32,022 bases of DNA from a virus: IMG/VR virus record IMGVR_UViG_3300032267_001336, positions 1 through 32,022 of that record; one strand, 5' to 3'. Shown here piece by piece: positions 1-32,022 of this stretch. Below the pieces are notes generated by a model, which searched no databases, was not told the origin of the DNA, and was given only the letters and a program-made list of their open reading frames with translations. Position numbers and translations under genes: made by a program. Positions within the stretch are counted from its first letter, which is position 1, and each line of letters opens with the position of its first letter.

Positions 1-1
1 A

Positions 2-70
2 AAAAGACACGCCTCTATAGTTAAGGCTATGGCTTCAACTGTTAAATCCGCAAGGAAAAGAAATGCATAG
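2..70 (+). CDS. C-terminal end of a late gene cut by the window edge
   Basis: An open frame enters from the left edge and ends with TAG at 68-70, giving a basic tail that finishes KSARKRNA. The next gene starts at 63 inside it (ATGCATAG, 8-base overlap), the usual tight coupling in this phage. The fragment is too short to name. Position and strand make it the end of a late structural gene that would continue from the right side of the genome. Confidence 0.55.
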   Translation, partial: KRHASIVKAMASTVKSARKRNA

Positions 71-458
71 TGGTGCTAACAAAAGTATTAAGTATTTTAT
101 AATTGGCATATTTTTATTGGTTGGATTAACTTATTCTGTCGCAACCATTTTTAATATAAGTGGCACTTATTATTATGATATAGTGGTTATTCTTACCATA
201 TTTTCTTTAGCTACACTAAACTCTATATTAATTTTAGGTTTAAGGATTGAATCTGTTTACAAATATCTTTCTATAGCTAGTTTGTTGTTTATATTCTGGA
301 ATACTATTTTTTATTTTGTGTTTTATTATTTTGATGAAGTAAATGTTTTGTTCTATATTTTACAAATTACCTCTTTATTTATATTTTTAACTTATGGCAT
401 ATGGAAAGCTCGTGTTTATGATGCCAAAGGGAAGTGTAATAAGAAACACTCTAAGTGA
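63..458 (+). CDS. Small four-helix membrane protein, unknown function
   Basis: The 131-residue product has about four hydrophobic segments (roughly residues 12-32, 40-62, 66-88 and 94-112) and a short basic tail ending in KCNKKHSK, so it should sit in the host inner membrane. The start overlaps the stop of the upstream gene by 8 bases. It could be an additional holin-like protein or a superinfection-exclusion protein, but no family motif is recognised. It is among the last genes of the rightward late transcript. Confidence 0.7.
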   Translation: MHSGANKSIKYFIIGIFLLVGLTYSVATIFNISGTYYYDIVVILTIFSLATLNSILILGLRIESVYKYLSIASLLFIFWNTIFYFVFYYFDEVNVLFYILQITSLFIFLTYGIWKARVYDAKGKCNKKHSK

Positions 459-783
459 TTTTATTACTAGCTTTTTTCCTTTTGGTATATTTAGTTCAAT
501 AGGGGTTGAATATGATGGATATATATACACAGGTAATAGGAAAAGGAGGATAAGAAGGTATGCCATTGTTTATTCTAAAAGACTATATCTTAGCCAGAAC
601 TCAATACGCCTTATTAAAAGCAAAGGAGAGTATGATTGCATTAATAAGAACTGTGCTTACAGGATTAAACCAATTCTAATAGAGAATGGCTTTGGCTGGA
701 AGTGGTATTATAGAATGCCTAATTTATTATATAAGGCTATAAAAGATAAGAAAGAAAAGGAAAGTTATTGGTTTATTTATTAA
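418..783 (+). CDS. Hypothetical basic protein
   Basis: The frame is open from 394, but the ATG at 418 has a ribosome site (GGAAAG at 403-408) at 10-base spacing, while 394 has none; from 418 the product is 121 residues. It overlaps the membrane-protein gene by about 40 bases. The product is rich in Lys, Arg and Tyr, has two Cys close together (CINKNC) and an aromatic end (SYWFIY). No family is recognised. It is the last gene before the convergent zone. Confidence 0.5.
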   Translation: MMPKGSVIRNTLSDFITSFFPFGIFSSIGVEYDGYIYTGNRKRRIRRYAIVYSKRLYLSQNSIRLIKSKGEYDCINKNCAYRIKPILIENGFGWKWYYRMPNLLYKAIKDKKEKESYWFIY

Positions 784-989
784 AAAAATATCTCTTTATC
801 TTTTCCCCATATATCTTCATTAAATATTTTTCCAACAAAACAATTTTTTGATAGAGAATACCCAAAGGCGTGTATTGTGGTGGGGTTTTCTGCTACAAAG
901 ATTAGGGCTGTTTCAAAGGAAGTGGCGTTAAATTCCCCCCTTAGTCTTTTTTTCATCTGGAAGGCTACTTGTCTCAATTCAAGACACAT
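780..989 (-). CDS. Possible small leftward gene (69 residues)
   Basis: The frame reads leftward from an ATG at 989 and stops at 780, overlapping the stop of the rightward gene. The composition is protein-like, and a TTGACA lies upstream at 1036-1041, though the nearest -10-like TATTAT (1010-1015) is 20 bp away. No ribosome site is clear; an internal Met at residue 12 (MKKRLRGEF) is another possible start. A rightward frame over the same bases looks worse. This call is tentative. Confidence 0.35.
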   Translation of the reverse strand: MCLELRQVAFQMKKRLRGEFNATSFETALIFVAENPTTIHAFGYSLSKNCFVGKIFNEDIWGKDKEIFF

Positions 990-1132
990 TAAAAACTACT
1001 ACTGGTTGTATAATAAAATTATAATTTATATTAATTGTCAAGGAATATTTTTTGAGCTACCTGCTCTGGTGTTCAGCCAGAATTAAATTACTAAATATAG
1101 TGAGTATGTCAAGAAGGATTTTTAAAAAAAAC

Positions 1133-1219
1133 AAGGGGCGACTAATCTCAGGTAAAACCTTCAAAAGCGTCTAGACGCACATTCATCAACCCCTTTTTAG
1201 CAACTGAGGAGGTTAGTCC
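1133..1219 (+). ncRNA. Candidate structured RNA with a pseudoknot-like fold
   Basis: This gene-free stretch is richer in G and C than its surroundings. Bases 1140-1147 and 1148-1151 pair with 1211-1218 and 1204-1207, a 12-bp stem with a 3-base bulge. Inside lie a small hairpin at 1151-1159 (GGU-AAA-ACC) and a perfect palindrome at 1167-1178 (GCGTCTAGACGC). AAGGGG at 1133-1138 can pair with CCCCTT at 1190-1195; this crosses the long stem, so the two form a pseudoknot or exclude each other. CCCCTT runs into a T tract, which could act as a terminator. One G-U pair favours the + strand. No known RNA family was identified. Confidence 0.5.
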
Positions 1220-1246
1220 AAATATAATATATATACTCTAATCCAA

Positions 1247-1540
1247 TTAGCAATTATTTTTCTTCCAAAAGTATTCTTTATAAATATAGTTAAGCTGGTC
1301 TCTATCGTATTTACAGCCATTAGTGCTTTCCATACTAGCTCCATTAGGGTTTAATGCTATCCCACCATAGCACCTTCTTACCTCTATCTCATTTAAATCA
1401 TAGAAGGAGGCTTCACCACAATGGTAAATTTCTTTATCTGTGTCTATTAAATCAGGTATGTAGCAACCAGATAAAAGAAATGCAACTAAGAAAAGCAGAA
1501 TAAAAGATAGCCAGATATATATTTTAGTTGGGTTAAGCAT
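1247..1540 (-). CDS. Putative outer-membrane lipoprotein with a C-x15-C motif
   Basis: The chosen start gives 97 residues with a classic lipoprotein signal: a hydrophobic helix (about residues 8-23) and the lipobox LLSGC with Cys26. The start at 1540 overlaps the upstream stop (ATGCTTAA), the same arrangement as the next junction up; ATG at 1552 and TTG at 1561 are alternatives. Beyond the anchor, Cys41 and Cys57 are exactly 15 residues apart, as in two membrane proteins of the early cluster. It is the last gene of the lysis-containing cluster, so a spanin-like or envelope role is possible, but it is not proline-rich like a typical Rz1. Confidence 0.65.
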   Translation of the reverse strand: MLNPTKIYIWLSFILLFLVAFLLSGCYIPDLIDTDKEIYHCGEASFYDLNEIEVRRCYGGIALNPNGASMESTNGCKYDRDQLNYIYKEYFWKKNNC

Positions 1541-1910
1541 AAGATAAGGCATTGATTTCAATTATAGCAGAAATGAGATTGTGCAATTTTTGCACAAAGT
1601 CGCCTTCGTTGCATTTTACATAAAAAGCCTTAGCGTTATTTTCTAATACGCTATAAGTAGTTAAAATTTTATCTATTTGTTCTTTGTTATAATTTTCAAA
1701 CCCTAAAGTTCCTCCAGCATCGGTTATAGTTATAATGCCTTTTTCTTGCTTGGCATAAACATCTATATAATCATTATGCCTATCTAAATACGGAGTAGAT
1801 AATTCAAACCAGCCAGTTGATAATTTCTTAACGCTACTATTTTCCCTAAGCCATACAAAATAATCATCACGGAATAGTTCAATAAACATTTTGTGTTTTT
1901 TACTAAGCAT
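1533..1910 (-). CDS. DUF1828-like protein
   Basis: The 125-residue product contains the stretch FELSTPYLDRHNDYIDVY followed by ITITDAGGTLGF, which matches my memory of the DUF1828 family (STPFLDRHNDYI and a TDDG-like turn). The function of that family is not established. The start at 1910 overlaps the stop of the lysozyme gene (ATGCTTAG), so the two are translationally coupled; an in-frame start at 1931 is less likely. The location just after lysozyme does not by itself imply a lysis role. Confidence 0.6.
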   Translation of the reverse strand: MLSKKHKMFIELFRDDYFVWLRENSSVKKLSTGWFELSTPYLDRHNDYIDVYAKQEKGIITITDAGGTLGFENYNKEQIDKILTTYSVLENNAKAFYVKCNEGDFVQKLHNLISAIIEINALSYA

Positions 1911-2331
1911 AAAACAATTCTGCCTCCGCAATTCTTCGGTTAAGTAAACCCCTTAGCTTTCTACCACCTGCATACACCCATTTTAAAAATTCCTTTTCTA
2001 AGCCTTCAACCCCATCTCTATTAAGTTTTATTCTAAGAGTTGATGCCTGTAAAGCCCCACTGCCTAAATTAAATGTAAAGGATACAAGAGCTGAAAATTG
2101 GTTTTCATTTAACTCACGAGTAATTAATCTATTAACCCAATATTCCGCATGGCTTAAATCTTTTTTTAATAATTCTTCTGCTTGTTCTAAAGAAACATTT
2201 TCTATATGTCTAACCTCTCTTACTACATGCCCATAGCCGATAGTTATATATCCAGCTGGACATAGGTATGGCAAGGCAGAAAAGCCCTCAAAAAACTTTA
2301 TAATATTTAATCCTGCTTCATTTGTTTTCAT
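1903..2331 (-). CDS. T4-type lysozyme (GH24 endolysin)
   Basis: The enzyme cleaves peptidoglycan glycan strands during host lysis. The 142-residue product is a single GH24 domain: the catalytic Glu15 lies in FFEGF, and the active-site cleft motif is YLCPAGYITIGYGH (residues 22-35). Thr30 matches the T4 Thr26 position. The position of T4 Asp20 is Cys24 here, a substitution common in phage lysozymes of this type. There is no signal peptide or SAR helix, so it should need a holin to reach the cell wall; a holin gene lies 0.7 kb upstream in the same transcript. Its ATG overlaps the DUF4326 stop by 14 bases. Confidence 0.92.
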   Translation of the reverse strand: MKTNEAGLNIIKFFEGFSALPYLCPAGYITIGYGHVVREVRHIENVSLEQAEELLKKDLSHAEYWVNRLITRELNENQFSALVSFTFNLGSGALQASTLRIKLNRDGVEGLEKEFLKWVYAGGRKLRGLLNRRIAEAELFYA

Positions 2332-2608
2332 TATTAGCTACCCCCAATAAATAATCTGCGTGGCAAGCCTCATCTTGCTTACAAAAGCAAGAGAGGTTTT
2401 TACCCTTTAAATCTTTTAAATTAAAGCCAAAGCTAATTTGAATATATTTTACATATTTCCATAAAACATCTTCCCTATTTCCGTGTTTTCCAATAACAAA
2501 AGGATTGCCCCATTTACTCCCCCTGCCCACATAAACTATAGGTAAGCCATTAGGCGATACTTGTTTATGTTGACGGCTTCTAGTTATTCTAACGGGCTTT
2601 ATTCCCAT
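2318..2608 (-). CDS. DUF4326 domain protein
   Basis: The 96-residue product has the hallmark VYVGRGSKWGNPF (about residues 25-37) and a C-terminal LSCFCKQDEACHADYL, the two conserved blocks of the phage-associated DUF4326 family, whose reaction is unknown. The ATG at 2608 follows GAGG and lies one base after the stop of the upstream gene; an in-frame upstream start at 2647 would overlap that gene and is less likely. The conserved Cys and His residues could bind metal. Confidence 0.75.
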   Translation of the reverse strand: MGIKPVRITRSRQHKQVSPNGLPIVYVGRGSKWGNPFVIGKHGNREDVLWKYVKYIQISFGFNLKDLKGKNLSCFCKQDEACHADYLLGVANNENK

Positions 2609-2609
2609 A

Positions 2610-2846
2610 TTAATACCTAGCCTCGTATTTCTTTCTATTATACCCACCCTTAAAGCCCATTCTAGTTGCCTTTATTCCAACCATAACATGGGAAACTCCA
2701 AAGTGTTTAGCAATTTCGTGGACATCCCCTGAAACATTCTCTACAAACCATTTAAAATCAGCATCTGGCATTAATAGATTAAAAGCAAAATCATTTGCCT
2801 CCCTATCCATTCTTTTTTCTTCTTCAGTTTTTGGTTTTATTTCCAT
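2610..2846 (-). CDS. ImmA/IrrE-like fragment lacking the HEXXH motif
   Basis: Residues 17-30 of this 78-residue product (EANDFAFNLLMP) and the following IAKHFGVSHVMV helix resemble the C-terminal half of ImmA/IrrE (COG2856) metallopeptidases, where the first Glu is a metal ligand. The HEXXH part that should precede it is absent, and the region upstream encodes another small gene. The product is therefore either a degraded remnant or a non-catalytic DNA-binding or adaptor module. ATG 2846 has GGGAG at proper spacing; an in-frame ATG at 2861 is also possible. Confidence 0.55.
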   Translation of the reverse strand: MEIKPKTEEEKRMDREANDFAFNLLMPDADFKWFVENVSGDVHEIAKHFGVSHVMVGIKATRMGFKGGYNRKKYEARY

Positions 2847-2847
2847 A

Positions 2848-3000
2848 CTATCTACTCCCATTAAATTGGTGTAAAAAGTTATTGCAAAATAAGCTATGCA
2901 CCCAATACATAGTCTGTGTTATTTCATCATTATAACCAGCTAAATTAACTAATTGTCTTAAAGTGGTCCCAATAATTAATGCATAAAATATGTTTTTCAT
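2848..3000 (-). CDS. Small hydrophobic protein (50 residues)
   Basis: The ATG at 3000 directly follows the holin stop, with GGGAG upstream at good spacing. The product has a short hydrophobic N-terminus (IFYALIIG) and ends FNGSR, the same last four residues (NGSR) as the holin. The 16-base sequence that encodes this end and the next ribosome site is duplicated (2849-2864 and 3002-3017). The sequence resembles no known family. Placement between holin and lysozyme suggests a possible lysis accessory role. Confidence 0.5.
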   Translation of the reverse strand: MKNIFYALIIGTTLRQLVNLAGYNDEITQTMYWVHSLFCNNFLHQFNGSR

Positions 3001-3017
3001 TTATCTACTCCCATTAA
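2849..3017 (-). repeat. Junction repeat family B (two copies)
   Basis: The 16-base sequence TATCTACTCCCATTAA occurs at 2849-2864 and 3002-3017. On the coding strand each copy encodes the NGSR end of a gene and supplies GGGAG for the next start. The two host genes (holin and the 50-residue protein) are otherwise unrelated. Confidence 0.7.
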
Positions 3018-3426
3018 GTTTAGCCATTCCTCTTTGCCCAAAATAAAAAGTAATTATATACCCAAGTATAGCCCCATCTTCTTCACTCCAAAGCTCACCA
3101 TCATTACCATTAAAAATTATAGCTAGCTTAATTCCAGCATAAAGAGCAAACATCAAATAGCTAATAACAGGGCGGACACTGGCAGAAAGATTTATAAAAA
3201 ACTTACTAGCCTTTTCATCTCTTTTTGTTTCTTGAATAACTCTATTGTTAAAAGCCTCTGCATCTATAGCTTCTTGTTTGGCAATAAATCCTTTTTCTTC
3301 CCTTTCCGTTTGCATCTTTAAAACAGCAAGTTCGTGCTTTTTGTCTGATTTATCCCTAAACGCTTTAAAGACATCTGGTAAGATTGATTGGAAAAGACCA
3401 AATAGTGAACCAAGCAATGTTAGCAT
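3001..3426 (-). CDS. Holin, GTA_holin_3TM-like
   Basis: The 141-residue product has an amphipathic or hydrophobic N-terminus, a charged helical middle (residues 24-75), a membrane segment containing SVRPVISYLMFALYAGIKLA, and the C-terminal ITFYFGQRGMAKL. The RP-V-I-Y block and the FGQR end are the signature of the 3-TM holins described from gene transfer agents and proteobacterial phages. Such holins open the inner membrane and release the lysozyme encoded downstream on the same transcript. Confidence 0.82.
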   Translation of the reverse strand: MLTLLGSLFGLFQSILPDVFKAFRDKSDKKHELAVLKMQTEREEKGFIAKQEAIDAEAFNNRVIQETKRDEKASKFFINLSASVRPVISYLMFALYAGIKLAIIFNGNDGELWSEEDGAILGYIITFYFGQRGMAKLNGSR

Positions 3427-3429
3427 AAT

Positions 3430-3720
3430 TTACCCCCTTGTTTTTTGTTCTTCGTGGAATTTTAAAGCATCTTCTTTATCTAAAAATAACACCGTTTCAT
3501 AACACCCCTCGCATAATTTTAATTGAGATGCATAAGCCCTATTAACATATTTTAACAAGTAAACCTCACTTACTCCATCGTTAAGAGCTTTCTGTAAATC
3601 CTGATAATCCCACTTAACATTGCTAGTTGTGCCATAATTTGGATTGTGAACGGCAAACAAGCCAGCCTCCCTAGACACTTTATTTAAATCTAAATAACTT
3701 TTATAATCTTCTTTAGCCAT
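3430..3720 (-). CDS. Hypothetical protein (96 residues)
   Basis: The ATG at 3720 is preceded by a strong AAAGGAG ribosome site, and the stop lies 3 bases before the holin start. The product is soluble and mixed-charge, with two Cys close together (LCEGC). No family is recognised. Confidence 0.65.
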   Translation of the reverse strand: MAKEDYKSYLDLNKVSREAGLFAVHNPNYGTTSNVKWDYQDLQKALNDGVSEVYLLKYVNRAYASQLKLCEGCYETVLFLDKEDALKFHEEQKTRG

Positions 3721-3748
3721 AATTTACTCCTTTGTTTTTGTTTTAGTT

Positions 3749-3934
3749 TTATTCTTCATCCGAGCCAAGAAGTGAACCTAAGATGCCAATATTAAAAGCT
3801 GTATTGGCAACTTGACCAAATGAATCTTGTATCATTCTACTAGCCTCTGCTTCGTTAGGTGCAGAAACCTGCCCTAAGATTTTACCAGTGGCGTCTTTTA
3901 TAATATAAAGTTTTAAAGTATCTTCTATAGACAT
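3749..3934 (-). CDS. Hypothetical protein (61 residues)
   Basis: The start at 3934 is set by GGAGGT ten bases upstream; an in-frame GTG at 3946 is too close to that site. The product begins with a small beta-rich part (LYIIKDATGKILGQV) resembling a short antiparallel sheet and ends in a glycine-rich hydrophobic stretch with an acidic tip. No family is recognised. Confidence 0.6.
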   Translation of the reverse strand: MSIEDTLKLYIIKDATGKILGQVSAPNEAEASRMIQDSFGQVANTAFNIGILGSLLGSDEE

Positions 3935-3939
3935 AGTAG

Positions 3940-4065
3940 TTAGCACCTCCGTGCATTAGGGTTAAAAATAAAAGCAAAAATGACAGCAAAATAAATATTT
4001 GCCAAAACATCAGTTGGCTGAACAATCATTAAAAGCGAAGCAATCGCTATATGAATATACATCAT
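3940..4065 (-). CDS. Tiny membrane protein (41 residues)
   Basis: The ATG at 4065 overlaps the upstream stop as ATGA, and the gene ends 5 bases before the next start; its last codons carry the GGAGG ribosome site of that gene. The product has two hydrophobic stretches (IHIAIASLLMIV and IYFAVIFAFIF) and a basic end, so it should be an inner-membrane peptide, possibly a lysis helper. No homology is claimed. Confidence 0.55.
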   Translation of the reverse strand: MMYIHIAIASLLMIVQPTDVLANIYFAVIFAFIFNPNARRC

Positions 4066-4340
4066 ATCGCCCCCTCTGGTTTAACAAAGTTAGGACTAAG
4101 GTTATACTTCCAACATTCTTTTAAAGACGCCTTAGTTTCTAATAATTCTTGCTTGGTTATTTCTAACTCTGATTTAGCACTGTTAATAACAACCGTTGTG
4201 CCAAGAATTAATACAATGGCGGCTAGTATAATAGTTGAAATTTTATAACCATGATGTACTTTTTCTGCGACTGTGCCTCGTATCGGCTTTCCCCAGCCAG
4301 TGCTGATATCCATTAGAGGTTCTTTTTTATCATTTGTCAT
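4062..4340 (-). CDS. Single-helix membrane protein with coiled coil, possibly spanin-like
   Basis: The 92-residue product has a basic N-terminal part, one membrane helix (about residues 34-54, ISTIILAAIVLILGTTVVI) and then a predicted coiled coil (SELEITKQELLETKASLKE). This topology is like an inner-membrane spanin (Rz), and the gene lies upstream of holin and lysozyme in the same cluster. However, the helix is not at the extreme N-terminus and the coiled coil is short, so the spanin idea is only an inference. The start (MTND) belongs to the repeated junction family described below. Confidence 0.6.
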   Translation of the reverse strand: MTNDKKEPLMDISTGWGKPIRGTVAEKVHHGYKISTIILAAIVLILGTTVVINSAKSELEITKQELLETKASLKECWKYNLSPNFVKPEGAI

Positions 4341-5133
4341 TTTTAACCTCCTTTATTTTATTAAAAACTCCCAGTTTATCTAAATCGGGCTTTACCTTTT
4401 CAGCCCAAAACCACCAATCGACACGTCCATAGGGGGCGTGGATTTTTGGGAACGTTTCTTTGGTAAAATTAAGCCAATCTTCAATAGAAGCTTCCGTATA
4501 GTTAATTGCTATTTTATATTTAGTATAAACAACCTCCGTCCCTTCTTTTTCATACTCTAGATTAAATATATTTTTATTATCACCCTTACAATACCCTATT
4601 TTGGCATCTTTAAAGTTGGCTTGTTCCAAATTACAATCGTGGAAACTTACCCCATATAATATAGCTCCAGTAAAATCGGCATCAGTTAAATAACATTTTG
4701 TAAATACCGTATTTGTTAGTTTGGCGTTTTTAAAAGATGTTTTTCTAAAATCACAATATTTAAAATACCCATCACAATCCGCCCCATCAAACTTAGCATA
4801 ACTAAAGACGCTATGCCTTGCGGATATTTCTTGTAGGGTTGAATTTATAAAAGAAGCTCTCTTTGCTTCTACATCATTAAATTCAATATCAAGCCTACAA
4901 AAACTTTCGGAAGTTTTAAGGTCGGGCGGGAAAACGCAATTATTAAAAACACCGCCGTCTGATACTAAGGGGTTATACCCACCAGAAACAGCCTTAGAAA
5001 AATTAAGCCCAGTATAATCTTCGTGTAATCTGTAGCCTAAAAATTCCCCATTATCACCATATCTTTTAGCTTGCTCAAAAACTGCATTACCTAAGGATAT
5101 AGCCTCTTTTTTTGAAAGTTTTTTATTTGTCAT
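4330..5133 (-). CDS. Pentapeptide-repeat protein
   Basis: About residues 85-185 of this 267-residue product form consecutive pentapeptide-like repeats (for example KFDGADCDGYFKYCDF and ADFTGAILYGVSFHDCNLEQ), which fold into a right-handed four-sided helix. Phage and bacterial members can mimic DNA or bind DNA enzymes such as gyrase, but that role is not shown here. The C-terminal 60 residues are not repeats. The gene begins MTNKK and ends VKNDK at repeated junctions, overlapping both neighbours by 11 bases. Confidence 0.75.
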   Translation of the reverse strand: MTNKKLSKKEAISLGNAVFEQAKRYGDNGEFLGYRLHEDYTGLNFSKAVSGGYNPLVSDGGVFNNCVFPPDLKTSESFCRLDIEFNDVEAKRASFINSTLQEISARHSVFSYAKFDGADCDGYFKYCDFRKTSFKNAKLTNTVFTKCYLTDADFTGAILYGVSFHDCNLEQANFKDAKIGYCKGDNKNIFNLEYEKEGTEVVYTKYKIAINYTEASIEDWLNFTKETFPKIHAPYGRVDWWFWAEKVKPDLDKLGVFNKIKEVKNDK

Positions 5134-5470
5134 TTTTAACTCCTATGTTTTCAATATAAATTACAGGTTTGTCGTTGCGTTGGATTATTCTTTTGTATTT
5201 ATCTGCATTATTAAAATGCTCTAAGGTTACGGAATTATAAGGGTTATCGCTATCATTTATAATCTCAAAATGCCAATCACCCAATCTTACTATATCACCC
5301 TCCTTTACCTCATTTTCTTTACTTAGTGCTTCAATATTAAGTGCGTCAAGTATAGCTCCAATGCCCGCCTTTTCGCACGTTGAAACGTCCCAGCTTTCAT
5401 GTTCACTATAAGCTAAATTAAAAATATTAAATAGTTTTTCAATCGCTATTTCTCTTGGATTATTTGTCAT
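5123..5470 (-). CDS. Hypothetical acidic protein (115 residues)
   Basis: The start is placed at 5470 (MTNNPRE) by analogy with the neighbouring junctions; an ATG at 5482 is in frame four codons earlier. The middle contains a small beta-barrel-like stretch (KEGDIVRLGDWHFEI). It ends GVKNDK, overlapping the next gene by 11 bases. No family is recognised. Confidence 0.6.
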   Translation of the reverse strand: MTNNPREIAIEKLFNIFNLAYSEHESWDVSTCEKAGIGAILDALNIEALSKENEVKEGDIVRLGDWHFEIINDSDNPYNSVTLEHFNNADKYKRIIQRNDKPVIYIENIGVKNDK

Positions 5471-5789
5471 TTTTAACTTCATTAAGTTTATCTTCTAAAT
5501 GTTTGTTTTTTAAATCCTTAAGAACTCCATCAAAACGATCCAAGTAAGATTTTAATATAAATGTAAGAAACTCTAAATCAGTTACATCATCTTTACCTAC
5601 TTGAGTAAATAAAACATTTTCAAGCAAATCAAGAAAGGATATTAAGCCATGAAAGGAAAAACCCTCATTAATATCCCATATAGCTCTTGCTAGTTTATCA
5701 GCTTCGTCGTCATTAAGTTTTCTGCCAATCCACCTCTCAAGTGAAGAGGTAAAGGGAAATTCTATTTTTACTTTTTCCTTATTTGTCAT
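5460..5789 (-). CDS. Hypothetical protein (109 residues)
   Basis: The product is largely helical and acidic and contains WIGRKLNDDEADKLARAIWD. It starts MTNKEK and ends NEVKNDK, sharing junction sequence with the genes on both sides while its body shows no similarity to them. No family is recognised. Confidence 0.6.
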   Translation of the reverse strand: MTNKEKVKIEFPFTSSLERWIGRKLNDDEADKLARAIWDINEGFSFHGLISFLDLLENVLFTQVGKDDVTDLEFLTFILKSYLDRFDGVLKDLKNKHLEDKLNEVKNDK

Positions 5790-6027
5790 TTTTAGCCTCC
5801 TTGTTTTTAATTTCTAACACAACCGTTTCAAATAACTCTGAAAAGGCTTGAGCTACTTTAATCTCTTGACTTTTTAAAATTGGCTTACCTAAAACATTTT
5901 GCATATATTTTAAAAAAGCCAACCTTAATTCTGCTCTCTGTAGATACGATTCTGTTTTTTCCGTTGGCATCTTTGGATTTTCCAACTCCCCACTTATTAA
6001 ACCTTTTGGTGTTTTATCTTTTTTCAT
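5779..6027 (-). CDS. Hypothetical protein (82 residues), first gene of a small operon
   Basis: The product is basic at the N-terminus (MKKDKTPKG) and helical afterwards; it ends KEAKNDK at the first of four repeated junctions. A strong promoter lies 27 bases upstream of the start, so this gene leads the 6027 to 1247 transcript unit. No family is recognised. Confidence 0.65.
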   Translation of the reverse strand: MKKDKTPKGLISGELENPKMPTEKTESYLQRAELRLAFLKYMQNVLGKPILKSQEIKVAQAFSELFETVVLEIKNKEAKNDK

Positions 6028-6053
6028 AAACCTATTTATTAATTACTATGTTG

Positions 6054-6082
6054 ATAATAGGTGTAAAATACGACTATGTCAA
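6054..6082 (-). promoter_or_regulatory. Leftward promoter before the 6027 gene
   Basis: On the minus strand the -35 is TTGACA (6077-6082) and the -10 is TATTAT (6054-6059), with a 17-base spacer containing TAGTCGTA. TGTTGA overlaps the -35, and TCAACA follows the -10, an inverted pair that may be an operator. It closely resembles the promoter at 17821-17849 both inside the spacer and just past the -10. Confidence 0.75.
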
Positions 6083-6090
6083 CAGTTATT

Positions 6091-6345
6091 TTAATATTTC
6101 TCACCTTTATAGTCAGGCTCGTATAAAAATGGACTAAGAGTGGGGTTTAACTTTATGTAGTTCTCCATTTTCTCCACTTTATCTAGGCTTAGTTTATATC
6201 CATACCTTTTGTTTTTTAAGTGAAATATGGAAGCATTTTCTTTATAGCCCACTATATCACTAATTTGTTTTGGCTTAAATCCTGCTTTAATTAAATCATT
6301 ATAAGCCTTATCAAAGCGTTCTCTTAATGTTAATCTATTTTCCAT
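6091..6345 (-). CDS. Small putative helix-turn-helix DNA-binding protein
   Basis: The 84-residue product has a helical N-terminus and the stretch KPKQISDIVGYKENASIFHL, which fits a helix-turn-helix (residues about 25-45), followed by a basic loop KNKRYGYKLS. A transcription-control role is likely but inferred. Its ATG overlaps the nuclease stop by 11 bases, so both are made from the same mRNA. Confidence 0.5.
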   Translation of the reverse strand: MENRLTLRERFDKAYNDLIKAGFKPKQISDIVGYKENASIFHLKNKRYGYKLSLDKVEKMENYIKLNPTLSPFLYEPDYKGEKY

Positions 6346-6772
6346 AATTATCTGTAAAAAAGTTTTTTAAATCTTGTTCAACTTGTGTGTAATTCATTTT
6401 TGTGTATCTAAAGACAGGATAACCTAGCATTTGTGCCAAATTGTATTTTTCACAGTTTTCCGTATATCCATCCACACTAGTGTGTCCAGACATTCGCTGA
6501 TAAAAAACCCCACCTATTTTTTTTATTTCTCCGTTAATGCCTTCATATTCCAATAAACAAGTCTTAGTCCCATTAGATACGCACCAATCAGCCCTAAACT
6601 GCCTTTGCATCGTAAAACGATATTCTGGTGTAAGGATTAACTTAGCCTTTTCTGCAAAACTTTTAAGGATTAGCACAAAATTATCTTTTTCTTTTGATTG
6701 AGATGATTTTGTTTTTCCTATAGAAAGCCTGCCATTTCTAAAGCTAGTGTTTTTTAATTTAATTATTCGCAT
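6335..6772 (-). CDS. PD-(D/E)XK-type nuclease (resolvase-like)
   Basis: The 145-residue product carries FRADW (Asp62), then CLLEYEG (Glu75 and Glu77), then a conserved tail GHTSVDGYTENCEKYNLAQ followed by LGYPVFRYT. This order matches small phage nucleases often annotated as VRR/DUF559-like or Holliday-junction endonucleases, which cut branched DNA during replication and packaging. The neighbours are a helicase, an SSB-like protein and a recombinase. The true start is ATG 6772, since the region upstream is the promoter; this places translation almost at the 5' end of the mRNA. Confidence 0.75.
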   Translation of the reverse strand: MRIIKLKNTSFRNGRLSIGKTKSSQSKEKDNFVLILKSFAEKAKLILTPEYRFTMQRQFRADWCVSNGTKTCLLEYEGINGEIKKIGGVFYQRMSGHTSVDGYTENCEKYNLAQMLGYPVFRYTKMNYTQVEQDLKNFFTDNYGK

Positions 6773-6779
6773 ATATTGT

Positions 6780-6808
6780 ATATTATGTTGAAAGTTGCCA
6801 AAAGTCAA
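6780..6808 (-). promoter_or_regulatory. Leftward promoter with overlapping inverted repeat
   Basis: On the minus strand the -35 is TTGACT (6803-6808) and the -10 is TAATAT (6780-6785), spacer 17. TGTTGA and TCAACA form perfect inverted half-sites 13 bases apart covering the -35 and spacer (6786-6810 region), a likely repressor site. Transcription should begin about one base before the nuclease ATG, suggesting a leaderless mRNA. Confidence 0.65.
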
Positions 6809-6811
6809 CAG

Positions 6812-8368
6812 TTAAAACCTGCAATCCACTACATCAAAGAACTTTGGGTTATCTACTTGCTTTTTTATAGTAATATGCGTTGGTTTTAATAATGATAATT
6901 TTAATACTTCATCTACAGTAATGGGGAATTTATCCTGCCCCCTCTTTAATAGCCACTTATAAGCTCTCTTTTTAGCAAAACCAGATTCTGATTCAAAGGC
7001 TATATATTCATGGAAAGGGTCAGCCCTTCCTTTTGTATAATAAGCTACCCTAAGAGTGGGAGGCTTACCTTCTTTTAAATGCTTGTTATAATATATTTCC
7101 TCCACTTCATATTCTCTCCCCTCTCCCTCTAAAAAGGGTTTTTCCTCGTGCCTAATTTCCCTTTCTTGTGTTTCAAATACATAATCGCAAGAAGGGCAAG
7201 CCATTTTAGCAATAGGCACAGCTTCTTGGCAAGATGGACATTCTTTGGTTTTTTTCTTCTGTTTTTCTTTTTTGTCTTTTATTCGTAAATCAATTTTTTC
7301 GTCTAATCCACCAAATACAACAATGTTTCCTGAAAAATCCAACATCACGCAATCTTTTTTACCTTTAAATAATCTTGCCCCCCTTCCCTTCATTTGTCTC
7401 CACCACCTTAATGACATTGTGGAGCGAAAACAAACAATCATATCAATACAAGGAAAATCTGCTCCCTTAGTAAGTAAGTCTATGTTAATTAATGCTTTTT
7501 CTTCATTATCTTCATTCTCAAACCATTTATAATAATGCTCTCTTTCATCTTCTGGAGTAGAAGCTCCTATAAAAACACTAGTTATTTTATTAGCTATTGA
7601 ATACCTTGCTATATTATCAGCGTGATCTTTTGATATGGCAAACACCAATATTCTTTTCCTACCAGCTCTAATGGCATAATTAATCCAAAAATCACAAGAT
7701 TTTTTTACTAATTCTGGAACATTAAATATTTTTTCCAATTCTTCTTTAGCGTATTCCCCACCCCTTATAGTAACATCTGTTAAATTAGGTTGATCTAAAA
7801 TTTTACTAGTAAATGGCACTACATAGCCACCCTTTAATAAAGTGGCATAATCTATTTCGTAAATTATCTCCCCCCAACCAAGTTTACCGCTATCAGTTCT
7901 AAAGGGTGTGGCAGACATTCCAATGATTCTAGCTTCTGGATAAGCATTAACCAGCTTTTGATACATAGTTAAATTTTCTGGCTTGGTATCTGGCAATTCT
8001 TTCTCATAACTCTCACACTCATCAATCAATATCCAATCCTTCTTACCTAGCTTATCTATTTTATTGTATATTGTTTGTATCCCACCAACTGTGATAGCCC
8101 TGCCATATTCTTCTTTGTTTAATCCACTACTAACTAACCCCACATTACTAACATCTTGAAATTTAGCGTGGTTCTGGATTAGCAATTTGCTTCTATCTGC
8201 TACTATTAAAACTCTACAACCAATATTATGTAAAAACTCAGCAGTTCTGGCAAGCAATATGCTTTTTCCTGATGCACATTCGGCACTGATAATTGCATTA
8301 CCAGTGCCGTTTATGATAAAAGAAATGATTGCTTCTATACAATCCTTTTGATAGGGACGAAGTTCCAT
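6812..8368 (-). CDS. SF2 DNA helicase (DEAD/DEAH, SSL2/ResIII-like)
   Basis: This ATP-driven helicase or translocase probably works at the phage replication fork or on recombination intermediates. In its 518 residues are the P-loop AECASGKSI (29-37), DECE (116-119), SATPFR (152-157), and a second RecA domain with TKGADFPCIDMIVCF and QMKGRGAR (motifs V and VI). A zinc ribbon of the CPSC/CPSC type lies near residues 385-405. The start at 8368 is 3 bases after the upstream stop. It is not a restriction subunit: no methylase or nuclease domain is present. Confidence 0.9.
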   Translation of the reverse strand: MELRPYQKDCIEAIISFIINGTGNAIISAECASGKSILLARTAEFLHNIGCRVLIVADRSKLLIQNHAKFQDVSNVGLVSSGLNKEEYGRAITVGGIQTIYNKIDKLGKKDWILIDECESYEKELPDTKPENLTMYQKLVNAYPEARIIGMSATPFRTDSGKLGWGEIIYEIDYATLLKGGYVVPFTSKILDQPNLTDVTIRGGEYAKEELEKIFNVPELVKKSCDFWINYAIRAGRKRILVFAISKDHADNIARYSIANKITSVFIGASTPEDEREHYYKWFENEDNEEKALINIDLLTKGADFPCIDMIVCFRSTMSLRWWRQMKGRGARLFKGKKDCVMLDFSGNIVVFGGLDEKIDLRIKDKKEKQKKKTKECPSCQEAVPIAKMACPSCDYVFETQEREIRHEEKPFLEGEGREYEVEEIYYNKHLKEGKPPTLRVAYYTKGRADPFHEYIAFESESGFAKKRAYKWLLKRGQDKFPITVDEVLKLSLLKPTHITIKKQVDNPKFFDVVDCRF

Positions 8369-8371
8369 TCA

Positions 8372-8818
8372 TTAAAAAGGGATAGCGTCGTCATTTACTA
8401 TAGTAGGTTCTTCGAAGATGTATTTAGCTATGTTAATTCTATCAACACCTTTATCATCTTGTTTAATCACTATTTCAGCTTTTCCTTTTTTACCTATAAA
8501 AGAAATAGCTTTCATTTCTCCCTTGTCGTAGTCCTTTAATAAACCAAAAGTTTTAGCAGCCTGCCTTAGCTTCCACATCATTTTAGGAGAACTAGGAAGA
8601 TAATCTCTAGCGGCATAAACTTTTTCACTATCGTGAGCAAAAACATTTATTGCCAATTGAATCATGGGCAATTTAGTTTCCTTAGATATAGTATCTTCAG
8701 TTGGAAACTCATATTGACCAAAAGTATGTTGCGATACTACTTGAATATCATAAATACCTTTAGATGGCAGGTTATTTTCTTTTTTTAGTTCTTCTTCTGT
8801 TTTTGGTATAAACTTCAT
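8372..8818 (-). CDS. SSB-like protein (DUF669-type)
   Basis: The 148-residue product has a beta-rich body (YDIQVVSQHTFG, IQLAINVFA, AEIVIKQDDKG) and ends NDDAIPF. This closely resembles the acidic C-terminal peptide of bacterial SSB (DDDIPF), which recruits partner proteins. It sits between a RecA-like ATPase and a helicase, as DUF669 proteins often do in phages. Binding of single-stranded DNA during replication and annealing is the likely role. Confidence 0.72.
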   Translation of the reverse strand: MKFIPKTEEELKKENNLPSKGIYDIQVVSQHTFGQYEFPTEDTISKETKLPMIQLAINVFAHDSEKVYAARDYLPSSPKMMWKLRQAAKTFGLLKDYDKGEMKAISFIGKKGKAEIVIKQDDKGVDRINIAKYIFEEPTIVNDDAIPF

Positions 8819-8820
8819 AA

Positions 8821-9714
8821 TTACTCCTTTGTTTTTGTTAGATTGTTAAGTTTAGTTTTTAGATAATTTATTAAAATAGCCATTTTATCTTCTGCCACTT
8901 CCTCAAAAGAATCAGCATTGTTTTTCTTTAGCCATTTCTCTATCTCATCTTCTGGAAGTTTCACAACATCTAGTAAGTTGTTGGCTTCCGTTATTTGCTC
9001 TGGTTTAGCTGGAACAAATAAATTACCCTTAGATTCTATAACACTTTTACCATACTTTTCAGCAAAAGTTTCATAGTTCCATTCAAATACACTAGCAGGA
9101 CTAAAAGTTTCAATCCTTGACTTAATAACAACTGCCCTTCTATTTAATCCGTTGGAAGTAATTTGTAGAGATAAATCAAGTTCATAGTCTAACTTATCTG
9201 CACCATCAAATGTTTCTCCAACCTGCTCCCCTTTTTTCCACAAGGCTTTCTCGTGGGCAATAAGAATTACATTCATATCAAGTTTTTCTATCCACTTTAA
9301 TAGTTGACGGAAATATTGATTAGCTGGTTTTTTAGATGCTCCAAAGTCAGATACTGTGATGTCTTTCTTTTTAGATTCAGCTTCTGCTATTTCTAAGTTT
9401 ATAATCTTAGAGATACTATCTATCACTAAAGTTTTATAGTTATGCTGTTCTGTAGCCAAAGCTCTAACCTGCTCTATAATATCATTAAAACTTTGTGAGC
9501 CATCTTCTTTACCAAGATAAACTCCACCAGCCTTTAATAATTTATTTTGATATTGTGGTTGAGTTGCTCCGCCTTCAGTATCTATATAATATACAGAAGG
9601 GAAATCTAACGCAACCCAAGTTTTACCAATACCAGCTTTGCCAAATACTAAAATCTTTGGTTTAGTTGGTTTAACCTCTAAAGGTTTTTTTGCCTTTAAT
9701 TTACTTATTGTCAT
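8821..9714 (-). CDS. RecA-like ATPase (AAA_24, Sak4-like recombinase)
   Basis: From the ATG at 9714 (GAGG upstream) the product has 297 residues: Walker A GKAGIGKT (25-32), YYIDTEGG (42-49) and Walker B TLVIDS (95-100). This is the AAA_24/Sak4-like group of small RecA-fold ATPases used in phage single-strand annealing and recombination. The frame is open further upstream, but that part covers the promoter and would add a non-conserved hydrophobic extension, so the longer form is rejected. The SSB-like protein downstream is the expected partner. Confidence 0.82.
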   Translation of the reverse strand: MTISKLKAKKPLEVKPTKPKILVFGKAGIGKTWVALDFPSVYYIDTEGGATQPQYQNKLLKAGGVYLGKEDGSQSFNDIIEQVRALATEQHNYKTLVIDSISKIINLEIAEAESKKKDITVSDFGASKKPANQYFRQLLKWIEKLDMNVILIAHEKALWKKGEQVGETFDGADKLDYELDLSLQITSNGLNRRAVVIKSRIETFSPASVFEWNYETFAEKYGKSVIESKGNLFVPAKPEQITEANNLLDVVKLPEDEIEKWLKKNNADSFEEVAEDKMAILINYLKTKLNNLTKTKE

Positions 9715-9733
9715 ATTTTCCTCATTTTTGTTA

Positions 9734-9774
9734 TTGACAATGTTTATTTTAGGAGTAATAAAAGACATTGTCAA
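9734..9774. promoter_or_regulatory. Overlapping divergent promoters in a perfect inverted repeat
   Basis: TTGACAATGT (9734-9743) and ACATTGTCAA (9765-9774) form a 10-bp perfect inverted repeat; inner TTTATT/AATAAA extends the symmetry. Leftward: -35 TTGACA (9769-9774), 17 bases, -10 TAAAAT (9746-9751), for the ATPase gene. Rightward: -35 TTGACA (9734-9739), 16 bases, -10 TAATAA (9756-9761), for the regulator and primase. Both -35 boxes are inside the repeat, so one protein dimer or tetramer could shut both. Confidence 0.72.
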
Positions 9775-9791
9775 CAATAATAATTTAAAAT

Positions 9792-9971
9792 ATGAAAAAA
9801 CCCAACAAAAAGAAAAAAACAGATAAAGTGGATGTTCACCTTTATTTGCCACTAAAGCTAATAGCTGAATTAGATGCCTATGTAAAAAAACAGGAGGAAT
9901 ATTCTGGCTATAGCAGACCTCAAGTTATTAGACTAGCCATAACAGAATACTTGGAAAGGGTTAAGGCTTAA
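9792..9971 (+). CDS. Ribbon-helix-helix transcription regulator (59 residues)
   Basis: A basic N-terminus (KKPNKKKKTDK) leads into VDVHLYLPLKLIAELDAYV and then SGYSRPQVIRLAITEYLERV: one beta strand followed by two helices, the CopG/Arc-type ribbon-helix-helix pattern. Such proteins bind inverted repeats as dimers of dimers. The gene lies immediately beside the divergent promoters and their 10-bp inverted repeat, so autoregulation and control of the replication genes are likely. No clear ribosome site is seen. Confidence 0.8.
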   Translation: MKKPNKKKKTDKVDVHLYLPLKLIAELDAYVKKQEEYSGYSRPQVIRLAITEYLERVKA

Positions 9972-10016
9972 GTTAGTTTTGTTTAAAGTGTTTTAGTTAA
10001 TTCTAATAGGTATAGT

Positions 10017-12104
10017 ATGTCGTCAGTATTAAGTGATTATTTTGCAAAGGGAATAATAATCATTCCTGAAAATATTAGTGGCGTGCCATTAGTAAGCTGG
10101 AAGGGCAAGACTTTAAGCCTTGAGTTTTTAAGAAATGCTGAAAAGATTGATTGCAACTATGGAGTTTTAACTGGGGAAATATCTGGCGTGATAGGGCTAG
10201 ATATAGACACAAACGATCCAGTAATAATAGGGAAAATAGAGGAAAGGGCAGGAGTTAGCCCCGTTAAAAGAATAGGCAGTAAAGGTTATTGTGCCTTCTA
10301 TAGATATAGTGATGAAGGCAATAAAAGTTGGCGGATAAATGGCAAGGTAGTAGCAGAGATTAAAAGCAATGGTGGAAAAATGACTATACCACCTTCAATC
10401 CACCGCACCACAAAAAAGCCCTATTATTGGGTTAATGAAGCAGATAGCCTTCTTAATAGAGCTAATGACTTGCCACCACTAAAAGCTAATTTCTTTCAAG
10501 AAATGGCTAGTCTTTTTGAAGGGGCTAAGCAAGTAGAGGTGGGAGAATTAATGCCTTATATTCCATTTCCAACCAATTATGATGATTGGATTCAGGTGGG
10601 GATGGCGTTGCATAATGCTACACACGGAAAAAGAATGGATTTATGGGATGCGTGGTCAAGGGGTGGCGAATCATACAAAGGAACAAATGATTTAAAAACC
10701 CATTGGAATAGTTTTAGAAGTAGTGGTGGTTATACCATAGGTTCTTTAATTATGTGGGCAAAAGAGGGCGGTTATGTAAGCCCAGAATTAAGAGAACAAG
10801 AACAAGCTATTGCTAAACTAAAAGAAGAAATAGAGCCAGAAAAGAAAGTTATTTTAAAAAGTCCATTAGAGCTTTTAGACACTGCTCCTAATTTTTTAGG
10901 AAAGGTGGCAAGACACATAGAAGATTCATCTAGGCATACTCATCCCATGTATGCAATAGGGGCTTCCATTGCTTTAATAGCGACAATAGCTAGTAGAAAT
11001 TTCTGTTCTCCAATAGCTAGGGGAAAACTCAATATGTTTTGCATGGGTATAGGTGGAAGTGGAAGCGGTAAAGATAGTTCAATGGTGATTACACAAGAAA
11101 TATTAGATAAAGCGGGGGTTGGTTGGTTAATAATGCCAAGCATTGGCACGCATCAAGCAATCCATAAGGCTGTAGCAAATATGAAAGGTGATGTAGTAAG
11201 GGGGAAGTGTATTTGTTTAATTGATGAATATGGGGCTTACATTGAAAACACTAGAGATAAAAACAGTTCTGGGAATAAAAAGGGAATAGGTGATAAATTA
11301 ATGTCCGTTTTTACTTCTACTCGTTGGGACAGTGAGCTTATCCTCACTGAAAGAGACGAAAAATTACCACCTGTAATTATGCCCTCTTTTAATATATGGA
11401 CTGTAACCACCGCAGGAAAAATATTTGATGCCTTATCCACAAAAGATTTAGAAAGCGGTTCTTTAAATAGATGGCTTATATTTAAAGATGAGGAAGATTA
11501 TCCACTAGCTGAAGATAAAGAATATAAACAGCTAGATTACCCAATATTAGATTTTGTGCGTAGGTTGGGAGAAATGAATCTCCAAGATGCTTGGAATCCA
11601 ATGCCATTAGTGTTTGCTAATGGTGTTAAGCAGAAATTTTTAGACTATGAAAAAGAGATTAGACTAGAGGTGCAAAAAACCCATAATACAATGCTTGTTA
11701 GAAAGGCAGAGGCTATGCTAAAAATAGCTTGTCTGGCAAGTGTTGATCCCTCTAACCAAAAAACCACTACAGATGGTGAATTTACTTATATGATTAATCA
11801 TAAAGAAATGGATTGGGCTATTGATTTAATTGAAAAGATTTATGAGTTTATAATGCACGCTTCTAGTGAAGCTATAGCGGACACGCCATTCCAAAGAAAT
11901 AGACAGCATGTATTAAAGAAAATTAGACAAAATGCTAAGTTTGATAAAGAAGAAAATAGAGTGGTTTATAGGGTATGGCTAGACCAACAATTAGGTGGAA
12001 TGTTTAAGAAGAAAGAAGTAGATGAAATACTAGAATCATTAGTAAGCACTCGAACTATAGAGATAGAAAAGGGTGGTGTGAAGATAGTGTTAAGGGGGAA
12101 ATGA
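10017..12104 (+). CDS. Primase-polymerase/helicase fusion (prim-pol, PriCT, DUF3987)
   Basis: This 695-residue replication protein primes and probably unwinds phage DNA. Residues 1-160 form a bifunctional primase-polymerase domain (GVIGLDIDT with Asp62 and Asp64; SIHRTTKKPYYW with His129). Residues 175-253 look like a PriCT_2 linker (NYDDWIQVGMALHN, DLWDAWSRGG). Residues 280-690 form a DUF3987-type helicase-like ATPase with Walker A GGSGSGKDS (346-354) and Walker B CLIDEYG (400-406). No separate polymerase gene is in the window, so the phage may rely on the host replicase. Confidence 0.87.
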   Translation: MSSVLSDYFAKGIIIIPENISGVPLVSWKGKTLSLEFLRNAEKIDCNYGVLTGEISGVIGLDIDTNDPVIIGKIEERAGVSPVKRIGSKGYCAFYRYSDEGNKSWRINGKVVAEIKSNGGKMTIPPSIHRTTKKPYYWVNEADSLLNRANDLPPLKANFFQEMASLFEGAKQVEVGELMPYIPFPTNYDDWIQVGMALHNATHGKRMDLWDAWSRGGESYKGTNDLKTHWNSFRSSGGYTIGSLIMWAKEGGYVSPELREQEQAIAKLKEEIEPEKKVILKSPLELLDTAPNFLGKVARHIEDSSRHTHPMYAIGASIALIATIASRNFCSPIARGKLNMFCMGIGGSGSGKDSSMVITQEILDKAGVGWLIMPSIGTHQAIHKAVANMKGDVVRGKCICLIDEYGAYIENTRDKNSSGNKKGIGDKLMSVFTSTRWDSELILTERDEKLPPVIMPSFNIWTVTTAGKIFDALSTKDLESGSLNRWLIFKDEEDYPLAEDKEYKQLDYPILDFVRRLGEMNLQDAWNPMPLVFANGVKQKFLDYEKEIRLEVQKTHNTMLVRKAEAMLKIACLASVDPSNQKTTTDGEFTYMINHKEMDWAIDLIEKIYEFIMHASSEAIADTPFQRNRQHVLKKIRQNAKFDKEENRVVYRVWLDQQLGGMFKKKEVDEILESLVSTRTIEIEKGGVKIVLRGK

Positions 12105-12105
12105 T

Positions 12106-12657
12106 ATGAAAAAATTTAACATAATTTATGCAGATCCAGCTTGGAGTTATCAAGATAAATCTTGTAGTGGCAATGCATCGGATCAATATCAAACTATGAG
12201 TATTGAAGATATTTGTAATTTACCAGTAAAAGATATTGCAGATAAAGATTGCGTTTTGTTTTTGTGGGCTACTTATCCTTTACTGCCAGAAGCACTAAAG
12301 GTAATAGAGGCGTGGGGCTTTAAATACAAAAGTATAGCTTTTCAATGGGTTAAGTTAAACAAAAAGAATGGTAAGCCTTTTTACGGCTTAGGGCGTTGGA
12401 CTAGAGGTAATACAGAGCCTTGTTTAATAGCCACAAAAGGAAAGCCTAGTAGAGTATCTTACTCGGTTTTTCAGCTTATACAAACCCCAATAGAAAGGCA
12501 TTCAAAAAAGCCTGATATTGTTAGAGATAAAATAGTTCAATTAATGGGTGATTTGCCAAGAATAGAATTATTTGCCAGAAACAAGGTAGAAAAATGGTCA
12601 GCATGGGGAAATGAAATAGAAAGTGATATTGAATTACCAACCACTAAAGGTTGTTAA
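12106..12657 (+). CDS. MT-A70 family adenine N6-methyltransferase
   Basis: The 183-residue enzyme should transfer methyl from S-adenosylmethionine to adenine N6 in DNA. It has the catalytic motif DPAW (residues 10-13; DPPW in many relatives), LFLWATYPLLPEAL, FQWVKLNK, GRWTRGNTEPCLIATKG and the end RIELFARNKVEKWSAWGNE, the full MT-A70 order. There is no restriction enzyme next to it, so it is an orphan methylase, likely protecting phage DNA or marking it for replication. It starts 1 base after the primase stop. Confidence 0.9.
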   Translation: MKKFNIIYADPAWSYQDKSCSGNASDQYQTMSIEDICNLPVKDIADKDCVLFLWATYPLLPEALKVIEAWGFKYKSIAFQWVKLNKKNGKPFYGLGRWTRGNTEPCLIATKGKPSRVSYSVFQLIQTPIERHSKKPDIVRDKIVQLMGDLPRIELFARNKVEKWSAWGNEIESDIELPTTKGC

Positions 12658-12706
12658 AAAATAGTTCTTCGGTGGTGTAAACCTTAATAAAATCTTCTTT
12701 TTTCAT
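12644..12706 (-). CDS. Very short possible gene or gene remnant (20 residues)
   Basis: An ATG at 12706 has GGAG eight bases upstream and sits 3 bases after the preceding stop. It codes for MKKEDFIKVYTTEE plus six residues and ends inside the convergent methylase gene. The first codons resemble the start of the gene at 25049 (MKKEKEFIKAY), so it may be a truncated copy of such a gene rather than a functional one. Confidence 0.25.
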   Translation of the reverse strand: MKKEDFIKVYTTEELFFNNL

Positions 12707-12709
12707 AGT

Positions 12710-12982
12710 TTACTCCGTTGGTTTATTATCATTCCAAGAATATCCAGCCCATTTTCCTGTAGGTTTTAGGTCAAGTCCAGATAGCATTCCATTTCCTTCC
12801 GTAAGAGTGCTGAACATTCTACGATATTGAGTGTAGCCTTTTTTGATTAGTTTTTTTACTTTTTTTGAGTTTAAAAGGTTTTTGGCTTCAATGTCTGTAT
12901 CTTCGTAAAGCTCCATTTTAGCCTCTAGGTCATTTGGATTAATAAATACAAAAAAATGATAGACTGTGTGTGGTTTTGGCAT
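12710..12982 (-). CDS. Hypothetical protein (90 residues)
   Basis: The ATG at 12982 has a strong GGGGGAG ribosome site. The product has a beta-like N-terminus (TVYHFFVFIN), a basic middle (SKKVKKLIKKGYTQYRRM) and an aromatic end (GKWAGYSWNDN). It overlaps the upstream gene by 44 bases, unusual here and explained by a shifted junction repeat. No family is recognised. Confidence 0.6.
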   Translation of the reverse strand: MPKPHTVYHFFVFINPNDLEAKMELYEDTDIEAKNLLNSKKVKKLIKKGYTQYRRMFSTLTEGNGMLSGLDLKPTGKWAGYSWNDNKPTE

Positions 12983-13340
12983 AATTACTCCCCCTGTTGA
13001 TTGTTATTTCCTTGTCTCTTACTTCAATTAATTGAATTAACTCCAATCTTTTTTCTTCAAGATGCTTTTGGCTTACCTCATCACTATTTTTATTTAAATT
13101 AAAGTCAAAACAGAGGGCTTTTAAATGCCTCATAAAATTTACCTCTGTCGCATATTCTTCTAGCTTTAAATATCCCACTATCCCCAATAAAGTAGCCTCA
13201 CGCCCTAAAATTAATTCAAACAACCCCCCCTTTATGTCTTGAATGTAATTTTGGCTTTTTTCATCGGTTGTTATAAATTTATCTATAGAACAAATAAATT
13301 TGTAAAGTCTCTGTATAAACTCAAGTTCTGTGTTAGCCAT
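12939..13340 (-). CDS. Hypothetical protein with an out-of-frame C-terminal extension
   Basis: From ATG 13340 (GGGG upstream) the product has 133 residues, mainly helical with acidic patches. Its last 18 residues are read through the junction repeat and into the next gene in a different frame. In the sister junction at 13338-13367 the same DNA ends the gene as NNQQGE and stop. A one-base shift near position 13005 would restore that ending. No family is recognised. Confidence 0.55.
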   Translation of the reverse strand: MANTELEFIQRLYKFICSIDKFITTDEKSQNYIQDIKGGLFELILGREATLLGIVGYLKLEEYATEVNFMRHLKALCFDFNLNKNSDEVSQKHLEEKRLELIQLIEVRDKEITINRGSNYAKTTHSLSFFCIY

Positions 13341-13367
13341 ATTATTCCCCTTGTTGATTGTTAATAA
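12980..13367 (-). repeat. Junction repeat family C (two copies)
   Basis: Copies at 12980-13006 and 13338-13364 read, on the coding strand, TAACAATCAACA-R-GGGGA-R-TAAT-W-ATG. They supply a G-rich ribosome site and the ATG of the following gene, and in the second copy also the NNQQGE ending of the preceding gene. Confidence 0.75.
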
Positions 13368-13518
13368 ATTCTTCCACTTCCCTTCCGTAAACATCTTCTT
13401 TCTTTACAAAGCCTTTTAAAAGAAAATCTTGAAAACGATGTTTTTCTTTTTCCTGCTCGCTCATTATCCAGTTATCATTATCTGGCTTTTTAAAGTTTAT
13501 AAAGATTGCGTTGTTCAT
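13342..13518 (-). CDS. Hypothetical charged protein (58 residues)
   Basis: ATG 13518 follows a perfect GAGGAGG at 7-10 bases and lies one base after the upstream stop; an upstream in-frame start at 13560 would overlap that gene without a ribosome site. The product starts MNNAIFINFKK, is strongly charged in the middle and ends FINNQQGE. No family is recognised. Confidence 0.6.
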   Translation of the reverse strand: MNNAIFINFKKPDNDNWIMSEQEKEKHRFQDFLLKGFVKKEDVYGREVEEFINNQQGE

Positions 13519-13519
13519 A

Positions 13520-13681
13520 TTATCTTGCCTCCTCAATTTTGATTTCAAACTTTCCGCCAAAATTATCTTTTTCCAATTCTTTAACTAGCTTTTCAGCCTT
13601 CTTAAAATCAGTAAAGGTTTCAGCAACCCTTAACATTAGTTTGTCTTTTAGGTATAGATTGATAAAATATTTAGTTTCCAT
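13520..13681 (-). CDS. Small hypothetical protein (53 residues)
   Basis: The ATG at 13681 follows GGGGGGAAAG; the gene ends one base before the next ATG, and its final codons EEAR contain the ribosome site of that gene. The pattern is strand (YFINLYL), strand (LMLRVAETF), helix (KKAEKLVKELEK), strand (KFEIKIEE), a compact fold. No family is recognised. Confidence 0.6.
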   Translation of the reverse strand: METKYFINLYLKDKLMLRVAETFTDFKKAEKLVKELEKDNFGGKFEIKIEEAR

Positions 13682-13682
13682 A

Positions 13683-13910
13683 CTACTTTCCCCCCATAAA
13701 ATAAGCCTTGCAATCTGGTATATCCTCTGCCGTTAGCCCCAATGTATAAGCCTTTTGGCAATTAATAGCAGGGTAGGGCTTGGCTGTTTTGTCCACATAA
13801 ATGGCAAGATAGCCTAGCAAGGTAGCGAATAAAGTGATAACAAGGATTTTCACTGCATTGTCGAATACTTTGTTTTTAAATTGGTAGTGGTAGGATAGGT
13901 TGTTTTTCAT
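13683..13910 (-). CDS. Single-helix membrane protein with C-x15-C motif
   Basis: The 75-residue product has one membrane helix (about residues 20-38, KILVITLFATLLGYLAIYV) and then a short domain with Cys51 and Cys67: C-QKAY, then DIP-D-C. The same spacing and similar residues occur in the 15431-15736 product, so the two look like paralogues with a small disulfide- or metal-stabilised domain, probably in the periplasm. No known family is recognised. Confidence 0.65.
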   Translation of the reverse strand: MKNNLSYHYQFKNKVFDNAVKILVITLFATLLGYLAIYVDKTAKPYPAINCQKAYTLGLTAEDIPDCKAYFMGGK

Positions 13911-13912
13911 AA

Positions 13913-14194
13913 TTATTCCTCCTTTGCTTTATGTTTTTCTAAAAATTCTTCTGCTTCCTTTCTAGTATCTGCCCAACACTCAAAATCAATGCCTTCAGGA
14001 TTGGGGGTTTTTACAAAGAACTTAGAGGAAATTTTTTTCATTACTGCCATTTCATAAACAATGTCATCCTCCGCATCTTCGGCAAGAATTTCAATACCAT
14101 CTATGTCTATGCTATAATTCCACTCATCTTCATTGTGCATATAATCCGCAATGCCAGCTAGTTCTTGTTTTATTTCGTCGGTTGTTTTTATCAT
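13913..14194 (-). CDS. Hypothetical acidic protein (93 residues)
   Basis: The product is strongly acidic (IEILAEDAEDDIVYEMAV) with a C-terminal helix containing EAEEFLEKHKAKEE. The start overlaps the upstream stop as ATGA with GAGGAGG upstream. Its charge would suit a DNA-mimic or inhibitor role, but this is speculation. Confidence 0.62.
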   Translation of the reverse strand: MIKTTDEIKQELAGIADYMHNEDEWNYSIDIDGIEILAEDAEDDIVYEMAVMKKISSKFFVKTPNPEGIDFECWADTRKEAEEFLEKHKAKEE

Positions 14195-14484
14195 AAAGCC
14201 TCCTCGTATTCAGGGTTTAAATAAATCTTTTTAATAATAGTCTCGTTATCATCTTCATCTGTTTCAATAACAGCAATGTAGTGTTCTAGGAAAAACCAAA
14301 GATTAAAATCAGTGGCTATTCTGTAAATTTGCACCTGTTTTTGAGCTTCACACAAAGCCTCATCTTTAGTTTTAAACTTATCAAGACACGCATTGGCAAA
14401 CTTTCCATCAGCAAGCCAGTATTTTTCTGGGTAATCAGTATTAGATACAGGGTCGGTGCTTAAATAAACTTCATATGTTTTCAT
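14191..14484 (-). CDS. Hypothetical protein (97 residues)
   Basis: An N-terminal strand (KTYEVYLSTDP) is followed by a helix (KDEALCEAQKQVQIY) and an acidic beta hairpin (AVIETDEDDNETIIKK). The start at 14484 has no Shine-Dalgarno site; an AACCCCTAACCCCTAA leader precedes it. No family is recognised. Confidence 0.6.
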   Translation of the reverse strand: MKTYEVYLSTDPVSNTDYPEKYWLADGKFANACLDKFKTKDEALCEAQKQVQIYRIATDFNLWFFLEHYIAVIETDEDDNETIIKKIYLNPEYEEAL

Positions 14485-14502
14485 AAGTTTAGGGGTTAGG
14501 GG

Positions 14503-14940
14503 TTAAAATGTTGAATTGTTGCGTTCATATCTTTCTTCATCCTTAGCTAATTGGTCTTGTTCTCTATCAGCCTCTTGCCTTAATTCTTGGTAAATCTCAT
14601 CCACCTCTTTAGCTAGCTTATTATAAATATCATCCTCATCCGCCTCAATGGGCTTTAAATGACTACCCATTAATATATGATACTGCCCAAAGCCAACCTT
14701 CCTAACATTTATTATATATTCAGTGGGTAAATCAAAAGAAGGGCGAAAACCAAAAGCAATTCTAATTTTAAAGCCTGTTTGGTTAAAGGATACATAAAAC
14801 CCATCATCACTATTAGCAGAACCCTCTTTTGCTAATAAATTAGCTTTTTTAGCAAACTTAGGGGCTATGTTAAAATCATCTTGAATTAAACAATCAAGTT
14901 GTATTTGTTGGGCTAGGGTGCGAATGTCTTTGCTTTCCAT
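14503..14940 (-). CDS. Hypothetical protein (145 residues)
   Basis: ATG 14940 has GAGGG at good spacing; ATG 14952 is in frame and overlaps the upstream stop as ATGA, so either start may be used. The product has a long acidic C-terminal helix (EVDEIYQELRQEADREQDQL) and a beta-rich middle. No family is recognised. Confidence 0.62.
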   Translation of the reverse strand: MESKDIRTLAQQIQLDCLIQDDFNIAPKFAKKANLLAKEGSANSDDGFYVSFNQTGFKIRIAFGFRPSFDLPTEYIINVRKVGFGQYHILMGSHLKPIEADEDDIYNKLAKEVDEIYQELRQEADREQDQLAKDEERYERNNSTF

Positions 14941-14948
14941 AATATCCC

Positions 14949-15263
14949 TCATATTTTAGCGTTAAAGACTACATTTAATCTATAACCTTCCTTGTTATTT
15001 TTCTTTACAAACTCCAGCACCTTTAAATAACCCATATGAGAACTTGAAAGCAATAATTCGCTAAGCTCTTCGGCTATCTCAAGGGCTTTCTTTTTGCTCT
15101 CGAATCTCTCTGCATCATTTAAATAAATAGATAAAGTCCCATCAGGAGAAAGAAATTTATAACTTTCAAAATTATCAAATACTATCTCATAATGGACTTC
15201 CACTTTCTTAAAGGCTTTCTTTAATAACTTTGAAGATAATTTGATTGGATCAATTGCTTTCAT
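14949..15263 (-). CDS. Hypothetical protein (104 residues)
   Basis: The basic N-terminus (KLSSKLLKKAFKKVEVHYEIV) leads into a small sheet and a helix (KKKALEIAEELSELLLS). It is preceded by a TTAACCTTTAACCAATAAA leader instead of a ribosome site. No family is recognised. Confidence 0.6.
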   Translation of the reverse strand: MKAIDPIKLSSKLLKKAFKKVEVHYEIVFDNFESYKFLSPDGTLSIYLNDAERFESKKKALEIAEELSELLLSSSHMGYLKVLEFVKKNNKEGYRLNVVFNAKI

Positions 15264-15275
15264 ATTATTTATTGG

Positions 15276-15428
15276 TTAAAGGTTAATAAACATTTCGGCT
15301 ATTAATAAAACAACAACAACTTTTACCCAAAAAATTAATTGCCTCATTAATTCTATTTGTTCTCTATAAAATTTTTTGTCCTCGTGTCGTTCTTCTTTTC
15401 GAATTTGAGTTTGAGTTTTATATTCCAT
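15276..15428 (-). CDS. Small C-terminally anchored membrane protein (50 residues)
   Basis: The first 30 residues are highly charged (RKEERHEDKKFYREQIELMR) and the last 20 form a membrane helix (LIFWVKVVVVLLIAEMFINL), a tail-anchored layout. The ATG at 15428 is two bases after the preceding stop. Its function is unknown; the lengths and charge pattern resemble small toxins or regulators of membrane proteins. Confidence 0.55.
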   Translation of the reverse strand: MEYKTQTQIRKEERHEDKKFYREQIELMRQLIFWVKVVVVLLIAEMFINL

Positions 15429-15430
15429 AA

Positions 15431-15736
15431 CTAAAACCCCCTCTTTTCATAATAAGAAAAACAACTAGGCACTTCGCTAATTTCTATTTTATTTTTATAG
15501 GCTACTTCGCACAAAGAACGGTTTTTATTAGCGATGTTTACATAAGCATAGGTAAGGTAGCCTATATAGCCTAGAAACAAAGGTATAACTATTAATGCTA
15601 GAATATCGCCAATATAAGGTTTATTGCTTTCAGGCAATGTATAGTTTCTTGGTTTTTCATTAGATAACTGTTCATGCGAATAAAGAGGGTCTATATTTCT
15701 TAATTGCTCTCTTAGTTTTAGTTTTTTGTTTTTCAT
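15431..15736 (-). CDS. Membrane protein with C-x15-C motif, paralogue of 13683-13910
   Basis: A charged N-terminal part (residues 1-42), a membrane region (45-66, ILALIVIPLFLGYIGYLTY) and a short tail with Cys76 and Cys92 (C-EVAY, then EVP-S-C). The two Cys are 15 residues apart as in the 13683-13910 product, with matching A-Y and [DE]-[IV]-P positions and a shared LGY in the helix. The function is unknown. Confidence 0.65.
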   Translation of the reverse strand: MKNKKLKLREQLRNIDPLYSHEQLSNEKPRNYTLPESNKPYIGDILALIVIPLFLGYIGYLTYAYVNIANKNRSLCEVAYKNKIEISEVPSCFSYYEKRGF

Positions 15737-15765
15737 AAGTTTGACCTAGCTAGATGGTTTTGGGT

Positions 15766-15867
15766 TTAATTCAAAATGACAATATTTAGTTTTAAGGCAA
15801 AGCGTTCCATAAAGTAATTGGCAACGGGTTCAGGTTGTAGATTTGCTATTATTAGTTTGTTTTTCAT
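15766..15867 (-). CDS. Very small possible gene (33 residues)
   Basis: An ATG at 15867 lies 12 bases after the preceding stop, and the product begins MKNKLIIANLQPEP, similar to the MKNKK start of the next gene. There is no ribosome site, only a TTCAACCTTTAACTAA leader. It fills the gap in an otherwise packed operon but could be chance. Confidence 0.35.
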   Translation of the reverse strand: MKNKLIIANLQPEPVANYFMERFALKLNIVILN

Positions 15868-15879
15868 AAAAGTTATTAG

Positions 15880-16296
15880 TTAAAGGTTGAATCCTGCATA
15901 TTTTAATTCATTTTCAAAATCTGCAAGCTCTTCTGCTACATAATGAGAGAGAAGGGCGTAAGCTAATTGAAAACTATCTATATCGCAAAGATTTGTTCTA
16001 TGGTCTTGCTCTATGATGAGAGAAAGGCTTAGTTGTAGAGTGGCATCATACTTTACAAGGAATTTTAAAGCCTCTTGGGGTGTTTTAAAGGTAAAGGTTT
16101 CGCTTGCCTCTTGTATTTCTTCAATAGCCTTCTTTACGGAATGCGTCTTTACTTTTGCCATCATCTGCCAAACAGAATAGATAGATTTTAAAACAGGGCA
16201 TTTATTATATAAATCCCAAATTTTCTGTATTTCTTCTTTATTGTAAAAATCTAGGATTTTAAACCCCGCCTTTAGTTCTTTTTGTGTTCTAGTCAT
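15880..16296 (-). CDS. Hypothetical helical protein (138 residues)
   Basis: The product is mostly alpha-helical (KKAIEEIQEASETFTF, ALKFLVKYDATLQLSLSLII) with a C-terminal acidic helix. It overlaps the upstream gene by 8 bases. No family is recognised. Confidence 0.6.
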   Translation of the reverse strand: MTRTQKELKAGFKILDFYNKEEIQKIWDLYNKCPVLKSIYSVWQMMAKVKTHSVKKAIEEIQEASETFTFKTPQEALKFLVKYDATLQLSLSLIIEQDHRTNLCDIDSFQLAYALLSHYVAEELADFENELKYAGFNL

Positions 16297-16678
16297 TGAT
16301 TGCCTCTTGGTTGGTTGTTAAATTTTCCCCATTCAATTCTTGAAATCTTTCAGTTAAATATACAAGCACATCACCCACTTTTAAATTTTCTATTCTCTTG
16401 GTTAAATTATCAAGAATTTGCTGGGGCGTTTCATTGTAGAAGTTTTCTTTTGCAACATCCCTACCTACAAATAGATTTTCACCCTGCAAAAACCCCAAAT
16501 AATAAGTTTTATCATCTTCAAACAAAGAAAGTTTAATGCTACCTATAAGAAAGGATTTTACAAAGTTTAGTTCCTTGATTATATTTTCCCTTGTGTATTC
16601 AATGCAAACTTCAATACCTCTTCTTTTAGGTTTCCAGCTATTTCTAGGGTTGTAGGCTGTTATTATATTAAGTTTCAT
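16289..16678 (-). CDS. Hypothetical protein (129 residues)
   Basis: A basic N-terminal part (RNSWKPKRRGIEVCIEY) is followed by beta strands and a helix. It ends NLTTNQEAIND, sharing the LTTNQ junction with its neighbours. The start lacks a ribosome site and is preceded by AACAACTAACCAATTATAAAT. No family is recognised. Confidence 0.6.
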   Translation of the reverse strand: MKLNIITAYNPRNSWKPKRRGIEVCIEYTRENIIKELNFVKSFLIGSIKLSLFEDDKTYYLGFLQGENLFVGRDVAKENFYNETPQQILDNLTKRIENLKVGDVLVYLTERFQELNGENLTTNQEAIND

Positions 16679-17001
16679 ATTTATAATTGGTTAGTTGTTA
16701 AATTTTCATTACTAATAACAACTTCTCCATTTTCTAAAACAGCCACTAACTCCCCCTCTTCTATCTCTTCAGCTATAATTCGCTCGAAGTGTCTAATGGC
16801 TTGTTCCTTTGCTTTTTCTCCATAAATATGAAAAGAAAATAAATCTATATTGTTCTCTCGTAGTAGAGCCATAGTGCTAAATTGCCCCCATACATCATAA
16901 TATTTTAGCTCTCTGTTTTTTAAAAATTTTAAATCAGGTAGTTTTTTTACTATTTTATAGTCGTTTAATGTTTTCATAATGTTTATTGGTTAGTTGTTAA
17001 G
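16307..17001 (-). repeat. Junction repeat family D (three copies)
   Basis: TTAAC-AAC-Y-AACCAA on the coding strand occurs at 16307-16322, 16687-16702 and 16985-17000. Each copy codes for LTTNQ at or near the end of the upstream gene and lies just before the next start, in place of a Shine-Dalgarno sequence. Shorter relatives (AACC-TTTAAC-YAAT) precede the starts at 15263 and 15867. Confidence 0.7.
16681..16977 (-). CDS. Hypothetical protein (98 residues)
   Basis: The product ends with a beta hairpin (GELVAVLENGEVVISNENL) and the shared LTTNQ residues. It is preceded by an AACAACTAACCAATAAAC leader. No family is recognised. Confidence 0.6.
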   Translation of the reverse strand: MKTLNDYKIVKKLPDLKFLKNRELKYYDVWGQFSTMALLRENNIDLFSFHIYGEKAKEQAIRHFERIIAEEIEEGELVAVLENGEVVISNENLTTNQL

Positions 17002-17771
17002 GTTTGATTATTAGCTTGAATAATCCTATCCACTGTTTTTATAATTCTATTTACCGCTTCAACTGGGATATTATCAGGCGTTTTAATCCAATGCTTGATA
17101 TAAGCCCTTGAGCCTTCAAGCTCTGCGTCATTATATAAGCCTAGAATTTTACAAACAAAATAAGCCACGCCCTCCGCCTCAAGTTCTTTAATATCCCTAT
17201 CTAAAAAATTACTATCATTTAAAACCCCCTCTTGATTGCCATGCAATAAACAGTGTGCTATTTCATGGATAGCGGTTTGAAGTGGTTGAGTATTTAAAGG
17301 ACTAATGGCAATAGTTTTATTTTTTGGTCTAGCATAACCTAAACAACCATTTTGAACCGTGCTAAACTCTTCTAATTTAATAGAAAATTTAGCCAATACT
17401 TTATTTAAATCAAATTTAGTTTCTATTTCTTTATCAATTACGAAATCTTGCGGGGCGTTAGTTTGAGATAAACCAAACCAGTAGAATTTTTCTAAAAACA
17501 CCTGTTTTGCCTCTTCGCTCCCATCTTCTAACTCTTTTTTGAATACAACGGGCATAAGTAAAGCAATAGCCTTTTCTCCTTTCTTTACTTGATAGCCTAA
17601 CTCTTGCCATTTTTTATAGGTGGCAATAGGCTCTAATTTTCCAAGTTGTGAGCCAGCCCTTAATTTATTTTGAAAAGAATAATTTTGCATTATCTTAAAA
17701 TAGGCTGGTAATTCATCAGCTTTATTAAAAAGATTGATTAACTCTTGTTTATAGTCTATTTGGATTTTCAT
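16983..17771 (-). CDS. ArdC-like antirestriction protein
   Basis: The 262-residue product has an N-terminal ArdC (DUF1738-type) single-stranded-DNA-binding part with YSFQNKL, KKWQELGYQVKKGEKAIALL and YWFGLSQT, and a C-terminal zincin with HEIAHCLLHG (His169, Glu170, His173) and ELEAEGVAYFVCKILGL supplying a third ligand. ArdC proteins shield incoming DNA from type I restriction. It is the first gene of the long leftward early operon, under a strong promoter, as expected for a protein needed right after injection. Confidence 0.87.
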   Translation of the reverse strand: MKIQIDYKQELINLFNKADELPAYFKIMQNYSFQNKLRAGSQLGKLEPIATYKKWQELGYQVKKGEKAIALLMPVVFKKELEDGSEEAKQVFLEKFYWFGLSQTNAPQDFVIDKEIETKFDLNKVLAKFSIKLEEFSTVQNGCLGYARPKNKTIAISPLNTQPLQTAIHEIAHCLLHGNQEGVLNDSNFLDRDIKELEAEGVAYFVCKILGLYNDAELEGSRAYIKHWIKTPDNIPVEAVNRIIKTVDRIIQANNQTLTTNQ

Positions 17772-17815
17772 AATGTTAGCTATCGGCTTAACTACATCAC
17801 TTTATTGTGATGCTA

Positions 17816-18222
17816 TGTGGATAATAGGATATATTTACGACCAAGTCAACAATAATTTAAATAAATCTTAGTTTATCCATAGAAATGTTGTAGAAAAGAC
17901 ACAAAATAATAGAAAACAAACAAAAATAGGGTTTTAATTAATATTAGTAAAGCTGTAGTATGTTTCATTAAAAGAATACAGAAAGTTAAAATTTAACCTG
18001 TTTTTGCCACAATAAATAATAGAATTTTACACAAGCAATTAAGATGGTTTAAACAAAAGAAAAAATAAAGAAAATCCAATTTTCATGGTTCTGGAAATAT
18101 AGTTGAAAGATTTTTTTAGTGGTTTTTACTGGATTTTTATAAAAACTATAAAAACTGTAAAAGCACTGTGGATAAGGATTGCAGCGATATTTTTTAAAAT
18201 ATTTTTATAAAACTATAAAAAT
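17816..18222. other. Candidate replication origin region
   Basis: This gene-free, very AT-rich stretch holds two perfect TTATCCACA boxes (17816-17824 and 18167-18175, both reading TGTGGATAA on the + strand) and a one-mismatch box at 17873-17881. Immediately before the second box is a 9-base tandem array: TATAAAAAC (18138-18146), TATAAAAAC (18147-18155), TGTAAAAGC (18156-18164). A second array TATAAAAC-TATAAAAAT lies at 18206-18222. DnaA boxes next to iterons and AT-rich DNA, between divergent early and late operons, fit an origin; no function is proven. Confidence 0.5.
17821..17849 (-). promoter_or_regulatory. Leftward early promoter for the ardC-led operon
   Basis: On the minus strand -35 TTGACT (17844-17849), 17-base spacer with GGTCGTA, -10 TATTAT (17821-17826). 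The DnaA-like box TTATCCACA overlaps the -10 (17816-17824). Just downstream, CATCAC-TTTATT-GTGATG (17795-17812) gives a 6-bp hairpin near the 5' end of the mRNA. The promoter is nearly a copy of that at 6054-6082. Confidence 0.78.
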
Positions 18223-18436
18223 GGGAGAAGTAAAGTAGCCTTATATTGTAGCCACTCAAATTGTAAAAAAGCTGTTTTTTGCTAGTATAACCCCCCCTAA
18301 ATAATATTATGTAAAATAAGAAATTATGTATATAAATCAATAGCCAAATGTTGTAAGTTATTGAAATATAAGTATATTAGGAATATATATATTTTTATAT
18401 ATATTATTTACTCTTTCCCTTCTCTCGACCGTCTCC

Positions 18437-18530
18437 CTTGTTTCTCCGTTTTTATATGGCTAATAAAAAATACGGCTCAAAGCCTTTTCCTTTCTTGTTT
18501 TCCCGTTTTTATATTGTTTATAAAAATTTA
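18437..18530. repeat. Imperfect direct repeat, each copy with an AT-rich hairpin
   Basis: Bases 18437-18459 and 18494-18516 match at 20 of 23 positions (CTTGTTT-YY-CCGTTTTTATA). In each copy TTTTTATA is followed within a few bases by (A)ATAAAAA or TATAAAAA, forming a stem-loop. They stand about 120-200 bases before the first late gene. They could be terminators, late-promoter control elements or part of the origin. The rest of 18223-18631 shows no gene I trust. Confidence 0.5.
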
Positions 18531-18631
18531 TAAAAATGATATAAAAAATCTCATTTTCATAATTATGGTTGCGTTTTTTTTGTGTTGTGTTAGAGAGAAT
18601 AAAAGTAAATTAATATCTTTAGGGCTTTTTT

Positions 18632-19042
18632 ATGAGTAGAAGAGTGGTTGAATTAGTAGAAGATAACCGTTCGCCTTTGGAAGTGGCTATATTTCATTTA
18701 AAAAGGGGTGATTCGTTTGAACAGATTAAAAGTTTAATGCAAAGCCAATACAAAATAACGCACTATGATTTTGTAAATGATATTGTAGAAAACAAAGACT
18801 TTCAAACCATATTAGCCAAAATGCAACAAAACAGGCGTTTTGAAATGATTGAATACGCTGAAAGGTGTTTGCATGAAAAAACTAAGAAAGGTGATATAGA
18901 AGCATCTGCGTTTGTATTAGAGAGGGTCGGTGCTAAAGAATGGAAATCACAGGGTAAAAATGAAATTAATCTTGTTTCTAAAGAATTTTCACTTAAGTTT
19001 AGTGAAGATGAAAAGGAACACATTAGAAATAGTTTGAAATAG
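18632..19042 (+). CDS. Terminase small subunit (probable)
   Basis: The 136-residue product has an N-terminal helix-turn-helix-like part (residues 25-60) and the stretch GDIEASAFVLERVGAKEW, which resembles the helical region of small terminases that select phage DNA for packaging. It lies directly upstream of the large terminase, the standard place. The identity rests mainly on position and general pattern. It begins the late transcript. Confidence 0.65.
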   Translation: MSRRVVELVEDNRSPLEVAIFHLKRGDSFEQIKSLMQSQYKITHYDFVNDIVENKDFQTILAKMQQNRRFEMIEYAERCLHEKTKKGDIEASAFVLERVGAKEWKSQGKNEINLVSKEFSLKFSEDEKEHIRNSLK

Positions 19043-19047
19043 ATTTT

Positions 19048-19188
19048 ATGGATATTTCGGAAAATATAAAAAACACAGAAACTTTAAACCCCTTGGAATT
19101 ATATTTTTTAGATACTTTGGCAGAACTTAAAAGACAAATAGCCCAGCAAGCAATTGAAATACAAGAGCTTAAACAAAAAAGTAAATGA
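19048..19188 (+). CDS. Small coiled-coil protein (46 residues) next to terminase
   Basis: The ATG at 19048 is 5 bases after the preceding stop, and the TGA overlaps the terminase ATG (ATGA), so the two are coupled. Residues 16-46 form an amphipathic helix (LYFLDTLAELKRQIAQQAIE). The function is unknown; a helper of the packaging motor is possible. Confidence 0.6.
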   Translation: MDISENIKNTETLNPLELYFLDTLAELKRQIAQQAIEIQELKQKSK

Positions 19189-20705
19189 ATATTCAAGCCT
19201 ATGCAAAACTACTGGCAAATGACCTTTCACTATTTACTCGAAGAGTATTTGAAACTATTAACCCAAATACGCCGTATGTTCATAACTGGCATGTTGATTA
19301 CTTGGCAAGTGTAATTGCGAATCCTGATAATAAGCGATTAATAATAAACATACCGCCTCGCTCGCTTAAATCTACATTGATTAGCATTGCCTTTCCTGCT
19401 TGGTTATGGGCAAGAAATCCATCACAAAAGATAATCTGTATTTCTTATGGTGCAAATCTTGCTTCAAGGGATTCTATTAATTGTAAGAAAGTGTTAGAGT
19501 CTGATTGGTATAGGGCTTGCTTTCCGCATATACAACTATCAGAAAGGAAAAACACAAACACAGAATACTACACTACACAAGAGGGGGTTAGGTTTTCCAC
19601 ATCTACAGGCGGTATATTAACAGGTTTAGGGGCTGATGTTATTATTTGTGATGATTTATTAAATGCTATTGATGCACCAAGCAAAACTTATAGGGACAAT
19701 GTAAATGAATGGTTTGAATCTGCCCTTTTTTCTAGGTTGGATAATAAAGAAACTGGTAGAATAATTGTTGTAGGACAAAGGCTTCATGTTGAAGATATAA
19801 CGGGGTTTTTATTGCATAAGGGAGGTTGGCAATTATTAAAGCTACCTGCCCAGTTTAGCGAAGATTTATCATTTACTTGGCTCAACCCTTTATCTGGCAA
19901 CCTTGAATGTAAAATTGTTAAAGCTGGCGATGCTATGAATGTGAGAGAGCCTTTACCTGTGTTAGAAATGATAAGGGCGGGGACAAACTCTTATGCTTAT
20001 GCTTCCCAATACTTACAAGAGCCAACGCCTTTGGGTGGTGGTGAATTTAAGAAAAAAGATGTGTGCTACTATGAAGGCAGTCTTGATTTAAGGCTGGCTA
20101 ATCTTTTTTTGTTGTATGACCCCGCCAATTCTAAAACAAATAAAAGCGATTACACCGCTATAGTTTTACTTGCACTTATGGCAGATAAAAATATTTATTT
20201 AGTGGATTTAATAAGGGATAGACTAAGCCCCAAAGAACGAATTGACAAACTCTTTAACATGCATAAAAAGTATTCAGCTTTTAGCCGTGTTCGCACTATA
20301 TCCGAGCAATACGGGATGATGACGGATAATTTTTACTTAAAGGAAGAAATGGCAAAACAAAATTATAGATTTTTTGTGGAAGAAATCAAAACTAAGGCTA
20401 TAAAGGAAGAACGCATTAGACGACTACTTCCCTTTACTGAACAAAACAGGTTTTATGTGCCTTTAAATGGTATCCACTATATTGATGTAAAGGGTGAAAG
20501 AAGGGAGCTTGTAAAGGAGTTTATTGAAGAAGAACTAGTATTTTTTCCTAATGCTTCCCATGATGATATGCTAGATGCAACCACTAGATTATTTGATGTT
20601 GACTTTAGATTTCCTGATGCTATTCTAGTTGATAGATACATGCCAAGAGATTATACCGTGTTATCTAATTCCCAAGATAAGGGAGTTGATTGGCGTGATT
20701 TTTAA
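19185..20705 (+). CDS. Terminase large subunit
   Basis: This packaging motor and nuclease (506 residues) has the ATPase motif PPRSLKST (57-64), a deviant Walker A typical of terminases, Walker B DVIICDD (151-157), and GRIIVVGQRLHVED as the coupling region. The RNase-H-like nuclease domain begins with FLLYDPANSKTNKSDYTA (Asp312) and ends with ASHDDMLDATTRLFD, holding the acidic metal ligands. Its length is normal. It pumps DNA through the portal encoded downstream. Confidence 0.93.
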   Translation: MNIQAYAKLLANDLSLFTRRVFETINPNTPYVHNWHVDYLASVIANPDNKRLIINIPPRSLKSTLISIAFPAWLWARNPSQKIICISYGANLASRDSINCKKVLESDWYRACFPHIQLSERKNTNTEYYTTQEGVRFSTSTGGILTGLGADVIICDDLLNAIDAPSKTYRDNVNEWFESALFSRLDNKETGRIIVVGQRLHVEDITGFLLHKGGWQLLKLPAQFSEDLSFTWLNPLSGNLECKIVKAGDAMNVREPLPVLEMIRAGTNSYAYASQYLQEPTPLGGGEFKKKDVCYYEGSLDLRLANLFLLYDPANSKTNKSDYTAIVLLALMADKNIYLVDLIRDRLSPKERIDKLFNMHKKYSAFSRVRTISEQYGMMTDNFYLKEEMAKQNYRFFVEEIKTKAIKEERIRRLLPFTEQNRFYVPLNGIHYIDVKGERRELVKEFIEEELVFFPNASHDDMLDATTRLFDVDFRFPDAILVDRYMPRDYTVLSNSQDKGVDWRDF

Positions 20706-20715
20706 TTTAAGTTTT

Positions 20716-20738
20716 CCGCATTTAGCGAGGGTTTTTTT
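20716..20738 (+). terminator. Weak terminator-like hairpin after the terminase gene
   Basis: CCGC (20716-20719) can pair with GCG-(A)-G (20725-20729) around an ATTTA loop, followed by seven T (20732-20738). The stem is short, so any termination would be partial. The next gene starts at 20739, immediately after the T run, with GAGGG in the hairpin serving as its ribosome site. Confidence 0.35.
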
Positions 20739-21035
20739 ATGGTTTCATTGTTTAAAAAGAAAATTAAAGAAAGTATCCAAGAAGATATAAAAGAAATTCA
20801 AGAAGATTCATCCATTAATTTTATCCACAAAGAAGAACAGTTCAAAGAAGTAATCCAGAAAATATTTGAAGCTATTAAGGTTGATGTGTCAACTCTTGTC
20901 GAAATAGACGAAGAATATTTTAAGAGATTTAAAAACCATGCTGGCACTATTATCCATGATGATGTGGTTAGTATTTTAGAAAGTATTGAAAGTATTAAAG
21001 CTAAACATATTTTAAGTTTAATTAAGGGGAAATAA
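20739..21035 (+). CDS. Hypothetical acidic helical protein (98 residues)
   Basis: The product is nearly all helix with alternating Lys and Glu (FKKKIKESIQEDIKEIQED) and ends AKHILSLIKGK. It sits between terminase and portal, so a structural or packaging role is possible. No family is recognised. Confidence 0.65.
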   Translation: MVSLFKKKIKESIQEDIKEIQEDSSINFIHKEEQFKEVIQKIFEAIKVDVSTLVEIDEEYFKRFKNHAGTIIHDDVVSILESIESIKAKHILSLIKGK

Positions 21036-21346
21036 TGAGTATAGTGATTTCTGACAAAATATTTAATAGCGACTTAAAGGAAAAGCATGGCTTTTGCTTG
21101 GAGTTAATTACTTCCGAAAGTGAAGATTTAACCCCTAGTCGTTATAAATTAACTGTATCTAACCTTGAGCAATTTAAAACCAGAAATTTTGATTGGCATA
21201 ATTTAAATGAATTTGAAATAAAAGAGCCTGTTTTTTTGTTTACTGAAAAAGATGCTAGAAAAGAGGCTGAAAATCAAAAAAGAATATTAGAAGAAAAAGG
21301 TTTTTCTAATTGTGTTATAAGACTAAGAGACTTTACTTGGCATTAA
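21035..21346 (+). CDS. Hypothetical protein (103 residues)
   Basis: The start overlaps the preceding stop as TAATG. The product has a beta-rich first half and a C-terminal helix (EKDARKEAENQKRILEEKG) followed by a strand. No family is recognised. Confidence 0.65.
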   Translation: MSIVISDKIFNSDLKEKHGFCLELITSESEDLTPSRYKLTVSNLEQFKTRNFDWHNLNEFEIKEPVFLFTEKDARKEAENQKRILEEKGFSNCVIRLRDFTWH

Positions 21347-21372
21347 TATTTAACCCTCAACCCTAAACCACT

Positions 21373-22047
21373 ATGACAGAAGTAAAAAAAGAACTAGAAT
21401 TATCTGGTAAGCCCATCAACAAAGAAGCTATAAAAGCAACTGAAGCCAGTCCTACAATCAAGGAAGAAACAAGCCCTGAAAAGAAAGAGATAATTGAATT
21501 GAACGAGATTGAATTGCTTTTAGTTCAAGAGGCTAGGCGTTTAGAAGCTAAGAAAAAAACTGAAGTAGAAAACAAGGAAAAGATAAACAAGAAAAGAGAT
21601 GATATTCTTAATGGTGTGTATAAAGACAGCAGGAAAATTAGACCTGCTGAAAGTTCAGATGGCATTCGCCTTACCGATTTATTGGAAGATTTTAAGGAAA
21701 TATTAAAAACCACTAAGTATGGCAAAACAATTAGTATTGAGATTATTGCTGACCCTTTAAGAAATAGCGATGATGTAAACCTATTCTTTTATTTAAAAAA
21801 CAGAATTTATATGAAAAACTCTGTTCCACAAGCACAGATTTCCTTTGATGGCAGGCTTTCTAATTCTGGTATGATGCGTGTTTGGGTTCGCACTTTTGGC
21901 AACTCTGGTGTTGCAGTGGAAAGGTCAACCGCTCCTAATCCTTTCTTTGGTGGCGAAATGGATACCTTAACTATTATCACTCCTAATGAAACCCTTGCTT
22001 CATATGATTATATGAGAGATTTGGGCAATGCCTTAGCTGGTAAATAA
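21373..22047 (+). CDS. Hypothetical late protein (224 residues)
   Basis: The first 80 residues are low-complexity and charged (many Glu, Lys), then a folded domain follows with strands (KTISIEIIADPLRN, VNLFFYLKNRIYM, GMMRVWVRTFG). It precedes the portal by 1 base. No Shine-Dalgarno site precedes its start; AACCCTCAACCCTAAACC does. It could be a minor virion or assembly protein. Confidence 0.65.
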   Translation: MTEVKKELELSGKPINKEAIKATEASPTIKEETSPEKKEIIELNEIELLLVQEARRLEAKKKTEVENKEKINKKRDDILNGVYKDSRKIRPAESSDGIRLTDLLEDFKEILKTTKYGKTISIEIIADPLRNSDDVNLFFYLKNRIYMKNSVPQAQISFDGRLSNSGMMRVWVRTFGNSGVAVERSTAPNPFFGGEMDTLTIITPNETLASYDYMRDLGNALAGK

Positions 22048-22048
22048 A

Positions 22049-24172
22049 ATGAAAAAAGAAAAAGAAGATATTTTAAAGCAATTTAGAAGTCATTTTCTAG
22101 CATCTACATTTAAGACGGAGCAAATTACTAGAAGCAAGAATGCTTTTGAGTTTTATAATGGCAGGCAGGAAGCCTACAAATCTTTTGTAAAGGATGTTGT
22201 ATCTGGTGCTGAAAATACCAATCCAGTTGTGTTTAATTATATCTTTAACCACATTTCTAGTATTTATGGCTTTATGATTCAGCTTAAAAAGCCCAATGGC
22301 TATAGTGCTAGGCTTACTGATAATCAAGCTGCCATTCTTTTTTCTGACAAGATGAATCTTATCCGTGATTACTACAGGGAAAAGGGAAGTTTTGACCAAA
22401 TAGAAAATCAGGCTTTAAATGATATGTTAATTGGTGGCTATGGAATGATATACAACTACATATCTTTTGATAATGATCCTAATGGTAGGGTAGTTTACGA
22501 GCATATTCCTTATGATAGTGCTGGCTGGGATAAGGATGCCAGAAACATTAATCTTACAGATAGTAGGTTTTTCATAAGAAAGAAAAGGGTGTTGGTGGAA
22601 GATATAAAAGAAATGTTTGATACCAATGAAGTTAGTGGCGACTCTGATACTTTCCAGCTTGACTCTTCTTTTGTGGGTGAAAGCGGAAGGGGTATGCAAG
22701 TTGGCACGCTTACCACTGATGGTGGCGACGGTAGAGACAGAATGGATGTTTATTATTATGAATGGAAAGAAAAAGAGTTTTTCTACAGGGTAAAAAATCC
22801 TTTTGTAGATTTAGCCAAAGACAATCCAGTTCTTATAAAGCATATATATGATAATGACTTAAAATTAATTACAGCAGATTTTGAAGATGATAATCTCTTT
22901 AACTTTAAACCTGAGTTTGAAATTTGGGTATTGAACAAAACCAATTTCCAAAAAATAAAAGATGCAATTAAAAGCATGGAAGAAAGTTATGAGTTAAAAC
23001 TATCTTATGTTTTTGATAAGAAAGAAATGCAAAGATTCCAAAGGGACGTAATTTACGGAGCTGACCTTACTAACAAACAGGTATTGGATACCTATATAAT
23101 TGGCGACACCTTTTCTTTTAAGGCTATCACTGGCGTATTGGACACTAATAAAGGTGAATGGTATGGTGTGGCGGAAAATCTTATTCAGCCCTGCGTTTAC
23201 ATTTGTAAAGCCCTCACTGAAACAATTAGAAGAATATCTATAAGTGGTAGTGCTGGTAAGTTTTATGAAACTGGGGCTATAATTAACAAGGATAAATTTA
23301 ATACGGAAATGGCCAACTTTAATGCCAATGTGGAATTAGCTGATGGTGGACTAGCTAAAATTGGTAATAGAAATAATGACTATGCCCCTTCTGGCTGGGA
23401 GCAAGTTGCTACTATGGCAATGCAGGCTTTAGATAAAATTAGCGTCAATCCTGAATTTTTGGGTAATGCGGATAACAAGGGCGTTTCTGCTTTATTTGAG
23501 CAACAAAGGGTGGATCAAGTAATTAGTAGTTTAGCTCGTTATTTTGATTCTTTAACTTTGTTCCAAGCTGAACTTGCTAGAGTTACACTTTATAATATTC
23601 GGAAAATTGGCAAGGTTGGTATTAGTAATTTCTTTAGATTTAAAAATAAAGATGGCTCTTATTTTTATGAGCAGGTTGGAGCTGATGTCTTTGAAGCCGA
23701 CTACGATATAATCACCGAAGAATTACCTACCACTAAAAACCAGCAACAAATTGCTAATCAGCAAGTTCTTGATTTTATCCAATCACTTGGAACTTTGGGT
23801 GTGGCTAATAATGAGCTTTATACTATTGCCGTGGATCATTTGCAGGTTTCTGAAAAAGATAAAGCTAAATTAAGAGAGGCTTTAAAACCTAAAGAAGAAC
23901 AAGCCCCAGACCCTTCATTGCCTCTTGTTATGGAACAGCTTGAAGCTACTATTGACCAAACAAGGGCTAATACCGCTAAAAGCCAAGCATCTATAATTAA
24001 AACTTTAAATGAAGCTGAAAAGATTAAAAAAGAAAACCGAATTACCCCGCAAGATTTAAGGCAAAATGTGGCTGATACCTTAAATACTAGCGAGACTTTA
24101 TCTAAAGAGCCTTTACAAGAACAACAAATGCCACAACAACAAATTACCCAACAACCAACCCTTAACCAATAG
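22049..24172 (+). CDS. Portal protein, P22-like
   Basis: This 707-residue product forms the dodecameric ring through which DNA enters the capsid; its length is close to the P22 portal. Recognisable parts are the N-terminal FEFYNGRQ, PVVFNYIFNHISSIYG, MLIGGYGMIYNYISF, HIPYDSAGWDKDAR (a typical P22-type block) and a late helical stem. The C-terminal 100 residues are a Gln-rich coiled coil, comparable to the P22 barrel. It begins with the codons MKKEKE, identical over 18 bases to the start of the gene at 25049. Confidence 0.88.
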   Translation: MKKEKEDILKQFRSHFLASTFKTEQITRSKNAFEFYNGRQEAYKSFVKDVVSGAENTNPVVFNYIFNHISSIYGFMIQLKKPNGYSARLTDNQAAILFSDKMNLIRDYYREKGSFDQIENQALNDMLIGGYGMIYNYISFDNDPNGRVVYEHIPYDSAGWDKDARNINLTDSRFFIRKKRVLVEDIKEMFDTNEVSGDSDTFQLDSSFVGESGRGMQVGTLTTDGGDGRDRMDVYYYEWKEKEFFYRVKNPFVDLAKDNPVLIKHIYDNDLKLITADFEDDNLFNFKPEFEIWVLNKTNFQKIKDAIKSMEESYELKLSYVFDKKEMQRFQRDVIYGADLTNKQVLDTYIIGDTFSFKAITGVLDTNKGEWYGVAENLIQPCVYICKALTETIRRISISGSAGKFYETGAIINKDKFNTEMANFNANVELADGGLAKIGNRNNDYAPSGWEQVATMAMQALDKISVNPEFLGNADNKGVSALFEQQRVDQVISSLARYFDSLTLFQAELARVTLYNIRKIGKVGISNFFRFKNKDGSYFYEQVGADVFEADYDIITEELPTTKNQQQIANQQVLDFIQSLGTLGVANNELYTIAVDHLQVSEKDKAKLREALKPKEEQAPDPSLPLVMEQLEATIDQTRANTAKSQASIIKTLNEAEKIKKENRITPQDLRQNVADTLNTSETLSKEPLQEQQMPQQQITQQPTLNQ

Positions 24173-24179
24173 GAGAACT

Positions 24180-25052
24180 ATGACTGAAGAACTAAACAAC
24201 CAAGAATTAGAAAATCAAGTAGAGCAAGATGAGCAGCAGCAGGTGGAGCAAGTAGAAGCTCCTATAGAGCAGCCCTCTGTTGCCCCAAAAGATAATGCTG
24301 CTTGGGCTAGTATGAGAAAGGAAAATAAAGCCCTAAGGGACAAGTTAAAGCAAGATGAATTGCTTGTAAAACAAATGGCACAAATAGCGGAAGAGGTAAG
24401 AAGCCTTAGAAAGCCAGATGAAAGTCAAGCTGCTGAAACTGTGCCAGATAGAGAGTTAGAGCCTATTGCTTATCAGATTTATTTGACTGAGCAAATAAAA
24501 AAGGATATGAAAAGAATAGCCGAAGAAAACGCCAATCTTAAAAAAGAACAAGAAGAACTTGCCAAACAAAGAAGATTACAACAAGAAATGGAAGATGCTA
24601 AAAAATATGTAGAGCAAGCGGAAGATTATTACGCTAAAAAGGTGGATACTTCTTTTGTTCAAAAAAAGCAGGCTTTTATAGATGATATAGCGGAAGATTT
24701 AATGCTTGGAAATCCTCTTCTTGATGAAGATGAGATTTTAGACATGGCTAAACAATATTATTTTCACACTTTAGCTCAAGTTGAAGGGAAATATAGAGAA
24801 TCTGGTTCTGATAATAGCGTGTTGGAGGCTATTAACTATATAGCCCTTAGAGGTGGTAAAAAAATTGGTTCTACTAAGCCTTTTGCCAATCCAGCCCCCA
24901 CTTCTAATTTTAATAATTATGTTCCCAGAAACCCACTTGCTAATAAACTTGGTGCTATTAATAAAATACAAGATAACAGTAGTAAGTTAGCTAACAAACA
25001 AAGCGTGGGAAATAAAAAGGATGAAGATTTTTCTTTTAATGGGTTTCTATGA
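24180..25052 (+). CDS. Scaffolding-like protein
   Basis: The 290-residue product is highly charged and Gln/Glu-rich at the N-terminus (ELENQVEQDEQQQVEQVEA), has a long coiled coil (about residues 90-150) and a basic C-terminal segment (LANKQSVGNKKDEDF). Lying between portal and major capsid, it fits an internal scaffold that drives procapsid assembly. The assignment rests on composition and gene order. GGAG lies six bases before the ATG. Confidence 0.78.
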   Translation: MTEELNNQELENQVEQDEQQQVEQVEAPIEQPSVAPKDNAAWASMRKENKALRDKLKQDELLVKQMAQIAEEVRSLRKPDESQAAETVPDRELEPIAYQIYLTEQIKKDMKRIAEENANLKKEQEELAKQRRLQQEMEDAKKYVEQAEDYYAKKVDTSFVQKKQAFIDDIAEDLMLGNPLLDEDEILDMAKQYYFHTLAQVEGKYRESGSDNSVLEAINYIALRGGKKIGSTKPFANPAPTSNFNNYVPRNPLANKLGAINKIQDNSSKLANKQSVGNKKDEDFSFNGFL

Positions 25053-25507
25053 AAAAAGAAAAAGAATTTATTAAGGCTTATCGTTACATAGCTAGCTTTT
25101 TTTCTAATTATAGTCCACATGGCTATTTTTCAGATTCTTTTGGAAATTCTTCTGTTTGGGGGGATTGTCCATATGGTAAAACCGCAGAAGAGTGGAGGCA
25201 GAATTTTGATAAATTGGTAAATTATCGCAATAAATATCTTGATGATTTATTTAATGGCATGGGCGAGGTAGAAGAATCTGATCGTTTTAGCGAAAGTTGT
25301 TTTAAACCTATTTATATTAGGAGGTGCCAAGTTGTTTCCTATTCTAAAGTTTCACACATTGTGCTTTGGTCTCCTTTGGAAAAAAAAATATTTAAAAAAC
25401 CCTATGACAGACCTTTTGTTATTTTTAATACAATTAGGGGTAATCTTGGTCAGGGGAAGGGGCTTGAGTTTGATTACATAATCGAAGCAAAGAATTTCCT
25501 TGTATAA
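25049..25507 (+). CDS. Hypothetical protein (152 residues)
   Basis: The start overlaps the scaffold stop as ATGA. The product is aromatic-rich (HGYFSDSFGNSSVWGDCPYG) and ends with a beta-rich domain. No family is recognised; the position between scaffold and capsid genes suggests a head protein or a late inserted gene. Confidence 0.65.
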   Translation: MKKEKEFIKAYRYIASFFSNYSPHGYFSDSFGNSSVWGDCPYGKTAEEWRQNFDKLVNYRNKYLDDLFNGMGEVEESDRFSESCFKPIYIRRCQVVSYSKVSHIVLWSPLEKKIFKKPYDRPFVIFNTIRGNLGQGKGLEFDYIIEAKNFLV

Positions 25508-25518
25508 AAACACAAAAT

Positions 25519-25686
25519 ATGAAAAATAATTTTATAAAAACACGAAATGGTAAAGTAAATATTTTTATCACTCCCCAGCAATATAATGATGTTAAAAAAT
25601 ATTTAGAAAAATGGAATAGGGTAAGTAAAATAGAAAGATTGTTTATTTCTTTGCGTGCCAAAATATTATTTTATTTGGGAAAATAA
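25519..25686 (+). CDS. Small basic protein (55 residues)
   Basis: The frame starts 11 bases after the preceding stop and encodes a basic product with an N-terminal strand (GKVNIFITPQQY) and two helices. TATAAAAACAC-R-AAAT is repeated just before and inside the start (25503-25518 and 25531-25546). No family is recognised. Confidence 0.5.
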   Translation: MKNNFIKTRNGKVNIFITPQQYNDVKKYLEKWNRVSKIERLFISLRAKILFYLGK

Positions 25687-25692
25687 AACCCC

Positions 25693-25721
25693 TTGACTTA
25701 GTTGTATTTTTGTATTATAGC
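25693..25721 (+). promoter_or_regulatory. Rightward promoter for the capsid gene
   Basis: TTGACT (25693-25698), 17 bases, TATAGC (25716-25721); a TATTAT at 25713-25718 is nearer. This would give the capsid gene its own strong transcript with a leader of about 107 bases. The -35 resembles the early promoters, but no TCAACA half-site is present. Confidence 0.55.
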
Positions 25722-25775
25722 GAATTAAATACGACTTTTTATCATTTTTACACGATTACTCCCATCGGCAAAAAG

Positions 25776-25830
25776 GGATGTTTTGAAAGAAGTTAAAAAA
25801 CTTGAATTTAACCTTTTAACCAAAACATCC
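25776..25830 (+). promoter_or_regulatory. Leader stem-loop directly before the capsid ATG
   Basis: GGATGTTTTG (25776-25785) and CAAAACATCC (25821-25830) pair perfectly over 10 bp; the ATG at 25835 follows 4 bases later. The loop contains a smaller hairpin AAGTT-AAAA-AACTT (25790-25803). No Shine-Dalgarno site is visible, so the folded leader probably controls ribosome entry or mRNA stability. Confidence 0.65.
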
Positions 25831-25834
25831 TCTT

Positions 25835-27049
25835 ATGGCTACATCTCAAATTTCAACCTCAAATGCTTTAGCAGCCAAAAAATGGTCAGACAAAGCGTAT
25901 ATAGATTCATTTAAAAAGTCAGCTTATGGCTTTGCCTTAAAAAAAGGCATACTTTCTCCTGAATATACTTTTCAAGGAAAAGGCGACGAAGTAACAATTC
26001 AAACTCAAGGTATCCTTACTGGTGCTGGTCAAGGTGAAGGTAACACTTTGGAAGGCAACGAAGAATCAATCAACTATGGTAGCTTTAAAGCTAGATTTGG
26101 TTTAACTAGACACGCAGTTCGTTATGAATCTGGTGGTTCAATGACTTCTAAAAGAAATGCTGCTGCTGGTGAAGATGGTGTTCCTAATGCTCAAGTTGGT
26201 CAAGCTCTAATGGGTTGGATGAACTCAAGGGTTGACACTTCTTTCTTCAATCAATTAGCTGGCTTAGATGCAACTTCAATCCCACTTACTGATGGTGGTG
26301 GCACAACTTACACTGGAACTTCAAAAGAACTTGTGCAAGGTTTAAACACTGTTGCCGCTCCTTCCACTTCAAGAATTATAAGAGCTGGTGGCGTTGCGAA
26401 CGATCAATCTCTTGCTGCTACACTTGATTTCAACTTAATTGATGCTGCTTTAGAGTTGCTTTCTACTACTACTCCTACTGCACTTCCTTTAAATGAAAGT
26501 GATTTCCAGTTTGTTTTATTTATATCTCCACAACAATTTACAGATCTAAAAAGAAGCACATCTACTGCTACAATTAGATGGAGAGATTTACAGCAATCTA
26601 AAATGGAAGGCGGTCAAAAAGGACAAATTGAAACAGCTTCTGGCTTTAACAATCCTCCTGAATTAGTTGGTATTTACGGTGGCGTAGGTATCTATGTATC
26701 TAATAGGGTGGCTTATGGTCAAAGAAGTGATACTTCTGCTGTGATTACTACTGTAAGAAGAGCTATTCTTTGTGGAAGAAAAGCTGCTGTGTATCTATCA
26801 CCTAAAAATGGTGTGAATTACATAGGGGCTGGCGTTTCTGCTTCTAGCGAGCTTCAAAGTGGCTTATTGGACGGTTCTATTGAGCTTCCGATACAAGCAG
26901 TAAAGCAATCTTTTGATTATAACCTATCAGAAGGTATTGGAATAAATGCTTTTTACGGCATTAAAAAATTCCAAGTGCAATCTGCGGGTAACACAGAGGA
27001 TTTAAGCTCTATTGTTATCTCCACTGTTGCAGCCGCTCACACTTCTTAA
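25835..27049 (+). CDS. Major capsid protein (DUF4043/N4 gp56-like)
   Basis: The 404-residue product forms the icosahedral shell. The run YTFQGKGDEVTIQTQGILTG, then EGNEESINYGSFKARFGLTRHAV, matches the pattern of the Phage_capsid_3 (DUF4043, N4 gp56) family: K-G-D-V-T, G-N-EE-x-L, and R-x-A-V. An HK97 fold is expected. It follows a scaffold gene and has its own promoter and leader structure. Its codons are richer in GCT and GGT than in the early genes, suitable for high expression. Confidence 0.85.
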   Translation: MATSQISTSNALAAKKWSDKAYIDSFKKSAYGFALKKGILSPEYTFQGKGDEVTIQTQGILTGAGQGEGNTLEGNEESINYGSFKARFGLTRHAVRYESGGSMTSKRNAAAGEDGVPNAQVGQALMGWMNSRVDTSFFNQLAGLDATSIPLTDGGGTTYTGTSKELVQGLNTVAAPSTSRIIRAGGVANDQSLAATLDFNLIDAALELLSTTTPTALPLNESDFQFVLFISPQQFTDLKRSTSTATIRWRDLQQSKMEGGQKGQIETASGFNNPPELVGIYGGVGIYVSNRVAYGQRSDTSAVITTVRRAILCGRKAAVYLSPKNGVNYIGAGVSASSELQSGLLDGSIELPIQAVKQSFDYNLSEGIGINAFYGIKKFQVQSAGNTEDLSSIVISTVAAAHTS

Positions 27050-27078
27050 TTTAACAATTAACCTTATAGGTAAACTTT

Positions 27079-27585
27079 ATGACTACTCCTACCATTTTTC
27101 CAGATAGCTTAAATGCTTATGCTTCTCTGGGAACAAATGCTACTACTGTTTTAGCAAACTCTCCTGCTCCTGCTAGTGGAACAACAGCTCTTTATACTGG
27201 TGCAGTTACTATTCCAGTATCTACAGCGATTGGAACTAATATTGCTTTAGTTCCTCTTCAAGCTGGTGGAAGGGTGATTGCCTCTTCAATAGAAATCTAC
27301 TTGTCCGGAACTTTAGGGGCTTCGGTTACGCTTAACTTAGGTATCTTAACAGCTTCAGGTTCTGGTATAATAAATATGGCTGGAACAACTGTTGCCGAAA
27401 GTGCCACTTACTTCCTTTCTGCTGGAACTGGCTCGGCTGCTGGTAAATTGGGTGCTACTGCTATCGGCTCTAACCCATTCAGGTTAGCTGCTGGCGAAAC
27501 TGGCTTCCTAAATTTACAAACTGCTGGTGCTATTACAGGAACGGCTCAAACTATACAATACTCCGCTTTAGTAGACTATGCTTAG
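27079..27585 (+). CDS. Probable head decoration or minor virion protein
   Basis: The 168-residue product is rich in Ala, Gly, Thr and Ser and almost purely beta (SSIEIYLSGTLGASVTLNLG), typical of decoration proteins or small virion beta-sandwiches. It lies right after the major capsid gene. No specific family is recognised. Confidence 0.62.
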   Translation: MTTPTIFPDSLNAYASLGTNATTVLANSPAPASGTTALYTGAVTIPVSTAIGTNIALVPLQAGGRVIASSIEIYLSGTLGASVTLNLGILTASGSGIINMAGTTVAESATYFLSAGTGSAAGKLGATAIGSNPFRLAAGETGFLNLQTAGAITGTAQTIQYSALVDYA

Positions 27586-27590
27586 TATTT

Positions 27591-28244
27591 ATGGCAACAT
27601 TTTTAGAATTAAAAAACTCTCTAATTGCTAGAGTAAGGAAGGCTGCTAATGACGATGTCATAGCAGCTATCCCCTCTGAAATAAACAGAGTTATTGATTT
27701 TTATTCTAAAAAAAGATTTTGGTTCAATACTGCTTACACTTCTGCTACTGTATCTAGTGCTGCCACTACCATTACCTTACCTTCTAATTATTTAGTTGAA
27801 GTAGAGCCAAGTGGTTTTGTGTTAGAAGATACTAATTATTCTAGGGTGTTAGTTAAGGTTGACCCAGCTATTTTTGATTTAGATAAGCAGGGAATTGTTA
27901 GTGGACGACCAAACAAATATTGCTTGAAAGCTGACAACCTTGTTTACATATCTCCAGTGCCTAACAAAACCTACACCATTAAGATTTCTTATTTAAAGAC
28001 TTATGCTGCTTTAGTAAATGATGCCGATAATAATGATTTTACTAATAACGCAGAATATTTAATAAAAATTAAGGCTTTGTCTAATTTGTACAATGAGTTT
28101 AGAATAGACAATGATTTAGCTGTTTTATTTAATCAAAATGCTGATTTAGAATTTAAAAATTTAATGGAATTTACTAACAAGAAGATTGGGACTTCTTATA
28201 TTGTTTCTCCCGAAGATTATAACAACAGAACTATATATTATTAA
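27591..28244 (+). CDS. Head-to-tail adaptor (P22 gp4/SU10 adaptor-like)
   Basis: The 217-residue product has the helical N-terminus LKNSLIARVRKAANDDVIAA, then a strand part with YFSKKRFWFN-like and SGRPNKYCLKADNLVYISPVP, then helices with YLIKIKALSNLYNEFRIDN. This order fits podoviral adaptor proteins that dock under the portal and carry the tail. Its position between capsid and tail genes agrees. Confidence 0.72.
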   Translation: MATFLELKNSLIARVRKAANDDVIAAIPSEINRVIDFYSKKRFWFNTAYTSATVSSAATTITLPSNYLVEVEPSGFVLEDTNYSRVLVKVDPAIFDLDKQGIVSGRPNKYCLKADNLVYISPVPNKTYTIKISYLKTYAALVNDADNNDFTNNAEYLIKIKALSNLYNEFRIDNDLAVLFNQNADLEFKNLMEFTNKKIGTSYIVSPEDYNNRTIYY

Positions 28245-29437
28245 TGGCAACCGTAACCTACACATCTGGTTTAAACCTCAGAAAGCCCGGTCTTTTAGAG
28301 CCAACTGAAAGCCCTAGTATATGGGCTAATTACCTAAACCAAAACCAAGATATTCTTGAAGCGAGGTTAGGTAATTATTTAATTACAGCAGGAACGCAAC
28401 CTGCTTATACCATCACTACATCTCCAGTTTCTTTTACTTCCTATGTGTTAGGACAAAAAATATCTTTTAAAATACACGCAACTCACACCTCTGGCACTGC
28501 CACTCTTAACATTGATGGACTAGGAACTAAAAACATATTTTACAATGGCTTGGCTGTGCCTATTGGCTTTTTGGCACTAGACAAACTATACGATGCTGTT
28601 TACGATGGCACAAACATTGTTATCTTAGATGCCACTGCAAATCCTTTACAAAAAAGAAATTCATTTCAAATACGCCCTACTAATGGCACTAATGCTTGGA
28701 CTGTATGGGTGTCTAATACTTCTGTTCAAGCCACTCCTTTTGAAACAAGGGACATTACGGATATATTTAATATTACCAATACCGCTAGCATTACAAAATT
28801 AATAAGTGCAACTTTTGTGGCTGGAACTGGCAATGGTGGACTTGCTACTGGTGCGGTTGCCGCCAACACTACCTACCATTTTTTTGCTATAGTTAATCCT
28901 GTAACTGGTGCGGTTGATGTTGGTTATGATACTTCTTTATCAGCCACAAACTTACTTGCTAATGCGAATGTAATAGCTGGTGGGTTTACTAAATATAGAA
29001 GAATAAGAAGTTATTTAACCGATGCCTCTGGGTTTATTAGAAATGATATTCAGGTTGGTAATGAGTTTATATTCAATGTGCCTGCTGCATTTGTTGCTGG
29101 TGCGGCTCAAGTGGCTGGAACTGAAACTTTAAGAACCTTAGATGTGCCAAGTGGGTTAAATTTAAAAGTTAAAGGGATTGTGTCTGTACAGGTTACTTCT
29201 GGTGGGGCAGTTGGTGTTTATGTCTATTCCGCTGCTGTAAATCTTTCTGGTGGCTTATTGTCGTCAAGGGAAAGTCAGGCTTATGGGTCGTTTAGTGTAG
29301 TAGATGGACAGGGTCATTTTGAGGCAATAACAAATACTTCTTCTCAAATTAGAACTAACTCTGCTAATGCTGGTGGAACGCCTACTGTAAACATCACTTT
29401 AATTCTTGCTTCTTACGAAGATATTTTATTAACTTAA
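28244..29437 (+). CDS. Tail or baseplate-like structural protein
   Basis: The 397-residue product begins with GLNLRKPGLLEP and WANYLNQNQDILEARL, a common virion-attachment opening, and has a central domain with TTYHFFAIVNPVTGAVDVGYD and KYRRIRSYLTDASGFI, seen in phage tail proteins with a W/T-Y-H-F and R-R-I pattern. The rest is beta-rich. Its start overlaps the adaptor stop as TAATG. Confidence 0.68.
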   Translation: MATVTYTSGLNLRKPGLLEPTESPSIWANYLNQNQDILEARLGNYLITAGTQPAYTITTSPVSFTSYVLGQKISFKIHATHTSGTATLNIDGLGTKNIFYNGLAVPIGFLALDKLYDAVYDGTNIVILDATANPLQKRNSFQIRPTNGTNAWTVWVSNTSVQATPFETRDITDIFNITNTASITKLISATFVAGTGNGGLATGAVAANTTYHFFAIVNPVTGAVDVGYDTSLSATNLLANANVIAGGFTKYRRIRSYLTDASGFIRNDIQVGNEFIFNVPAAFVAGAAQVAGTETLRTLDVPSGLNLKVKGIVSVQVTSGGAVGVYVYSAAVNLSGGLLSSRESQAYGSFSVVDGQGHFEAITNTSSQIRTNSANAGGTPTVNITLILASYEDILLT

Positions 29438-29444
29438 TAAACAT

Positions 29445-29753
29445 ATGGCATTTAAAAAATTCAACAACTCAACTTTACGCTATACTACAATGATTTGGCT
29501 ACCTTTTGGCGGTAGAAAATGGGCAGAGAAAGTATTGGGTAATGCTAGCGAAATACATGACTTAGACTACGAAGTGCAGACCAAAACTCGCAAAGAGGCA
29601 GATAAAAACTGGCTTAAGCGAGTAAAGCAAAATGTTAGAATTGAAACTGGTTATTTTGAAAAAAGTGCTATATCTTTTGCTGGATATTTAGGTTACGGAA
29701 TATTAAGGGCTTTTGGTTGGAGACGCTGGAATAAACATAAAAAACAGAGGTAA
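29445..29753 (+). CDS. Small virion-region protein with a phospholipase A2-like motif
   Basis: In this 102-residue basic product, NASEIHDLDYEV (His38, Asp39, Tyr42) followed by KEADKNWL (Asp53) resembles the HDxxY...AD core of viral phospholipase A2 domains known from parvovirus capsids. Such an enzyme could help the virion breach a membrane. The match is short and is an inference; it could also be an unrelated helical tail protein. Position: between two tail genes. Confidence 0.5.
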   Translation: MAFKKFNNSTLRYTTMIWLPFGGRKWAEKVLGNASEIHDLDYEVQTKTRKEADKNWLKRVKQNVRIETGYFEKSAISFAGYLGYGILRAFGWRRWNKHKKQR

Positions 29754-29755
29754 TT

Positions 29756-30601
29756 ATGAGTAATGTTCAATACTACAAAGAAAACAGCTCTAACTTGATT
29801 AGAATTGTTAATTTAGACACTAATAATGCTAATAGCTTTGTTAATCGTAATGACCAAACTTGGCAGGTATATCAAAACTGGCTTGCGGAAGGGAACACTC
29901 CAATAGAAACTAATAAAACCATTGCTGGTTTTACAATTTCTTTGCCTTATGGATATTCCCACACTGCTGAAGATACGCAGGTTCAAGTTCCTTATTCTTT
30001 TCAAGAAAATATAGGATACGCACCAAATATAGTTAATTTTAGAAGTGCGGTGCTTGCTATTCATAAAGAAAGAAGGAACTATATTTTATCTAACTACACA
30101 GATAAAATAGCAAAAGATGCTATTTCTTTGGCGGATAATGCAGATGCTGTAAGAAAAAATATAGAATATACTATTTACCTGAGAAGTTTGTCAGCAGTAA
30201 TGGAAACGGCTCTAGACGCTCTTTCTACAGTTGATGATATTGTTGCTTATGCTCCTAGCTTTGCAGTTCCCAATACTATAGGCAAAAGAAGTAGTGCTTT
30301 AGATTTTGAGCAATATTTTACGCAAGCTAAATGGGACGGGTTAATTGATAGCTTATTTGTTCCAATTTTAGATGTGCTTTTAGCTAATAGTTTATTGGAT
30401 AATACTACCTATAATAACATAAAAGCACTTGTAAGATTTTCGTTTAAACAGCACTTTTTATTGTCTCGTGCAGTTTTAATAGAACATGATAGCCCACAAC
30501 TTAGTGCTGTGCTAGATGCTTATATTGCAGCTGGACTATTAAATAATACAGACAAGACTAATGTTATTAACGCCGTAGTTCAAAAAACCATAGGAACTTA
30601 A
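29756..30601 (+). CDS. Hypothetical tail-region protein (281 residues)
   Basis: Residues 30-50 contain NRNDQTWQVYQNWLAEGNTP, a motif common in phage tail-fibre-associated proteins, and the remainder is helical (RSAVLAIHKERRNYIL). No specific family is recognised. The ATG is 2 bases after the previous stop. Confidence 0.6.
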   Translation: MSNVQYYKENSSNLIRIVNLDTNNANSFVNRNDQTWQVYQNWLAEGNTPIETNKTIAGFTISLPYGYSHTAEDTQVQVPYSFQENIGYAPNIVNFRSAVLAIHKERRNYILSNYTDKIAKDAISLADNADAVRKNIEYTIYLRSLSAVMETALDALSTVDDIVAYAPSFAVPNTIGKRSSALDFEQYFTQAKWDGLIDSLFVPILDVLLANSLLDNTTYNNIKALVRFSFKQHFLLSRAVLIEHDSPQLSAVLDAYIAAGLLNNTDKTNVINAVVQKTIGT

Positions 30602-30606
30602 AATGT

Positions 30607-32022
30607 ATGGCTTTGCAGAAAATAGAAATATTAGAAGGTGTTGCCACTACAGTTGACGACTCAGAGGCTTCCACGCCTCATTGGGTATATAGTGATAAAA
30701 TTAGATTTATTAATGGACGACCAAGAAAGATAGAAGGCTGGACGGCTTTTCCTTACACTGGAGAGCCTGTTATTGGCAAATGCCGAACAATATTTACGGT
30801 TAGTTTAAATGATTTTCAGTATTATTTTTTAGGAACTCACCAAAGACTTCATGAAATATTTAAAGGCGTTTCCACTAACATTACTCCAATTCAAACGGCA
30901 GGAACTGTGGTTGCTAACTCGCTTTCTTCTAATTATTTTAACAACACAGATACTGGTTCAAATCCACTAGAAACATTTATTGGGTCTGTTTTTGTAAAAG
31001 TGAATAATTTACCTACTAATCACGGCATTAAGGTTGGCGATGTAGTTCAAATATCTGGCTTGGCGGCTGCTTTAAATGGTATTCCCATTGCTCAAATAAA
31101 CGCCAGTCAATTAGTGGTTCAAGCCCTTACTAATTCAATAGCTTTCAATGTAACGACCACTGCCACATCTTCTGGCTCAGGTGGTGGAGCAACAATAATT
31201 ATTGCCACTAAACTTTTAACTGTGGCTTGGACTGCTCACGGGTTAACTTCTGGTGATAAAATCTCTATTACAAATGCAGTGGCAGTTAGTGCCATTCCTG
31301 CCCCTGAAATTAACACAGAATTTACCATTAGAGAGGTGTTGACCAATAGTTTTAAAATTCAAGCCTCTCTCACCTTTGCTAATAGCAAGGTGGCGGCAGG
31401 GGGTGGAGCTTTGACGACATACTTTAAAGAAATAACAGATGGCAATGCCATTGCATCAACTGGAGCTGGTTTTGGCTCTGGCTTATTTGGAGAGGGGCTT
31501 TATGGAGGGGAAACTTACATTAATACTCTACCTACTATTTGGTCAATGGATAAGTTTGGAACAAGAATGATTTGCTGTAATGGTAATAATGGAAATATTT
31601 ATGTTTATAGCCTAGATCAAAAATCTGCCACTGTTATTGGAACTGCACCTACTGCAAACTATATTTTTGTTCTTAATAATGCTGTGATTGCACTAGGGGC
31701 TGATTTAGTTTCTAATAGAGTGAAGATAAGTGATATAGGCGTTTATACTGATTGGACGCCGAGTAATATTAATAATGCCTTTACGCAAGATATGGTGCAA
31801 GCTAATAGGTTTGTATGTGGAGCAAGACTTGATAATAACTTTGGCTTATTGTTCACTCAAAACCAAGTATTTTCTATTAAATATGTGGGTAAACCTGATA
31901 TATGGAATATAAAATTAATTTCGCAAGGAACTGGTATTGTTGGGCAAAATGCTTTTGTGGTAGTAGAAAATGTTTGCTTTTGGAGAGGGCAAGATAACTT
32001 CTATTATTTTGATGGCTCTTCC
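30607..32022 (+). CDS. Tail protein, P22 gp10/beta-propeller-like, cut by the window edge
   Basis: The open frame from ATG 30607 runs to the last base (472 residues, incomplete). It has an N-terminal YSDKIRFINGRPRKIEGW block, beta repeats, and late stretches TIWSMDKFGTRMICCNGN, AVIALGADLVSNRVKISDIG and FCFWRGQDN-like, resembling P22 gp10 (tail accessory/stabilising protein) and similar beta-propeller tail proteins. In P22 this protein closes the tail below gp4. The end of the gene and everything after it are outside the window. Confidence 0.7.
   Translation, partial: MALQKIEILEGVATTVDDSEASTPHWVYSDKIRFINGRPRKIEGWTAFPYTGEPVIGKCRTIFTVSLNDFQYYFLGTHQRLHEIFKGVSTNITPIQTAGTVVANSLSSNYFNNTDTGSNPLETFIGSVFVKVNNLPTNHGIKVGDVVQISGLAAALNGIPIAQINASQLVVQALTNSIAFNVTTTATSSGSGGGATIIIATKLLTVAWTAHGLTSGDKISITNAVAVSAIPAPEINTEFTIREVLTNSFKIQASLTFANSKVAAGGGALTTYFKEITDGNAIASTGAGFGSGLFGEGLYGGETYINTLPTIWSMDKFGTRMICCNGNNGNIYVYSLDQKSATVIGTAPTANYIFVLNNAVIALGADLVSNRVKISDIGVYTDWTPSNINNAFTQDMVQANRFVCGARLDNNFGLLFTQNQVFSIKYVGKPDIWNIKLISQGTGIVGQNAFVVVENVCFWRGQDNFYYFDGSS

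Follow-up and report, generated by a model that had tools for sequence, protein, structure and literature searches.

Repeated stop/start joints as probable boundary sequences for whole-gene gain and loss in an uncultured bacterial virus

Introduction

The origin of phage mosaicism is debated, the two positions being random breakage followed by selection and recombination at short homologies (PMC3945230). The locus described here raises the question of why four consecutive gene borders of one phage operon carry almost the same short sequence. It belongs to an uncultured bacterial virus known from IMG/VR record IMGVR_UViG_3300032267_001336, and the window is the whole of that record (32,022 nt). 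An earlier reading made from the letters alone, referred to here as the sequence-only reading, had proposed that gene cassettes are exchanged by recombination at these matching junctions. The comparison with a related phage supports that proposal: two genes of the window are absent core to core from the relative, whose remaining junctions are hybrids. The repeated junctions very probably act as short conserved boundary sequences where homologous recombination adds or removes whole genes, and short-homology recombination at gene borders is well supported.

The repeated junction and its operon

The genes concerned form a closely packed minus-strand run directly downstream of a promoter-like site (TTGACA-17-TATTAT, positions 6082-6054, recognised by its match to the consensus). 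The first four borders of this run carry a sequence called here core A, TTAAAAATGACAAATRA, with one mismatch in one of the copies. A scan of the entire 32,022-nt record allowing at most one mismatch located the 17-mer at 4330-4346, 5123-5139, 5460-5476 and 5779-5795 and at no place outside these four borders, which confirms the nearly identical stretch of about 21 bases described by the sequence-only reading. In the order of transcription, the junctions are j4 (5779-5800, GGAGGCTAAAAATGACAAATAA), where gene 5779-6027 ends and gene 5460-5789 starts, j3 (5460-5480, GAAGTTAAAAATGACAAATAA), j2 (5123-5143, GGAGTTAAAAATGACAAATAA) and j1 (4330-4351, GGAGGTTAAAAATGACAAATGA), all of them on the minus strand. 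Core A codes for the tail of the upstream gene, (V/A)KNDK and its stop, and for the beginning of the next one, MTN. The two genes overlap by 11 nt (ATGACAAATRA) at all four borders, the start ATG opening the overlap.

The earlier description of each repeat as stop, ribosome site and start holds in part. The stop and the start are present in all four copies; a Shine-Dalgarno-like stretch precedes core A clearly in j1, j2 and j4 but is degenerate (AATGAAG) in j3, whose core is intact. Across the four junctions conservation is lowest in the ribosome-binding part, and the coding part 3' of the start is constant. This is the reverse of the pattern that selection on ribosome binding alone would leave.

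The first gene of the operon (5779-6027, 82 aa) ends in EAKNDK and has only its first 16 codons in common with the relative. It is followed by a cassette gene of 109 aa (5460-5789) that belongs to no family and has no relative among annotated phages, and by a backbone gene of 115 aa (5123-5470, MTNNPRE...GVKNDK), whose start, set at 5482 by the ORF caller, is better placed at 5470. The next cassette gene (4330-5133) codes for a pentapeptide-repeat protein of 267 aa, and its sole relative among annotated phages is a 33% match in Microcystis phage MaAM05. Two backbone genes come after it, one of 92 aa (4062-4340, MTNDKKE...KPEGAI), which is 51% identical to its orthologue in the relative, and one starting MMYIHIAIAS (3940-4065), which is conserved there.

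Related repeats of about 56 nt are present three times in the window, at 6046-6101, 9738-9793 and 17813-17868, and each includes a promoter-like site on the minus strand (TTGAC-17-TATTAT or TAAAAT). Two of the three sit upstream of runs of minus-strand genes that begin at 6027 and 17771. The repeats may serve as a common operator; the window also codes for a ribbon-helix-helix protein, at 9792-9971.

Statistical weight of the repeats

The likeness of the four core-A starts was evaluated with a position-specific start model derived from 42 further starts in this genome. Sixteen of 19 columns are invariant in the four starts (P = 4.5e-12 per quadruple), and the maximum among 2 million simulated start quadruples was 12. 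As a control, adjacent same-strand gene pairs were inspected in 35 other AT-rich phage loci, where 2 of 613 share an in-register run of at least 14 nt; this control uses the same-locus rate for adjacent pairs only, the cross-locus side being contaminated by near-identical contigs. An assembly error is an unlikely source of the core-A repeats, since a 16-nt repeat is shorter than the k-mers usually employed in assembly.

Search for relatives

A junction 18-mer was scanned against 2.9 million viral contigs and gave 23 loci, with one match each, while a second such scan gave 4 loci, each also with a single match. Among the 23 loci checked, only one, IMGVR_UViG_3300044627_004287 (36,460 nt, called here G001), has a second close core copy and aligns to the junction region; the others look like chance matches or single starts. 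Protein scans of viral contigs with genes 5123-5470, 3001-3426 and 29445-29753 likewise gave G001 as the sole close relative, and no query, the pentapeptide cassette included, gave another close one. The terminase retrieved only loci with 26-43% identity and the helicase retrieved no relatives. Scans of bacterial genomes with genes 5123-5470 and 29445-29753 gave no close relative, and no cultured phage was found to be similar to the window at the DNA level.

Core-to-core differences between the window and its relative

The window from 1.2 to 6.04 kb is collinear with G001 from 24.7 to 30.04 kb. Both phages have the same backbone order (the start of MKKDKTPKG..., MTNN..., MTND... and MMYIH...), and between the backbone genes they differ by whole genes. 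The sequence-only reading had suggested aligning related phages and looking for genes deleted precisely between two copies of the repeat, and this is what G001 displays: genes 5460-5789 and 4330-5133 are missing from it, and the missing segments span exactly core to core.

The remaining G001 junctions are hybrids, with the left flank of one window junction and the right flank of another. Where gene 5460-5789 is absent (junction Ja), the core is identical to that of j4 (18/18) and the downstream flank is that of j3 (26/29, against 7-11 for the others). The upstream flank of Ja matches j4 only moderately (20/33) because a different gene is there in G001. Where the pentapeptide gene 4330-5133 is absent (junction Jb), the upstream flank is that of j2 (30/33; others 11-18) and the downstream flank that of j1 (21/29; others 11-14). 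G001 also has a further gene (MINTIED...EAKNDK), which is flanked by Ja on one side and by a half core, AAGGAGGCTAAAAATGA, on the other.

The converse case involves a second core, AGAGGGGGCRATATGA, that is unrelated to core A and codes for EGAI-stop/Met. The window has one copy (AGAGGGGGCGATATGA, 4062-4077, minus strand), and G001 has two copies, Jc and Jd, with an extra gene of 98 aa between them. The lone copy of the window matches Jc in its upstream flank (37/40) and Jd in its downstream flank (39/40). There are therefore at least three clean single-gene events with hybrid joints in one genome pair, and in all three the change of partner falls within the core. Exact identity between the recombining copies extends over only about 16 nt (22/30 over positions -15 to +15). 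Since a single close relative was found, each gain or loss is seen once and cannot be polarised.

Of the 26 alignment ends in the collinear region, 13 lie at most 20 nt from a start codon, against an expectation of 12% (circular-shift P 0.0015). The junctions are not the only places of exchange, as some mosaic breakpoints are inside genes: the middle of gene 5123-5470 has been replaced between conserved ends in the G001 orthologue, and gene 5779-6027 changes after codon 16. Three features of boundary sequences are found together here, namely the same short sequence at the borders of unrelated genes (core A), gene content that differs exactly between the copies (G001) and a hybrid boundary in the genome without the gene (Ja, Jb and the EGAI core).

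Other explanations for the shared joints

The shared sequence could simply be the ribosome site and start context favoured by this phage, reached by convergence, with illegitimate recombination making the breaks and selection leaving them at gene ends. AT-rich runs of A around the ATG are common in phage starts, many other starts of the window are of the type AAGGAG-spacer-ATGAAA, and it is accepted that phages undergo illegitimate exchange near gene ends (PMC3029335). However, the start-site model puts such a coincidence at a P of about 4e-12, core A occurs at four borders only, and the identity runs past the ATG through codons 2-3 and includes the upstream stop, even in j3 with its degenerate ribosome site. 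Convergence does not predict the flank-hybrid junctions of G001 either, and we hold it to be quite improbable. Tandem duplication of one gene together with its junctions, the bodies having later diverged beyond recognition, would by reasoning likewise give equal junctions in series, but it appears very improbable. The bodies, of 82, 109, 115, 267 and 92 aa, show no BLASTP similarity where compared; among the three core-A gene bodies compared in this way, the recurring match was the VKNDK tail and no significant similarity was found, so that the bodies compared are unrelated, as the sequence-only reading had claimed. Moreover, one of them is a pentapeptide-repeat protein, yet the 16-nt border stayed identical, and single bodies are present in one phage and absent from the other. 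That reading had named two outcomes that would speak against it, homology between the bodies and the same gene order without swaps in related phages, and neither was seen.

The precise core-to-core events at several places could also be taken to indicate a dedicated site-specific recombinase that recognises the cores, in the manner of an integron- or invertase-like cassette system. Against this, several unrelated core sequences behave alike, rather than a single type of site, and the window proteins scanned, which cover part of the ORFs, include no integrase, invertase or transposase. Such a system is hardly to be expected here. Homologous recombination at short boundary sequences remains the reading followed below.

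How whole genes may be exchanged

In each core the stop of one gene is combined with the ribosome site and first codons of its successor. Crossing over between any two of them would consequently remove or insert exactly one gene body, and it would regenerate a complete joint of stop, ribosome site and start, leaving the operon unbroken. Products of this kind are what the two genomes show. An insertion would leave two core copies around the new gene and a deletion would leave one hybrid copy. Judged from the overlap, it is plausible that translational coupling is preserved after the crossover.

The exchanges are most likely carried out by annealing recombinases that the phages themselves encode. 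A candidate in the window is a Sak4-like single-strand annealing ATPase (8821-9714, minus strand; phrog_124, 3.7e-25; PF13479), and G001 codes for a Rad52-family protein and a YqaJ/RecE-like exonuclease, which would act there. Phage annealing recombinases are reported to act on short, diverged homologies (PMC3945230, PMC2327257), and the Sak4 of HK620 anneals single strands together with its SSB (PMC5928155). The minimum homology given for Red-beta is 30 bp (PMC3945230), so the efficiency of exchange over about 16 nt of identity must be low. As this length is short for annealing recombinases, replication slippage or rare events are an equally possible origin of the deletions. That the cores persist is probably a side effect of such exchanges combined with selection against broken gene ends, rather than the sign of a dedicated exchange device. 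A more far-reaching proposal, in which the stop/start overlap would be selected as a standard joint that provides interchangeable slots for accessory genes behind the operon promoter, in frame, translationally coupled and driven by Sak4 or Rad52, seems rather unlikely.

Other repeated cores

Further repeated stretches were found on the minus strand of the window. The core TTAATGGGAGTAGATA, coding for NGSR-stop, is present at 3002-3017, at the end of gene 3001-3426, and again at 2849-2864. The two copies enclose a small gene of 50 aa (2848-3000); in G001 there is a different gene here and a single copy of the core. Core D (AACAAAAACAAAGGAGTAA, 3724-3742) is at the same place in G001, between non-homologous genes, and has a second copy at 8821-8839. 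Both phages have two copies of core C (TAACAATCAACAAGGGGAATAAT), spaced by about 357 nt, and the gene enclosed by the copies is not the same in the window and in G001. The window copies are at 13339-13363 (TAACAATCAACAAGGGGAATAATAT) and 12982-13006, and the upstream ORF reads the latter in another frame. The use of core C in more than one reading frame, together with the core-A stretch after the start, which is more constant than the ribosome site (j3), indicates likeness at the DNA level. ORF 12939-13341 reads core C off-frame and runs 44 nt into the next gene, while in the relative the reading frame stops at the core.

Core B (TTAACAACTAACCAAT, LTTNQ tail) has copies at 16985-17000 and 16686-16701. 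The consecutive genes 16983-17771, 16681-16977 and 16289-16678 have LTTNQ-type tails derived from the repeated TTAACAACTAACCAAT stretch, and the starts that follow these tails are without a clear Shine-Dalgarno sequence.

Some other traces were observed. For instance, a 34-nt fossil of a lysozyme gene start is present in G001 at 26489-26522 (in L059) and ends in a short dead reading frame; next to it comes an insert, a gene of the ImmA/M78 type, and beyond the insert the lysozyme start is intact. The window codes at 2610-2861 for a truncated M78/ImmA-type peptidase (profile positions 68-121 of 123), of which G001 has a full-length homologue at 25942-26469. In another uncultured phage (L033), two non-adjacent genes on the plus strand share a 23-nt start context, AAGGAGAATTAAAATGACTACA, at 16494 and 17641, which suggests that the phenomenon occurs in other phages too.

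Significance and comparison with known systems

The window and its relative preserve both parental junctions and the hybrid for several single-gene gains or losses. They suggest that about 16 nt of joint suffice when these extend across stop, ribosome site and start, so that operons could swap genes with expression kept. They also provide a simple signature for searches of all phage genomes: a core repeated at successive borders, and a single hybrid core in a relative.

In lambdoid phages, homologous recombination takes place at short conserved intergenic sequences, according to Susskind and Botstein (1978) and Clark et al. (2001, HK620) as these are cited in PMC3029335. The window resembles that account in having short conserved sequences between genes as a source of modular exchange. 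However, in-register identity between the starts of different genes does not exceed 10-11 nt in the lambda and HK620 nin regions, whereas the window shares 14-16 nt at four consecutive borders. The PeSLs of T4-type phages, mobile regulatory cassettes associated with Arbiol et al. 2010 and Comeau et al. 2014 (both in the references of PMC4503421), are repeated short intergenic elements and are said to mediate modular shuffling. They are similar to the cores in being repeated short elements tied to such shuffling, but PeSLs are promoter or terminator elements between genes and the cores lie where coding sequences overlap.

Start-associated sequences of Cluster K mycobacteriophages are 13-bp repeats of the GGGATAGGAGCCC type located 3-7 bp upstream of starts (PMC3203893). 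Both cases present a short repeat beside many start codons of one genome. The Cluster K repeats lie upstream of the start, genome-wide, and have been described by position (PMC3203893), whereas core A covers the upstream stop as well as the start codons and marks places of gene gain or loss. Core A, which reads TTAAAAATGACAAATRA and spans the start, is not a sequence of that type.

The closest signature is that of gene 67-68 of mycobacteriophages Island3 and Brujita, where an extra gene is flanked by repeats and a relative has a single recombinant copy, made of the upstream part of one repeat and the downstream part of the other (PMC3029335). The same hybrid-copy signature is found in the window and G001. 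The Island3/Brujita case is one event at a repeat of 50-60 bp at 3' ends (PMC3029335), while the cores of the window extend over about 16 nt from stop to start and are associated with at least three clean events in a single genome pair. The principle is already known from lambdoid phages and from Island3/Brujita; what differs here is that four borders in succession use one and the same stop/start joint, with other families of joints in the same genomes.
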